Source of the DNA: Candidatus Methanomethylophilus sp. 1R26
GTDB lineage: Archaea > Thermoplasmatota > Thermoplasmata > Methanomassiliicoccales > Methanomethylophilaceae
Length of the DNA stretch: 64,000 bases
NCBI RefSeq assembly: GCF_001481295.1
Contig: NZ_LOPS01000037.1
Span: 1 to 64,000, forward strand
Direction: 5' to 3'
Part shown: positions 1 through 64,000 of the stretch, piece by piece
Layout: every line of letters begins with the position of its first letter
How positions within the stretch are numbered: position 1 is the stretch's first letter
Translations under genes and position numbers: made by a program
The notes under the pieces: generated by a model
The model's input: only the letters and a program-made list of their open reading frames with translations
What the model was told of the DNA's origin: nothing
Database searches by the model: none

Positions 1-227
1 CGGGGCGCATCCTTCGCCCTTCGGCGAAGGTGCCTTACAGCTCCTTTTGGCGCACACAGGTGCGTATGCGCATGATCGATTATGAGCCTGCTCCTCTGCC
101 CGATTCCACACGAAATGTTATAGAACCTATTATTATACGTTATGTTGGACGTTATTGAAAAATATCTTAACAATCTTTAAATGAAGAAAAATGCCCCGAA
201 GCGCAGGGCCTATGCAGACGCTGGGCA
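1..227. other. Left-edge non-coding stretch with a small hairpin
   Basis: I see no gene here. Bases 11-18 and 23-30 form a perfect 8-bp inverted repeat around a CTTC loop, which could be a terminator or the end of an RNA whose body lies left of the window. Bases 110-180 are AT-rich with TATA-like stretches, so a promoter is possible, but no start codon of a convincing gene follows on the plus strand. Confidence 0.35.
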
Positions 228-542
228 TCATTTGCATTCGTCGATCGTCCCTTCCACATAGGGAACGTCCTGAGGAAGGTATCCGCCGGTCACAGCGTCC
301 CAGAGGCCGTCCACTATGCTGTCGATCACCCTGTCGCGCAGCTCCCGGTAAGTGTCCGGATCGGATTTCTTCAGGGCCGCCGCCGAACGGTACACGGTGC
401 CGTCCTCGGAAGTGAACCCTCCCCTCTCGGTCAGGATGGCATCCAGGTCGGAGACCCCGAAGCCCCCGTCGATCTCCAGCCTGACAGCTTTCATGAGGCG
501 CTCGATGTCCTCGTACCTCTCACCTCTGAACCAGTATGCCAT
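228..542 (-). CDS. Hypothetical protein, 104 aa
   Basis: This is a small acidic soluble protein with no signal peptide or membrane segment. I do not recognise the family. It starts MAYWFRGERYEDIERLMKAV and is predicted mostly helical. Codon use matches neighbouring genes, which supports it being real. The start ATG lies about 110 bases from the divergently transcribed methyltransferase gene, and a TATA-like run (around 570-580 on the plus strand) sits between them. It ends with TGA. The function is unknown. Confidence 0.6.
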   Translation of the reverse strand: MAYWFRGERYEDIERLMKAVRLEIDGGFGVSDLDAILTERGGFTSEDGTVYRSAAALKKSDPDTYRELRDRVIDSIVDGLWDAVTGGYLPQDVPYVEGTIDECK

Positions 543-655
543 ATGAGGCGGCCTACCGCCGTCGCAGGTTTATCTAGTTGACGGCCCCGGCATTCCGCCC
601 TTTGTCCGTCCCCGTAAAAATCCTTATACTCCCCGCATATGGGATTCCGATTCAA

Positions 656-1381
656 ATGGTAGATATCCGCGTCGTAGTCGTCGGCCCCAAGTTCGAGGGC
701 AACGTCGGGGCCATAGCCAGGTGCATGGCTAACTTCGGCGTGAAGGAGCTTTATCTTGTTAATCCCTGCGAGATCGGCGACACCGCCATCGCCCGCTCCA
801 AGCACGGGGACTACATCCTGAAGGACGCCGTCATATGCACCTCCCTGGAAGAGGCCGTCGACGGATGCTTCCTGGTCGTCGGGACCTCCGGCACCGTCAC
901 CAAGGGCGACAGCAACTACACCAGGATCCCGGTCGACGTGAGGACCTTCGCATCCATGTGCCGCGGATACCACGAGAAAATAGCGCTGGTCTTCGGCAGG
1001 GAAGACATCGGCCTGCTGCAGACCGAGCTCAACAGGTGCGACGTCCTCGTCACCATACCTGCCGACGACGAGTATCCGGTCATGAACCTCTCCCATTCGG
1101 TCGGGGTCGTTCTGTACGAGATGTTCCAGGCGGTCCGCAAACCTGAGCACTGCAAACCCTGCAACAGCCACGAGAAGGAGCTCATGTACAAGTTCTTCGG
1201 CGATCTTCTGGAGGAGATCGACTACACCGAGCCGAGGAGGGAGGCGACCACCGTCATGTTCAGGAGGATGATGGGAAGGTCCGTGCCCACCGGTTACGAG
1301 TTCAACACCATCATGGGCGTCTTCGGCGATGCCGCGAAGGTCATCAGGAACCTTCAGAAAAGCGGAAAGAAATGGGAATGA
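656..1381 (+). CDS. trmJ: RNA 2'-O-methyltransferase, TrmJ/SPOUT family
   Basis: This is a 241-residue SPOUT methyltransferase, expected to methylate a ribose 2'-O in tRNA (TrmJ acts at position 32) using S-adenosylmethionine. The N-terminus VVVVGPKFEGNVGAIARCMA contains the conserved Asn and Arg of the TrmH/TrmJ fold. The C-terminal knot motifs are ALVFGREDIGL and IPADDEYPVMNLSHSVGVVL. I chose ATG 656, because a longer in-frame extension to 578 has no conserved sequence and carries a TATA-like element. The 3' end overlaps the convergent FtsZ-like gene by 38 bp. The exact target nucleoside is inferred from family. Confidence 0.85.
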   Translation: MVDIRVVVVGPKFEGNVGAIARCMANFGVKELYLVNPCEIGDTAIARSKHGDYILKDAVICTSLEEAVDGCFLVVGTSGTVTKGDSNYTRIPVDVRTFASMCRGYHEKIALVFGREDIGLLQTELNRCDVLVTIPADDEYPVMNLSHSVGVVLYEMFQAVRKPEHCKPCNSHEKELMYKFFGDLLEEIDYTEPRREATTVMFRRMMGRSVPTGYEFNTIMGVFGDAAKVIRNLQKSGKKWE

Positions 1382-2186
1382 AGACGAACGCGCCGGTGCT
1401 GCCCTGCATCGTCCCCTCGACGACCTCCGGGACCGACCCGGTCAGGTCCGCCGTCCGCCTCACCAGCATCTCGCGCTCCTGAGGGCCCAGCGGAGAATCG
1501 GTGAGGACCACCGCGCGCTTGCCCATGATATCCGTCCGGTAAAGCGGGAACGCCAGCGCGCCTTCCGCTGAGAACGCAGGGGACGCCCCGTTCCCGTACC
1601 CCAGAGTGTAGAACCTCCCGCCGAATATCAGTTCATACCTGCCGTCGCCCGCCAATGAGGCTATGCTCTCGACGGCGTGCTTGCGGAGGACCGCGAACTC
1701 GTCGATCAGAGGCGCGAAGTCCAAGGCCGACGAGTCCTCCCTGAACGCGGTATCGAGGTCCATCACGAAGATCCTGCAGTCCGGCACCGATTGTGCCAGG
1801 CTCTCGACCAGGGGCTCGAAGCGGGAGCGGGTGTCATCCGCCCTGAAAGGGACGGAGAGGACGTAGGTGACCCGTATCCCTGCGGAGGAGGCCACCTGCC
1901 CGAAGGCGAGAGCGGCGCTGTCCGCGGTCTGACCTCCGACGAATAATGAGACAACTGCGGCCGTGCGGCCGCTGAGATGCTCCAGGATGTCCCCGTCATG
2001 GATGAACATGGCGCGGAAGTAGCTCCCGTCCATATCGCCGGGGGCATCCCCCGAAGGGCCGTCCGAGAGGCATATGTCGGCATCCTCGCGGTCGATGGTC
2101 AAAAGCGGGAGCCCGCAGTCGGCGGCGGCCGCTCTTGCGGTCCTGCAGCCGTCGGTCCCGCACCCTACGATGACTACTCCCGTCAT
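1344..2186 (-). CDS. Divergent FtsZ/tubulin-superfamily protein
   Basis: This 280-residue protein follows the order of FtsZ motifs but with altered GTP-binding loops. It begins MTGVVIVGCGTDGCRT, where FtsZ has a glycine-rich GxGGxG(C/G)N loop. Around residues 85-110 comes AAVVSLFVGGQTADSAALA, where FtsZ has the GGGTGTG signature loop. Next is VTYVLSVPF, an FtsZ-like beta strand, then an Asp-rich switch region and a helix resembling the FtsZ H7 core. The C-terminal part ends in an FtsZ-like alpha/beta domain. The missing signature loop suggests loss or change of GTPase activity. Its start overlaps the stop of the upstream ribbon-helix-helix gene (ATGA), so the two are co-translated. The family assignment is my motif-level reading and needs a profile search. 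Confidence 0.55.
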   Translation of the reverse strand: MTGVVIVGCGTDGCRTARAAAADCGLPLLTIDREDADICLSDGPSGDAPGDMDGSYFRAMFIHDGDILEHLSGRTAAVVSLFVGGQTADSAALAFGQVASSAGIRVTYVLSVPFRADDTRSRFEPLVESLAQSVPDCRIFVMDLDTAFREDSSALDFAPLIDEFAVLRKHAVESIASLAGDGRYELIFGGRFYTLGYGNGASPAFSAEGALAFPLYRTDIMGKRAVVLTDSPLGPQEREMLVRRTADLTGSVPEVVEGTMQGSTGAFVFIPISFRFSEGS

Positions 2187-2458
2187 CCCTTCCTCTCCAG
2201 GCTCTCCCGGTACGCGGACGCGAGCTCGGAGGCGGGATCGCCGTCTGAGAACTCCTCGATCCCGTGGGACTCGGCCTCGGCGGCCGCTTCGAGGATACTC
2301 TCCCTCTCGGACGGGGACAGGCATTCGGCCAGAAGACGCGATACGGCCTCCAGCAGGAAATCGCTGCGCGATGCGAAGCGGTGCGAGCTCACGAGGGAAT
2401 CCATCAGGACGAGCTCGTCGGAGGGGATTCTCGCAGTGAGCTTCATTGAACCGTCCAT
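2183..2458 (-). CDS. Ribbon-helix-helix (CopG/CdrS-like) DNA-binding protein
   Basis: This 91-residue protein has an N-terminal ribbon-helix-helix fold: MKLTARIPSDELVLMDSLV gives the beta strand and first helix, and ASRSDFLLEAVSRLLAE the second. An acidic helical tail of about 45 residues follows. RHH dimers bind short DNA operators. The stop codon overlaps the start of the FtsZ-like gene by four bases, so they form one transcription unit. In other Euryarchaeota the small RHH regulator CdrS sits beside ftsZ and controls it, so a similar role here is a reasonable inference. The start could be ATG 2458 or ATG 2446. Confidence 0.75.
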   Translation of the reverse strand: MDGSMKLTARIPSDELVLMDSLVSSHRFASRSDFLLEAVSRLLAECLSPSERESILEAAAEAESHGIEEFSDGDPASELASAYRESLERKG

Positions 2459-2480
2459 ATGACCAGAACTTCAAAAGTGA

Positions 2481-2497
2481 GCGGGGGGAAACCCCCG
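2481..2497 (-). terminator. Hairpin terminator after the L12 operon
   Basis: A G-run and C-run inverted repeat with a short A-rich loop lies directly after the P1 stop codon. On the minus strand it is followed by a CACTTTTG stretch. It sits between the ribosomal stalk operon and the promoter of the RHH gene. Confidence 0.55.
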
Positions 2498-2541
2498 CAT
2501 GGATGAAAGGCGTTTCAGTTATTGCCGGTAAACGGGGATGC

Positions 2542-2853
2542 TCATCCGAAGAGAGCGGAGAGACCAGCGGCGGCTTCGTCCTCGCTGACCTTCTCTTCCT
2601 CGGCCTCGGCCTTCTTGTCTTCCTTGGGGGCCTCGGCGGCGGCTGCGGGAGCAGCTGCGGCGGCTGCGGGAGCGGCGACAGAGGCGTTAGCGATTGCCTC
2701 TTTGATGTCGACTCCCTCGAGGGAGGCAACGAGTGCCTTGACTTTCGCGGCATCAACTTCTACGCCTGCTGCGGTGAGAATGGCCGTGATGGCATCTTCG
2801 GTGATCTCTTTCCCAGCAGAGTAGAGGACCATTGCGCTGTAAATATACTGCAT
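2542..2853 (-). CDS. rpl12: Ribosomal protein P1 (L12, stalk)
   Basis: This is the acidic stalk protein that binds the C-terminal helices of L10/P0 and recruits translation factors to the large subunit. It has 103 residues. The N-terminal helical dimerisation domain starts [20 protein letters not shown]. An Ala/Pro/Glu-rich flexible hinge follows (about 60-85), and the conserved tip ends in GLSALFG. It is the last gene of the L1-L10-P1 operon, 15 bases after L10, and a hairpin terminator follows. Confidence 0.96.
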
Positions 2854-2868
2854 AATTCTTCAACTCCT

Positions 2869-3873
2869 TTATCCGAACAGAGCGCCGAGTCCTGCGGAAA
2901 CCTCTTCCTCAGTTTCCTCTTCGCTCTTTTCTTCTTCTGCTTTCTGCTCCGCCGGTGCGGCGGGCTCTGCTGCGGCGCTAGCGGCAACAGGCGCGGAGGC
3001 GAGCCTCGCGGCGATGTCGTCGTTAGTGAATCCGGACGCAGAAGCAAGGGCAAGCATCTGCCTGTCTGCCTTCGCAAAAAGCGCTCCGATAGTATCTTTG
3101 GTCGGTATCGCGGCCTCAACAGACAGCGCAACTGCGCTCCTGTATGCCTTGGCGATAAGGGCAGGCATCGTCTCCTTCGCAGGGTATGCGATCTCGACAG
3201 CGAGCGCCATAGCGTCGTGGGCGGCCGTAGCGAACATAGATGTGTAATAATCATCAGGAATGTCGAGGACGTCCCTAGTGTAGACGATCCCATCGCCGAA
3301 AATCGCGTAAGCGTTCATTCCGACTTCCATGGGAAGAATCTCGAGCTTGGGAAGCATCGCGGCGATCTCGGGGGAGATGGCCTCACCCTGTTTGACGAGG
3401 GTGGTCTTCTTCTTGATGGTTATTTTCCCGTTCATGATCTGAGCGGGAAGGCCCAGTTTCTGAAGTTCACCGATGATGGGCCCGGGCCCGAAGGGGGTGG
3501 GTCCCTCAGGAACGACGATGTCGATGGGCGCGATCTGACCCGCTTTCGCGGGAGCCGGAGTGCTCGTCGCCTTCAGCTTCTTGAAGAGCTGGAAAGCGTT
3601 GATGTCCGTGGTAACGATCGCACACTGCCCGCCGACGTACTCCTTCAGCTTCTCCACGCCGGGCCTGACGGACGCGGCCTGCTCAAGAGCCAGATGAATA
3701 AGGTTGTTCTTAGTCATCTTGATCTTGGCATGCTGCCTCATGCCTGCCCTCATGGACTGGATCTGGGGAGCCGGGATCTCCTGCATGTCCACGATCGCTA
3801 CGACCGGGTACTGCTGGATATCGGCGACGATCTCGTTCACGATGTCCTTCTTCCAACTTGCGACGTGTGCCAT
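2869..3873 (-). CDS. rpl10: Ribosomal protein L10 (P0)
   Basis: This 334-residue protein is the stalk base. Its N-terminal L10 domain (residues 1 to about 110) binds 23S rRNA and L11. The archaeal insertion domain (about 110-180, including PTPFGPGPIIGELQ) follows. C-terminal helices carry the P1 dimers, and an acidic tail ends in GLGALFG, the same tip as P1. Length is normal for archaeal P0. It lies 13 bases after L1 in the same operon. Confidence 0.97.
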   Translation of the reverse strand: MAHVASWKKDIVNEIVADIQQYPVVAIVDMQEIPAPQIQSMRAGMRQHAKIKMTKNNLIHLALEQAASVRPGVEKLKEYVGGQCAIVTTDINAFQLFKKLKATSTPAPAKAGQIAPIDIVVPEGPTPFGPGPIIGELQKLGLPAQIMNGKITIKKKTTLVKQGEAISPEIAAMLPKLEILPMEVGMNAYAIFGDGIVYTRDVLDIPDDYYTSMFATAAHDAMALAVEIAYPAKETMPALIAKAYRSAVALSVEAAIPTKDTIGALFAKADRQMLALASASGFTNDDIAARLASAPVAASAAAEPAAPAEQKAEEEKSEEETEEEVSAGLGALFG

Positions 3874-3886
3874 ACTTGGACCTCCC

Positions 3887-4525
3887 TCACATCAGCCTCT
3901 CGGACGGTCCCATGGTGGTCTTGATGTAGGCGGAGTCGATGTTGTGCTTACCCTTTTCGAGCTTGTTCTCAACACGCTTCATGATGACATCGACGTTTTC
4001 GGCGATGTCATCCGCGGACATCTCAACGGTCCCGACGGGAACGTGGAAAGTCTTTCTGTCTTTTGTCCTGACGGTAACAGACTTGCGGAGGTTTGCGATC
4101 ATCGGGGCCGGATCAACTCCGGGAGCGATGGGCTTAGGCATCTTTCCGCGGGGACCGAGAACGGTACCGAGCCTCTTACCGACGACCGCCATAAGGGGGG
4201 CCTCGGCGATGAAGTAATCGATGTCGTTCGCGATCTTCTTCGCCTGTTTCTTGTTGCCAGCGAGGGTCCCGAGTTCGTCGGGAGAGATCACTAGGTCAGC
4301 AACGTCCTTGGCTTTCAAGGCTAGTTCGCCACCGCCAATGACAGCGATCTTGATCGACTTTCCGCGGCCTTTCGGGAGGATGATCTCCTCCTGGATACGG
4401 TTCTTCGGAATGGTCAGGTCAACATCCCTGAGATTGACGGCCAACTCAACCGTTTCTACGAATTTGCGCTTCTTGGCGCTTTCGAGCGCCTTCTGCACAG
4501 CCATTACGGTTGGTTTTTCTGCCAA
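3887..4525 (-). CDS. rpl1: Ribosomal protein L1
   Basis: This 212-residue protein forms the L1 stalk of the large subunit and commonly represses its own operon by binding a copy of its rRNA site in the leader. Conserved features include LRDVDLTIPKNRIQEEIILP near the N-terminus, the central signature LGPRGKMPKP, and the NVDVIMKRVENKL helix. It is the first gene of the operon. A strong TATA box (minus strand, around 4592-4604) and a structured leader precede it. Start ATG 4525 follows a GAGGAGGAA ribosome-binding site. Confidence 0.97.
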   Translation of the reverse strand: MAEKPTVMAVQKALESAKKRKFVETVELAVNLRDVDLTIPKNRIQEEIILPKGRGKSIKIAVIGGGELALKAKDVADLVISPDELGTLAGNKKQAKKIANDIDYFIAEAPLMAVVGKRLGTVLGPRGKMPKPIAPGVDPAPMIANLRKSVTVRTKDRKTFHVPVGTVEMSADDIAENVDVIMKRVENKLEKGKHNIDSAYIKTTMGPSERLM

Positions 4526-4536
4526 TACAATTCCTC

Positions 4537-4573
4537 CTCGTAGTGATAGCGGACCGTGAGGCCCTTCTACGAG
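4537..4573 (-). promoter_or_regulatory. Structured leader of the L1 operon, possible L1 autoregulatory site
   Basis: CTACGAG and CTCGTAG arms (4567-4573 and 4537-4543 on the plus strand) form a perfect 7-bp stem around a 23-base internal part. The proximal arm runs into the GAGGAGG ribosome-binding site of L1. Archaeal L1 is known to repress translation through a leader mimic of its 23S site. Whether the inner loop mimics that site is untested. The TATA box CTTTAAATATGG lies just upstream at 4592-4603. Confidence 0.45.
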
Positions 4574-4760
4574 CGATTCATGCTCATTCTCTTTCCATAT
4601 TTAAAGAAAACTATCATAAAGCATCCTCACGAGAAGAGGGCACGTGCGCTCATGTACGACGTGTACCTTAAAGAGCCGGAGCAGCTCTCTGACAGGACTG
4701 CCGGGGCACTTGCAGCCGTCACAGTCTAAAACACCAAAGATTCCGAAGAATCGGTTAAAC

Positions 4761-4862
4761 TGTGTTTAATATGGATAGAAATGGGAATTTAAGTTGTGTT
4801 TAATATGGATAGAAATGGGAATTTAAGTGGTGTTTAATATGGATAGAAAAGGAATTTTTGAT
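4761..4862 (+). repeat. Three 34-bp tandem repeats
   Basis: Three adjacent copies of a 34-bp unit begin at 4761, 4795 and 4829. The first two are nearly identical and the third has diverged. Each unit contains TTTAATATGG, a TATA-like element, followed by ATAGAAATGGG. They stand directly upstream of an AAA ATPase gene, in AT-rich DNA unlike the surroundings. The spacing has no unique spacers, so this is not a CRISPR. The stretch from 4605 to 4760 holds no gene I can support. Confidence 0.8.
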
Positions 4863-4887
4863 ATACGTTTAAAGCATCTGGCTATTG

Positions 4888-6246
4888 ATGACGCTGCCTT
4901 CCAGAATTTTCAAGAGAAAGATATACGGCTCCCTTCTCAAGTGGAAGAGCGAATCCAACGGAAGCTCGGCACTTCTCATACAGGGCGCCAGACGCATAGG
5001 GAAAAGTACAATCGCCGAAGAATTCGCCAAAAACGAATATGAATCGTATCTGTTGATCGATTTCAACAATCCTGGACCAAATCTTATCCATTACTTTGAA
5101 AACTATCAAACAGACCTGGACCGCCTATTTTTCCTGCTGCAGACGGAATACGGAGTAAACCTGACCCGCAGGAAAAGCCTAGTCATCTTTGATGAAATTC
5201 AGCTATTTCCCTTGGCCAGGAAGATGATCAAATATCTCGTGGCAGACGGACGTTACGATTACATCGAGACCGGGTCGCTGATATCTATCATGAACAGCAT
5301 GAAAGGTTTCACTATCCCTTCCGAGGAAGAGGACCTCTGCATGTACCCCATGGATTTCGAGGAGTTCTGCTGGGCGTGCGACATGGAATTCATCCCGCAG
5401 GAAATCCGCAAGCACTACGCAAACAGAACACCGCTCGGTAGGGATGTACATGACACTCTCATGAACAAGTTCAGAGAGTACATGCTGATAGGAGGAATGC
5501 CGCAATCTGTTGCGACTTTCATCGAAACAAACGACTTAAACGAAGTTGAACGTACCAAAAGCCTCATCATATCGCTTTACCGTAAGGACATAACCCGCGA
5601 ATCCGCTCTCAGTGGCAGAGCCGCCGAGATATTCGACCATGTTCCGTCGTTCCTTTCCGACAGCAGAAAACTGTTCAGGCCCGGAAAAATAGCTAAAGGA
5701 ACGAGAATGGAGGATTACAGCAGAAGCATCTTGTGGCTTTCGGATGCGATGATCTGCAATGTCTGCTACAATGTGAATGATCCAGATGTTTCTCTCGACC
5801 TCACATTGGATAGGAACACGTTCAAATGCTACCTGTCCGATACCGGACTTCTCATCACGCTCTCCTTCAGCCGGGACATCCTTTCGAAAAAAGAGTTCTT
5901 CGCCTCGTTCACAAGAGGCAGCATTTCGATGAACGAGGGGATGATATTCGAGAATGCAGTCGCCCAGGCGCTGAAGGCAGGCGGGCACGAGCTCCGTTAC
6001 TGCGAGTTCTATAACAAAGGTTCAACCCACATCCATGAAATCGATTTCCTTCTCCCGTGCGGCGCGGAGAAGATGTGCCCAATCGAGGCCAAATCAGGGA
6101 AAATATCCGACCGCCACATATCGCTGGACCGTTTCTGCGAAAAGTACCGTGACAGGATTGCGGGACCGATCGTGATCCACACCAAGGACCTACGCGAGGA
6201 AAAGGGGATCCTCTATATCCCTATCTATATGGCCTGGCTCTTATAA
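4888..6246 (+). CDS. AAA-family ATPase with DUF4143 domain
   Basis: This 452-residue protein belongs to the archaeal AAA_14/DUF4143 group. Walker A is LLIQGARRIGKST (about residues 29-41) and Walker B is SLVIFDEIQL (about 95-104). A helical region and a DUF4143 nuclease-like C-terminal domain follow, with EIDFLL and PIEAKSG resembling a PD-(D/E)XK core. These proteins are common accessory genes in archaea and their substrate is unknown. The start is ATG 4888. A short out-of-frame ORF begins in the third upstream repeat. GC content and codon use are lower than in the neighbours, which suggests acquisition by transfer. Confidence 0.85.
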   Translation: MTLPSRIFKRKIYGSLLKWKSESNGSSALLIQGARRIGKSTIAEEFAKNEYESYLLIDFNNPGPNLIHYFENYQTDLDRLFFLLQTEYGVNLTRRKSLVIFDEIQLFPLARKMIKYLVADGRYDYIETGSLISIMNSMKGFTIPSEEEDLCMYPMDFEEFCWACDMEFIPQEIRKHYANRTPLGRDVHDTLMNKFREYMLIGGMPQSVATFIETNDLNEVERTKSLIISLYRKDITRESALSGRAAEIFDHVPSFLSDSRKLFRPGKIAKGTRMEDYSRSILWLSDAMICNVCYNVNDPDVSLDLTLDRNTFKCYLSDTGLLITLSFSRDILSKKEFFASFTRGSISMNEGMIFENAVAQALKAGGHELRYCEFYNKGSTHIHEIDFLLPCGAEKMCPIEAKSGKISDRHISLDRFCEKYRDRIAGPIVIHTKDLREEKGILYIPIYMAWLL

Positions 6247-6431
6247 TCGGCTCTGGTCCCGCCGTACCCATGGCCCTTCGGCATGACCGGCAGGGCCTCA
6301 GATATCGAGAACTTCATGATCTGATTAGCAGAATCCGATATGGTGCATGCAGAAACAACAAACTGCCGAATCTTGGCAACGGAATCGTGCCGTTCCGAAT
6401 CTGTTTGCAAAAAGAACGGAAACAGAGATGA

Positions 6432-6449
6432 GCGGGGGAAGGCCCCCGC
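6432..6449 (-). terminator. Terminator of the secE-spt5-rpl11 operon
   Basis: A perfect inverted repeat with a 7-8 bp GC stem and a short CTT loop lies 15 bases after the L11 stop. T-rich sequence follows on the minus strand. The remaining intergenic stretch back to 6247 shows no gene. Confidence 0.6.
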
Positions 6450-6463
6450 GGTGAAGTTTGAGA

Positions 6464-6940
6464 TCAGTGAGCGATCTGGGCGTCGTAGACGCCGGCCTTC
6501 AGGTCCTTCTGGAAGACCTTGGGGTCCTTGCCGTCCACGGTGACGCCGCAGCTGACGCAGTTTCCGGCGACCTCGGAGACGCGGGCCCTCTCGGTTGCGC
6601 CGAGGAGGGAGTCCTGCTTCATCTCCGCGATCTTCTTGATCTGCTCGACGGTCAGGTTGCCCACGACGGTGGTCTTGGGGTTCCCGGACGCGGTCTCGAG
6701 GCCGAGCTCGTTCTTGATGAGCGCGGACACGGGAGGGGTTCCGACCTTGATGTCGAACGATTTGTCGGGGTTGATGAGGATCTTGACGGGGACCTTCATT
6801 CCCTCGAACGCCTTGGTCTTCTCATTGATCTTAGCGATGATCTGACCGATGTTAACTCCTTTAGGACCAAGTGCAGGGCCCAGAGGCGGACCTGCGGTGG
6901 CCTTGCCCCCGTCAACCAATGCCTCAACAGTATCTACCAT
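6464..6940 (-). CDS. rpl11: Ribosomal protein L11
   Basis: This 158-residue protein binds the GTPase-associated centre of 23S rRNA together with L10. The signature GPPLGPALGPKGVNIGQII lies near the N-terminus (about residues 17-35), and the RNA-binding C-terminal domain includes KTTVVGNLTVEQIKKIAEMK. I chose ATG 6940 because AAGGAGAA precedes it at good spacing. A TTG two codons upstream is possible but less likely. It starts three bases after the Spt5 stop. Confidence 0.97.
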   Translation of the reverse strand: MVDTVEALVDGGKATAGPPLGPALGPKGVNIGQIIAKINEKTKAFEGMKVPVKILINPDKSFDIKVGTPPVSALIKNELGLETASGNPKTTVVGNLTVEQIKKIAEMKQDSLLGATERARVSEVAGNCVSCGVTVDGKDPKVFQKDLKAGVYDAQIAH

Positions 6941-6942
6941 GT

Positions 6943-7762
6943 TCAATTCTCCTTTTCAACGACCCTGACGCTGTCAGCCTTGACAGTTACAGGTATGGGG
7001 ACCATCGCATCGACAAGCTCCACGGTGATCTCCTCTTTGTTCTCGTCGATCTTCTGGACGCGCGCCTTCTCACCCTTGAACGGGCCGGTGACGAGCTCCA
7101 CCAGATCTCCTTCTTCAATACCGACGACGGCCGATACGGGCACCAGGTAGTGGCTGATCTCCTCGATGGAGGTCTCGCGTCGATGAATGAATATGCTTTC
7201 TTGATGTCGCGGACCTTGACCCTGAGCTGGTCGGTGTTCATGCCCTCGACGAACACGTACCCCCTGAGCCCGATGGGGCTGAGGACGGCGTAGACGTCGC
7301 GCTCCCCCTTGTCGGCCCTGGCCATGAGGGCATCGACGACCTCCTTCTCGTGGTCCATCTGGGTCTTGAGGATCATGATGGACTGCCTGGCGACGGCGGT
7401 GAACAAGGCGGACGCCTCGCCGGCGTCGGAGGCGATGTGCACCTCGACGTGACGGCATCCCCGTACCTCGCTCCCTTGGGGCAGATGATCTCGAGCTTGA
7501 GGATCTTGGCGGTCTTGCCCGGGAAGTCCACGGTCACGGAGTTCTTGGAACGGTAGTTCTCCCAGAGCTCGTTGCCCACAGAGTCGTACAGGGTAACGTT
7601 CCATTCGGGCGCGTCCTCGGCATCGGTCGTCACGCTGAACGACAGCTCGGCCTTGGGAGCGCCGGAAATCGCCTGGAAGTCCCAGTAGACCGTACCGCCG
7701 GCATGGACATCTTTCGATCCCGTCTCGCCGGTGAAGTTGGGGCCGCTGACTTCGTCTGACAT
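6943..7762 (-). CDS. spt5: Transcription elongation factor Spt5 with an extra N-terminal beta-sandwich (two frameshifts)
   Basis: The C-terminal half is archaeal Spt5/NusG. The NGN domain ([20 protein letters not shown] onward) closes the RNA polymerase clamp with Spt4, and the KOW domain contains [15 protein letters not shown]. About 125 residues precede the NGN. They start [19 protein letters not shown] and look like an Ig-like all-beta domain, ending in a TVEVHIAS strand. The extension is joined to NGN only after repairing a missing base near 7452, where GTCACGGTC reads GTCACGTC. A second missing base near 7183 separates NGN from KOW. Repaired length is about 273 residues. It lies between secE and rpl11, as usual in archaea. 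Confidence 0.85.
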
Positions 7763-7776
7763 TTTTCGCTCACCGC

Positions 7777-8007
7777 TCAGAAATAATCCGGAAGATAGGT
7801 CATCAGCCACATGATGAAGAAACCAAGCGCACCCAGGACTATGATCCCGATTGCCGAGATCTTGGAGGTCTTGAGGTACTCGTCCCTGTCCGGCGTGTGC
7901 GCCATCTGGAGGATCCTCCCGTACTTCCCCTTGCCGAGGTTTCTGATCTTCGACTCGAGGTCGTCCTGGATCTCCTGGGACCTGGTATCTGCATCGATGT
8001 CCGACAT
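7777..8007 (-). CDS. secE: Preprotein translocase subunit SecE (Sss1)
   Basis: This 76-residue protein has an amphipathic N-terminal helix (QDDLESKIRNLGKGKYGRIL), the conserved HTPDRDEYLKTSK motif, and a single C-terminal membrane segment (about 50-70, ISAIGIIVLGALGFFIMWLM). It clamps SecY in the Sec translocon. It is first in the secE-spt5-rpl11 operon. The upstream region 8008-8182 has minus-strand TATA-like sequence and no gene. Confidence 0.95.
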   Translation of the reverse strand: MSDIDADTRSQEIQDDLESKIRNLGKGKYGRILQMAHTPDRDEYLKTSKISAIGIIVLGALGFFIMWLMTYLPDYF

Positions 8008-8182
8008 TCAAATCATCCTCGGGCCGTAAACGGCCGCGGCACTCTTTCGTTATCACTAGAACAACGATTAAGCAAACCCCTAACAAAGGACGCTTGTATT
8101 AAAGGTTTCGTCAGGGTTTCTTTTATAATAGAAAAGGCCCGCGGAACGGGAGGCTGGATGCTCTGCGTCCGCGCCAATCTAA

Positions 8183-8196
8183 TAATGCTTTTATAG
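8183..8196 (+). promoter_or_regulatory. TATA box of the small-gene pair
   Basis: TGCTTTTATAGGGAAC is a good archaeal TATA element about 45 bases upstream of ATG 8238. Confidence 0.5.
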
Positions 8197-8237
8197 GGAA
8201 CGCAGATGTACCTTCAAAAAACCCTTGAGGTGTTACC

Positions 8238-8402
8238 ATGGAAGACGTTTTGTGCAACATCGAACTGGTCAAGGACAACAACTACTTCATCGCCAGGATC
8301 CAGAGCGAGTACAACGGCACCCGCGAGTACAAATCCTCGAACATCGAGGAGGTCCTCGAGCAGATGACGATGGACCTGCAGGAAGAGTTCGACTCCGCCT
8401 GA
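8238..8402 (+). CDS. Small conserved-looking protein, 54 aa
   Basis: The ORF encodes 54 residues starting MEDVLCNIELVKDNNYFIAR and ending EEFDSA. GAGGTG lies six bases before the ATG, and a UPF0147 gene follows 15 bases after its stop, so the two form a unit behind one TATA box. The sequence suggests a short beta-beta-alpha fold. I do not recognise a family. Codon use is typical of the genome. Confidence 0.7.
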   Translation: MEDVLCNIELVKDNNYFIARIQSEYNGTREYKSSNIEEVLEQMTMDLQEEFDSA

Positions 8403-8417
8403 TGGGGAGGGAATCTT

Positions 8418-8693
8418 ATGGCGAACGAGATCAAGATGGTATGCGACGAAATGGACATGCTCGCTGAGGACACTACGATCCCCAGGAACATCAGGCGCAG
8501 CGCCCAGGAGGCCAAGAACAACCTCCTGAACGAGAAATACGCCCTCGACGTCCGCTGCGCAGGCGCCATGAACGTCCTCAGCGACCTCACCGGCGACAGC
8601 AACATGCCGATGCAGGCATACACCCTCATCCTCCAGATCCTCAGCCAGCTTGAGAAGATCTCGAAGGACTACGACGCCTCCAAGGGCAACTGA
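8418..8693 (+). CDS. UPF0147 family protein
   Basis: This 91-residue all-helical protein has the family pattern: DTTIPRNIRRSAQEAKN, then the LTGDSNMPMQAYTLIL segment and a helical C-terminus. UPF0147 is conserved across archaea without an assigned function. A strong T-run terminator follows the stop. Confidence 0.92.
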   Translation: MANEIKMVCDEMDMLAEDTTIPRNIRRSAQEAKNNLLNEKYALDVRCAGAMNVLSDLTGDSNMPMQAYTLILQILSQLEKISKDYDASKGN

Positions 8694-8721
8694 TCGGTCC
8701 TGACATAAAGGACCGGCCACC

Positions 8722-8756
8722 GGCCGCGGCGGGAGACCGCTGCGGCCTTTTTTTTT
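8722..8756 (+). terminator. Intrinsic-type terminator
   Basis: An 11-bp GC-rich stem with one wobble pair and a GAGA loop (8722-8747) is followed by nine T residues. Confidence 0.8.
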
Positions 8757-8806
8757 CTTAATTTTTCCGCGTATGAGCGGGACCGGCCGCAGGGGCCTGC
8801 CCGCCC

Positions 8807-9373
8807 TCACTTCTTGAGGAAACCGAGGAAGTTCTGGAATATCTCGGCCCCGTGCTCGGTGTTCTCCACCTCAGGGTGGAACTGGACGCCGTAGCGCTTC
8901 AGGGAGTCGTTGGCGACGCCCTCCACGGGGCAGTTCTCGGAGGACGCAGTGAGCCTGAACCCCTCGGGGACCTGCTTGACCTCGTCGTTGTGAGAGCAGA
9001 CGACCGTGAACTCGTCCGGGAGGCCAGCGAAGAGATCGGAGTGGTCCTTCACGCTCAGCTTCACCTCCCCGAACTCGGGGACCTTGGCGGGGCCGAGCTC
9101 GGAACCGAAATGCTGGCACATGAACTGCATCCCGGCGCATATCCCCAGGATCGGATAGTCCGCCTTGTCGAGGTAATCGCCGTTGAACCCCATCCTGTTG
9201 GTGTCGCAGGCGACGCTGGGCGCTCCGCCGGACAGGAGCAGGCCGTCGAGGCCGCGGAGCTCGTCGAACGGGGTGTTGTTGGGGACGATCTTCGTCTCCA
9301 CGCGCAGGTACTTCAGAACGCGCCATTCGCGGTGGGTCCACTGACCCCCGTTGTCGACGACATACACCTTCAT
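8807..9373 (-). CDS. guaAA: GMP synthase, glutamine amidotransferase subunit
   Basis: This 188-residue class I glutamine amidotransferase supplies ammonia to the separate GuaA ATP-pyrophosphatase subunit for XMP to GMP. The catalytic Cys is in ILGICAGMQFM (about residue 75). The His-Glu pair is in YGVQFHPEVENTEHG near the C-terminus. The start is MKVYVVDNGGQW, with six extra in-frame codons upstream judged not native. The ATPase subunit lies about 1.2 kb away on the same strand, separated by an oppositely oriented gene. Confidence 0.95.
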   Translation of the reverse strand: MKVYVVDNGGQWTHREWRVLKYLRVETKIVPNNTPFDELRGLDGLLLSGGAPSVACDTNRMGFNGDYLDKADYPILGICAGMQFMCQHFGSELGPAKVPEFGEVKLSVKDHSDLFAGLPDEFTVVCSHNDEVKQVPEGFRLTASSENCPVEGVANDSLKRYGVQFHPEVENTEHGAEIFQNFLGFLKK

Positions 9374-9508
9374 GGGGCGGTGATTCCCCATCTTGGCTTA
9401 TAATCCTAATGACGGAAGCGGAAGAGCTCTGCAGAAGGATGGTCCCCGCCTCTGTCCGCGGGCAATGTTTTTCACAGTGTCAGGCAATCTCTGTGCTGAG
9501 GCTGTAAC

Positions 9509-10495
9509 ATGGTCAAGCAGACGGCGGGGAGGGATGCTCTGGGGGATTTCGCCCCCAAATTCGCGGAACTGAACGATGACGTGCTCTTCGGAGAGGCATG
9601 GTCGAGGGAGAACAAGCTCTCCCTGCGCGACCGCTCCATCGTCACGGTGACCGCCCTGATGTCCAAGGGTATCCTCGACGAATCCCTGAAGTACCACATC
9701 GCCAACGCCAGGAAGAACGGCGTCACCGCCGGCGAGATGGCGGAGATCCTCACGCACGCGGCGTTCTACGCCGGATGGCCGAACGCCTGGGGCGCGTTCA
9801 GGTACGCCAAGGAGGTCTACGCCGACGATATCCAGAAGGCCAAGGCCGGGAAGCCCGCCCAGAAGGACTACTCCTATACCCAGGAGGACCTGAGGTACTT
9901 CCTGGAGAACATGAAGCCCGGGACGCTGATCAAGCTGAGGTCTCGCATGTGCGTCATCATGAACAGGGTCAGCCGGGAGACCATGGGGCTCTGCATGAAG
10001 CTCAACGACGGCTTCAAGACCGCCGACGAGCGCCGCGCCGAGTTCTCCAAGATCGTCGGCTACAAGGTGGACCCCGGGTTCAGGGTCTTCCCGCCGTTCT
10101 ACTCCGACTTCGGGAAGAACATACACCTCGGGAAGAACGATTTCATCAACACCAGCTGCCACTTCCAGGACCAGGGCGGGATCTACCTCGGCGACCATGT
10201 GCTCATCGGCCACTCGGTGACGCTGGCCACCATCAACCATATCCAGGACCCGGCGAAGAGGGGCGACACCGTCTGCTACCCGATCACCATCGGGAACAAC
10301 GTGTGGATCGGCGCCAACTCCACCGTCGTCGGGGGCGTCACCATCGGCGACGGGGCGATCATCGCCGCCGGCGCGGTGGTCACCAAGGACGTTCCCCCGT
10401 ACACCGTGTACGGCGGGGTCCCGGCCAAGTTCATCAAGAACGTCGATATGGATGAGGAAGAGCGTCTGCAGCTGAAACCTCAGCCGAAGGATTGA
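9509..10495 (+). CDS. Carboxymuconolactone decarboxylase-like domain fused to hexapeptide acetyltransferase
   Basis: The 328-residue protein joins two folds. Residues 1 to about 105 are a CMD/AhpD-like helical domain ([20 protein letters not shown] and [20 protein letters not shown]), without the CxxC of true AhpD. Residues from about 130 onward are a maltose/galactoside O-acetyltransferase with left-handed beta helix repeats ([20 protein letters not shown]), catalytic-type His in TINH, and the end motif [12 protein letters not shown]. Substrate and acceptor are unknown. It stands alone between the two GMP synthase genes with opposite orientation. The whole fusion lies in one unbroken frame. 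Confidence 0.85.
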
Positions 10496-10583
10496 ACCGG
10501 TCACTGGCCGCCGTCTCTGTATCTTTTCCGATAAAAGGACGATGAACGGGGCCCGCAGAGGGCCCCGGAAATGTTTCCGGACT

Positions 10584-11545
10584 TCACTCCCACTCGATGG
10601 TCGCCGGCGGCTTGCTGGTGATGTCGTAGACCACGCGGTTCACCTGGCTCTTCATCTCGTCGGTGATCCTCGACGAGATCCTCCTGAGGAGGGCTATGGG
10701 CAGGGAGGAGAAGTTGGCGGTCATGCCGTCGACAGAGTCCACGGCGCGGACCGCCACGGTGTACCCGTAGGCGCGCCTGTCCCCCTGGACCCCGACCGAC
10801 CTGGTGGGCAGGAGCACGGCGAAGTACTGCCAGGGGCGGACGGCCTCGCCGCTGCCCACAGACTTCATGATCTCGTCCTCGACGATGAAGCAGGCGTTGC
10901 GGACGATCTCCACCTTCTCGGGGGTGACCTCGCCGAGGCACCTGATGGCCAGGGCCGGCCCGGGGAAGGGCTGCCTCTCGGAGGCCTCGACACCGAGCTT
11001 CCTGGCCACGGCGCGGACCTCGTCCTTGTAAAGGTCGCGGAGAGGCTCGACGAGGGACATGTTCATGTCCTTCGGGAGACCGCCGACGTGTGGTGGGACT
11101 TGATGGTGTCCCTGACCCCGTCGCCGCTCTCGATCCAGTCCGGGGCGATGGTGCCCTGGAGCAGGTGCGTGGCCCCGAAGTTCTTCGCGTACCTCTCGAA
11201 GACCCTGATGAACTTCTCGCCGATGATCTTCCTCTTCTGCTCCGGGTCGGTGACCCCTTTCAGGGCGCCGAAGTACTCGTCGGCGGCACGGGCGACAGCG
11301 TAGTTGATGCCCATGTGCTTCATCATGGCCTCGACCTCCTCGGTCTCGCCCTTCCTCATGAGCCCGCTGTCCACATAGACCGCCAGCAGGCGGTCCCCGA
11401 TGGCCTTCGAGGCGAGAGTGGCGGTGACCATGGAGTCGACCCCTCCGGAGCAGGCGATGATCGCCTTCCCGGGTGCCGGGATCTGCTCCTTGATAGAAGC
11501 GATGGCCTCGTCGATGAACTCCTGCTCGTCGAAGAATCCCGACAT
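10584..11545 (-). CDS. guaAB: GMP synthase, ATP-pyrophosphatase subunit (one frameshift)
   Basis: The PP-loop signature [17 protein letters not shown] starts at about residue 29. The C-terminal dimerisation domain runs through [15 protein letters not shown] and ends in KPPATIEWE, as in GuaA. It adenylates XMP and uses ammonia from the amidotransferase subunit. The frame breaks near 11090 after IKSHH. Restoring one A gives [20 protein letters not shown], the conserved family sequence. Start ATG 11545 overlaps the purE stop (TGATG), so the two purine genes are coupled. Confidence 0.93.
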
Positions 11546-12030
11546 CACTCCACCTTCCTGGCTTCCTCGGCGACGGCCTCGGAGTCCCTCTCGACCTTGG
11601 CGGCCATGGCCTCCCTGTCGTCCTTCAGCTTCTGAGCGAGGGCAGGGTCGGAAAGTGCCAGGATCTCCACGGCAAGGGTAGCGGCGTTGTCGCCGCGGTC
11701 CATGCCCACGCAGGCCACGGGGATCCCCGGGGGCATCTGCACGATGCTGAGGAGGGCGTCGTAGTTCAGTGCGCCGCTGGCAGGGACACCGATGACGGGC
11801 TTGACCGTGAAGCTGGCGATCACTCCCGGCAGGGCGGCGGAGAGCCCGGCGACGGAGATGAAAACATCCGCGTCGGAACCGGTGACGAGCTTCTCCACCC
11901 TTGCGGGCGTGCGGTGCGCCGATGCGACAGCGATATCGTAGGCCACGCCGTATTTCTTGAGGACTTTGATCGCCTTCTCCGCTACTGGGAAATCAGACTT
12001 GCTCCCGGTGATGATGAAGACCTTTGACAT
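11545..12030 (-). CDS. purE: 5-(carboxyamino)imidazole ribonucleotide mutase PurE
   Basis: This 161-residue protein carries [15 protein letters not shown] at the N-terminus, then SAHRTPARV (catalytic His) and the substrate loop [12 protein letters not shown]. The SAHRTP form is that of class I mutases acting on N5-CAIR in purine synthesis. It is translationally coupled to the downstream GMP synthase subunit. I chose MSKVFIITG because the eight preceding in-frame codons lack conservation. Confidence 0.94.
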
Positions 12031-12087
12031 ATGCTGAGAGCACCAGCGACGCAATAGTTAATCATTGCGCGCAGCGGCGCATGGCGT

Positions 12088-12936
12088 TCAGGGCCTGAAC
12101 TCCAGCCGGCAGATGTTCATATTCATCGCCCTGTCGAAGAACCGGCACATGAGCCTCATGCCTGCAGGGACGCCTTCGGACTTCAGATCAACGTAACCTC
12201 CCAGGTACCTCCTGGACGATACCGATATCCTGTCGGACCAGCCGCCGATCTCCGATACCGGGTCGCTGATGCAGAAATACCCGCTGATATCGCTGATGCC
12301 CATGTTCTCCAGCGTCTTCTTCATCAGCAGCCTCTGCCCGGTCCTGCCGACGGTGTCGAAGACCAGGCGCCCGCCGGGGAACGCTTCCAGGAGCCTGAGG
12401 ACGAGGTCCCTGACCTCCCCGGCTCTGAAATAGTGGAAGACCCCGGCAGCGAACAGGAACACGCCTTCCTCCGGCTCGATCTCCTTTATCCAGGAGGGGT
12501 CGCTGAGGTCCGCGGCGATGTTCGTCTCCCTCCCCATGGGCGGGAGCAGTTCGTTCCTTATCCCGATGACATCGGGGCGGTCGATGTTGTACAGCCTCAT
12601 CTTCCCGTTATCGCCGATCAGCGGCGTCTGATCGAGCCCGCACCCCATGTTCACCACGAATGCCCCCGGATGCAGTTCCAGATAGGCCTTCATCTCCTCC
12701 AGGATGTCCCTGGGGCGGAGGATCCCCTCCAGGGCGCCGAACCGCCATGCGGCGGTGCGCTTCTTCTTATCGAGTTCGGCGAAATCATAATCCAGACGGC
12801 CGGCCGCGGCGGCCGAGTACGGGTCATCGAGTATCCCGGGGTAAAGCTCGCTCCCCAGCTTCCTCCCGTAGAGAGGGATGATCAGGGTCTCCTGCACAGT
12901 GTTCTCGGCGATATGGTATCTCTCCATTCGGTTCAC
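12088..12936 (-). CDS. Leucine carboxyl methyltransferase-family SAM-dependent methyltransferase
   Basis: The 282-residue protein has the COG3315-type Rossmann methyltransferase: motif I is FVVNMGCGLDQTPL (about 93-106), an acidic residue follows in YNIDRPDVIGIRN, and there is a motif IV-like FLFAAGVFHYFR. Such enzymes methylate carboxyl or hydroxyl groups of small molecules or proteins. The substrate here is unknown. The start is ATG 12936 or ATG 12927. It is monocistronic. Confidence 0.82.
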   Translation of the reverse strand: MNRMERYHIAENTVQETLIIPLYGRKLGSELYPGILDDPYSAAAAGRLDYDFAELDKKKRTAAWRFGALEGILRPRDILEEMKAYLELHPGAFVVNMGCGLDQTPLIGDNGKMRLYNIDRPDVIGIRNELLPPMGRETNIAADLSDPSWIKEIEPEEGVFLFAAGVFHYFRAGEVRDLVLRLLEAFPGGRLVFDTVGRTGQRLLMKKTLENMGISDISGYFCISDPVSEIGGWSDRISVSSRRYLGGYVDLKSEGVPAGMRLMCRFFDRAMNMNICRLEFRP

Positions 12937-13124
12937 CAGTTCCCGCGATCCCTTTCCGTCCCCTCCGGGCCGCGCGGCCTCTGTGCAGGAGGGGGCGGAC
13001 AGCGCCCTTCCGGCTGCTCCGAAGGATGTGCAAGCATGCGCGCCGCGGACTCGCGGCGCATTGCCTGCCGGCTGAATACCGTTCTGAGTACTATTAGTTT
13101 ATCCTAAATCTCGAACGGCAGCGA
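12937..13124. other. Intergenic region with perfect GC hairpin
   Basis: GCGCCGCG and CGCGGCGC arms (13040-13059) enclose a GACT loop. A TATA-like GATAAACTAATAG stretch (minus strand, about 13088-13102) may serve the methyltransferase gene. I see no coding sequence. Confidence 0.4.
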
Positions 13125-14329
13125 TCAGAAGGTCCCCGGATCATCCGCGCCGATGAGCCAGTCCATCACATTGACGATCTCTATCCCGTTTTCCGTCCCG
13201 AGACCCAGACGATCCAAGGTCAAGATGGTCTTAGGGAAATTGTCGCCGACAGACGACAGCGGCCTCAGTTCCCTTTCACGAGCCTCCTGCGGCATCATCG
13301 ATAGGCAGACCTGGTAATATTCCACCCTGCCGTTCCTCATAGCCGTGAAATCGATCTCTCTGTCGCGGTAACTCCCTACATGTACAGTATACCCCCGCCT
13401 CAGCAGTTCCAGGTACACAGTGTTCTCCAGCGGGCGGCTGATATCGGTGCCTTCGGCCCCTATGAGAGCGGCATTGCGCAGGCCGAGATCGGAGGCATAG
13501 AACTTCGCATTCGTCTTCAGTATCCTCTTGCCGATGATGTCATAACGTTCGGCACGGCGGAACAGGAATGCCTCCTCGAGCTTTCCGACATAACGGTTTA
13601 CTGTGACCGGCCCAATGCCGATGGCTTTGGCAATCATATCCGTGTTCGTGATATTGCCGATATTGCTGTACAGGAATCTCGCTATGGCGCGGAGAGTGTT
13701 GGCATCTCCTGTGCCTAGGCGCGCGAGAACGTCGTCTACAAGCACGGTATTGAATATCCCTGTGAGCTGCGCACGGCAGAATTCCTCGCCGCGGGATGGG
13801 TCGACCTCGGGGAGCGCTCCGAAACGCAGGTATTCGGAGAACCTGCGTTCATTGTCGCCAGGATGCAGTTCCAGGTATTCCGGGAACGAAAACGGAAGGA
13901 TCGCTATTTCCACAAACCTGCCGGCGATGTGCGTGGCGAGTTCGGATGACAGCAGTTTAGAGTTGGAACCTGTTATATACACATCGCAGCGGCCGGTGTT
14001 GATCAGATGGGATACGGACTTCTCCCACCCCGCGACGTCTGAATCTCATCGAGGAATACGTATTTCCTGCCGCTCTTGCCGATCCTTTCCAAAAGCGCAC
14101 GGTCCAATTCATCTGAGGTGCCTACATCTCTGAATTCGAAAGTCTCGAAGTTCATCTTGATGATGTCCTTCGGATCGGTACCGCCGGAGATCAGATCGGA
14201 GATATACTGGTCCAGCAGCGTAGATTTGCCGACGCGCCTCATGCCTGTGACGACCTTGACGACATCGGTCAGGTCCTTTCCTGACCTGAGCCTGTCCAGA
14301 TATCTTTCCCTGATGACCTCCTTCTGCAT
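13125..14329 (-). CDS. AAA-family ATPase with DUF4143 domain (one frameshift)
   Basis: This is the second AAA_14/DUF4143 ATPase of the window. Walker A is VVTGMRRVGKSTLLDQY and Walker B is KYVFLDEIQ. The sensor-like VYITGSNSKLLSSELAT follows, and a C-terminal domain contains a degenerate nuclease-like REIDFTA. The frame breaks near 14033 after DEIQ. One added G gives DVAGWEKSVSHLINTGRCDV, which restores the family sequence. ATG 14329 (MQKEVIRERYLDRL) is my preferred start. ATG 14368 and 14380 are in frame but lie within palindromes. The gene is lower in GC than the core genes and is a likely mobile accessory gene. Confidence 0.82.
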
Positions 14330-14346
14330 ACGGGGGTATGATGCGA

Positions 14347-14378
14347 TTTCAATTGAAAAAGTTTTCATTGATGAAAAC
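14347..14378 (-). promoter_or_regulatory. Two palindromes at the ATPase promoter, putative operator
   Basis: TTTCAATTGAAA (14347-14358) is a perfect palindrome. GTTTTCAT and ATGAAAAC (14361-14378) form a perfect inverted repeat with a two-base centre. A related ATTGATGAAA recurs near 14405. They lie just before the preferred start of the ATPase gene. A binding protein is not identified. Confidence 0.45.
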
Positions 14379-14661
14379 ATTTCCGATGAATTTGAATTTG
14401 TTTTATTGATGAAAGAATTTTACGTGAAATATGTCTTCTGCAATGCCCTTCCGGAAGAAATGGGATGCATGCATACGCTCCGAAAATTCACAGCCCGAAC
14501 GCTGCGAAATCAGAGCGCTCAGTCATCAAGACCCAGACATCTAGCAGGCGGACATTTGCAGCAAGAATCCGTTCCCATTCATGGGCTGCATAGTCCGACA
14601 GAGCCGGACCCGCGATGAAGAGCAGAACGCTCGAGAACAGGAGAAAAATTCAAAGAAGGAA
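14379..14661. other. Intergenic, AT-rich then mixed, no gene seen
   Basis: About 280 bases without a supportable coding sequence. The first 60 bases are AT-rich and contain the recurring ATTGATGAAA word. I found no tRNA-like or repeated structure in the rest. Confidence 0.4.
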
Positions 14662-14688
14662 GGGGACCGGCCCGGAGGCCGGGCCCCG
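14662..14688 (-). terminator. Terminator of the small membrane protein gene
   Basis: A GGGG/CCCC plus CCGGCC/GGCCGG stem with a single A-G mismatch and a CGGA loop is followed on the minus strand by TTCCTTCTTTGAATTTTTC. Confidence 0.6.
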
Positions 14689-14698
14689 CTGAATCGGT

Positions 14699-15007
14699 TC
14701 AGCTTTTGAGAAGTGCGACCAGGAAGATCCCGACAGCGATCAGCGCGCCGATGAGGATTCCGATCAGGTTGACAAGGGCATCGTAGAAGACATCCCAAGC
14801 CGCCACATCGCAGAAGGGCTCGACATCGCTCCAAGCAATCATGTAGAGCCATGCGAAGCCGATGATGAGGCCCGCAAGGGTGAGGATGATGCCGTACGCC
14901 TTGTTCTTGCCTTTCCCGAAGTACGCGGAGAAGATGCCCGCCGCAATGGCCACCACGGCGAACGCGATGACGATCACCGTGATGAATTCCCAGATGGTCC
15001 AATCCAT
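14699..15007 (-). CDS. Small integral membrane protein, 102 aa
   Basis: Three hydrophobic helices are visible: about residues 6-28 (FITVIVIAFAVVAIAAGIFS), 37-58 (AYGIILTLAGLIIGFAWLYM) and 78-100 (LIGILIGALIAVGIFLVALL). A short Lys-rich loop and an acidic loop link them. I recognise no family. It has its own TATA element (CCTTTTTATGG, minus strand near 15075-15085) and a terminator, so it is a single-gene unit. Confidence 0.7.
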   Translation of the reverse strand: MDWTIWEFITVIVIAFAVVAIAAGIFSAYFGKGKNKAYGIILTLAGLIIGFAWLYMIAWSDVEPFCDVAAWDVFYDALVNLIGILIGALIAVGIFLVALLKS

Positions 15008-15205
15008 AATTCAGCCTCCGATTCAGAGGATGCCCGCGGGCACCCGAATGTACGGATGATGCAGGTTTACCATAAAAAGGTTTATGGGTTTGTCCAACAG
15101 ACCAGCCTGACAGTCTGACAGGGCCCGCACGTATGCCTCCGGCAGCGCCGGACGGGAGCGGGACAGCCCCTGCTGGATGGTCATGGATTACCCATCCCAG
15201 TCGCT

Positions 15206-15279
15206 CTTCGAATTTCGAAGAAATTGGATTTGCTTAATATATCGGAAGAGTGTTCATAATTAAACGAATCCGATATATT
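15206..15279 (+). promoter_or_regulatory. Inverted repeats in the gar1-tfb promoter region
   Basis: CTTCGAA-T-TTCGAAG (15206-15220) is a perfect inverted repeat. AATATATCGGA (15236-15246) and TCCGATATATT (15269-15279) form an 11-bp inverted repeat with 22 bases between. A TATA-like CCTAAATATAGGG follows at about 15301. The arrangement suggests operators for the gar1-tfb unit. The rest of 15008-15205 holds no gene. Confidence 0.45.
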
Positions 15280-15327
15280 CAAATAGAAGGGCATCATATG
15301 CCTAAATATAGGGTTTTTGGAGGTTTC

Positions 15328-15699
15328 ATGAATTTTTCGGGCACAGTCCAAGGCGTGAACTCCGAGGGGCGCATCATCGCCAGATGCGAGGAAGCTCCCG
15401 ACATCGGCTCCCGCGTGACGGATTCCCGGAAGAGGATAGTGGGGACGGTCAAACGCGTGTTCGGCCCGGTCGACGGGCCGTACGCATCGATCGCTCCTGC
15501 GGCCGACATACCCAGAGAAACATTCGCCGAGGGCGCCAAGCTGTACTTCGGCGGCACAGATCCGAGGAGAAGAAATGCCAAAAAACAGAGAAGAGACCGA
15601 GGAAATCAAAGTCTGTCCCGAGTGCGGAAGCCACCATCTGGTGCGCGACTACGAGAGGGGAGAACTGGTATGCGAGGACTGCGGTCTCGTGCTCGATGA
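15328..15699 (+). CDS. gar1: H/ACA RNP component Gar1
   Basis: Gar1 binds Cbf5 in the pseudouridylation complex. The core is [18 protein letters not shown] followed by the signature [20 protein letters not shown] (about residues 31-55). Start ATG 15328 has GGAGG five bases upstream. The conserved core ends near residue 85. The frame then continues with a basic Arg-rich tail that overlaps the tfb gene by 125 bp before a TGA. The tail could be native or could reflect a sequence error, so the 3' end is uncertain. Confidence 0.8.
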
Positions 15700-16507
15700 C
15701 CAGTTCATCGACCAGGGGCCCGAGTGGAGGGCCTTCGACGTGGAGCAGGGAGAGAAAAGGGCCCGTACCGGGTCCCCCATGACCTACACCATCCACGACA
15801 AGGGTCTGTCGACTGAGATCTCCTGGAAGAACAAGGACAGTTACGGCAAGAGCATCCCCACCAGGAACCGTGCCCAGCTGTACAGGCTGAGGAAATGGCA
15901 GCGCAGGATCCGCGTCTCGAACGCGACCGAGAGGAACCTCGCTTACGCCCTCTCCGAGCTCGACAGGATGGCGTCCGCCATGGGCCTCCCCAGGAACGTC
16001 AGGGAGACCGCCGCCATGATCTACAGGAAAGCGGTCAACAAGAACCTCATCAGGGGAAGGTCCATCGAGGGCGTCGTCGCAGCATCCCTCTACGCCGCCT
16101 GCAGGCAGTGCGGGGTCCCCAGGACGCTCGACGAGGTCGCCGGCTCCTCCAGGGTCGGAAGGAAGGAGATCGGGAGGACCTACAGGTTCATGACCAGGGA
16201 GCTCAAGCTCAAGCTCATGCCCACCAAGCCCCAGGACTATGTCCAGAGGTTCTGCTCCGAGCTCAAGCTGAGCGGAGAAGTGCAGACCAAGGCCGCCGAT
16301 ATCCTCAAGGACGCCTCCGAGAAGGAGCTCACCTCCGGGAGAGGACCGACCGGGGTCGCCGCCGCGGCCATCTACATCTCCTCGATCCTGTGCAACGAGC
16401 GCAGGACCCAGAGGGAGGTGGCCGATGTCGCCGGCGTGACCGAGGTCACCATCAGGAACAGGTACAAGGAGCTCACCGAGAAGCTCGGCATCGAGATCCA
16501 GCTCTGA
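15575..16507 (+). CDS. tfb: Transcription initiation factor TFB
   Basis: TFB bridges TBP-bound TATA DNA and RNA polymerase. Residues 14-37 form the zinc ribbon (CPEC and CEDC). The B-finger/linker region contains [15 protein letters not shown]. Two cyclin repeats follow (about 110-205 and 210-305), with [18 protein letters not shown] and [20 protein letters not shown] as repeat signatures. The recognition-helix residues [11 protein letters not shown] lie near the C-terminus. The length of 310 is normal. A separate, shorter TFB-like gene lies 865 bases downstream. Confidence 0.97.
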
Positions 16508-16598
16508 AACCCCTCCCCCCTCAGCCCAGAGGGGCTCCGGCCGCTGTGCCAGCAGTTCAGCGGCATCCGGCCGGGCATCGTTTTCTATCCCTTCCGCC

Positions 16599-17342
16599 AT
16601 GGCGCACGCATGCACGGGGGAAGGCTGCATCATCTGTGGGAAGGAGCTCATTTATTCGACGGAGGAGAGGGACGCCGTCTGCTCGATATGCGGGAAGAAG
16701 ACGAGAACGTCCATATGGTGCCCGGAAGGCCATTATGTGTGCGACGACTGCTGCCGCGCACCTTCCCGGGCGGCCGTCGTCAGGGCCTGCCTGGAATCGG
16801 AAGAGAAGGACCCGGTAAAGCTGGCGGAGTCGATCATGCACAATCCGTCGGTCTGCATGCACGGGCCGGAGCACCACATACTGGACGCCTGCGCCCTAGC
16901 GGCCGCCTACAGGAACTGCGGAGGGAAGATAGACCTGGAGAGCGCGCTCAGGGAGCTGGTATCCAGGATGTCGGCCGTCCCGGGAGGGGTCTGCGGGAGG
17001 TACGGCTGCTGCGGGTCCGCCGTCGCCTGCGGCGCGTTCGTCAGCACCGTCACCGGCACCACCCCTCTCAGCGGGAGCACCTGGGCGCTGGCCAACCGCA
17101 TGACGTCGGAATGCCTCGCGGCGGTCGGAAGCATCGGAGGACCCAGATGCTGCAAGAGGGACTCCTTCCTCAGCCTCGGCGCGGCCGCCCGCTTCATCAC
17201 GGAGAACATGGGGGTCCCCATGCCCTCGTCGGTCCCCGTATGCATGTTCAGCGCGAGGAACGCCCAGTGCCTGGGCGAGGCCTGCCCGTTCAATCCGGGG
17301 CACGGACGCAGGCGAACGAACCCGCAGGTGGGTTTTATCTAG
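16599..17342 (+). CDS. DUF5714 cysteine-rich protein
   Basis: The 247-residue protein has Cys pairs at the N-terminus (CIICGKEL, CSICGKK, CDDCC), a metal-binding or redox arrangement. The DUF5714 core has GVCGRYGCCGSAVACGAF and GGPRCCKRDSFLSL, and it ends in CLGEACPFNP. Its role is unknown. It ends with TAG, very rare in this window. Two TAG codons (17340-17342 and 17355-17357) and no other stop separate it from the next gene in the same frame. A TATA-like GGTTTTATC covers its last codons, so the next gene probably has its own promoter. Confidence 0.8.
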   Translation: MAHACTGEGCIICGKELIYSTEERDAVCSICGKKTRTSIWCPEGHYVCDDCCRAPSRAAVVRACLESEEKDPVKLAESIMHNPSVCMHGPEHHILDACALAAAYRNCGGKIDLESALRELVSRMSAVPGGVCGRYGCCGSAVACGAFVSTVTGTTPLSGSTWALANRMTSECLAAVGSIGGPRCCKRDSFLSLGAAARFITENMGVPMPSSVPVCMFSARNAQCLGEACPFNPGHGRRRTNPQVGFI

Positions 17343-17372
17343 ATACCCAGATATTAGGAGGGCAGTGATACC

Positions 17373-17792
17373 ATGGGACTGAGTGACAAGTTCAAAAGCG
17401 CTCTGAACAAGACCGTGGATAAGCTCGACGACACCATCGAACGCGCCGGCGAGGACGACAAGGCCCACATCGACAGGTACGTCAAGGACCTGGGGCTCTC
17501 GAACAAGACGAAGGACGCCGCCCAGGACCTCCTCGCCAAGGCCTCCGCGAAGGACGCCGACGGCAAGGAGCTCGTGTACAGCGGCAGGAACAGGGCCGGC
17601 GCCTGCGTCTACATCGCCGCCAAGCAGAACGGCGAAGCGAAATCCCTCGAGGACGTCGCCCGCGTAGCCCACACCGTCCAGTCCGAGCTCAGGAAGTACT
17701 GTCTCGACGTCAAGGACAAGCTGAAGATCGATGTCGAGATCGAGGCCGAGTCCTCCGCCGCGAAGACGGAAGAGAAGAAGGAGCGAGACTAA
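17373..17792 (+). CDS. Single-cyclin-fold TFB-like protein
   Basis: This 139-residue protein resembles one TFB cyclin repeat. YVKDLGLSNKTKDAAQDLLA, then GRNRAGACVYIAAKQNGEAK and SLEDVARVAHTVQSELRKY match the helix pattern and the GR-x3-G-x2-(A/V)YIAA signature. It has no zinc ribbon, B-finger or second repeat. The N-terminus is an amphipathic helix and the C-terminus is acidic/Lys-rich. GGAGGG lies before the ATG. It might modulate transcription by binding TBP, TFB or DNA, but that is inference. Cyclin folds are also found outside TFB. Confidence 0.65.
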   Translation: MGLSDKFKSALNKTVDKLDDTIERAGEDDKAHIDRYVKDLGLSNKTKDAAQDLLAKASAKDADGKELVYSGRNRAGACVYIAAKQNGEAKSLEDVARVAHTVQSELRKYCLDVKDKLKIDVEIEAESSAAKTEEKKERD

Positions 17793-17801
17793 ACCATTTC
17801 C

Positions 17802-17825
17802 CGGGGCCTTCGGGCCCTGTTTTTC
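17802..17825 (+). terminator. Terminator after the TFB-like gene
   Basis: A GGGCC/GGCCC stem with TTCG loop is followed by GTTTTTCT. Confidence 0.65.
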
Positions 17826-17845
17826 TCAGCCAAGAGGCATATCGC

Positions 17846-18466
17846 ATGAAGGGGGCGCCTGTGCGCATCATCGAACCGTCCGAGAGGACCGCTTTCGCGT
17901 ACCGCATAGAGGGAGGCATGGACGCCCGCGACTCGACGAGATCGAGGCCATGGACTCCGGGTACGTGACCGGCGAGAACTGGCCGTCGATCGTCTCGGAA
18001 TCGGTGGACGTCAGGCACCGCATGAGGTACATGCGCGGCCGCTCGCTCGGCTTCCGCTACCTGGGGACCGTGGATCCGGATTACTGGAGGTTCCTGCGGG
18101 GCATCGACCCCGACCTGCCGCCCATCGCAGCATGGATGTGCTCTGAGTTCTACCTCAACGGCACCGAGAGGGTGTCCGATATCCTGGATAACCTGGAGCA
18201 GGTCAACCCTCTGAGGTACCCCAAGCCGCGCGCGAACGGGACTTACCGCAGGAAAGTCCGGGACATGATGGAACGTTCCGCCGGGGGATGCGGGCCTCGG
18301 GCAGGTGGCGGGGGACGGCCTCCTTGACGACCTCGCCCTCGAGCGCGTGCCGGTGGGCAGGTTCGGATCCACGGAGATCGAGGAGATCGGCGGAGGGGCA
18401 TACTCGATGAGGTTGGTCCTCTCGGTTCGCTACATCGGCCGTCTGAAGCCGCCGGGGACGGTCTGA
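17846..18466 (+). CDS. Hypothetical protein, about 207 aa (two frameshifts)
   Basis: Three reading frames join into one protein if one base is restored near 17935 (GCGACCTCGACGAG) and one near 18290 in a G-run. The joined product starts MKGAPVRIIEPSERTAFAYR and continues through DSGYVTGENWPSIVSESVDV and RFLRGIDPDLPPIAAWMCSE to YSMRLVLSVRYIGRLKPPGT. The stop TGA lies 14 bases from the convergent endA stop, which supports these boundaries. No signal peptide or membrane segment is seen. I do not recognise the family. Confidence 0.6.
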
Positions 18467-18480
18467 CATCATACCCGCGG

Positions 18481-19526
18481 TCAAGGTTTGAACCATTTGA
18501 ACTGAAGGTAGCGACGACATCCCCGACCCTGCAGAAGAGGATCTCCTTCCTCACACCGCCCGAGAGGCGAACAGTCCTGGAAATCTCCGGCCACATGGCC
18601 ACCTTGGAATCCTGGAAAGCGTGGACGAGATAACGCGCATGGCATTCGTCCGGGGACCCCTCATAGACGCGGAAATGCGTCCCGTACTTGAACCCGGTCT
18701 TCACGATCAGCCCGCGGGACCGGAGGTCCTCGTAGGCCCTCAGGCGCAGCCCGAACTCGTTCTGGCTCTTGCGGCCGATGGACTTGATGTCATCGGCTGA
18801 GAGGACCTCCCCCTTGCGGTCGCGGACCGTCAGGCCGCCGTTCTTAACGAGATAGCATCCCTCGATAAGGGAGAGCTGCAGGACCCCCTGCATGCCCTTC
18901 CCATAGAATGAATCAGCATAGAGCGCAGCCCCCTGTTCCGTGTCGAAGACGAATATCCTGTCCCCGACGATAGTCCCGGATACCCCGGGAGCGGGCTTCC
19001 CGAGGACCTTCCCGCGGGGGTCCGTCTCCGACATCTTGTAGTAGGTAACGTCGCCCTCTTCGTCGACGACCCCGTAGAGGAGCTCCTTGCCGCGGTCCTT
19101 GGTCTGCTCCGCCTCGTCGGCGGAGAGACCGAAATCGACGGCATCCCTCTCCGATACTGCGCAGACGAGGTAAGCGGGAGACGCTGCCGACGGCTGCTCC
19201 CCGCGGGCGTAGACGCGGAGGTCGAAGCCGCCGGACTCGGGCTTCACGATGAACCCCCTCTCCCTGAGGTCTTTGTAAACCTGGTACTTGGCCACGAAAC
19301 CGGGAGTGTGCGCGGAGGCGTACTCGAAGAGCTTCGGGAAATCGACCTTCCTCTTCCCAGATACGACCTCCAGCCTCTCCGCCTGCACCAGGAAGGCGGC
19401 CTCGACCAGGTCGAGTTCGAGGAACCCTCCGCTCATCGGGTAGCCGAAGCAGCCCTTGGAGTAGGTCTGGCTCGCTTCCCTGACGTCGCGGATGAAAACA
19501 GAACACCCTTCGAGAACGCCCGGCAT
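18481..19526 (-). CDS. endA: tRNA-splicing endonuclease EndA, duplicated form (one frameshift)
   Basis: EndA cuts bulge-helix-bulge introns of pre-tRNA. Two tandem EndA units are visible. The N-terminal one (to about residue 170) is degenerate and lacks the catalytic His. The C-terminal one carries Tyr and His in FKYGTHFRVYEG and Lys in SGGVRKEILF. This is the homodimeric duplicated type. The frame is lost near 18516. Adding one base restores the typical end RRYLQFKWFKP and a TGA at 18481-18483. Without the repair the frame runs on into the convergent gene. Confidence 0.9.
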
Positions 19527-19692
19527 GATGCGGCCCCATGATGTCCGGCGGATAAAGTTTGTTCGATTGAAGTCTCGGACAATCGCCTGAACAGCCTGTT
19601 ATGAACGATCGCGGCCATCGGATGCGTATGGAATATGCATCCGCTTTCCCGGAAGGAATGGAACCGGGAGGGGAAACCCCTCCCGAAAAGTA

Positions 19693-21017
19693 TCACTCCA
19701 TCCCAGACTTCGGGAGGGTCCCCTCGAGGGCCTGCTCATAGCCGTAAAGGTCGAGGAGGCCGTGCCCGGAGAGGTTGAAGACGATGGTCTTGGCCTCGTT
19801 CTTCTCCTTGCATTCGAGCGCCTTGTCGATGGCGCACTTGACCGCATGGCAGGATTCCGGCGCGGGGATGATGCCCTCGGTCCTGGCGAAGGTTATGCCG
19901 GCCGCGAAGGTCTCGGTCTGGTCGTAAGATACCGCGGAGATCCTGTGCTGGTCGAAGGCCGCGGAGACCAGCGGCGACATGCCGTGGTACCTCAGGCCGC
20001 CGGCGTGGATCGCGGGCGGGATGTACTGGCTGCCCAGGGTGTACATCATCATCATGGGGGTCAGGCCGGCGGTGTCCCCGTAGTCGTACTTGAACTCCCC
20101 GCGGGTGAGGGACGGGGCCGCTTTGGGTTCGACGGCGATGATCTCGCAGTCCTTGTGCTTGCCCTGCATCTTCTCGCGCAGGAACGGGAAGGTGAAACCG
20201 GCGAAGTTGCTTCCGCCGCCGACGCAGGCGATCATGTAGTCCGGCTCGATCTCGCCGATGGCGAACTGCTGCAGGGCCTCCTCGCCGATGACGGTCTGGT
20301 GGAGCATGACATGGTTCATGACGCTGCCCAGGGCATAGCAGGTGTGCTCGTCCTTGGCGGCCATCTCGCAGGCCTCGGAGATGGCGATGCCCAGGGACCC
20401 GGAGGTCTCGGGGTGCTCCTTGAGGACCTTCCTCCCGAACTCGGTATACTCCGAGGGAGAAGCGTAGACCGTCGCGCCGTAGGTGTTGATGATGGTCTTT
20501 CTCAGCGGTTTCGCCATGTAGCTCCCTTTCACCATGAAGATGGTGCTCTTGATGTCGAAGAGGTTGGACACCATGGCGAGGGCGGTCCCCCACTGGCCCG
20601 CACCGGTCTCGGTGGTGAGGGTGTGTATCCCCGACTCGGCATTGTAATATGCCTGAGCGAGGGCAGTGTTCCCCTTGTGGGACCCCAGAGGGCTCATGTC
20701 CTCTCTTTTGAAGTAAATCTTAGCAGGAGTCTTGAGGTATTTCTCCAGCCGGTATGCGCGCTGGAGGGGGGAGGGGCGGTTGAGGGAGATCAGGCGTCCC
20801 TTACCTCCTCAGGGATGTCGATGTACCTCTCCTTGGAGAGCTCCTGCTTGATGATGGGGTCGCAGAAGATCGCTTTGAACTCCTCGGCCTTGACCGGTTC
20901 TTTCGTGACCGGGTTGATCATCGGCTTGAGGTTTGGCAGGTCCGCTGCCATGTTGTACCATTTCTTCGGGATGTCCTCAGGATTGAGGCCGATTCTCGCG
21001 TCCTTGGGAATTGCCAT
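19693..21017 (-). CDS. trpB2: Tryptophan synthase beta-like protein TrpB2 (one frameshift)
   Basis: TrpB2 is a PLP enzyme converting indole and serine to tryptophan. The TrpB2-type N-terminus contains [20 protein letters not shown]. After repair of one missing C near 20793 the frame runs [20 protein letters not shown] into [18 protein letters not shown], with the PLP lysine in [21 protein letters not shown] and [11 protein letters not shown] follow. Repaired length is about 441 residues. No trpA or other trp gene is nearby, consistent with the unlinked TrpB2 class. Confidence 0.93.
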
Positions 21018-21347
21018 GGTGCACCCGAGTGCGCTGATTATGTTTAATGATTCGCCTCAAAACTGCAATAGTGTATGTAAACATACATCAAAGTACTGAT
21101 GTTCATCTCATCGTATCGGAAAGGCAGGAAGGCACGGACGTCCGCGGAGAACGGACGGCGGCCCGGAGACCGGACCCTGCAAAAATCCCATTATAATGAA
21201 CTAAAATGGTTATTTGTTATCGTTTTCAATCATTTATGAACAGAAGAAGAACCGGAAATAAACAAAGTTATTTATAGAAGTTCTGTACTATACAACCATT
21301 AGTTGTAAACCGAGAGAGAACAACTAGGAACAGAGCGAGTGATTGAA
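21018..21347. promoter_or_regulatory. Divergent promoter region of trpB2 and the regulator-cdc48 operon
   Basis: TGTATGT and ACATACA (21072-21087) form a perfect inverted repeat about 55 bases upstream of trpB2, a candidate operator. On the plus side a TATA box (TTATTTATAGAAG, about 21268-21280) is followed by ACAAC-CATTA-GTTGT (about 21292-21306), a short inverted repeat just before the regulator gene. No gene lies in between. Confidence 0.5.
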
Positions 21348-21989
21348 ATGGCCGACATGGACACCATCCTTTCCATCGTGGAGAACCCGACCCGGAGGAA
21401 GATACTTCAGGCTGTGGTCAGGGAACCCCATTACCCCCTGCAGCTTTCCAAAGAACTTGGAATAAGCCAGCAGGCGGTCGTGAAGAACCTCAACCTGATG
21501 GAGAGGGAAGGCCTCGTCGAGAGCTATCATCAGAGCAGCGACAGAGGGCCGGACAGGATCTTCTACAGACCCAGTTCGGAATTCAGCATCACCATAGACA
21601 TGCGCAACAGCATGTTCGAGGTGAGGATGATCCCGACCGGGAACACGAAGAGCCAGGCATCAAAGGATAAGGCCCCTGCTCAGCCGGCGAAGACTCATGA
21701 CGAGAGGCGCCTGGAATCGGTCCGTGCGGACATCTCGGCCATCGACAGGCAGCTCAACGAGTTCGACAGGAAAAGGTGCCAGCTGGTCCAGCAGAGGAAC
21801 GACCTCATAGATTCGTTCCTGGCCGAGACCGACATACGGAACCTCGACTACGAGCACCGGCAGCTGCTCTACGATATGCTGAACAGGCCTAACTGGAGCG
21901 CCGGGGACATCTCCCGGAACCTCGGTTTCAATGAGAGCACAGTGTCCGAGATGATCTCGGACATCATGAAAATGGTAAGAATGGAGTGA
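21348..21989 (+). CDS. Winged-helix transcriptional regulator (ArsR-like) with coiled coil
   Basis: The 213-residue protein opens with an ArsR-type winged helix (about 1-75): [20 protein letters not shown], recognition helix in [20 protein letters not shown], and a wing around [11 protein letters not shown] linker and a charged coiled coil ([20 protein letters not shown]) follow, then a second HTH-like C-terminal segment. ATG 21348 is preceded by GAGTGATTGAA, the same ribosome-binding context as the following cdc48 gene. Only five bases separate them, so the regulator and Cdc48 are made together. Confidence 0.85.
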
Positions 21990-21994
21990 TTGAA

Positions 21995-24185
<2,191 letters not shown>

Positions 24186-24203
24186 ACAATTTAAAACAGC
24201 CCC

Positions 24204-24223
24204 GGCCCCCTGTGCAGGGGGGC
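24204..24223 (+). terminator. Hairpin after cdc48
   Basis: GGCCCCC and GGGGGCC arms with a TGTGCA loop. No clear T-run follows, so termination is uncertain. Confidence 0.4.
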
Positions 24224-24266
24224 CAAGACATCAGAATACCCAGACAGGAGAATTGAGGTGATTAGA

Positions 24267-24785
24267 ATGACAGACTATGATGACAATATGAATGACATGT
24301 GGGCTGACTTCGGCCGCCTCTTCGAGAACGACTTCGAGGACATGAACAGAAGGCTCAACAGGATGTTCGACTCCCTGAAGAGCGCCCCCGGCGTCAAGAC
24401 CTACGGGTACACGATGTACCAGGGGCCCGACGGGGTGCCCCACTACCAGGAGTTCGGCAACACCTCCGGGGACCGCGGGCTGATCGGCAGCACGCCCTTC
24501 GGAATGATAGCCGAGCCTCTCACCGACGTCGTAGAGGACAACGGGGTGGTACGCGCCACTGCGGAGATCCCCGGCGTCGACAAGAAGGACATCAAGCTCG
24601 ACGGGACCGCGAACAGCCTGACTATATCGGTGGACACCCCCAAGAGGAAGTTCACCAAGACCCTCGCCATGCCGTGCGACGTGGACATCGCGTCCGCGAA
24701 GGCGACGTACAACAACGGCATCCTGGAGGTCGAGCTCAAGCCGGTGAAGCCGGCGGAGATCACGCGGCATATCGAAGTCCAGTGA
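24267..24785 (+). CDS. hsp20: Small heat-shock protein Hsp20
   Basis: The 172-residue protein has an acidic, Met-rich N-terminal arm (DYDDNMNDMWADFGRLFEND) and an alpha-crystallin domain (about 90-172): VRATAEIPGVDKKDIKLDG, then ATYNNGILEVELKPV. It is an ATP-independent holdase. The start ATG has GAGGTGATTAGA upstream. It follows cdc48, another protein-quality gene, with a hairpin between them. Confidence 0.93.
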   Translation: MTDYDDNMNDMWADFGRLFENDFEDMNRRLNRMFDSLKSAPGVKTYGYTMYQGPDGVPHYQEFGNTSGDRGLIGSTPFGMIAEPLTDVVEDNGVVRATAEIPGVDKKDIKLDGTANSLTISVDTPKRKFTKTLAMPCDVDIASAKATYNNGILEVELKPVKPAEITRHIEVQ

Positions 24786-24792
24786 TCGCAGT

Positions 24793-24816
24793 CGGGGCCC
24801 GAATAAGGCCCCGTTT
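24793..24816 (+). terminator. Terminator of hsp20
   Basis: CGGGGCC and GGCCCCG arms enclose CGAATAA and are followed by TTT. Confidence 0.55.
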
Positions 24817-24913
24817 AATGCCGGGAAGGCGGCCGTCCGTACCTCCATCGGCCGCCCCCGTTCCCCAGGCTCCCGGCATCATTGTTTTATTGCCGCATCT
24901 GCGTCAAGGACGC

Positions 24914-25335
24914 GTGCTCGGCATCAGAAGGAACAAGGACCAATCGCAGTGCCCTGCAGACCAAGGTTTCACGGTCCCGGGGCTGGTTTCCCTCTCCAGG
25001 CAGGAATATTCGGACAGCAGCGGGCGCCATGTGCGCTACCGCATGCGGATATCATCGGTCAGCGGCACGACCAACGACCGTCCGGGCTCCGCCAGGGCGA
25101 TCCTCGGCGGGGACCTCGTCATGGTCGACATGGTCCTCCAGAGGTCCGGCCGCCTGGGTATCATGATCGACATCTCCCCCGGCGCGTCCGCATAACCTCC
25201 GATTCGATGCTCAAGAGCATAGCGGAGACCGTCCCGCTCCCGGTCAGGGTGCGGCCGGAGCCCGTGTCCCTGAGGATCGCCGAGGGCACGCTGTCCCTCG
25301 CTCTCAGAGCGGAAGGGCCCCTGGATCAACAATGA
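24914..25335 (+). CDS. Hypothetical protein, about 140 aa (GTG start, one frameshift)
   Basis: A GTG-initiated frame (VLGIRRNKDQSQCPADQGFT) lies 25 bases after a TATA-like TGTTTTATTG, and might be leaderless. It runs through ILGGDLVMVDMVLQRSGRLG to a TAA near 25195. One restored base there continues it as ITSDSMLKSIAETVPLPVRV to a TGA at 25333. Codon use is typical. I do not recognise the family. The evidence is weaker than for the neighbours. Confidence 0.45.
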
Positions 25336-25387
25336 ACCTCTCCGACTGAACAATCGCTTTATAGAAGGATAAACATCGTTTTATATC

Positions 25388-26344
25388 ATGAACAGAGAGG
25401 ACATGATCAACACGACGCGCGCCATCCTGGCGAAGGCCGGGTTCGACGTGTCGTCCGCAATCAGCATCAGGAGCATCTGCTTCGACGTAGTCGGACGCAG
25501 GGGCAGCACCCTCCTGATCATCAAGGTCCTCAGCAACGTCGACGCGTTCTCCCGCGAGAACGCGAACGAGATGAAGATCATGTCGAACGCTCTCGACGCC
25601 TCCCCCATGATCATCGGGGAGACCTCCAGCTCGGGGAAGCTGGAGAAGGGCATCATCTACACGAGGTTCAAGATCCCCATCATCTCCAACGAGACCCTCG
25701 CGGACCAGCTCCTCGAGGAGGTGCCCCCGTTTATATTCGCCGCCCCCGGCGGGCTGTACGTGAAGATAGACAGCGACACCCTGAGGGAGCTGCGCGAGGA
25801 GCGGGGCATATCCCTGGGGACCCTGGCCGAGACCGCCGGAGTGTCCAGGCGCACGATCCAGATGTACGAGAACGGGATGGGCGCCATGATCGATGCGGCC
25901 CTCCGCCTGGAGGAGTTCCTCGGCACCGACATCATCGAGCCTCTGGACCCCTTCACCTACGCCAAGGACGAGAAGGTCGAGGCCAAGGAGGTCAAGGGGA
26001 CCGGCAGCAAGACCGGTTCCGACCAGCTCGACCGGCTCGTCAACATCGGGTTCTCCATCACCCCGATCGTCAGGGGGCCGTTCGATGCCATCACCCGCGA
26101 CTCGGACAGCAACACCGTCCTCCTCACGGGCGTCGGCGACGAAGAGAGCAAGCTGATCCAGAAGGCCCTTATCGTGTCGGAGCTCTCGAACCTCTCGCAC
26201 AGGCATTCGGTCGTCATCGTCCGCAAGAAGCCGGAGCACGAGAGGATCCGCAGCACCGCCCTGGTCACCGACGACGAGCTCAAGAAGATAGACGACAAGG
26301 ACCAGCTGACCGACATCGTCCTCAGCCGGAGCACCAAGAAATGA
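25388..26344 (+). CDS. Archaeal HTH-type transcriptional regulator (COG1395)
   Basis: This 318-residue protein has an N-terminal region resembling a nuclease-like alpha/beta fold (SIRSICFDVVGRRGSTLLII), a central XRE-type helix-turn-helix (about 140-190, LREERGISLGTLAETAGVSR and TIQMYENG) and a C-terminal domain. The architecture is conserved in euryarchaea but its targets are unknown. A TATA box (GCTTTATAGAAGG) lies about 35 bases upstream. The next gene overlaps its stop by four bases (ATGA). Confidence 0.88.
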   Translation: MNREDMINTTRAILAKAGFDVSSAISIRSICFDVVGRRGSTLLIIKVLSNVDAFSRENANEMKIMSNALDASPMIIGETSSSGKLEKGIIYTRFKIPIISNETLADQLLEEVPPFIFAAPGGLYVKIDSDTLRELREERGISLGTLAETAGVSRRTIQMYENGMGAMIDAALRLEEFLGTDIIEPLDPFTYAKDEKVEAKEVKGTGSKTGSDQLDRLVNIGFSITPIVRGPFDAITRDSDSNTVLLTGVGDEESKLIQKALIVSELSNLSHRHSVVIVRKKPEHERIRSTALVTDDELKKIDDKDQLTDIVLSRSTKK

Positions 26345-26976
26345 ACTCGCCTCTGCGCCTGAGCATCGGGAACTGCACGGTGGACGTCCTGCCTGTCGTC
26401 AACGGCCTCCTCTCCGAGGCCGATGTCGTCAGGGCCAACTACCCGGGGCATGAGGCATACGGGGCCTCGATGAGCATCGAAGGATTGGACGCCCTCGCCA
26501 AAAGGAAGGAGATCGGCACCGACGAGGTCCCGGTGTCCGAGCTCGACATCGTCTATGCGAAGAAGATGTCCCGCTTCGGGGAGATACAGGTGCCGTCGCC
26601 CGCCTTCTGCGAGCTCGTGGACCTCTGCAGGTCGGACGGCAAGACCGTTATCCCCCTCGACATGAGCGATTACGATTACGATACCGCGTACATGCAGTGC
26701 GTCAGGGTGACCGAGTTCACCTCCGAGCACCGCCTGGCCAAGAATGGGATGAAGAAGGCCATGGACGCCCCCGACCCGCACGCCCTCGCGGCCATGTGGG
26801 ACGACCACATCTCGTCCATAAGGGGATATTCGAAGCTCAGCCACAGGCGGGAGGAGCACATCGCCCGCGAGATCGCCGACACCGCGAACTACCGCAGGAG
26901 CCTGCTGGCCGTGGTGGAGACGGAACGCGCAGAAGGGGTCGTTTCCCTGCTGAGGTCCGATTATGGAGCAAAATAA
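26341..26976 (+). CDS. Hypothetical protein, possibly TraB-like
   Basis: This 211-residue protein starts MNSPLRLSIGNCTVDVLPVV and is translationally coupled to the COG1395 regulator. The C-terminal REEHIAREIADTANYRRSLL followed by AVVE is reminiscent of TraB/PrgY-family proteins, but the usual catalytic-type His and Gly residues are not evident, so this is a weak hint. No signal peptide is present. Its end overlaps the next gene by 14 bases. Confidence 0.7.
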   Translation: MNSPLRLSIGNCTVDVLPVVNGLLSEADVVRANYPGHEAYGASMSIEGLDALAKRKEIGTDEVPVSELDIVYAKKMSRFGEIQVPSPAFCELVDLCRSDGKTVIPLDMSDYDYDTAYMQCVRVTEFTSEHRLAKNGMKKAMDAPDPHALAAMWDDHISSIRGYSKLSHRREEHIAREIADTANYRRSLLAVVETERAEGVVSLLRSDYGAK

Positions 26977-28104
26977 CTGCAGATACTGCAATTATTATGC
27001 GTCCAAAGGCGCTAAATACTGCCCGAGATGCGGGAGGGATCTTTCCGGCATGAGCAGTTCCGGATGTCCCAGATGCGCCGATCAGGCGCGGCGGGCGCCA
27101 GATACTGCAGGTACTGCGGGAACTACCTCGGAGAAGGAAGAACACAGCCGTACCCGTCCGGGATGCAGGATGGGCCGGAGCACCCGTTCATGAGGGGCAC
27201 CGTCACCGCGGTGACCCTCCTTTTCATCCTGCTCTGCACGGCGTCCCTGATCGTCTACACCGTCCACGTAGGAGACGTCCTGGGCATAGCCGACCGCTAC
27301 TCGTACAGCATCTACGTCCCCCTCGGCCTCGTGAATGCCTTCTCGATCCCCCTCAGAGGGAACGCCTTCAGGGCGTACATCCTGATCGCCTACGTCTTAT
27401 TCGCCCTGTTCCTGGCATATGCGGTCATATCCTATCAGAGGACAGCCGGGAAGTACGGCACGTCGTCCGACCGCACGGAGCACAGCGGGCTCTCGGCCGC
27501 CGCTTCCTGCCTGAGCGTCTCCCTCTTCCTGTCGATAGTCTACCTCTTGCTCATGTCCTCGGCGGGAGCGGACGCGGACTCGTCATGGATGGACGATTTC
27601 CGCGTCTGGGACCTCAACGCCCTGCTGTTCATGGCCGGGCTGAACGAGGAGCTGGCGTTCAGGCTCGTATGGATCGGGATCCCGATGGCGCTGCTCGGGT
27701 TCCTGTGGAAGAAGGACCGCCGTTCCCTGCAGTACCTCATGGGCGGGTTCGGCATGTCCAAGGCGGCCCTGGTCTTCATCATAATATCATCGATCATATT
27801 CGGTCTGGCACATTACGACGGATGGGGCTGGGTGAAGATCATCGATGCCGCGGCCGGCGGGATCATCTTCGGATACCTGTACACGGAATACGGCCTTTAC
27901 GCAAGCGTGCTCGCCCATTTCCTGAACGATACGGTCACCGTCTTCGCAGGCGGCGTACTCGGAGAACTGGCACTCATGGCGGCAGGAGCCGTCATCCTCG
28001 TCTACTGGCTCGTGAAGCCTAACAAGGAGCTGCTCGACCTGAAGGGCATGCCGGACATGACGGAGAGCCTTCCCCCGATGAAGGACCAATGGGGAAGGCA
28101 CTGA
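26963..28104 (+). CDS. Double zinc-ribbon CPBP (CAAX-protease-like) membrane protein (one frameshift)
   Basis: Two zinc ribbons open the protein (CRYCNYYASKGAKYCPRCG, and a second ending ARYCRYCGNY). Roughly six membrane segments follow. The CPBP intramembrane protease motifs are present: GLNEELAFRL (EExxxR), FGLAHYDGW and VLAHFLNDT. One missing G near 27087 separates the ribbons. Repaired length is about 380 residues. CPBP enzymes cut prenylated or other membrane peptides, and the target here is unknown. Confidence 0.85.
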
Positions 28105-28124
28105 CCCAGATAAGCAAACCGGGA

Positions 28125-28894
28125 TCAGAACGCCTTGGTGATCATGTCCCTGAGGCGCTTCTGGGACTCCACGGCCGACTCCAGGTTCCTGGACTCGATG
28201 ATGTACCTTCCCTTGTAGAACGACAGCTTCTTCATGACCGCCGGGAAATCGATGGAACCGTCGCCGATGGTGAGGTGCTCGTCCCTCTTCCCGTTGTTGT
28301 CGTGGATGTGGACGTAACTATCCTGTCCCTGAAAGCATCGATCATGGCGTCCAGCTGGCCCGAGGTGTTGGCATGCCCGACGTCCAGGCATATCCCCAGG
28401 TCCGTCCCGGCCACGATCTCCTCGAGCTCCGACGCCTTCACGCCCAGCATAACCGGCACATCCGGCATGTTCTCGATGGCCAGGCGCACGCCGTACTCTG
28501 TCTGGGCGCGGTCGAGGAGGCGCATGGTATCCTTGGACGCCCGGATCGATTTCTCGCGCATGTCCGTCATGGCGAGGTTGACGATCCCCGGATGGACGGT
28601 TATGCATTGGGCCCCGAACTCCACGGCGGCCTCCATCTCCGACATGAACTCCATGCATGATGCTTCCCTCATGCGGTCGTTGAGGGCGGCGGCGTTGGTA
28701 TCCGCTATCGCCGAGTGAACGGTGAAGGTCATGCCGTTCGCCTCCCCTGTGCCCAGAAGGCCGGATATCTTCTGGACGGCGTGCTTGTACTCCGAGAATA
28801 TCTCCCAGTGGGAGAACTCCGCCGATATCTTGGCCAGGCAGGGCTGGAAATCCTCCTTGCCGAAGTCAGGGCAGGAAACTCCTATGACGGTCAG
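28125..28894 (-). CDS. Xylose isomerase-like TIM-barrel protein (AP endonuclease 2 / sugar epimerase family; one frameshift, CTG start)
   Basis: TIM-barrel metal-site motifs are visible: FTVHSAIADTN, ITVHPGIVN, LAIENMPDV, CLDVGHANTSG and VHIHDNNGKRDEH. These suggest a divalent-metal isomerase/epimerase or endonuclease IV-like fold. One missing G near 28325 breaks the frame before VHIHD. Conserved-looking sequence (GVSCPDFGKEDFQPCLAKIS) extends upstream of the first ATG to about 28890 with no ATG or GTG. A CTG forms CTGA with the previous stop, so I place the start there. Confidence 0.78.
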
Positions 28895-29283
28895 CAGCTC
28901 ACCTCCTCACCGTTGACGGTAACAGGCGCCACCCGGTCGATGAGCGCATCGAGGTCCTCGTCCTCCACCGTGACGTCGATGGTGCCGAGGACGGTGCGAT
29001 AGTCCACGAAGGACACCTTGCCGACGGTGGCGACCTGCTTGTTCAGCCTGATGGTCGCAACGGTATGCCCCCTGCGCTCGCCTTTGAGGAACTGGGAACG
29101 GGCGGTATCGAGGATCCTCTGCTCGCGGATCTTCTGGGAGAAGCGCACCAGGTCGGCAGGGCCCGAGAGGACCCCGTCGGCGAGGGCCAGCTCGGCCGTG
29201 GGGAAGAGGTTGAGCACAGCGGCCCTGACCTTATCAGGGTCCTCGCTCGGATAGACAGGGCAGGATACCGTCACTCTAGCCAT
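28891..29283 (-). CDS. Archaeal RNA-binding protein (COG1325)
   Basis: This 130-residue protein has the COG1325/PF01877 pattern: VTVSCPVYPSEDPDKVRAAV at the N-terminus, then RFSQKIREQRILDTARSQFL and IRLNKQVATVGKVSFVD. The family is thought to bind RNA through an L5-like fold. Its exact role is not settled. It is the upstream partner of the TIM-barrel gene. Confidence 0.9.
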   Translation of the reverse strand: MARVTVSCPVYPSEDPDKVRAAVLNLFPTAELALADGVLSGPADLVRFSQKIREQRILDTARSQFLKGERRGHTVATIRLNKQVATVGKVSFVDYRTVLGTIDVTVEDEDLDALIDRVAPVTVNGEEVSC

Positions 29284-29407
29284 GGTCTCGGAATCGGCGG
29301 GCAGGTATTAATTGGATTTGCAGAATAAGTGCCAGAATCAGCCCGCTGCAATGTTCCGCTGGTCGCAACCCCATCACTATATAACCCCGTTGCGATAGCC
29401 TCGGTCA

Positions 29408-30842
29408 ATGAAGGACGATATACTCGACGCGGCATCTAGGAGGAAACTGTTCCTCTCGCCCGACGCTCTCGAGATAATCGATTCGAACGGCTACCCCATG
29501 GAGATGGTCAACACCATGCTCAATGCGATGGCCGGGAACAAGATGTTCGTCACCAAGGAGGATGTCATCGACTTCCTGAACGGCGACAAGGCCCTCTTCG
29601 AGAAGGAGAAGACCGCCAAGCCCCGCAACAAACGGGACCTGGACATAGAGATCGTGCCCGGATCGGACATCACCGGGAACTCGACCTGCGAAGGGACCAT
29701 CCAGGATTTCACGGCCTACTTCCGCAGCAGGTACAACCTGCTCAAGCGCATAATATCGAGCCACAAGGACTTCACGATGTCCACCAGCATCGCCCATGCG
29801 ATGCAGTTCGACCGCCAGGTCAACATCGTCGGGATGGTTTACGAGGTGCGCCAGAGCCAGAAAGGCCATACTATCCTGACGGTCGAGGACGAGACCGGGA
29901 CCTGCAACGTCCTCATAAAGAAGGACTCCCCCTACGCCGATAACATCTACATCAACGACGAGGTCATCGGGATAACCGGGAAGAAGATGGAGCGCGGCAC
30001 CCTCTTCGTCGCCGACAAGGTCGTCCGCCCGGACATCTCCAAGAGGCACACCTGGGAGGTCAGCGATTCCACGTCGTCGGTGGCCTTCCTCAGCGATATC
30101 CACATCGGCTCGAAGGAGTTCCTGAAAACAAGCTGGGAGAGGATGATTTCCTGGCTCAAAGCGAACGCTTACGACATGGGCCTGAACTACATCGTGATGC
30201 CCGGCGACGTCGTGGACGGCATAGGCGCATATCCGGGGCAGGAGGCGGACCTGGAGATAGACGATATCTACCGCCAGTACGAGACCCTCGCCGAGTATGT
30301 GAAGGAGATACCTGATGACATCAAGATCATCCTCCACCCCGGCAACCATGACGCCTGCAGGCTCGCCGAGCCCCAGCCGGCGATATCGGAGATGTACGCC
30401 CACGGGTTCGATTCCAATGTCACCCTCACCGGCAACCCCATAAGGCTGAAGATCGAGGGCAGGAAGGTCACTTCCTACCACGGCAAGAGCATCGATGATT
30501 TCATCTCCGCCGTGCGCGGGATGTCCTACGACGACCCCCTCGCCGTCATGAGGGAGATGGCCCTGAGAAGGCACCTTGCGCCCATGTACGGCATGAGGAA
30601 CGCCCTTGCGCCCGAGAAGAAGGACTACCTCGTTATGGAGGAGGAGCCCGATATCTTCGTGTCCGGGCATGTCCACGGCGCCGGCACCATGGAGTACCAC
30701 GGGGTCAAGATGATCAATGCCAGCACATGGCAGGCCCAGACGGATTACCAGGCCATGCACAACTTCAACCCCCGACCCCTGCATCATGCCGATCGTCGAC
30801 CTGGGCACCGGCAGGGTCGTCATGAAGAACTTCATGAAGTGA
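29408..30842 (+). CDS. polB: DNA polymerase D small subunit DP1 (one frameshift)
   Basis: DP1 is the proofreading exonuclease subunit of PolD, the replicative polymerase of Euryarchaeota. The N-terminal part is helical. An OB fold (about 130-200) follows, then a calcineurin-like phosphodiesterase domain with SDIHIGSKEF, MPGDVVDGIG, LHPGNHD and FVSGHVHGAG. A missing C near 30775, in a run of C, hides the end NFNPPDPCIMPIVDLGTGRV. Repaired length is about 478 residues. The large subunit DP2 is not in the window. Confidence 0.94.
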
Positions 30843-30878
30843 TTGCTGCTGCGGCCTGGCAATCTAAAATGAAAGAAT

Positions 30879-30893
30879 GGGGCCGAAGGCCCC
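30879..30893 (-). terminator. Terminator of the ATP synthase operon
   Basis: GGGGCC and GGCCCC arms with a three-base loop. On the minus strand ATTCTTTCATTTT follows. It may also act on the convergent DP1 transcript. Confidence 0.6.
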
Positions 30894-30903
30894 GAAAGGG
30901 GTT

Positions 30904-31056
30904 TCAGAAGAGCAGCTGTTCTGCGAGGATCCAGATGATGATGAAGGCCCCCAAGATGAGCATGCCGTAGGCGATGACCCAGATAGCCGTGAACGTGCGC
31001 CGCAGCTTTACTGGGTCCTCTTTAATCTCATCCAGGCGGTCTTCAAGAGATTTCAT
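30904..31056 (-). CDS. 50-aa single-span membrane protein at the end of the ATP synthase operon
   Basis: The ORF starts at the ATG inside TGATG, which includes the stop of atpD, so translation is coupled. The product begins MKSLEDRLDEIKEDPVKLRR, a charged cytoplasmic helix. One membrane segment follows (about residues 22-45, FTAIWVIAYGMLILGAFIII). It is not a known A-ATPase subunit. It resembles a small assembly factor or ring-associated peptide, but this is only inference. Confidence 0.75.
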   Translation of the reverse strand: MKSLEDRLDEIKEDPVKLRRTFTAIWVIAYGMLILGAFIIIWILAEQLLF

Positions 31057-31676
31057 CAGCTTTTGCCCTTGATGTGCTTGAGGCGGGTGGTGTTCTCCCT
31101 CTCCATCTCTTCGAGGCGGAACTTGACGAAGTGCTCCGAGTCCTTGAGGTCGGGGATGATCTTGAACTCAAGCGCGTTGACACGGCGCTTGGTCTTCTCG
31201 ATCTCATCGAGGAGCTTCTTCATGGTGGTCTCGACCTCGGCGGCCCTGACGAGGGTCTCGAGGAGCTTCTCGAAGGCGGCCGAGGCCTCCTCCACGTAGG
31301 CCGAGGTGTCCAGGACACCGAACCCCTTGTTCAGGAGATCGGTGTGGATGGACGTGGCCTCGACCTTCGGGACCATCATTCCCATGATGGACTTGCTGCC
31401 AAGCTTGACCTCGGGGCGGGCGTTCAGAGCGTACGCGGCGCTCCTCACGGCCACCTCTCCGTCGATGGCGCGGGCGATGGTGATCTTCTTCATCGCCTGC
31501 TGGAAGTCGGAGCTGACACCGGCGCGCATCTGCCTCGCCTTCTCCAGGACCTCGAAGAACTCGATGATGAGGCCGTCCCTCTTCATCTTGAGGATCTTGT
31601 GCCCCGACTGGGACAGCTTGATCCTCCTCTTGAGGTCGAGGAGCACGGAGCGGGTAGGTACGACATCCTGAGGCAT
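31056..31676 (-). CDS. atpD: A-type ATP synthase subunit D
   Basis: Subunit D is the central coiled-coil shaft that turns inside the A3B3 hexamer. The 206 residues are mostly two long helices. The N-terminal motif PTRSVLLDLKRRIKLSQSGH and the C-terminal KRRVNALEFKIIPDL are typical. It lies four bases after atpB. Confidence 0.96.
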   Translation of the reverse strand: MPQDVVPTRSVLLDLKRRIKLSQSGHKILKMKRDGLIIEFFEVLEKARQMRAGVSSDFQQAMKKITIARAIDGEVAVRSAAYALNARPEVKLGSKSIMGMMVPKVEATSIHTDLLNKGFGVLDTSAYVEEASAAFEKLLETLVRAAEVETTMKKLLDEIEKTKRRVNALEFKIIPDLKDSEHFVKFRLEEMERENTTRLKHIKGKS

Positions 31677-31679
31677 CGC

Positions 31680-33062
31680 TCATTCCTTCTTGGGGAGGTA
31701 CTTCTGGATGTACTTCTTGTCGATCCTGGTGAGCTGGTCGATGTCGAGCTCCTTCAGGATGTCCCAGGCGATGTCGAGGGTCGTCTCGATGGAGCGGTCC
31801 TCGTCGATGCCCTGGCGGACGATGCGGTCCTCGAAGATGTCGGCGAAGTCGAGGAGCTTCCTGTCCTTAGCGTTCAGGGAGTCCTTTCCGACGATGGCGA
31901 CAAGCCCGCGGAGGTCCTTACCCTCGGCGTAGGAGGCGTACAGCTGGTCCGAGACGGCCTTGTGGTCGTCGCGGGTCTTGCCGGCTCCGATACCGTTGTT
32001 CATCAGCCTCGACAGGGAGCTGCTGACGTTCACGGGCGGGTAGATACCGGCCCTGTACAGGTCCATCGACAGCACGATCTGGCCCTCGGTGATGTAACCG
32101 GAGAGGTCGGGGATCGGGTGGGTGATATCGGACCCGGGCATGGTCAGGATGGGGATCTGGGTGATGGAACCCTTCTTCCCTTTGATCTTACCTGCACGCT
32201 CGTAGAGCTGAGCGAGGTCGGTGTACATGTAACCGGGGTAGCCACGCCTTCCGGGGACTTCCTCACGGGCGGCTCCGACCTGACGGAGCGCCTCGCAGTA
32301 GTTCGTGATGTCGGTCATGATGACCAGCACCTGCATCCCGAGGTCGAACGCCATGTACTCCGCGGTGGTGAGTCCCAGACGCGGGGTGGCGATACGCTCG
32401 ACGGCGGGGTCGTCGGCGAGGTTCAGGAAGACGACGGCGTTCTTCAGGGCGCCGGTCCTCTCGAACTCGTTCATGAACTTCTGCTTCTCCTCGTTGGTGA
32501 TACCCAGAGCGATGAACACGACAGCGAACTCCTCGTTCTCGCCGCGGACCTTGGCCTGCCTGGCGATCTGGAGAGCGATATCGTTGTGGGGAAGACCGGA
32601 TGCGGAGAAGATAGGGAGCTTCTGACCCCTGACGAGGGTGTTCATCCCGTCGATGGTCGAGATACCGGTCTCGATGAAGTCGGCGGGGGAGTCCCTGGCC
32701 CACGGGTTGATAGCTGCTCCGGCGATGTCGAGCTCCTTCTCGGGAACGATCTTGGCGCCGCCGTCCAGCGGGTCTCCGGCTCCGTTCAGGACACGTCCGA
32801 GCATGTCCTTGGAGACGGGCATCTTCATGGTCTCGCCCAGGAACCTCACGGATGCGGCCCTGTCGATACCGTCGGTGCCCTCGAAGATCTGAACGACGAC
32901 CATGTCGTCGGAGGAATCGAGGACCTCTCCTCTCTTGATGGACCCATCGGAGAGCCTGACGGAGACGAGCTCCTTGTAGCCGACGGGCTCGGTGTTCTTC
33001 ACGAACACGAGGGGGCCGGCGATCTCATCGATGGTCTTGTACTCTTTTGCAACCTCTGCCAT
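31680..33062 (-). CDS. atpB: A-type ATP synthase subunit B
   Basis: This 460-residue non-catalytic subunit forms the hexamer with A. It has no canonical P-loop, as expected. [18 protein letters not shown] and [20 protein letters not shown] are typical, as is the [20 protein letters not shown] stretch. It lies in the middle of the operon, two bases after atpA. Confidence 0.97.
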
Positions 33063-33064
33063 GT

Positions 33065-34798
33065 TCAGGCCTCCAGTTTGGCGAACTGCTCGTCCATGTC
33101 CTTGTCGACAGCCACGAGCTCCTCGTCGATCTTCTCTTCGAACTTGGCCTGCTGGAACCTCTGCCTGACGGGGATGTAGATGATCTTGTCCACCGCGACG
33201 CCTGCCTTGAGGGCCTTGTCGGCGAGGTCGGAGAACTTCTTGATCATGCTGAGCATCTTGTACTGCCTGGAAAGCGGGCAGTAGCAGTCCACGGGGTGGA
33301 AGGAGTTCTGCTGCAGGTAGATCTCACGGATCATCTTGGCGATCTCGAGGGTGATCTTCTGTTCATCGGGCAGGGAGTCGGAACCGACCATCTGCACGAT
33401 CTCCTGAAGCTCGGCCTCTTTCTGCAGGACCTTCATGGCCCACTGCTTGAGGGCGGGGAAGTCATCGCCGACGTTCTTCTGGAACCAGGGCGCCAGCTGG
33501 GCGTCGTACATGGAGTACGAGGTCAGCCAGTTGATGGTCGGGAAGTGACGCCTCTCCCTGAGCTTGGTGTCGAGCGCCCAGAAGACGCGGACGATACGCA
33601 GGGTGTTCTGGGTAACAGGCTCGGAAAGGTCTCCTCCGGGAGGGGAGACGGCTCCGATGACGGAGATGGACCCGTCGTCGCCGCAGAGGGCCTTGGCGCG
33701 GCAGGCACGCTCGTAGAACTCGGAGAGCCTTCCGGAAAGGTACGCAGGGTATCCTTCCTCGCCGGGCATCTCCTCGAGCCTGGACGAGATCTCACGCATG
33801 GCCTCGGCCCACCTGGAGGTGGAGTCGGCCATGAGCGCGACATTATATCCCATGTCCCTGAAGTACTCAGCGATGGTCATGCCGGTGTAGACGGACGCCT
33901 CACGGGCGGCGACAGGCATGTTCGAGGTGTTCGCGATCAGGATGGTCCTCTTCATGAGGGACTCGCCGGTCCTCGGATCCTTCAGGTTCGGGAACTCGGT
34001 GAGAACCTCGGTCATCTCGTTCCCGCGCTCTCCGCATCCGATGTAGACGACGATGTCCGCATCGGAGTACTTCGCGAGAGACTGCTGGGTGACGGTCTTC
34101 CCGGTACCGAACGCACCGGGGATGGCCGCCGCTCCTCCCTTCGCGAGGGGGAACAGGGTGTCGAGCACGCGGAGCCCGGTGATCAGGGGAACATCGGGGT
34201 TGTACTTCTCCGCGACAGGCCTGGCGGAACGGACGGGCCATTTCTGCATCATGGGGTAGCTGACGCCGTCGACGGTAACGACGGGCTCCTCCACGGTGAA
34301 GGACCCGGCCTCGATCTTCTCGACCTTCCCCTTCTTAGCGTTGGGGGGGAGCATGATCTTGTGCAGTATGGGGCCTTCCTGGACGGTTCCGACGACGCTG
34401 CCGGCTCCGACCTCGTCTCCGACCGCGACGGTAGGAGTGAAGTCCCATTTGGTCTCTCTGTTGAGTCCAGGTGCGGTCGCTCCGCGGCCGATGAAGTCGC
34501 CGGTCATCTCACGGAGGACGGGCAGGGGCCTCTGGATTCCGTCGTAAACGGAGGTCAGAAGCCCGGGTCCGAGCTCGACTGCCAGGGGCAGGCCGGTGTT
34601 GGTGACGGGCTCACCGGGTTTGACTCCGGTGGTGTCTTCGTAAACCTGGATGATTGAACGGTCGCCGACGATCTTGATGACCTCTCCCATCAGCTGCTCG
34701 TTCCCGACATGCACGACATCGTGCATTTTGGGGGAGATGCCGGTGGCGGTCACGACAGGACCAGCGACCCTGTAAATTACACCCTCAGTGCTCATCAT
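33065..34798 (-). CDS. atpA: A-type ATP synthase catalytic subunit A
   Basis: The 577-residue protein carries the P-loop [12 protein letters not shown] (about residue 235), the A-specific bulge domain upstream, and [16 protein letters not shown] in the catalytic core. No intein is present. It starts at ATG 34798, overlapping the atpF stop by four bases (ATGA). A second ATG follows directly. Confidence 0.97.
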
Positions 34799-35100
34799 TC
34801 ATCCTCTGTCTTGTATAGATCAACGCCAATGACTCTCTTAACCTTCTCGCGAAGGTCGCTCTGGTCCCCGCCGACGGGGACGACGACCGGCTTGATCGAG
34901 TCAAGCACTTTCGTCCTGTAGGCGTTGGGTAGGTACTGCAGGTCGTTCGCGTTCACCGCGAGGATTCCGACATTGGCATCGGACATCGCTTCCTGCATTT
35001 TCTCCTGATAGTTTTCCTTGCCGGCGACGTACACCAGCCTGACCCCCGCAAGGCGGAAGCCCAGGGTGAACTCGTCGCTGCCGATAACCGCGATCTCCAT
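34795..35100 (-). CDS. atpF: A-type ATP synthase subunit F
   Basis: The 101-residue Rossmann-like subunit starts [20 protein letters not shown], the family signature, and binds the D shaft. The C-terminal helix is acidic. Position between C and A is standard for archaeal operons. Confidence 0.95.
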
Positions 35101-35101
35101 C

Positions 35102-36151
35102 TCAGATCACCAGCAGTCCTTTCATGGTCTCCCTGTCGAGCCCGGAATCGGTCCCGTGGGCGATCATCCTGATGTTCCTGACCTCGTTCTCCTTGTGGAT
35201 CATGTAGTCCACGACCGGGATGACGGACAGGGGGTACATGTGGCCGACCTTGTTGGCGAGCTTGGCCTTGTAGCGGGCCATGGCCGCGACGACGTCCAGG
35301 ATGCTGGAGTCGTCCGACAGCTCGTCCTTGATGTCCGCGTACATCCTGAGGTTCTGCATCTCGTTCAGCGCCGATTTCACATCGGGCGCGGCGGCGATCT
35401 GCGCCATGACCTTCTCGTCGATCTCCGCGCCGCCGGGGATCCAGAACTGGGCCACGGTGTCGCCGGATATGCGGTCGGCCTTGAACTTCATGACGGTCTC
35501 GACGTTCTTGATGTCGATGCAGTCCTTGATGTAGGTGCGGAAGATGTCGGTGGGGCGGTCCTGCTTCGAGATCGAAGCAAGCAGCTTCCTGTAGTAGCTC
35601 TTCACCATCGCGTCCTCGATGGGCTGGAGGTTGTTGTTCTCCTTGAGGGCCGTGACAGCATCGTCAGGGACGGTGATGTTGGTCTTCTTGGCGAACTGGG
35701 CCAGCGCATCTTCCGGCGTGTTGGCTGCGATGAGCTTCTCCAGGTCCTCGGCGGAGAGGTTCCCCGCGGGGACCATGTCCTCGCGGATCTGGTCGGCCGA
35801 GAGGCCGTACTTCTTCCCGCGGAGGATGGATTTGAAGTTCTCGAAGTCCCACTTCGCCAAGTAGGCATCGACCATGTTGCTGAGCTCGCCGGTGGACGAC
35901 TTCAGGATGCTGCGGAAGGCCTTCGACATGTTGGCGTAAGTCGCGTACTCGAGCAGGGTGAGGCCGCTGTAGCGGCCCGCGTAATCGGCCATCTCCTTGG
36001 AGTAGCCGGCCTCGGAGATGTACTGGGACATCTCCGGGACGGACATCATCAGGAGCTTGTTGTAGTCCTCCTCCTTGAGGAGCTTGGACTTCTTGGCCTT
36101 GACCCTTGCCGAGGTGTACGAGAAGTTGCCTTTGCCGCTGCGTGCGAACAT
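35102..36151 (-). CDS. atpC: A-type ATP synthase subunit C
   Basis: The 349-residue helical subunit forms the funnel connecting the shaft to the membrane ring. The N-terminal SYTSARVKAKKSKLLKEEDY and the three-fold helical repeat (YAGRYSGLTLLEYATYANMS) fit the family. It is one base downstream of atpF on the coding order side. Confidence 0.94.
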   Translation of the reverse strand: MFARSGKGNFSYTSARVKAKKSKLLKEEDYNKLLMMSVPEMSQYISEAGYSKEMADYAGRYSGLTLLEYATYANMSKAFRSILKSSTGELSNMVDAYLAKWDFENFKSILRGKKYGLSADQIREDMVPAGNLSAEDLEKLIAANTPEDALAQFAKKTNITVPDDAVTALKENNNLQPIEDAMVKSYYRKLLASISKQDRPTDIFRTYIKDCIDIKNVETVMKFKADRISGDTVAQFWIPGGAEIDEKVMAQIAAAPDVKSALNEMQNLRMYADIKDELSDDSSILDVVAAMARYKAKLANKVGHMYPLSVIPVVDYMIHKENEVRNIRMIAHGTDSGLDRETMKGLLVI

Positions 36152-36155
36152 CGTA

Positions 36156-36713
36156 TCACCCGAACAGGATGTCCGAGATCTTCTTCAGGTTCTTGTCCCA
36201 GATGCCCTGGAGGATGACGCGGTACTGCATGTCGGCCTCGAAGGACCCGTCCTCGCTCCTGAGGATGAGCCCCGAAGCGACGAGCGCGTCGGTCTCGACC
36301 GATCTGACGCCGAGCTCCGTCGCGGTGAAGTCCTCCTTGGGGGACATGACCGCGATGGGGTCGGGGATGACGGTCTTGGCGGAAGCGACCATCGCCTTGT
36401 AGTCGGCGAGCCTCTTCGACCTGGGGGCGTTCTCGAGCTCCGCAAGCGCGGAGTCGAAAGCCTGGCCGAGGACCTCCTTCTGCTTGGCGAGGACGATCTT
36501 CTTGCTCTCCAGCTCGGCGCTGGAGCGCTCCTGGCGGCCGAGCATCTCCTTGGCCGCGGCGACCTTCTTCTCCTGGGCCTCTTTCATCTTGGCGATCTGG
36601 GCGTCCGTCTGCTCCTTGATGGCGGCTATCTCCTTCGCCTGATCCTCGCGGATCTTGGCGACGGAGGCCTCGGCGGATGCCTGGATCTCCTTCGTCACGC
36701 TGTCTAGCGCCAT
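36156..36713 (-). CDS. atpE: A-type ATP synthase subunit E
   Basis: The 185-residue peripheral-stalk subunit has a long N-terminal charged coiled coil (AEASVAKIREDQAKEIAAIK) that pairs with subunit H. A globular C-terminal domain binds the A3B3 head. Confidence 0.93.
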   Translation of the reverse strand: MALDSVTKEIQASAEASVAKIREDQAKEIAAIKEQTDAQIAKMKEAQEKKVAAAKEMLGRQERSSAELESKKIVLAKQKEVLGQAFDSALAELENAPRSKRLADYKAMVASAKTVIPDPIAVMSPKEDFTATELGVRSVETDALVASGLILRSEDGSFEADMQYRVILQGIWDKNLKKISDILFG

Positions 36714-36729
36714 CTGCAGGCCTCTAGAC

Positions 36730-36972
36730 TCACAGGACGAACATTGCCATGACGGCGACGACGAGACCGAAGATGACGATAGTCTCAGGCAGGACGGTGA
36801 AGATCATTGCCCTTCCGAAGAGGGAGGCGTCCTCGGTGATCGCACCGACTGCCGCGGCACCGATGTCTTTCTCACCGAGACCGGTTCCGATTCCGGCGAG
36901 TCCGACCGCAAGGCCGGCTCCGATAGCGATAAGTCCTGCTCCGTTGTCCGAAACTCCATCAACAATTGCCAT
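36730..36972 (-). CDS. atpK: A-type ATP synthase rotor subunit K (c-ring)
   Basis: The 80-residue two-helix hairpin has a Gly/Ala-rich first helix (LIAIGAGLAVGLAGIGTGLG) and a second helix with the ion-carrying Glu in VLPETIVIFGL. It is a single hairpin and not a fused multi-hairpin form. Coupling ion choice cannot be fixed from sequence by eye. Confidence 0.95.
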   Translation of the reverse strand: MAIVDGVSDNGAGLIAIGAGLAVGLAGIGTGLGEKDIGAAAVGAITEDASLFGRAMIFTVLPETIVIFGLVVAVMAMFVL

Positions 36973-36976
36973 TTAT

Positions 36977-39162
36977 TCAAATCTCCTTGGTGTTGAGTTT
37001 AATCTGTTTGCCGAAATAGGTTTTGACACGCTTCTCGGAGAGAGGCGCGAACTTCTTCCCTCCTCCGTCGAAGAACCTCATCATGAGCTCGACGTACTGC
37101 AGCCTTAGGGCGTGCAGACCTGCCGAGAGGATTCCGAGGGTCCAGACAACGAGGTGCAGGAAGCCGAACATGAGTATCGCGATGATGAGGAACGCGATGT
37201 TGGCAGTCCAATCGAGTCCGGCGATGTTGTACGTGACGCCGTCCAAGACCTGCTGCCCCATAACGTCCCCCTTGGGGATAATCATGAGGAAGATGATGTA
37301 GTTGAATGCCAGGGCCATACCTGCCTTCGACATGGCGATAGCCGCCAGACGGGTGTAGGAAAGGATCTGACCGATAAGCTCGGGAACTGCCATGACTGCG
37401 GTCATGGCGCCCTCCGCCTTCGTGTTGATCACAAGGCCGACGATCAGCAGCACTATGCCGATGACCAGAGTGTACATGGCGATGCCTTCCGTCAGGGAAG
37501 CATCGTTGAACATGTAGTCGGTGAGGGCATAGCACAGGAAGATCATTCCGAAGAACATCATTATGAGGCCGCCCTTGTGTATGAAGGCGGTCTTGCCTCC
37601 GTGCTGCATGCTGATGTTGTAGTACCCGGTCATGTGCCCGATGAACAGGTGGACGATACCGATGTACACAGACATCTTCAGCAGGAAGCCGACGTCCTCG
37701 AGCTTGGAAACTCCTTCTCCGGTGAACATCGCGTGAGCGTGGCCCACATTGGGCAGCATGTCGTAGAACCACTCGGGGAAATGCACTCCGAGAATCCAGT
37801 CCCAGGTGATGTTCGTTCCTCTGCTGCCGGCCTCGTCGGTCAGCGCGGCGCTGTCCTCGTACCAATACCACTGGCCGTCGGAGTATCCTCCGCCGATGAA
37901 ATGCATACCCAGCATCTCGCCGTAGTAGAAGGTTCCGAAGATAGCTCCCCAGATTCCTCCGAAGAACAGGACGAGCCCGATGGACCTCCAGTCCTTGTTC
38001 TTTGCGTATTTGAGGCCGTAGGCCCCGATGATTATGAACGGGATCGAGTAGCCGAGGTCTCCGATCATGTAGCCGAAGAACAGGGGCAGGAAGATGGCGA
38101 TCAGGACGGTCGGGTCGACCTCCTGGTACTTGGGCACGTCGACCATGGAGGTCGCATACTCGAACTCGCTGACTATGGCTCCGTTGTTCTGCTTGGTCGG
38201 GACCTTCTGGAAGCGGGGTTCCGCTTTCTCGGTCTCATCCAGGGACCTTCCGCGGGTCTCCTGGAACTCCACATAGATGTCATCCCCGAGCTTCTGCTCG
38301 AGGTCGGCCTTGACAGAATCCACCTTCTTGGTGGGGACCCAGGCATCCATGACGTAGGCGTATTTGCTCACCGCGATCCTGAGAGGGACGGACCCTTTCT
38401 CGACCTCGATGGACAGTTCTTCGTCGCTTCCTTTGAGGAACGACATGTATTTCGATTTGAGGGCTTCGAGCTCCTTGCCCGCCTCCTCGACCTTGGCGGT
38501 CTTGTCGGCGATCTCGGAGTCGATCTCCGCGACGGCGTCGGCGGGGGAAACCTTCCCGGCCTGAGCAGGGACGGACACTTCCGCGAAACCGAAGGGTGCC
38601 AGGGCCTCAGCGGCCTCGGCCTTGCGTCCGGCCTTGAGGAACACCGCCACGACGCCGCCGGTCTTCTTGTCGTAGGACGAGAAGATCTCGGAGTCCGCGA
38701 TCTCCAGCTTGGCCGGGTTCTCGCTGACGGTCCCGACGACGACATCCAGCGATTTGTAGCCGGAATACTGGTCGAGGGTCAGCGGAAGCCTCTGCAAAAT
38801 CTCGTAGGTTTTCTTTTTGGCGTTTAATTCAGCGATTGACTGGGTAAGATCATTCCTGGCGTCGACGGTCTTGAGAACCTCGTCTTCGACGCTTTCAACA
38901 TCCCCGGCGGCGATGCGCTCCTGCACATCCTCCACGGCGATGTTTTCCGTCTTCGTCTTCTTTTTGATCCCGAGCTCTTTCTCCAGGGCTTTGACCTTCA
39001 GCAGCCTCTCGGATGCTTGGACGTCCCCTCGATGGGGGTGCCGATGGAGAGCCCGTCGTCGCCGGTGGCATGATCGATAACGTGGAGGGCCTTCTCGTCA
39101 TAGAACGCGTTGATAGCGTCGGCGAGGCGGGCCTTGGTGCCCACAATCACGATCCTACTCAT
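36977..39162 (-). CDS. atpI: A-type ATP synthase subunit I (a; one frameshift)
   Basis: Subunit I forms the ion half-channels and holds the peripheral stalks. A soluble N-terminal part with coiled coils (to about residue 370) is followed by about eight membrane segments, with FFGYMIGDLGYS in the first. SYTRLAAIAMSKAGMAL contains the essential Arg. A missing G near 39025, in a G-run, cuts off the first about 45 residues (MSRIVIVGTKARLADAINAF). Repair gives DVQASERLLKVKALEKELG and about 728 residues. Confidence 0.94.
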
Positions 39163-39166
39163 CGAC

Positions 39167-39499
39167 TCAGGAAGAAGCATTAATCGCACTCTCGAATTCT
39201 TTCGCGAGGAAATCATTGACTTCCTTGATCTTATCCTGGGCAGACGCTCCGATGGAATCGGCTTCGGCGCGGCCTTTGGCGAGCACCTCGGCTTTCTCCT
39301 TATCAAGGGCAGCCTGCTCCTCCGCCATCGCGGACTCATAGGCAGAGGACTCTGCAGAGTTCTCGGCCTGGATCCTTGCGACGGAATCCCTGCGGGCCTG
39401 AGCCACAGCGGCTTTTTTCTCAGATTCGGCCTTGGCGACCGTCTCATCCGCTCTGGACTCAGCCTCCTTTATTTCCGAAAGTATGTCAGTTCGGCTCAA
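39167..39499 (-). CDS. atpH: A-type ATP synthase subunit H
   Basis: The 110-residue Ala/Glu/Lys-rich coiled-coil subunit (EIKEAESRADETVAKAESEK) pairs with E to make the peripheral stalks. It is the first gene of the operon, with a TATA box about 45 bases upstream. Confidence 0.93.
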   Translation of the reverse strand: MSRTDILSEIKEAESRADETVAKAESEKKAAVAQARRDSVARIQAENSAESSAYESAMAEEQAALDKEKAEVLAKGRAEADSIGASAQDKIKEVNDFLAKEFESAINASS

Positions 39500-39541
39500 A
39501 TTACACTCCCCGACTTATTCGTGGGGTGACGTAACCGACTG

Positions 39542-39553
39542 AAAATATATAAG
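39542..39553 (-). promoter_or_regulatory. TATA box of the ATP synthase operon
   Basis: On the minus strand CTTATATATTTT is a near-ideal archaeal TATA box upstream of atpH. A CCCC/GGGG hairpin (about 39508-39526) lies in the leader. Confidence 0.7.
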
Positions 39554-39650
39554 ACAGCGGGTTGGATTCGTTATTATAAAGGAAAAACACCGCCTGGCTG
39601 GCATTATCGGGCCTGTACCGGTCAGTGAAAATGTTTTTAAATGATAAGCA

Positions 39651-39666
39651 GGAGGGAACGCCCTCC
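39651..39666 (-). terminator. Terminator of the dCMP deaminase gene
   Basis: GGAGGG and CCCTCC arms with a CGTT loop are followed on the minus strand by TGCTTATCATTTAAAAAC. Confidence 0.5.
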
Positions 39667-39678
39667 CGGCAGTGATCT

Positions 39679-40155
39679 TCAGGCTTTCTTGGACAAGGTC
39701 TCGATCTCGTCGCCCTCGACATGGCGGATCTTCATCTGGGTCTCTGAGAGTATCTCCTTCGACAGGTCGTCCATGTACCCTTCGTCGTACACGATCTCGG
39801 CGATGCCGGCGTTAACGAGTATCTTGGCGCAGAGGGAGCAGGGGAAGGTGGTCGTGTAGATGGTCGCCCCTTTGACGCTGGTGCCGAAATAGGCCGCCTG
39901 GGCGACCGCGTTCTGCTCCGCATGTACGCCGCGGCAGAGCTCGTGGCGGGTACCCGACGGGACGTTCAGCTCGATGCGGAGGCAGCCGGTCTCCTCGCAA
40001 TGCCTGGCACCTCTGGGGGCGCCGTTGTACCCGGTGGACAGGACGTGCTTGTCCTTCACTATCACGGCCCCGACATGCCTGCGGAGGCAGGTGGAGCGCG
40101 TAGCGACTAGTTCGGCCATATCCATGAAATACCTGTCGGGGGAGGGCCTTTCCAT
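39679..40155 (-). CDS. Deoxycytidylate deaminase-family protein
   Basis: This 158-residue zinc deaminase makes dUMP from dCMP for thymidylate synthesis. The metal site is [15 protein letters not shown] (HAE) and [12 protein letters not shown] (PCxxC). An extra Cys/His pair in [10 protein letters not shown] is typical of ComEB/dCMP deaminases. The N-terminus [20 protein letters not shown] fits the family. Confidence 0.92.
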
Positions 40156-40214
40156 GCCCGTACCATGCCCTACGGCGGATAATTAGTTTATCATCCCCTG
40201 CGTTAAGGGGTCCG

Positions 40215-41024
40215 ATGAGGAAGAACGCCGTGCTTATCGTCGCGGTGATAGCGATCATCGCCGCCGTGGTCGGGATCAAGGTGGCGGTGGATGAAGCGTC
40301 GGGCGTGAGCCCGCCCTTCACCGTTGTCGATTCGCAGTCGATGCAGCATTCCCACGATTCGGAAGTGGGGATAATCGATACCGGGGACATGATACTGCTC
40401 AGGGACACTTCCAAGCATGAGCCGGTCACGTACGTCGAGGGATATGCATCTGGCTACAGGATGTTCGGGGAGTACGGGGACGTGATCATCTATGAGAGGA
40501 CTAACCAGAACCAGGTCATCCATCGTGCGATCCTCTACCTGGAATCTAACGGCGACGGCACATTCTCCGGAAGGGGGCTGGAATATTACACGGATGCAGA
40601 CGGGAATCCTCTGTGGTACTGCGACGGCAGCACCGATTCGTCGAAACTGTCCGGCATACTGTCCCTGTACGACGTCGGGTACGGCGGGAAGACCGCAGAG
40701 ATCAACCTCTCGAGACTCTCGGGCAGCGGATATCTCACCATGGGGGACAATGCCGATACGAACACGAACTTCGATCAGGCCTTGGGGATCGTCTCCGGCC
40801 TGGTGACGGAAGACTCCATAAAGGCAACCGCATGGATGGAGCTCCCTTGGGCCGGGTCCGTGAAGCTGATCATGAACGGCAACGACAGCGCGCTGAACTC
40901 CTGGGCCCCCAGCAGCATCTGGTACCTGATCTCGGCCGTGACGACCGTTTTCCTGTCTGTCATCGGCGTCGGTTTCGCCCTCGATACGCTGCATCTGAGG
41001 AAGGCCGTGAAAGGCGGGCACTGA
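40215..41024 (+). CDS. Archaeal signal peptidase I-like protein
   Basis: The 269-residue membrane protease (S26B type) has an N-terminal membrane segment (VLIVAVIAIIAAVVGI), catalytic Ser in VVDSQSMQHS, His in NQVIHRAILY and Asp in LTMGDNADTN. A second membrane segment lies near the C-terminus (about 235-258). It removes signal peptides at the outer face of the membrane. Between the conserved boxes there is a long insertion. Stop TGA lies 14 bases before the first origin box. Confidence 0.88.
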   Translation: MRKNAVLIVAVIAIIAAVVGIKVAVDEASGVSPPFTVVDSQSMQHSHDSEVGIIDTGDMILLRDTSKHEPVTYVEGYASGYRMFGEYGDVIIYERTNQNQVIHRAILYLESNGDGTFSGRGLEYYTDADGNPLWYCDGSTDSSKLSGILSLYDVGYGGKTAEINLSRLSGSGYLTMGDNADTNTNFDQALGIVSGLVTEDSIKATAWMELPWAGSVKLIMNGNDSALNSWAPSSIWYLISAVTTVFLSVIGVGFALDTLHLRKAVKGGH

Positions 41025-41040
41025 TGCCGGGCGGCGGCAC

Positions 41041-41065
41041 CCCCACCCCATCATTTCCACTGGAA
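41041..41065 (-). promoter_or_regulatory. Origin recognition box ORB1
   Basis: Read on the minus strand, TTCCAGTGGAAATGATGGGG plus more G residues matches the archaeal ORB pattern: a dyad TTCCA-x-TGGAA followed by the G-string. It shares its core with two larger copies around orc1. Confidence 0.75.
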
Positions 41066-41108
41066 CTCGCAGGAACGATATGCTGGGAAAACGGGACCTA
41101 GCACCCAT

Positions 41109-41153
41109 ACCCCCACCCCTTCATTTCCACTGGAAACTGAAAAAGGATATGGG
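41109..41153 (-). repeat. Origin recognition box ORB2, 45-bp inverted copy of ORB3
   Basis: The core at 41111-41136 reads TTTCCAGTGGAAATGAAGGG plus further G on the minus strand. The surrounding 45 bp is repeated exactly in opposite orientation at 42844-42888. It lies about 35 bases after the orc1 stop. Confidence 0.85.
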
Positions 41154-41187
41154 GGTGGAAAAAGGTTTTGAGAACTCCGAGAACCGA

Positions 41188-42450
41188 TCAGGAATCGACG
41201 TTGAACTGCGTCTGCTTCCCTTTCCTGAAGGCATTGAAATTGGTGTTATTGAAGATCTCGTCCCTCTCGAGGATGTCCACGATGTTCTCGGAGACCTTCT
41301 CGATCTCCTTGGTCCTGCCCTGACGGCCGAACGATTTGACCCTGGCGGTTATGATGCCGAGCATATCGAGCTCTGAGATGAAATTGGCGACCATCCTCTG
41401 GGTCAGCACGTTGTATCCCATGGCGGAGCTGATCTTGACATAGGTCGAGTAGACGTTCCCGGTGGTGACGCTGCCGCTATCTGATCCGGATTCTGTCTTG
41501 ATGATGCTCATCAGGACCAATTTCGACTGCTCGGTGAGGTTCTTGACCACTTCATAGACAGCATCGAGCTCGAGCTTCTGCCTTGCGTAATCGACATGGG
41601 CGGTGGTCACCTTGAGATCGTCGTTCCTCTCGGCGGCATCGGCGGAGACACGGAGGACGTCGAGGGCCTTCCTCGCATCTCCCGAGGCCTGCGCGGCGAT
41701 GGCGGCGCAGTAAGGTATGACGGCCTCGTCGAGCGCGTCAGGATAGAAAGCGTATTTCGCCCTGTCGCGGAGGATATCGATGAGCTGCTCCGGAGTGTAG
41801 GGGGGGAAGACGATCTTCTCCTCTCCGAGCCTGCTGCGGATCTTCGGAGTTAGCATCTTCTCGGCGAACATCGAGTTGTTGGTGATGCCGATGATCGATA
41901 CCCTCGATTTCTTCAGCATCTCGTTGATCGTCGTCAGGTAGTAGAAGATGTCGTCGCCGTTCTTCCTGAACGACATATCGATCTCGTCGAGGACGATGAG
42001 GAAGATCTTGTCCTCTTCGTCGATGTAGACGGAGAGCTCGTTGAATATCTTCTCGAGCGACCATCCGGTGAACGGGATCTTCCTGTTCGGGTCGGTGATG
42101 ATCTGGTTGGCGATGTTGTAGAGTATGGAGTAGGGAGTGTCGACGACTTCGCAGTTGACATAGATGCTCCTGCAGTTGTTCCCCTTGTCCGCTTTCTCCA
42201 GTTCTTTGCCGATATATTTCACGACCGCAGTTTTCCCGGTCCCGGTCTGGCCGATGATGAGGATGTTCGAAGGTTTGTTCCTGCCGAGCGAAGGTGCGAT
42301 GATGTCGACGATCTCTCCGATCTCATTATCCCTGTGGAGAAGCTGGTCCGGAAGATACTCTTTGTCGAGGATCTTCCTGTCCTTGATCAGCCTGTTCTTC
42401 TTCTCAAGATACTTTTTGAAAAGCGAATCTGCCGTCACTCGAAAATCCAC
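41188..42450 (-). CDS. cdc6: Replication initiator Orc1/Cdc6
   Basis: Orc1/Cdc6 binds ORB elements, opens the origin and loads MCM. The 420-residue protein has Walker A IIGQTGTGKTAVVKYIG (about 64-80), Walker B IFLIVLDEIDM, sensor 1 SIIGITNNSMF, and a C-terminal winged helix (about 320-420). The ORF starts with GTG 42450; a second GTG at 42438 is possible. A TTTCCCGTGGAA dyad lies directly upstream. Inverted ORBs stand on both sides of the gene. Confidence 0.96.
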   Translation of the reverse strand: MDFRVTADSLFKKYLEKKNRLIKDRKILDKEYLPDQLLHRDNEIGEIVDIIAPSLGRNKPSNILIIGQTGTGKTAVVKYIGKELEKADKGNNCRSIYVNCEVVDTPYSILYNIANQIITDPNRKIPFTGWSLEKIFNELSVYIDEEDKIFLIVLDEIDMSFRKNGDDIFYYLTTINEMLKKSRVSIIGITNNSMFAEKMLTPKIRSRLGEEKIVFPPYTPEQLIDILRDRAKYAFYPDALDEAVIPYCAAIAAQASGDARKALDVLRVSADAAERNDDLKVTTAHVDYARQKLELDAVYEVVKNLTEQSKLVLMSIIKTESGSDSGSVTTGNVYSTYVKISSAMGYNVLTQRMVANFISELDMLGIITARVKSFGRQGRTKEIEKVSENIVDILERDEIFNNTNFNAFRKGKQTQFNVDS

Positions 42451-42452
42451 CC

Positions 42453-42464
42453 TTTCCCGTGGAA
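42453..42464. promoter_or_regulatory. Possible mini-ORB at the orc1 start
   Basis: TTTCCCGTGGAA differs by one base from the dyad of the full ORBs but lacks the G-string. It may allow Orc1 to act on its own promoter. Confidence 0.35.
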
Positions 42465-42595
42465 CCCTTTACTTCGGGTCGAAGATATAAGGATTGTTTT
42501 TCCCAACCGCCGGCAGGTTATTTTCGCCGTTCCTTCAGATGAACGATTTTATAATGGGAAGGGTATAATCGCCCGTCTGACAGGAGACTTCCAAA

Positions 42596-42682
42596 ATGAA
42601 AGGCTACCTCACCATCGTCGGCTGCATCGCGGCCGTCTGCGTCGCCATCGTCTGCTTCTGGGCGATCGGCGAGTTCATGTGA
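42596..42682 (+). CDS. 28-aa membrane peptide inside the origin region
   Basis: ATG 42596 has CAGGAGA six bases upstream and TATA-like ATTTTATAATGG about 50 bases upstream. The product is one hydrophobic helix (YLTIVGCIAAVCVAIVCFWA) with a short polar end, stop TGA. It lies between orc1 and ORB3. Its size makes it uncertain. The following 42683-42843 is pyrimidine-rich with no gene seen. Confidence 0.45.
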   Translation: MKGYLTIVGCIAAVCVAIVCFWAIGEFM

Positions 42683-42843
42683 AACAATTTCATCTGACGC
42701 GCGGCCGTACGCCGGCGTCCTTTCTCTCTTTCGGCTTTTCAGCCGTTCGGCTGACAGCTTTTCATCATCGATCTTCATCATCATCGCTCGGGCAGGCATT
42801 CCGCCGCCTGTTTTCGCAGTTCCGCAGAGGCTGTTTTTTCACA

Positions 42844-42888
42844 CCCATATCCTTTTTCAGTTTCCAGTGGAAATGAAGGGGTGGGGGT
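42844..42888 (+). repeat. Origin recognition box ORB3
   Basis: TTTCCAGTGGAAATGAAGGG plus G-string (42861-42886) on the plus strand. The 45-bp stretch is the exact inverted copy of 41109-41153. The two boxes point away from each other across orc1. Confidence 0.85.
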
Positions 42889-42944
42889 GTTCCGCTGCAT
42901 GCAGCATGCTGCTCTCAAGAACCCCTGCCGATTATCTGCTATAG

Positions 42945-43250
42945 ATGAACATCCTGAGGGACAGATATTTCCTGATCTGCGTGGCGGCGGCCTTCATCCT
43001 CATTGCATCTTCGTTCTTCTGGGACAGCGGAGAAGGAGAGGGCGGGGTCGCAGGAATAGCCAGGGATGTGAAGGAGACGGAAAACGGGTTCGTCTTCTCC
43101 CTCGAGGATGCTTCCGGGGAGGAGACGAGATGCTTTTTCAAAGACCGCCCGGAACCGGGCGCGGCCTACAGGGCCGAAGGGAGCCTGTCGGACGACGGGA
43201 CGATGCTCTTCGTCAGCTCGCTGGAGCTCCTGCTTCCGGCGCGGGAATGA
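42945..43250 (+). CDS. Small membrane-anchored protein with OB-like domain
   Basis: This 101-residue protein has an N-terminal membrane anchor (YFLICVAAAFILIASSFFW). The rest looks like a short five-stranded OB fold (VAGIARDVKETENGFVFSLE, AYRAEGSLSDDGTMLFVSSL). The fold reading is by pattern only. It is followed 32 bases later by tiaS. Confidence 0.65.
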   Translation: MNILRDRYFLICVAAAFILIASSFFWDSGEGEGGVAGIARDVKETENGFVFSLEDASGEETRCFFKDRPEPGAAYRAEGSLSDDGTMLFVSSLELLLPARE

Positions 43251-43282
43251 TTTAAACATCCCCTGCCGATAGCGGAGCGATC

Positions 43283-44623
43283 ATGTTCGTAGCTGCGGAC
43301 GATACCGATTCGATGAGGGGCAACTGCACCACATATCTCGCGACCGAGATCATCCGCGTACTGGTCTACGAAGATGGGCTGGACCTCATCGGCTACCCGA
43401 GGCTGGTCCGCCTCAACCCGGCCATCCCTTGGAAGACCCGCGGCAACGGCGCCCTCGTCATGCGTTTCGGGAAAGGGACCGGGAAGTAGACGTTCATCGG
43501 GAACATCGAAGGCAGGGAGCTTTATTGCTGTGAGTCCCAGACGGAATGGGAGCCGGACCCTGAGGCCCTCGCCGGACGCATCCGTCCCATAGTGGAGGAA
43601 TACCACGATCCGGTCGATTCCGATCCGGGGATCGTCATAAGCCGCGTCTGCCCGGACCCGTCCTTCTACCGGCGGGGCGTGACCCGCGTCATGAAGCGCT
43701 CCGATATCGAAGCGGAGATAGAGCGCATCGGCGCCGCGAAGATCGAGCTCGGCTGCGGGCGCGGGATCATAGGGTGCGTCTGCGGCATGGCCTGGGTCCC
43801 TGAGGACCACACCTACGAGCTCCTGTCGTACCGTCCCCGTTCCAGGTGGGGGACGGAGAGGATCTTCGATCCCTCCACCGTGGCGCGCGCGGAGCATGAG
43901 ATCCCAACCTCCTTCAACAGCTGGGACGACCGTCTGGCACAGTGCGCAATGGTCCCCGGGACCCCCTGCCCGGTCATGTACGGATTCCGCGGCGACGTGC
44001 CGGAGGACCTCATCCGCGGGCATGATATCATCAAGACCGAGCCTCAGAGCAGATGGGTCATATTCGAGAGCAACCAGGGCACGGACGACCATATCATCCG
44101 CAGTTTCACGCCGGAGGAGTTCATCCCGAACAGCTCCTACCTCATCCGCGGGACGGTCGTGTCCGAGCAGAGGATCCGCGGCGGCCACACCTTCCTCTCA
44201 ATCGATACCGAATGCGGGAGGGTGGTCTGTGCGGCCTACGAGCCCTCCGGTCCTTTCCGCTATCTCCTCGACTGGCTCGACCCGGGGGACACCGTGGAGG
44301 TCATGGGGGAGCTCAGGGACAGCCCGAGGACCCTGAACCTCGAGAAGGTGCATGTGATCTCCCTCGTGGATGAATGGGAGAAGGTCTCCAACCCCGTATG
44401 CCCGAACTGCGGAACCACGATGTCGTCCGCCGGCAGGGGCAAAGGCTACCGCTGCCGCAAATGCGGGGCCCAGGCGGCGCAGGCCGTCATGAGGAGGAAG
44501 GCCCGCCCGGTGGTCTCGGGATGGTACGAGCCCCCCACGGAGGCCCGCAGGCATCTTTCCAAGCCCCTCAAGCGCATGGGAGAGGTACAGCCCGTGGAAT
44601 TCGTCGATTGCCGTAATCACTGA
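43283..44623 (+). CDS. tiaS: tRNA(Ile2) 2-agmatinylcytidine synthetase TiaS with in-frame TAG
   Basis: TiaS attaches agmatine to C34 of tRNA(Ile2) so that AUA is read. The start FVAADDTDSMRGNCTTYLAT and IPWKTRGNGALVM are family motifs. The catalytic region (GCGRGIIGCVCGMAW), OB fold (YLIRGTVVSEQRIRGGHTFL) and C-terminal zinc ribbon (CPNCGTTMSSAGRGKGYRCR then KCG) follow, with the closing ARRHLSKPL. Codon 69 (43487-43489) is TAG and the frame continues unchanged to TGA 44621. TiaS is essential, so readthrough as pyrrolysine is the leading explanation. A base error is the alternative. Full length is 446 residues. Confidence 0.9.
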
Positions 44624-44685
44624 ACGGCATCGTTATATACTGATGAATGGGAATCTGCCATCGCTATACACGGAAGGGACATTCC

Positions 44686-45863
44686 ATGGATGAAGCAGTA
44701 ATCATAAGCGCATGCAGGACCGCAGTCGGAAAGTACGGCAAGACGCTCAGCGGGATCAAAGCGACCGATCTCGGGGCCCATTGCGTGAAAGAGGCCGTCA
44801 GGAGGGCCGGTATCGAGGCCTCCGACGTCCAGGAATGCATAATGGGGAACGTCCTGTCCGCAGGTCTGGGACAGAACCCCGCGAGGCAGGCCGCCGTCGC
44901 GCCGGGCTCCCTGTGGAGATCGGGTCGTTCACCGTCAACGCCGTCTGCGGATCGGCCCTCAAGGCCGTGATGCTCGCCGCCGATGCCATCAAAGCAGGCG
45001 AGTACGAGTGCATCGCGGCAGGCGGCATGGAGAGCATGTCCAATGCCCCGTACCTGCTCACCGGCGCCCGCTGGGGATACAGGATGAACGACCAGACCGT
45101 CGTCGACTCGATGGTCCACGACGGGCTCTGGGACATCTTCAACAACCAGCACATGGGATTCACCGGCGAGATCGTCGCCGAGAGGTTCAACGTCACCAGG
45201 GAGGATGCCGACCAGCTCTCCGTCGACAGCCACAGGAAGGCCCATGAGGCGCAGGTCTCCGGGAAGTTCGACAAGGAGATCGTCCCCTTCACCATCCACA
45301 GCAAGAAAGGGGACATCGTGTTCGACAAGGACGAGGGCATCAGGCCCGACTCCACCCTCGAGTCCCTCGGGAAGCTCAAGCCCGTGTTCAAGAAGGACGG
45401 CATCGTGACCGCGGGGAACTCCTCGCAGCTCTCCGACGGCGGGTCCGCCGTCATCGTCGCCTCCAGGAAATGGGCGGAGGAGCACGGTATCAAGCCGATG
45501 GCCTCCATCGTCGCCTACGGCGAGAGGGGAGTCCTCCCCGAGAGGATCATGGAGGCCCCCATACCGACGACCCAGTACGTCCTGAAGAAGGCCGGCATGA
45601 CCATCGACGACATCGGGCTCTTCGAGCACAACGAGGCCTTCGCGTCCGCTTCCTGCGCCGTGAAGAAGACCCTCAACGTGCCGGACGAGATCTTCAACGT
45701 CAACGGCGGCGCCGTGGCCCTCGGCCACCCCATCGGGTGCTCCGGGACCAGGGTGCTGACCACCCTGCTCTACGCCATGCAGGACAGGCAGAAGGACACC
45801 GGCCTCGCCACCCTCTGCTACGGCGGCGGCAACGCTGTATCCATGATCGTCCGCAGGGAGTGA
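44686..45863 (+). CDS. Thiolase (acetyl-CoA acetyltransferase family; one frameshift)
   Basis: The enzyme joins two acyl-CoA, or cleaves the product; in archaea acetoacetyl-CoA formation starts the mevalonate route. Active-site residues are Cys in [11 protein letters not shown], His in [10 protein letters not shown], and the HPIGCSGTR loop. [20 protein letters not shown] opens the protein. One missing G near 44905 breaks the frame before [14 protein letters not shown]. Repaired length is about 392 residues. Neighbours are not in the mevalonate pathway, so the physiological direction is unclear. Confidence 0.9.
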
Positions 45864-45874
45864 AACCCGATCGA

Positions 45875-45900
45875 GCGGGGGCGCGCGGATACGCCCCCGC
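45875..45900 (+). terminator. Terminator of the thiolase gene
   Basis: GCGGGGGCG and CGCCCCCGC arms form a perfect 9-bp stem with an eight-base loop 10 bases after the stop. Confidence 0.6.
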
Positions 45901-46005
45901 ATGTGCCAGCAGGGCGAGTTTCCATCCATCCGGCCGGGGGTTTCCCTGCTGCGGCGCATCTGAGCACTGCAAATGATTTTACCCCCGGCCGACGATACGC
46001 CCGGC

Positions 46006-47231
46006 ATGCAGCTGAGCGAGATCCTGGAGCGCATCGACGCATCGAAGGATGAGATCGCCGATATCATGGTCTCGATGGTGTCCATCCCCTCCATATCCCC
46101 CGAGGACGGAGGGGAGGGAGAATCGCGCGCGCCGATTACCTGATGACCCTTCTGAAGGGCTTCGATTCCGTGGAGAGGGTGGACGTCCCCTTCGGCCCGT
46201 CCGGCATACCCCGCTCTAATATCCTGGCGAAGAAGAACGGCAGGGTGAAAGGAACCGTCTGGCTCATTGCCCACATCGACACTGTGCCGGCCGGCGACCT
46301 GAAAGCATGGGAGACCGACCCGTTCAAAGGGGTCCGCAAGGGGGATCGCGTCTACGGGCGCGGCACCGAGGATAACGGCCAGTCCGTGATCTCGTCCCTT
46401 TTCGCCACCAAGTTCATCGAGAAGGGCACTCTCGACGGCCACTCGATAGGGATCGCGTGGGTCGCCGATGAGGAGATGGCCAGCGAATACGGGTGCGTCT
46501 GGCTCATCGAACACGGCTACTTCTCGCCCGACGACATCTTCCTGGTCCCGGACTGGGGGAGCCCTAACGGGAGCATGATCGAGGTCAATGAGAAGAACGT
46601 CCTCTGGCTAAAGTTCGATGTCATCGGGAAGTCCGTCCACGCGTCCACCCCCCAGAAGGGGGTCAATGCCTTCGCCGCAGGCGCAGAGCTGATACATGAG
46701 CTCCGCAGGGATTTCACCGAGAAGTACGGGAAGAGCGACCCGATGTTCATCCCCCCTGTATCCACCTTCGAGCCCACCAAAGCGGACTCGACCGTCCTGA
46801 ACGTCAACACCATCCCCGGCGTATGGTCGTTCTGCATGGACTGCAGGATGCTCACCGATTTCTCCGCGGACACCGTGAAGGCGGAGGCGGAGAGGGTCGC
46901 GGCCGATACGGCCGCCCGCACCGGCGCCGAGATCAGGGTGACCGAGCTCGTGAGGCACGTTTCCGGCGGGGCCTCCTCTACAGAGACCCAGGCGTACAAA
47001 GCGCTGTCCGATGCCGTCCTGTCGGTCACGGGAACGAGGCCGAAGGCCGTCGGGGTCGGAGGCGGGACCTGCGCCAACTTCTTCAGGCTCAGGGGGTACA
47101 ACGCTTATGTTTGGCAGTGCGGCGGCGGGACACTCCACGGGCCAAACGAGTATGTGGAGCTCAGCAACCTCATCACCGATGCCAAAGTGTTCGCGACGCT
47201 GTTCTACAGCATCTGCGTGAAGAACTGCTGA
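46006..47231 (+). CDS. M20 family peptidase/deacylase (ArgE/DapE-like; one frameshift)
   Basis: A zinc hydrolase cutting an amide bond of a small molecule or dipeptide. Metal and catalytic motifs are WLIAHIDTVPAGD, YGRGTEDNGQS and VADEEMASEYG, with a dimerisation domain in the middle and GGGTLHGPNEYV near the end. The N-terminus (MQLSEILERIDASKDEIADI) is joined after restoring one G near 46105. Repaired length is about 408 residues. Substrate unknown. Confidence 0.88.
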
Positions 47232-47245
47232 TCTGCAGAAAAATC

Positions 47246-47265
47246 CGGCGGCCCTGAGGGGCCGC
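47246..47265 (-). terminator. Terminator of the ftsY operon
   Basis: GGCGGCCC and GGGCCGCC arms with a four-base loop, followed on the minus strand by GGATTTTTCTG. Confidence 0.7.
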
Positions 47266-47275
47266 CCCTGGGGGA

Positions 47276-48427
47276 TCATTCATCCGAGGATTCGAAAAGT
47301 CTCCGGAGCATCCAATCGGCATCGAACTTCTCGATGTCGTCATACTCCTGGCCGTCGCAGACGAAGGCGATCGGCTTGCCGATGGTCTTCGCGATGGAAA
47401 GCGCTGCGCCGCCTTTGGCATCGGTGTCGATCTTCGTGAGGATGATCGCGTCGACCCCTATGGCCTCATCGAAGACCTTGGCCTGCTCGATCGCGTCATT
47501 GCCGGCGAGGGCATCGCCGACGAAGACCTTCAGGTCGGGCTTGGCGATCTTCGCTATCTTCTTCATCTCGGCGATGAGGTTGCTGTTGGTCTGCATCCTT
47601 CCGGCCGTGTCGATGAGGACGACGTCCCTCATCTTGGACTTGGCATGCTCGATGGCATCGTAGGCGACGGATGCAGGGTCGGCCTCCTGCTGGGACTTCA
47701 CTATCTTGACGCCGAGCCGGTCGGCGTGTATCGAGAGCTGCTCGATCGCTCCGGCCCTGAACGTGTCGCAGGCCGCGAGCACGACGCTCTTGCCCTCTTT
47801 CTTCAGGCGGTTCGCGATCTTCGCGATGGCGGTGGTCTTCCCGGTACCGTTTATGCCGACGAACATGATGACGGTCGGCTTGCTCTCGGCCTGCTTCTTC
47901 TCGAGCCAGGCGTCGAAATCGAACTGGTTGACCTTCAGGACGTCCGACACGGCCTCCCTGACGGCGATCTCCACGACCTGCTCAAGAGAGTACTCTCTGC
48001 TGTACTTCTTCCCGGTCAGGTTGTTCCTCACGCCGATGATGATCTCCTGGACGACGTCGTAGGCGACGTCCGACTCGAGGAGGGTGACCTCGAGTTCGTC
48101 GAGGATGTCGTCCATCGGGTCGTCCTTGATCTTCTTCGCCAGGAAGGAGTCGCTGAGCATGTCGGAAGCGCGTCCGCTCTTCCTCTCTTTCTTAGAAATG
48201 TCGCCGTGCTCTTTGGCCGGTGCCGCAGGAGCCTTGATGTGCTCCTCGCGGGAAGCAGTTTCGGGTGCCGGGGCTGCGGGCGCAGGGGATGCCGGAGGGG
48301 CCGGAGCGGTTTCCGGCTTCTCCTCAACGGGCTTCTCGGGCGCGGGTTCCTCGTATACGGTTTCTTCCTTCAGGTCCTTGCCTTTGCTGAAGATGCTCTT
48401 GAGCTTGGACTTGAGGGAATCGAACAT
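47276..48427 (-). CDS. ftsY: Signal recognition particle receptor FtsY
   Basis: The 383-residue SRP receptor docks ribosome-SRP complexes at the membrane. A charged, Pro/Ala/Glu-rich A-region (1 to about 85) precedes the NG GTPase domain: G1 FVGINGTGKTTAIAK, DTFRAGA, IDTAGRMQTN and LTKIDTDAKGG. It is last in an operon rpl18a-pfdA-ftsY, a common archaeal arrangement. Confidence 0.97.
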   Translation of the reverse strand: MFDSLKSKLKSIFSKGKDLKEETVYEEPAPEKPVEEKPETAPAPPASPAPAAPAPETASREEHIKAPAAPAKEHGDISKKERKSGRASDMLSDSFLAKKIKDDPMDDILDELEVTLLESDVAYDVVQEIIIGVRNNLTGKKYSREYSLEQVVEIAVREAVSDVLKVNQFDFDAWLEKKQAESKPTVIMFVGINGTGKTTAIAKIANRLKKEGKSVVLAACDTFRAGAIEQLSIHADRLGVKIVKSQQEADPASVAYDAIEHAKSKMRDVVLIDTAGRMQTNSNLIAEMKKIAKIAKPDLKVFVGDALAGNDAIEQAKVFDEAIGVDAIILTKIDTDAKGGAALSIAKTIGKPIAFVCDGQEYDDIEKFDADWMLRRLFESSDE

Positions 48428-48433
48428 GATGGA

Positions 48434-48871
48434 TCACTGCTGCGGCGCGCCCTGCTGCAGCCTTCTCCTGCGGTACTCGTCCTGGACCTCGGCGGCCAGC
48501 TGCTCCGTGTACTGCTGGACTTCCTGCATGGCGGCGAGCGCTTTCTCGAGGGCGTCCTGGACCTCGGCGCCGCTGCGCATGAGGTACTCCTTGGTGTCCT
48601 CGAAGCTCTTCTCGACGGAAACGCGGTTGCCGATGCCGACGACCGCGGATTTCCTGCCGGTTACTTTGACGGAAACGAACGAGGACGCTCCGATGGGGAT
48701 CATGATCTCATCGCCCTCCTTCGCTTTGGACAGGGCGTCGATGGTCCTTACCGCTCTGATGTTGTCATCGCGGGAGGACTGAAGGATCCTGATCTGGCGG
48801 GTGATGGCCTCGAGCTGCTGGTTGTAGCTGTCGAGCGTCCTGGCCGCCTCGCGGAGCTCCTCGTCGTTCAT
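48434..48871 (-). CDS. pfdA: Prefoldin alpha subunit
   Basis: The 145-residue subunit pairs with beta subunits in the jellyfish-shaped chaperone. Two coiled-coil arms surround beta hairpins (EIMIPIGASSFVSVKVTGRK). The start ATG 48871 slightly follows the LX stop, and a GTG nine bases upstream is possible. Confidence 0.93.
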   Translation of the reverse strand: MNDEELREAARTLDSYNQQLEAITRQIRILQSSRDDNIRAVRTIDALSKAKEGDEIMIPIGASSFVSVKVTGRKSAVVGIGNRVSVEKSFEDTKEYLMRSGAEVQDALEKALAAMQEVQQYTEQLAAEVQDEYRRRRLQQGAPQQ

Positions 48872-48872
48872 C

Positions 48873-49097
48873 TCATGCACCGATCTGGTACTTCACGACG
48901 TGGCTCTGGACCTGGTCGGCGGGGATCTCCTCGACCTTGTCGATCTTGATCTGCCACCTCTTCATCTTGTGCTTGGAGCCGATGGTGGAGAGGGCCTTCT
49001 CCCTGACTGCTGCTTCGTCGTCTGCGGCCATCTCGATGGAGAAGGGCTGCTCTTTCCTGGGGTCCGCGAAAGAACCGGTCACGAGGAATGCTTTCAT
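48873..49097 (-). CDS. rpl18a: Ribosomal protein L18Ae/LX
   Basis: This 74-residue archaeal large-subunit protein starts MKAFLVTGSFADPRKEQPFS and contains STIGSKHKMKRWQIKIDKVE, typical of LX. It opens the rpl18a-pfdA-ftsY operon. Confidence 0.94.
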   Translation of the reverse strand: MKAFLVTGSFADPRKEQPFSIEMAADDEAAVREKALSTIGSKHKMKRWQIKIDKVEEIPADQVQSHVVKYQIGA

Positions 49098-49116
49098 GAT
49101 ATTACCTGCCGTGCCC

Positions 49117-49141
49117 AACCTTTATTCTATAAATAAAGGTT
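49117..49141 (-). promoter_or_regulatory. TATA box inside a 10-bp inverted repeat, LX operon promoter
   Basis: AACCTTTATT and AATAAAGGTT arms flank CTATA. The minus-strand TATA lies 20-40 bases upstream of the LX start. The symmetry could be an operator or could permit weak bidirectional firing. Confidence 0.55.
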
Positions 49142-49221
49142 TGGAGGGCATGCAGCGGAGGCTGCTGAAAGGCCGCCTGCCGCCCGGTCCGCAGGGAGTT
49201 TTCAAAGTCGTGTTAACCCGG

Positions 49222-50486
49222 TCAGCCGAAGAGCTTCTCCCCGGCCTCGCTCGCCCATCCCCATCCGGCGTATCTCCTGCCGACCAGGAACACGGCGCAG
49301 TACTCGGGGACCTCGGTCTCCCCCCTGAGGACGAAATGCTGCCCGAGCATGTCCAGTTCCATGTCCTTCTTCATCGTCACTTTGACAGGCTCGTCGGTGT
49401 AGGCGTCCGGCACTGCGTACTTCAGGGGGTCGTAATCGGTCAGCTGGTTGCGCGTCAGGTGCGATACGCGCAGGCCGGTCTTCCCGTGGACGGACCCCGG
49501 GAGGCGGATCAGCCTCTTGATGTCAGGGGTGACGGGCTTGTCCACCTCGCTCGCCATCCTCGGCGCTGCATCCTTCAGCATGCTCATGATGAACTCCTGC
49601 TCGAAGTTAGTCAGCCCCTGCATGGTGCCGCGCTCGAGCATGGTCTGTTCCAGCATGCCGATGTGCTCCGCGTACTTCGCCACGGTCTCCCTGTCCTTCT
49701 TCGCGATCGAGGGATATTTCTTCCTCAGGTCGCGGAGGTCCATGGAGCGGACGTCGTCCATGGCCTCGACCATCAGCTTCCTGGTCTTCGCGTACCATCC
49801 GCCCTGTTCCGCGGAAGGTATGCGGCGGAACGTCTGCGTCCCGCCGTAAGTGCTGTTCCCGTACTGCCTGGTCCCTGTCGAGGCCTTCTCCACGCGGAAG
49901 ATCCGGTCGAGGTCGAGCCCCTGGCATGATACGTAGTCGACGATCTCCCTGCGCTCCCTCGTGCCGAGGGTGTAGATATCGTCGGTCCTGAGGTGCGCAT
50001 GGTACCCCCTGCCGCCGGAGAAGCAGATGTGCACCTGGTCCTCCGTGAAGCCGAGGTCGCTGTACAGGTAATCGTCGCAGAGGGAGATCATCTCCCGGCG
50101 GATCTCGACCATCATTTCCGAATAGGTCATATCGTCGCGCCCGCCAGATGGTCGGCGTCGAGGTCGAATATGAGCTCCGCGCCCAGCCACTCCTTGAGGT
50201 CCATCTCGGGCTTGGCCGGGTATCTGTAGTATGATGTGGAGTAGTAGCTGTGGCGGGGGACCCTGGTGGCCATGAAGAACTTCAGGTCCTCGGGCGACTG
50301 GAAGGCCATGTGCCTTCTCATGGTCCCGCCGAAGGGGATGAAGCCGAACTCCTTCCTGGCGAAACGGTGGGGCATTTCGGGGGTGAAGGAGCGGTAGTAC
50401 CTCCTGAACACCCTGAAAAGGAACCTGCTGTCTGCATCCAGCAGGCCCATGTCCTGACGTTCCTGTGTCTGATTCGGCCCCTCCAT
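49222..50486 (-). CDS. priS: DNA primase small (catalytic) subunit PriS (one frameshift)
   Basis: PriS makes primers for replication with PriL. The metal-binding acidic residues are in LIFDLDADHLAG and the nucleotide site in ICFSGGRGYHAHL. RLPGSVHGKTGLRV near residue 330 is also conserved. A missing G near 50135 breaks the frame between LAG and DDMTYSEMMVEIRRE. The start is ATG 50486 or, more in line with the family, ATG 50450 (MGLLDADSRFLFRVFRRYYR). Repaired length is about 410-421 residues. Confidence 0.93.
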
Positions 50487-50513
50487 ACCCGTTCGAAGTT
50501 ATCATTGCGCCCT

Positions 50514-50525
50514 GTTTTATAAAAC
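50514..50525. promoter_or_regulatory. Symmetric TATA element between priS and the TatD-like gene
   Basis: GTTTTATAAAAC is a perfect palindrome centred between two divergent genes, about 30 bases from each start. It could serve both directions. Confidence 0.55.
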
Positions 50526-50543
50526 GATGGCGATGGATGCAGC

Positions 50544-51430
50544 ATGAACCGCGTCCCGGCGTACGACAACCACCTCCATATGAGCCCCGGCGGGCGCAAC
50601 ATCGATGCCCTGAAGGAGTTCGAGGCCGCCGGGGGGACGGGCCTGACGCTGGTTACGCTTCCCTATCCTGAGGTGCCCGTTTCGAAGGGAGAGGATTTCG
50701 CACGCTCCTATGACATAACCTACAGGATGGCGCAGACGGCGCGGGAGGAGACGGGCCTGGAGGTCAACGTGGCCGTGGGGCCGTACCCGGTCCTGCTCAT
50801 AGGCCTGGCGGAGAGGTACGGGCTCCCGGCGGCCGAGGACATGCTCATGCGCGGCATGGAGGACGCCGGGAAGGCAGTCGAGGAAGGCAGGGCGGCCGCG
50901 ATCGGGGAGATCGGAAGGCCCCACTTCCCCTGTTCCCAGGAGATCTGGGACAGTTCCAACCGCATCCTCGGCAGGGGGATGGAGATCGCCCGGGAGGCCG
51001 GCGTCCCCGTCATAATCCACTGCGAGTCCGGCACGGCGGAGACCAATCGGAGCCTCGCGGAGATCGCCCGCGCCGCCGGCCTGGACCCGGGGATGGTGAT
51101 AAAGCACTCCTCCCCTCCCCTTGTCACCCCGGAGGAGACCTTCGGCGTCATGCCCTCGATGCCCGCTTCCAAGACGAACATAAAGGAAGCGCTGTCGAAG
51201 GGATCCGACCGCTTCATGCTCGAGACGGACTACATCGACGATCCCTCCAAGCCGGGGGCGGTGATGTCCGTGACCACCGTCCCGAACAAGGTCCGCTGGA
51301 TGCTGGCCTCCGGCATCGCCGACGAGGACCTGGTATGCCGCATCTGCAGGGACATCCCGGACAGGTACTACCGGCGCCGAAGGCCCCGCATATTTTGCAA
51401 GCGTTATTATCCCAGACAGGGGATTACTGA
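50544..51430 (+). CDS. TatD-related metal-dependent hydrolase (COG1099; probable frameshift at the end)
   Basis: The protein has the TIM-barrel hydrolase pattern: metal site YDNHLHMSPGG, then GEIGRPHF, VIIHCESG, IKHSS and LETDYIDDP. The archaeal COG1099 branch has no settled substrate. The open frame continues far past the barrel in nonsense sequence. A single missing base near 51380 would give a TGA at 51428-51430, just before the next ATG, so I place the end there. Confidence 0.8.
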
Positions 51431-51432
51431 GC

Positions 51433-52197
51433 ATGAAGGCCAAGATCACCTGCGTCTACGACGAGGGCGCTCTGCCGAACACGCACCTCATCGGGGCAAT
51501 CGGGATGTCCATCATGATCGATGCGGACGGGAAGCGCTTCCTGTTCGGCCTCGGGCACCGCCCGAGGTATCTGGAGAACAACATGGGCGAGCTCGGCATC
51601 GAACCCGACTCCGTCGACGCGGTGGTCGTGTCCCACAACCACATGGACCACCGCGGGGCGCTCGACGGGTTCATGAGGGAGCGGACGAAGCCGATCGACT
51701 TCTACGCCCCCGCGTCCTGCTTTGCCGAGGAGAGGAAGCGCTTCGGCCGCACCGACGGCATGTACCCTCCCGAGGGGAAGGAGGGGCTGATGTACAGGAA
51801 CGACGTCGCCGGATGGACCGACCTGTCGGAGCACGTGCACATATCCCCGCCCATGACCCAGAACGGCGCGGACGAATGCTTCCTGGTCGTAAGCACCAAG
51901 GTCGGGCCCGTCCTGATAGTCGGATGCTGCCACATGGGCCTGGACCATGCAGTGGACGCCGTGAAGGAGAGGTTCGGCAGGATCCCGGCCGCCGTCATCG
52001 GAGGGCTGCACATCGGGAAGAAGAACGACAGGCTGGCCGACGTGTACGCCGGGTACCTGAAGGACCTCGGGATCAAGAGGCTCTACCTCAACCACTGCAC
52101 CAACGAGAGGGGGATAGACCGCATGCGCGTGACCCTCGGGATCGACGGGGTGAAGGACTTCTTCGGGGGCCAGACCCTGGAGTTCGACCTGCTCTGA
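51433..52197 (+). CDS. Metallo-beta-lactamase fold hydrolase
   Basis: The 254-residue protein carries the HxHxDH motif in VVSHNHMDHRGALDG, later ligands in VGCCHMGLDHA and a final His in IGGLHIGKK. It resembles the MBL group annotated as dihydropterin-ribofuranosyl-aminobenzene phosphate synthase-like enzymes, but that specific reaction is not shown. It follows the TatD-like gene closely, with a TATA-like GCATATTTTGC upstream. Confidence 0.85.
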   Translation: MKAKITCVYDEGALPNTHLIGAIGMSIMIDADGKRFLFGLGHRPRYLENNMGELGIEPDSVDAVVVSHNHMDHRGALDGFMRERTKPIDFYAPASCFAEERKRFGRTDGMYPPEGKEGLMYRNDVAGWTDLSEHVHISPPMTQNGADECFLVVSTKVGPVLIVGCCHMGLDHAVDAVKERFGRIPAAVIGGLHIGKKNDRLADVYAGYLKDLGIKRLYLNHCTNERGIDRMRVTLGIDGVKDFFGGQTLEFDLL

Positions 52198-52281
52198 TGC
52201 GGACCCGTTGCAGCCCGCACTAATGCTTTTTATAGAAGGACAATCAATCCATTAGCCAACCAATCCAACAGGGGTAATGAA

Positions 52282-53235
52282 ATGAAAGCGGCATACAGGC
52301 TCAGGACGCTCTCGATATTCGTCATCCTGACACTGTTCATGATGCTGATCGGCTTCGTGATCGGCTGGTTCTTCGGCTACGGGCTCTACGGGCTCGTGCT
52401 GATGCTGGCCGTCTCGGTGCTGATAAGCTTCTTCTCGTACTGGTTCTCCAAGCAGTCCGCCCTCAGGGCGAACCGTGTGCACCTGGTCACGCGCGAAGAG
52501 GAGCCGAGGCTGTACGGCATCGTCGAGAAGGTCGCGAAGGAGGCCGGGCTGCCTATGCCCGAGGTGGGCGTATGCGAGGCCCCCATGCCCAATGCCTTCG
52601 CCACCGGCAGGAACCCGAAGAACGCGGCCGTCGTGGCCACCAGGGGCATCCTGAGGGCGCTCAACGACGACGAGCTGGAGGCCGTCATCGGCCACGAGTT
52701 GTCCCACGTGAAGAACCGCGACATCCTCGTGATGTCGGTGGCCTCCTGCATGGTCGCCATCCTCACGTACGCAGCCAGGATGCTCTTCTACGGTGCCGTC
52801 TTCTCGGGCGGGGACAGGGACAACAGGAACAGCGCCCTGATGCTGGTCGTCGCGGCCGTCTGCGTGATATTCGTGCCGATCGCCGGCCTCATCCTGCAGC
52901 TGGCCGTCTCCCGCAACCGCGAGTACCTGGCGGACGAGACCGGGGCGAGGATCACCCATAAGCCCCGCGAGCTGGCCAGCGCCCTGATGAAGCTCGAGCG
53001 CGGATGCAGCTCCCCGAACAACGACTACTCCGACACCGCTCATGCCAACATGTGGATCAGCGAGCCCTGCCGGAAGGGGTTCGCCAGGAACCTCTTCTCC
53101 ACCCACCCGTCCACCCAGGACAGGGTCGAGAAGCTGGAGAAGCTCGCCGCCGCCATGGACGGCGGGAGGGTCAGGGAATACACTCCCGGAGAGGACTCCT
53201 CGAAGAGCGTCATGAAGACCATGACCTCCCGCTGA
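52282..53235 (+). CDS. htpX: Zinc metalloprotease HtpX
   Basis: The 317-residue membrane M48 protease removes damaged membrane proteins. Two N-terminal membrane helices (about 10-55) precede the zinc motif VIGHELSHVKNRDI, two more membrane helices follow, and NREYLADETGA gives the third ligand. DNPF-type end motif is replaced by STHPSTQDRVEKL. A TATA box (CTTTTTATAGAAGG, about 52227-52240) lies upstream. Confidence 0.94.
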   Translation: MKAAYRLRTLSIFVILTLFMMLIGFVIGWFFGYGLYGLVLMLAVSVLISFFSYWFSKQSALRANRVHLVTREEEPRLYGIVEKVAKEAGLPMPEVGVCEAPMPNAFATGRNPKNAAVVATRGILRALNDDELEAVIGHELSHVKNRDILVMSVASCMVAILTYAARMLFYGAVFSGGDRDNRNSALMLVVAAVCVIFVPIAGLILQLAVSRNREYLADETGARITHKPRELASALMKLERGCSSPNNDYSDTAHANMWISEPCRKGFARNLFSTHPSTQDRVEKLEKLAAAMDGGRVREYTPGEDSSKSVMKTMTSR

Positions 53236-53319
53236 GGCGGGGAAAACCTTTTCCGTTCCGCCGTCAGCGGGGCCGCTGGGTCATTTTCCCGGCGGCCCCG
53301 GCGGAGCGCTTGCAAATTA

Positions 53320-54643
53320 TTATCTGAGCGGCGGAGGGGGTCGAAGCTCCCTCGCTGCACAGGCTCCCATTTGGATATCTCGTTGACCTTGGAGAGAGTG
53401 GAGCCCTTCCTGATCTCCGCGCGGACGCGGGTCTCGTGCTCATGGACGTCGAGGGCGCGGTTGGCCACCTCCACGGCCTCCTCCTTGGCGATGACGATGA
53501 GGCCGCTCTCATCGCCGACGATCCAATCGCCGGTGCGGACCCTCTGCCCCCCGATGACGATCTCGGTCCCTATGACCCCGGCGCCCTTGGCCTCTCCGGC
53601 GCAGGGGACCGCCGTGCGGGCGAAGGCCGGGAACTTCAGGTTCTCGATGTCGTCGATGTCCCTTATCGCGCCGTCGATGACGACCCCTGCGCAGCCCATC
53701 TCCATCGCAGAGTTGGATGCCAGCTCGCCCCAGACGGCCATGGGGGCCCCGCCGACGTCGATGACGATGACGTCCCCCTTCTTGGCGCGGTCGATGGCCT
53801 CCACGGGCTTCGCCCAGTCGCCGTTCGCCGTCTGGACGGTGAGGGCGCGCCCGACCATCTTCGCATTGCGCTCGATGTACGGGTGCAGGCCGTAGACGAC
53901 CCCCTTCTTATGGTAGGCGTCCGAGATGTTGCAGGTGGAGACCTTGGAGAACGCCTCGAAGAGCTCGTCCTCGGTATACTTCTTGGCTATGACCTTGCTG
54001 ATCTCCAGCCCCTTCATGGCCTTCTTGATCTCCGCCGCGGCGCCCTGATATCGTCGGTCTTGGTGATCCCGCCGCCGACGATGATGTCATAAGCGCCCGC
54101 CTTCACATAATCGGGAACCGTGTCGGCGGTGATCCCGCCGGCCACCGCCACGGGGATGCTTACTGCCTCCACGATCTTCCTGAGGACATCCACCGGGGCC
54201 TCCTCGCCGCGCATCTGGGTATCTATGCCCATGTGCAGGCAGATGTATGCCACCCCGAGCTTCTCGACCTCCTTCGAGCGCTTCACCTTGTCCGGGACGT
54301 TGATCATGTCGACCATGATCTCCGCGCCGTACTTCCTCCCGGACTCGACGGCTTCGGATATGGTGGAGTCCTCGGCGAGTCCGAGGACGGTGACGATGTC
54401 GGCCCCGGCTTTGGCCATGATCTCCACCTCGAAGGCACCGGTGTCCATGGTCTTGGTGTCGGCCACGATCTTGTGGCCGGGGAACTTCCTCTTCATGGTG
54501 CGCACGGCGTCAGTGCCGGCGCTCTTTATCAGCGGGGTGCCGACCTCGACCCAGTCGGCGCCGCCGGCGACGGCCTCCTCGGCGATGCCCTCGCTGCGTT
54601 TCAGCTGCATCATGTCGAGGGCCACCTGCAATACGGGTTCCAT
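53320..54643 (-). CDS. Bifunctional 3-hexulose-6-phosphate synthase / RraA-like protein (frameshifts)
   Basis: The N-terminal domain (about 1-210) is a hexulose-phosphate synthase: LQVALDMMQLKRSEGIAEEA, VGTPLIKSAG, VADTKTMDTGAFE and AVAGGITADTVPD. In archaea it helps make pentose phosphates. The C-terminal domain is RraA-like: ACNISDAYHKKGV-type start (STCNISDAYHKKGVVYGLHP), VDVGGAPMAVWGELA and GAIRDIDDIE. A missing G near 54043 divides the domains. After SKWEPVQR the frame runs into htpX; one more missing base near 53365 would end it at TAATAA (53317-53322). Confidence 0.85.
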
Positions 54644-54866
54644 GCCGTAGCGATGCCCTCGCGTGTATAAGAATGAGCGCCGGGGCAACAGGTTTGGGCG
54701 TCTCTGCGAAAATTTTTCGGGTCCCCGCCCCGGATTCATGTTCAGATGAATGCCGCTCAGCTCGCCCGTCAATCATCAGCGTTCAGCTCAATGAAACGAT
54801 CATCATCGCGGCGCTTCTCATATCGCGAGGAATACTTTAATGATGGCCCCCGCCATGGTACTCTCC

Positions 54867-55349
54867 ATGGCAGCAAAGAAGAAGCAGGAGAAGAAGCTCC
54901 GCATCCTCTTCGTAGATTCCAAGAACGATCTCTCCTCGCAGCTTGCCGAGCATTATGCCAGGAAGATGTTCTCGGACAGGTACGAGGTCTACAGCGCCGG
55001 CCCCGAGCACGATATCGTCGACTGCGACCTGCTCTCGGTGATGTACTGCGCCGGCGAGGACCTCCGCGACCTGGTCTCCAAGGACTTCTCCGACGACAGG
55101 TTCCTCCCGCGCGACGAGGGCTTCGACTTCGTGGTCTACACGGAGAAGCCCGTGTTCGACCGCCTCGCGAAGAAATCCCCCTGGCAGGGGCGCCAGATCT
55201 GCGCCCATATGGGGACCAGGGAGGAATTCACCGCCACCGACGATGCCGAACTCGCCGATCAGCTCCTGGCCATGGCGGACCGCGTGTCCAAATGGGTCGC
55301 GGAGAACCTGGCAGACCCCGAGAAGCTCAGGTCCCTGATCTCGGCATGA
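54867..55349 (+). CDS. Low-molecular-weight phosphatase/arsenate-reductase fold protein lacking the catalytic Cys
   Basis: The 160-residue protein follows the LMW-PTP fold: ILFVDSKNDLSSQLAEHYAR aligns with the P-loop FVCxxNxxRSQ, but Cys is Asp and Arg is Ser. Later DFVVYTEKP and the final helices fit the fold. It is probably not an active phosphatase. A Lys-rich N-terminus precedes. ATG 54867 is preferred; upstream ATGs overlap the TATA region. It is coupled to tsr3 through an ATGA overlap. Confidence 0.7.
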   Translation: MAAKKKQEKKLRILFVDSKNDLSSQLAEHYARKMFSDRYEVYSAGPEHDIVDCDLLSVMYCAGEDLRDLVSKDFSDDRFLPRDEGFDFVVYTEKPVFDRLAKKSPWQGRQICAHMGTREEFTATDDAELADQLLAMADRVSKWVAENLADPEKLRSLISA

Positions 55350-55918
55350 TCCCCATTCTCGTCTACGATAAGGACCAGTGCGACCCGAAGAAGTGCACCG
55401 CCAAGAGGATGGAGAAGTTCGGCCTGGCCCGCGAGGTTAGGCTCGACCGGATCCCCCGCGGGGCCCTGGTCCTCGACCCCACTGCGGACACCATGCTCTC
55501 GCCCGCGGATGCGAAGCACGCTCATCTGGGTCTCGTCGTGCTGGACCTCACATGGACCCATATCTCGGAGCTCCCGCGCATCCGCGCGGCCCGCGGCAGG
55601 TGCCTACCCTATCTGGTGGCCGCTAATCCGGTGAACTGGGGGAAGCCGTGGAGGCTCAACAGCGCCGAGGCGGTCCTGGCCTCGCTGATCATCATGGGCA
55701 TGGACGAGCAGGCCGAGCTGTTCATGGGGAGGTTCAACTGGGCCCCCGAGCTGGTGACGCTCAACAAGGCGCTCTTCGACGAGTACAGGACGGCGGCCGA
55801 TTCCGATGAGGTCCGGAGCATGTCCGACAGCTACGTCAGGTCGGTGGCCGGAGACGGCGGCGGGGACCGATGTCCGCAGGATGTCCGCGGGCTTGTTTTT
55901 AATATTGCGCGAGCATAG
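55346..55918 (+). CDS. tsr3: 18S/16S rRNA aminocarboxypropyltransferase Tsr3
   Basis: Tsr3 transfers the aminocarboxypropyl group from SAM to a modified nucleotide in the small rRNA, a late ribosome maturation step. CDPKKCTAKRMEKFGLAREV at the N-terminus, LDPTADTMLSPAD, LPYLVAANPVNWGKPWRLNS and ALFDEYRTA are family motifs. The conserved part ends near residue 165. About 25 further residues end in a TAG, rare here, and overlap the promoter of the next gene, so the true end may be earlier. Confidence 0.9.
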   Translation: MIPILVYDKDQCDPKKCTAKRMEKFGLAREVRLDRIPRGALVLDPTADTMLSPADAKHAHLGLVVLDLTWTHISELPRIRAARGRCLPYLVAANPVNWGKPWRLNSAEAVLASLIIMGMDEQAELFMGRFNWAPELVTLNKALFDEYRTAADSDEVRSMSDSYVRSVAGDGGGDRCPQDVRGLVFNIARA

Positions 55919-55929
55919 GAGACGACGCA

Positions 55930-56160
55930 ATGCCGGACGAACTGTTGGAAATGGTATGGAAGGCCCTGGGGGATGAGCGCATCACCACGGCCGAGGCGGC
56001 CGCGAGGCTGGAATCGTATTTCCATTACAGGTGCCCGGACGATCTGATCAAGACGCTCAGCAAATACCGCCGCGAGGGCCTCGTGAAGGGGAAGGTCTCC
56101 TTCGAGGACGGCGGATGGATTTGGTGGGCCGACGGCGAATGCCGTTCCAAAGAGGCGTGA
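55930..56160 (+). CDS. Small winged-helix-like protein before MCM
   Basis: The 76-residue protein reads as three helices and a wing (ERITTAEAAARLESYFHYRC, LSKYRREGLVKGKVSFED). It starts eleven bases after the tsr3 stop and ends one base before the MCM start, so it is probably co-expressed with MCM. Its function is unknown. Confidence 0.75.
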   Translation: MPDELLEMVWKALGDERITTAEAAARLESYFHYRCPDDLIKTLSKYRREGLVKGKVSFEDGGWIWWADGECRSKEA

Positions 56161-56161
56161 G

Positions 56162-58261
56162 ATGGCTGTTTTCCAGGATGATGAGCTGAAGGAGGCATGG
56201 GCGAGCATCCTCGGCAAGGAGAAGTACGTCCTGATGCTGAGGGAGATAGCGGACAGTTACCCGGACAAGCGCAGCGTGTTCATAGACTACGACGATATCG
56301 ACATGTACAGCTCGCAGTTCGCGATGTACGTCATGGAGGCGCCGGACCGCTGCATCGCGGCGGCGTCGGAGTACATCAAGGAATCCGCCATGCCCCCTTC
56401 GTGGGACCCTGTCAACATCGTGAACGTCAGGATCACCTCGATCCCCCACGATGCCAAGGTCGGGATCAGGAAGCTGAGGGCGAAGCACCTCGGCAGGCTG
56501 GTCTCCGTGGACGGCATAGTGAAAAGGGTCACCCCCGTCCGCCCCAGGATGACCAAGGCGCTCTTCAGGTGCGCCAAGTGCGGCCAGGAGATATGGGTGG
56601 ACCAGCCGGGCATGATCCTCGCGGAGCCGGCCATGTGCACCAACCCGGCGACCACCTGCAACCGGGGCCCGCTGAAGTTCATACTCGACGAGCAGGAGTC
56701 GATATACCGCGATACCCAGAGGATCGATTTCCAGGAATCCCCCGAGGACCTGAGGGGAGGCGACCAGCCCGAGAGGATGAGCGGCTACCTCGAGGACGAC
56801 ATCGCCGGGGAGGTCACCCCCGGGTCCAGGGTCACTTTCAACGGGATCCTTCGGTCGGCCGAGAAGCAGGACAGGAACAAGACCACCACCTTCGAGACCT
56901 ACCTGGACGTTATCTCGGTGGAGTACGAGCAGCACGAGTACGACGAGATCGTCATAACGGACGAGGACGAGAAGGCGATCCTGGAGATGTCCAGGGACCC
57001 CCACCTCTTCGAGAACATCATCGATTCCATCTCGCCGACCATCTACGGCATGAGGGAGGTCAAGGCGGCCGTCGCCCTGCAGCTCTTCGGAGGCTGCCAC
57101 AAGGTCATGGACGACGGCTCGGCGATCAGGGGGGACATGCACATCCTCATCGTCGGAGACCCCGGAGTCGCGAAGTCCCAGATCCTCCGTTACATGTCCC
57201 AGCTGTCCCCCCGCGGGATATACGCCTCCGGCAAGTCCGCCTCGGCGGCCGGCCTCACGGCCACCGCGGTGAAGGACGAGGATACCGGCGGCTGGGTCCT
57301 CGAAGCGGGGGCGCTCGTCCTGGCGGACGGCGGCCTGGCATGCATCGATGAGCTCGACAAGATGACCGAGCAGGACCGCTCCTCGCTCCATGAGGCCATG
57401 GAGTCCCAGAGGATCTCGGTGGCGAAGGCCGGCCTGACCATGGCCCTCCAGTGCAGGTGCTCCATGCTTGCCGCGGCCAACCCCAAGCTGGGGAGGTTCG
57501 ACACGGAAGGCTCGGCGATAGCCACCCAGATAGACCTTCCGGCCCCCCTGCTATCGCGTTTCGACCTCATCTTCGTCATGAACGACGTGCCTGAGCCGAA
57601 ATACGACCGCAAGGTCACCCAGTACATCCTCAAGGTCCACAGGAGAGGGGAGGCGAGGCAGTACAGCGGCTCCGAGTCCCCGGAAGGCGTGGACATCGAC
57701 CAGATCATGGAGGAGACGGTCGACATCAAGCCCAAGTACTCCATAGAGCAGCTGAGGAAGTACGTGGCCTACGCCAAGCAGCACATCGTGCCGGTCATGA
57801 CGGACTCGGCCGCCAAGATGATCGAGGACAATTACGTCAGGATCAGGAGCGGCTATTCGGAATCGAAGACGGTCCCCATCACGGCCAGGCAGCTCGAAGC
57901 GTATGTGAGGATAGCCGAGGCCTCTGCGAAGATGCGCCTGTCCAACACCGTCACCGACGTCGATGCGCAGCGCGCCATCGACCTGGTCGCGTACTACATG
58001 GACAAGATCGCGAGGACCCAGGGAGGCATCCTGGACATCGATAGGATGTCCGAGTTCTCGTCGAAGGACCGCGCCGACATCAACCAGATCGAGAAGATAA
58101 TCAAGGACGCCGGCGAAAACGGGATCACGACCGAGGACATCATCTCGGCAGCGTCCCATGACGGGATAAAGGCCGCCGAGGTCAACCAGACGCTCGAGAA
58201 GCTGAGCCGGAGAGGGGTCATCTACAGCCCCAAGAGCGGGCACTACAGGCACGCAGGGTGA
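56162..58261 (+). CDS. mcm: Replicative helicase MCM
   Basis: The 699-residue ring helicase unwinds DNA at forks. The N-terminal domain has a zinc site (FRCAKCGQEIW, then MCTNPATTC, about 135-175). The AAA+ core has Walker A IVGDPGVAKSQIL (about 325-337), Walker B GGLACIDELDKM and arginine finger LLSRFDLIFV. A C-terminal winged helix ends the protein. No intein is present and the frame is unbroken. Confidence 0.97.
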   Translation: MAVFQDDELKEAWASILGKEKYVLMLREIADSYPDKRSVFIDYDDIDMYSSQFAMYVMEAPDRCIAAASEYIKESAMPPSWDPVNIVNVRITSIPHDAKVGIRKLRAKHLGRLVSVDGIVKRVTPVRPRMTKALFRCAKCGQEIWVDQPGMILAEPAMCTNPATTCNRGPLKFILDEQESIYRDTQRIDFQESPEDLRGGDQPERMSGYLEDDIAGEVTPGSRVTFNGILRSAEKQDRNKTTTFETYLDVISVEYEQHEYDEIVITDEDEKAILEMSRDPHLFENIIDSISPTIYGMREVKAAVALQLFGGCHKVMDDGSAIRGDMHILIVGDPGVAKSQILRYMSQLSPRGIYASGKSASAAGLTATAVKDEDTGGWVLEAGALVLADGGLACIDELDKMTEQDRSSLHEAMESQRISVAKAGLTMALQCRCSMLAAANPKLGRFDTEGSAIATQIDLPAPLLSRFDLIFVMNDVPEPKYDRKVTQYILKVHRRGEARQYSGSESPEGVDIDQIMEETVDIKPKYSIEQLRKYVAYAKQHIVPVMTDSAAKMIEDNYVRIRSGYSESKTVPITARQLEAYVRIAEASAKMRLSNTVTDVDAQRAIDLVAYYMDKIARTQGGILDIDRMSEFSSKDRADINQIEKIIKDAGENGITTEDIISAASHDGIKAAEVNQTLEKLSRRGVIYSPKSGHYRHAG

Positions 58262-58266
58262 TACGC

Positions 58267-58569
58267 ATGGCAGGAGGATTCTATTTCAGGACGCACAGGC
58301 ACCCTAAGGAGACCATCATCGCGGTCTGCGATGAGGAGGTCCTCGGGAAGACATTCGCGGAGGGAAAGCTCCACATCACCGTCAACGAGGGCTTCTACGG
58401 AGGGGACCTCATCGACGAGGCCGAGCTCCGCTCGAGGTTCGAGGCATTCACCATCCTGAACATCGCCGGGAACCGCGCGGTGGACATAGCGGTGGAGATG
58501 GGGATCATCGACAGGGGCGCCGTCCTGGAGATAGGCGGCATCAGGCATGCGCAGGCGGTGACGCTGTGA
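58267..58569 (+). CDS. DUF424 family protein
   Basis: The 100-residue protein has the archaeal DUF424 pattern: GGFYFRTHRHPKETIIAVCD, EEVLGKTFAEGKLHITVNEG and ILNIAGNRAVDIAVEMGIID. The role is unknown. It overlaps the nmd3 start by four bases (GTGA). Confidence 0.88.
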   Translation: MAGGFYFRTHRHPKETIIAVCDEEVLGKTFAEGKLHITVNEGFYGGDLIDEAELRSRFEAFTILNIAGNRAVDIAVEMGIIDRGAVLEIGGIRHAQAVTL

Positions 58570-59603
58570 ACGGGTTCTGCGTCGAATGCGGCAAGGAGAC
58601 CGACCAGACCGTCAACGGGATGTGCCTGGAATGCTTCCTGAAGGACAGGCAGGTCCTCTCCCTGCCGGACCATGTCGACCTCCAGAGATGCACCACCTGC
58701 GGCCAGTTCTACCGCCACGGGGCCTTCGTGCCTATGGAGCAGGACGAGGCGGCCATATGCGCCGCGGCCGAGGAGCTCCAATGCATCAGCGAGGGCAAGG
58801 TCACGGACATCTCCGCCGCCCTCGGGTACCTGGACGATTACAACGTGTCCGTCACCCTCAACTGCAAGGTGGCCGTCGGCGGCTTCACGACCGACGCGGC
58901 GGCGACCACCGTCGTCAGGATCAAGAACACCGTCTGCAGGATATGCTCGCGCCGCAGCGGGAACTACTACGAGGCCATACTCCAGATCAGGAGCTCCGGA
59001 AAGACGCTGTCCAAGGACCTGCAGGACGAGGTCCTGGCCAGGGTGGAGAAGCTGGTGGACGGCGCCATGAAGACCGACCAGAACGCCTTCATCACCAAGA
59101 TGGAGATCGTCACGGGCGGGGTGGACGTCTACCTGTCGCTGATCGCCCTGGGGAAGTCATGCGCGCGCGACCTGGCCGATGTCTACGCCGCGGAGACCGA
59201 CGAGTCCTCCAAGCTGGTGGGGCAGACCCGCGACGGGCTCGATATGTACCGCGTCACCTACCTGGTCAGGCTCCCCGAGTTCCACGTCGGGGACGTCGTC
59301 CGCTTCAAGAAGAAGTACTGGCTCCTGTCGCGCGTGTCCGGCAGGGGAGGGAAGATCGTCTCCCTGGACAATTTCCGCGAGACCTCCATCGAGAGGAGGG
59401 AGATGCCCGATCTGAAGGTCTACTGCAAGTATTCCGACCTCATCCGCGCCGACGTGATCACGGCCTCCGAGGGTGAGGTCCAGGTCCTGGACCCCTCGAG
59501 CTACCAGACCGTTGACCTGCTGGTGCCCAAGGACGCGTCGATTGGGGACAGGGTGCCGGCCGTGAGGATCGATGACGTCCTCTACTACGTGCCGCTGAGG
59601 TGA
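58566..59603 (+). CDS. NMD3-family ribosome maturation protein
   Basis: The 345-residue protein opens with a cysteine-rich zinc region (CVECGKE, CLECFLK, CTTCGQFYRHG, CRICSRR), as in Nmd3, which acts on the large subunit. An eIF5A-like OB region follows in the C-terminal half (VRLPEFHVGDVVRFKKKYWL). The start is GTG, overlapping the DUF424 stop. Confidence 0.9.
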   Translation: MNGFCVECGKETDQTVNGMCLECFLKDRQVLSLPDHVDLQRCTTCGQFYRHGAFVPMEQDEAAICAAAEELQCISEGKVTDISAALGYLDDYNVSVTLNCKVAVGGFTTDAAATTVVRIKNTVCRICSRRSGNYYEAILQIRSSGKTLSKDLQDEVLARVEKLVDGAMKTDQNAFITKMEIVTGGVDVYLSLIALGKSCARDLADVYAAETDESSKLVGQTRDGLDMYRVTYLVRLPEFHVGDVVRFKKKYWLLSRVSGRGGKIVSLDNFRETSIERREMPDLKVYCKYSDLIRADVITASEGEVQVLDPSSYQTVDLLVPKDASIGDRVPAVRIDDVLYYVPLR

Positions 59604-59608
59604 TTTCC

Positions 59609-60476
59609 ATGGTGGTCAAACTTCCGGAGACAAGGGAACAGATAGTCGAGAACCTGCTGAAACTGGCCAACACCAAGATCCCCGAGGACATCGGCTGGGC
59701 GCTGGAGGCGGCGGCCGAATGGGAGGCGGACGCCTCGGCGCGCACGGTGCTCGGAGCGATCCTGGACAACATCAGGAAGGCCGAGCACCTGGGGAAACCT
59801 ATGTGCCAGGATACGGGGGTGCCCGTGTTCTGGGTCCGCGGGAGGATCGACCCCGGCATAGCGGACGACATCCGCGAGGCCGTCGTCCGCAGCACCGCGA
59901 AGGTCCCCATGAGGCCGAACGCGGTCGACCCGTTCACCAGGAAGAACTCCGGCGACAACACCGGCGCGGGGATGCCCTTCATCCATTACATCCCCACCGC
60001 CGACCCGTTCACCGAGATCTCGGTCATGCTGAAGGGCGCCGGGTCGGAGAACATGACGAAGCTCGCCATGCTGAACCCCGCCGAGGGCAGGGAAGGCGTA
60101 GTGAAGTTCATCATCGACTCCGTCTTGGACGCCGGCGGGCGCCCCTGCTCCGGGATCGTCGGGATAGCATCGGCGGCACCTCGGACGAGTGCGCCGCGGC
60201 CGCCAAGCGCGCCTGATGGAGCCTCTTGACCATGAGGACCCGGACCCGGAGATCAGGAAGCTCGAGGAGGACCTGTTCATAAAGCTGAACAGCTCCGGGC
60301 TCGGCCCCATGGGGCTGGGCGGCAACACCACCGTCCTCGGCGTCAAGATAAGGAAGATGGCCTGCCATACCGCCTCCCTCCCCGTCTGCGTCAACATCGG
60401 CTGCTGGGCCACCAGGAGGGCGTCCGCACGGATCACCGATTCGGACGTCGAGTACTCCCAGGGGGCGGTCCTGTGA
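59609..60476 (+). CDS. Class I fumarase alpha subunit (two frameshifts)
   Basis: The subunit carries the iron-sulphur cluster of fumarate hydratase: PMCQDTGVPVFWV, VDPFTRKNSGDNTGAGMPFI, and after repair GIGGTSDECAAAAKRALMEP followed by GLGPMGLGGNTTVLGVKI and VNIGCWATRRA. Missing bases near 60172 and 60214 break the frame twice. Repaired length is about 289 residues. It is coupled to the beta subunit by a GTGA overlap. Confidence 0.93.
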
Positions 60477-61038
60477 AGACCCTTAACGCTCCGCTGTCCG
60501 ACAGGGACGTCAGGTCCCTGAAGCTGGGCGAGACCGTCTACATCAACGGCCCCGTGATCACCGGCAGGGACGATGTGCACATCCGCGCGCTGGAGTACCT
60601 CGATGAGGGGAAGGAGGTCCCGGAATGCCTCCGCGGCGCGGTCATCTACCACTGCGGGCCCATCATGAAGAAGAACGGCGACAGGTGGACCGTGGTCGCG
60701 CCGGGCCCACCACCAGCGCGAGGATGAACTCGCTGGAGCCCCGTTTCATCAGGGAGTTCGGCATCAAGGCGATCATCGGCAAGGGCGGCATGGACCGCGC
60801 CACGGCCGAGGCGATGAAGAAGGAAGGCTGCGTCTACCTTGCGGCCGTAGGCGGAGCGGCGGTGTCCCTCGCGGAGGGCCTGTCGCAGGTCGTCGGGTGC
60901 GAATGGGAGGACCTCGGCATGCCCGAGGCGCTCTGGAAGTTCAGCGCCGTCCGTCTGGGCCCTCTTACCGTCGCGATGGATGCCGACGGCAACAGCCTCT
61001 ACGAGAAGGTCAGGCAGAACATCAAAAGGGTGTACTGA
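60473..61038 (+). CDS. Class I fumarase beta subunit (one frameshift)
   Basis: The second half of two-subunit fumarase: LKLGETVYINGPVITGRDDV, VIYHCGPIM, then after one restored base near 60708 GPTTSARMNSLEPRFIREFG, IGKGGMD and VYLAAVGGAAVSLAE. Start GTG 60473. Repaired length is about 188 residues. With alpha it interconverts fumarate and malate in the partial citric acid pathway of methanogens. The class also includes tartrate dehydratase. Confidence 0.92.
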
Positions 61039-61059
61039 CCTGGCCCTTCCCGGGGCTCC

Positions 61060-61934
61060 TCAGGAGTCCAGCTTCTTACCGCTGCGGTGCAGGGCCCATG
61101 CCGCTATGGCCATCAAGATGCCGACCAGCAGGCCGCCGAGCATCATGACGTGGGCCAGATCGAAGCCCCACAGATAATGTGTATGGGCCTTCTCTGTCAG
61201 ATTTACACTCACCGACGTGCCGCCTTCTCCGACGGTAAGTGTGGACTTATAATCATCGAACCCGTCCGCCTTGATTGTAATATAATATTCTCCGACGGAC
61301 ACACTGCTGAACTGAGCAATCCCGCCGGACTTACTTTCCTCCGTACGGCTGTCGTCTTCGTTGGTTTTGTTGGTGATGGTGACCTTGGCCCCGCTGATGA
61401 AGTCGCTGCCGTAGATCACCGTGATGGTGAGAGTGCTGGTGGTGGAGGTCATCAGAACCATCCTCATGTCGGATCCGCTCGACTGGGACATGTCATCGGT
61501 CAGCATGTAGTAGGTGTTCTCGTTCTCCGTCACGGGCGAAGGGAGCGTTACCGTGTAATATCCTTCTGAGTCGGCCGTTGTCGAGAAAGCTTGAGGCAGA
61601 GACCTTACGGTATAGTCCTGATAGGCGAACAGCATGCTGTAGGTGGCGGAGCTGTCGAAACCGGACGTGACGTTGATATCGAATCCGCCGTCAGAGCCGG
61701 TCGTAGAGGAGTATCTGGTCACGCTTCCGTCGGACAGCGTCATCTTCACGGTCACCGTCACCCCCTCGATCGCTTCGTTCCCGGAGGAACGGGGCTCGTA
61801 GATGTACCCTGAGATGTACGTCTGCCCGGTCTCGGTATCCCCGTCGTCGGCATCCGATCCGTCTGCTAGGATCAGGGACGGCAGGAGCATGCATGCTACG
61901 ACGCCGCGGCCATCGCGGCCGATACATGTTTCAT
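61060..61934 (-). CDS. Exported surface protein with repeated Ig/CNA-like beta domains (frameshift in the signal peptide)
   Basis: After restoring one G near 61905 the N-terminus becomes a clear signal peptide (MKHVSAAMAAAVVACMLLPS). The mature part has two or three all-beta modules of the carboxypeptidase-regulatory/CNA-B type (ISGYIYEPRSSGNEAIEGVT, GAKVTITNKTNEDDSRTEES, YYITIKADGFDDYKSTLTVG). One C-terminal membrane helix follows (HVMMLGGLLVGILMAIAAWA) and a short basic tail. It is Ser/Thr-rich. Likely anchored outside the cell; function unknown. Confidence 0.8.
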
Positions 61935-61987
61935 CGGTCTTCGATATCGGCGATTCGCTTTATAATCTGCGCGTATAAGGCGGTTCA

Positions 61988-62638
61988 ATGGCAAAGACTC
62001 TCGCCGTTTTCGACATGGACGGCACTCTGACGGACTCCCGGGAATCCATTTGGCGCTCCTACAGGTACGCGGCCCGCAGGCTCGGAGTCCCGGAGCCCTC
62101 CGATGCGGTGCTGAAGGACCATCTGTGCGGGGGCCTCCCGGAGAACTGCAGGGCGATCTTCGGCCCCGAGCTGGCGGACGAGGCGGTCAGGCTCTACCGC
62201 GAGGACTACCTCGGGCGCACCGCCGACGACGGCGTCTCCCTCTACCCGGGCGTGAAGGAGGCCCTGGAGAGGCTGAAGTCCTCCGGGATATCCCTGGCGG
62301 TGGCGACCATGAAGGTCCAGCCGGCAGCGGAGGCGGCGGTCCGTGCCTTCGGGCTGGAGGGGCTCTTCAGTGCCGTGGCGGGCGCTGACCCGGAGGGGAA
62401 GCGCACCAAGGGCCGGATGATCCTCGACTGCGCCGAATCCGTGGGCGCGGACCGCGCCGTCATGATCGGCGACTGCATACAGGACCTGGAAGCGGCCAAA
62501 GAGGCCAAGTGCTGGTTCATCGCCGCCTCCTACGGCTACGGGCTTCCCCTGTCGAAGTGCCTGGGGCTCGGCGTCGCGTCCGCGGCCACGCCGGCCGAGG
62601 CCGCCGACATCGCCGTCCGTATATCCAGGCGCCCCTGA
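61988..62638 (+). CDS. HAD-superfamily hydrolase (phosphoglycolate phosphatase-like)
   Basis: The 216-residue protein has HAD motif I VFDMDGTLTDSRESI with an alpha-helical cap (about 18-80), motif II AVATMKVQ, motif III Lys in GKRTKGRM and motif IV VMIGDCIQDLEAA. These dephosphorylate small phosphate esters. Substrate not determined. Confidence 0.9.
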   Translation: MAKTLAVFDMDGTLTDSRESIWRSYRYAARRLGVPEPSDAVLKDHLCGGLPENCRAIFGPELADEAVRLYREDYLGRTADDGVSLYPGVKEALERLKSSGISLAVATMKVQPAAEAAVRAFGLEGLFSAVAGADPEGKRTKGRMILDCAESVGADRAVMIGDCIQDLEAAKEAKCWFIAASYGYGLPLSKCLGLGVASAATPAEAADIAVRISRRP

Positions 62639-62741
62639 CGCCCTCCGGCAGGTACAATGAAGGGTTTATAACAGGCCAGGGGATTCACAGTACCATTCGA
62701 ACGGGGAGGGACTGTACTCCCGCCCCGGGAATGTGGCTCAT

Positions 62742-63026
62742 ATGGCAGAAACCAAGATGTTGACTTCCAGGAAATACGCCGCCCTCGCGCTCGTCGCGGC
62801 GGCCGTCGCGGTATTGGCCTGCGTAAGCGTGTTCGATTCCGGAGAATCCGACGCTGAGGCCGCGGACGATGCGGACGCCTACCAGGCGGATTCCGTGTAC
62901 GCCTCCTCCGACTGCGATGACGATGACGACGACAACAAGTGCATCGAGGCGGTCATCGAGATCGCCCTCGGCATCGTCGTGCTCATAATCCTCGTCTATT
63001 TCGCAGCGCAGGTATTCAAGCACTGA
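62742..63026 (+). CDS. Small membrane protein with aspartate-rich stretch
   Basis: Two hydrophobic helices (about 11-28 and 69-90) flank an acidic loop rich in Asp, Ala and Ser with eight Asp in a short run and two Cys around it (SDCDDDDDDNKC). The first helix could be a signal peptide. The start is ATG 62742, with a second possible start nine bases upstream. A TATA element (GGGTTTATAACAGG, about 62663-62676) is upstream. No family recognised. Confidence 0.65.
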   Translation: MAETKMLTSRKYAALALVAAAVAVLACVSVFDSGESDAEAADDADAYQADSVYASSDCDDDDDDNKCIEAVIEIALGIVVLIILVYFAAQVFKH

Positions 63027-63231
63027 AACGGGGCCCTTCCGGTCCCCTGAAACCCTTTACCGCCTGTCCTGTCGGCGGGCTTCCTCCTGCCCGGATCCCC
63101 GCCTGCGGCGCATGGCGATGCAGCGCCTTACTGGCTGTTACCTATTGTTTTTATACGGCGATTTGTTAGGCTTCCCGTTCACTTTCTTTCCAGAGGTGCC
63201 GTATACGGAGAAGATAGACAGGAGATACACG

Positions 63232-64000
63232 ATGGACGAGGTCCTCGGCCTCATGGAGCCGCTCACAGCGGCCTGGTTCAGGAAGAGCTTCGGGTCCCTG
63301 ACGGAACCGCAGAGCATGGCCATCCCCGTGATCCACGAACGCAAGAGCGTCCTAGTCTCCTCTCCCACCGGCTCCGGGAAGACCCTCACCGCCTTCACGA
63401 GCATCCTCAACCAGCTGATCAAGTACTACAACGAGGGGAAGCTCGAGGAGAGGATCTATTGCATCTACATCTCGCCGCTCAAGGCCCTCGCCAACGACGT
63501 CAACAGGAACCTCAACGAGCCCCTGAGGCAGATGCGGGAGCTCGCGGCCGAGATAGGCCTGCCGGTCCCCGAGATCTCCGTGGCCGTCCGCTCGGGGGAC
63601 ACTCCGCAGAGCGAGAGGCAGAGGATGGTCCGCCATCCGCCGCACATCCTCATAACCACGCCGGAGTCCATGGCCCTCATCCTCGCCTCCCCCAAGTTCA
63701 AGGAGTCGCTGAAGAAGACTGAATGGGTCATCCTCGACGAGATCCACGACATCTGCGATTCGAAGAGGGGAGCGTTCCTGTCGCTGACCCTCGAGATGCT
63801 GAGGAACTACTGCGAGACCGACTTCACCCGCATCGGGCTGTCCGCCACCATGGCGCCCATCGAGGAGATAGCGAAGTACCTCGTCGGGTTCGACGGCCCC
63901 GGGGAGGCCCGGCCCGTTGCCTGATCCAATCCAGTTCGAAGAAGGTCCTGGACCTGAAGGTCATCTGCCCCACCGACGACATGACCGCCCTGCCCACCGA
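63232..64000 (+). CDS. lhr: Lhr-like superfamily 2 helicase, partial (one frameshift)
   Basis: The N-terminal helicase lobe shows the Q-like FGSLTEPQSMAIP, Walker A VSSPTGSGKTLTAF, motif Ia YISPLKALANDV, motif II VILDEIHDIC and motif III GLSATMAPIEE, matching large Lhr helicases. GGAGATA precedes ATG 63232. One missing base near 63920 breaks the frame before LIQSSSKKVLDLKVICPTDD. The gene runs beyond the right edge of the window. Confidence 0.88.

Follow-up and report, generated by a model that had tools for sequence, protein, structure and literature searches.

A putative pyrrolysine codon in the tRNA-modifying enzyme gene tiaS of a Candidatus Methanomethylophilus species

Amber codons read as pyrrolysine

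Pyrrolysine, the 22nd amino acid, is conserved and catalytic in the methyltransferases MtmB, MtbB and MttB. The gene examined here, tiaS, is like the genes for these proteins in having a UAG codon and in the pylTSBCD system that would serve it, and the methyltransferases themselves are present in the same genome with TAG. They differ in that the TiaS site is variable and its TAG is confined to one species. A 2025 paper in Science reportedly describes archaea in which all TAG codons are read as pyrrolysine.

By analogy, the closest match to the tiaS case appears to be the tRNA-His guanylyltransferase (Thg1) of Methanosarcina acetivorans, for which the relevant passage of a published article records an in-frame amber codon (PMC2933860, citing Heinemann et al. 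2009). As related in that passage, pyrrolysine was physically observed in Thg1, whose activity did not depend on it (PMC2933860). On this account, Thg1 and TiaS are both tRNA-processing enzymes of a Pyl-decoding host, each with TAG in one species only and a sense codon in relatives, and a neutral replacement has been proposed for both. They differ in that pyrrolysine was seen in Thg1 and is deduced for TiaS from sequence, and in that TiaS acts on tRNA(Ile2) for AUA decoding.

Amber codons outside the methyltransferases have also been described within the order to which the present species belongs. For 'Candidatus Methanomethylophilus alvus', 16 Pyl proteins were predicted in addition to the methyltransferases, and TAG makes up 1.6% of stops (PMC4153887). 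Codons of this kind were suggested to couple growth to the capacity for Pyl and possibly to make Pyl decoding essential (PMC4153887). Excerpts of the ISO4-H5 genome paper give 46 amber-containing genes for that strain (PMC5011839). As far as these sources describe them, both organisms resemble the species studied here in having TAG in scattered housekeeping genes whose homologues lack it, and M. alvus resembles it further in seldom using TAG as a stop. TiaS is absent from the published M. alvus table (PMC4153887) and is not among the genes named in the ISO4-H5 excerpts (PMC5011839). A full-text literature search for TiaS with pyrrolysine yielded only a general tRNA review, judged by its title and abstract.

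The tiaS gene and its codon 69

TiaS modifies tRNA(Ile2) and thereby enables the decoding of AUA. In the window (the whole stretch of DNA analysed, 64,000 nucleotides of G000, the metagenome-assembled genome of a gut-type methanogen of the Methanomassiliicoccales), the gene for this tRNA(Ile2) 2-agmatinylcytidine synthetase occupies 43283..44623 on the + strand and comprises 446 codons. A single frame runs from ATG at 43283 to TGA at 44621-44623, with TAG at 43487-43489 (+ strand, codon 69) as the sole internal stop. Neither G000 nor G101, a second genome of the species that is complete on a single contig, contained a second internal stop or a frameshift in the gene, and each genome gave a single TiaS match.

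When TAG was read through, the product contained all four TiaS domains in order, each above the Pfam cut-off. Codon 69 lies within the TiaS_TCKD domain (residues 2-158, 43286..43756), and downstream of it follow the TiaS_FLD domain (residues 159-270, 43757..44092), the OB-fold domain (residues 287-351, 44141..44335) and the C-terminal zinc ribbon (residues 370-408, 44390..44506), all on the + strand. An initial annotation made from the letters of the window had described an identical frame on both sides of TAG and an otherwise complete TiaS, and the frame and the four domains bear this out. The match to the NCBIfam TiaS model NF040849 was below the cut-off (275.9 bits against 600), which is a curated score and not a functional feature. 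Whole-length identity of the read-through protein to its nearest relatives was 56-72%. Its AlphaFold model had a mean pLDDT of 88, and the best fold matches were the TiaS crystal structures 4rvz, 5xob and 3amt.

In the model, the TCKD domain has a predicted beta strand at residues 65-75 (pLDDT about 97), which includes codon 69 between invariant glycines. TiaS might also be produced as two chains, residues 1-68 and a C-terminal part started internally, and a GTG-started frame of 343 codons (43592-44623) could supply the second. This start omits residues 69-103 of TCKD, however, and would leave a gap in a strand-rich and confidently predicted region, which makes a two-chain enzyme extremely improbable. 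RNA folding downstream of TAG revealed nothing beyond chance (z -0.31), and an Rfam search for a downstream signal gave no match. This counts against the pyrrolysine reading, although downstream RNA structure is not required for pyrrolysine readthrough according to published work (PMC9499178).

We compared codon 69 among TiaS proteins of related genomes, an alignment that had been proposed along with the first description of the TAG. All 29 near relatives had sense codons there, mostly for Lys (19) or Arg (7), with Gln, Ser and Asp once each, and six more distant relatives had Gly, Pro, Ser or Cys. This variety of residues indicates that the site tolerates change. TiaS was matched in 129 genomes of the order, and among these an internal TAG was confirmed in G000 and G101 only. 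Stops were also counted in the TiaS of some distant relatives, and in the six checked the stops were not internal. Three genomes to which these counts had drawn attention (G030, G094 and G062) had no TAG inside the aligned protein, and the stops counted there were apparently terminal. The conservation of TAG among orthologues that is expected of a functional Pyl, as in MtmB, was not seen for TiaS. A variable site with TAG in only two genomes of one species points to a recent one-base change rather than to a conserved role of Pyl.

TiaS matches were lacking in 6 of the 14 same-genus genomes searched, all six of them less than 90% complete. This is more than incompleteness alone suggests, and the region may be one that assembles badly. 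As a separate observation, tiaS lies close to a gene for an Orc1/Cdc6-like ATPase (41188-42450, - strand, identified by eye), with an intergenic stretch at 42450-42940 nearby. The chromosome records of two complete relatives (G011 and G012) begin or end no more than about 2 kb from tiaS. The Orc1/Cdc6-like neighbour and this position in the two records suggest that a replication origin is near.

Authenticity of the TAG in an error-rich assembly

Errors were surveyed over about 992 kb of the G000 assembly, using 593 placements of G011 genes. The survey gave 186 frameshift joins, equivalent to 0.34 per aligned kb, and single lost bases accounted for 105 of the 147 that could be resolved. Within the window, frameshifts in conserved genes were found at 7175, 7450, 20792, 23212, 23934, 28318, 39015, 44898, 50135, 54040 and 63915, among others. 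The one near 44898 is the loss of a single G from the thiolase gene adjoining tiaS. Because this deletion is absent from G101, the many frameshifts of the window look like assembly errors.

Five clean in-frame stops were present in the true frames of the survey, all of them TAG, and no clean TAA or TGA was found there. Raw TAA and TGA matches were mostly alignments continued past a frameshift or wrong-frame query ORFs, as judged by eye. Under the GC-rich codon usage, TAG would be the outcome of about two thirds of random nonsense changes, and a set composed of TAG alone therefore says little by itself. Enrichment of TAG over TAA and TGA, with p only 0.12-0.15, did not serve as main evidence.

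Besides tiaS, the five stops were located in the genes for ribosomal protein S2 (rpS2; G000:C17:7235), ArgRS (G000:C9:41122), an ABC ATPase (G000:C1:58300) and PylC (L045:11315-11317), where G101 reads CAG, TCG, TGG and GAG, respectively. The TAGs of rpS2 and ArgRS are probably errors, since G101 differs at these codons within otherwise nearly identical sequence. Taken as a group, the four are probably errors or strain-private changes and are not to be trusted. A Pyl codon inside pylC would make the synthesis of Pyl itself need Pyl.

Given this error rate, the tiaS TAG could likewise be a wrong base in place of AAG or CAG, as the sense codons of G101 at the other four positions and the predominance of TAG among random nonsense changes would allow. 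G101 was decisive. A sense codon at this position and a lack of pyl genes had been named beforehand as refuting the pyrrolysine reading, and neither was observed. Its tiaS is about 98% identical in DNA to that of G000 and keeps TAG at codon 69, with identical flanking codons. A separate complete genome that differs by about 2% in DNA, yet has the same TAG and flanks and is free of the neighbouring deletion, leaves a base error with almost no probability. The presence of TAG in G101, without the thiolase deletion, also upholds the earlier view that a lost base does not explain this codon, unlike the frameshifts of the window. By this comparison of sequences, we regard the tiaS TAG as confirmed to be genuine and, as far as two genomes can show, species-wide. 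For error-rich metagenome assemblies, a practical rule would be to trust an in-frame TAG only when it recurs in another genome of the species.

Pyrrolysine machinery and the reading of TAG

The presence of pylT and pylS in the same genome had been named as a check on the pyrrolysine reading. Both were found, together with pylB, pylC, pylD and mtmB genes that carry TAG. The pylT gene (L045 9979-10049) has a CTA anticodon, lies directly upstream of pylS and is identical in G101. An ARAGORN scan did not report it, and it was recognised by eye beside pylS. In addition to pylS, pylD and pylB, G000 encodes a full-length pylC frame, which has the TAG mentioned above in G000 and none in G101. In G101, pylT, pylS, pylC, pylD and the TAG-bearing tiaS are all on one contig. 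TAG is also found inside mttB, mtbB and two mtmB genes of G000, and its position in each agrees with that in G011.

The arrangement of the pyl genes had two further features. In G000, pylB (G000:C31:2426-3433) is on a separate contig from pylT-pylS-pylC-pylD (L045:9979-12981), and G011 likewise has no room for pylB between pylS and pylC. The start of pylC (L045:10985-11012) is apparently without ATG, GTG or TTG, and a stretch conserved in G000 and G011, AGTAGACTGA(A/G)ACTAGG, suggests a CTG start.

Stops at conserved gene ends in G000 were overwhelmingly TGA (398 of 419), with 20 TAA and about 1 TAG, so that the near-absence of TAG stops noted in the window holds for conserved genes of the genome as well. 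Apparent TAG ends numbered 7 of 425. They consisted of four Pyl methyltransferases, one PHP gene, one alignment artefact and one seemingly true stop, and from this breakdown TAG in G000 appears to serve as a sense codon no less often than as a stop.

TAG can be a stop even in organisms that use Pyl, and one true terminator of this kind is present here. If codon 69 were such a stop, tiaS would be a pseudogene or would encode a truncated protein of 68 residues, and AUA would be decoded by other means. However, the gene is single copy with complete domains, and neither strain has any further internal stop or frameshift. Downstream of TAG, 16 synonymous and 7 nonsynonymous differences separate G000 from G101 (pN/pS 0.13, Fisher p 2e-6). 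This ratio reflects strong purifying selection between the two strains on the coding sequence after TAG, and it implies that the downstream part is translated and needed. Furthermore, ATA accounts for 16% of Ile codons (1908/11944, aligned genes of G000), so a working route of AUA decoding is expected to matter. Against these observations, termination at codon 69 is highly improbable.

Another tRNA, near-cognate or suppressor, might instead read through TAG and insert one of the standard amino acids (Gln, Lys or Tyr, for example), and the usual residues at codon 69 (Lys, Arg and Gln) would fit such a substitution. The genome, however, encodes a dedicated tRNA(CUA), its synthetase and the full pyrrolysine pathway, and a scan of stretches that covered a little over half of the genome revealed no further tRNA(CUA) gene. 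We therefore consider insertion of a standard residue very unlikely.

The reading we favour, with a probability of roughly 86%, is that the UAG at codon 69 of tiaS is a genuine sense codon and is read by Pyl-tRNA(CUA), giving full-length TiaS with a near-neutral replacement. The pyl genes and the retention of TAG in G101 support the pyrrolysine assignment of the initial annotation. Pyrrolysine would be made by PylBCD and then charged onto tRNA(CUA) by PylS. Pyl-tRNA(CUA) would read codon 69, and translation would go on to the UGA at 44621. The resulting TiaS would be full length, with pyrrolysine at a TCKD position that varies among relatives. A single base change in AAG (Lys) or CAG (Gln) is the most likely source of the TAG, and it would have been close to neutral and specific to this species. 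We propose that TAG is tolerated at codon 69 because it seldom ends genes here and its suppression is efficient. We infer from these comparisons that pyrrolysine is the residue inserted, and likewise that it is inserted efficiently and as a neutral replacement. That the TiaS TAG is one more case of a known phenomenon is well supported.

If only tRNAPyl reads TAG, AUA decoding would hinge on the supply of pyrrolysine, and it is reasonable to hypothesise that methylamine physiology is linked to AUA decoding. It is unlikely that Pyl at residue 69 acts as a real control coupling methylamine physiology to translation, as opposed to being a neutral accident. The case places a UAG sense codon, found in two genomes of one species, inside an enzyme that supports translation and has only one gene copy. 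Provided that full-length TiaS is needed, a loss of pyrrolysine synthesis would harm AUA decoding in this species. The dependence on an expanded genetic code that has been proposed (PMC4153887) is thereby made directly testable.

The PHP gene among the apparent TAG ends encodes a phosphoesterase-like protein with a PHP domain. An in-frame TAG was present in its copies in G000 (L210; G000:C42, about 45319), in G101 (L204) and in G011 (L218), which is another species. The protein is conserved downstream of TAG, and other relatives have Met, Leu, Phe, His, Trp or Ala at this position. The PHP-domain gene is a candidate for encoding a Pyl protein, more widely shared than the TiaS case.
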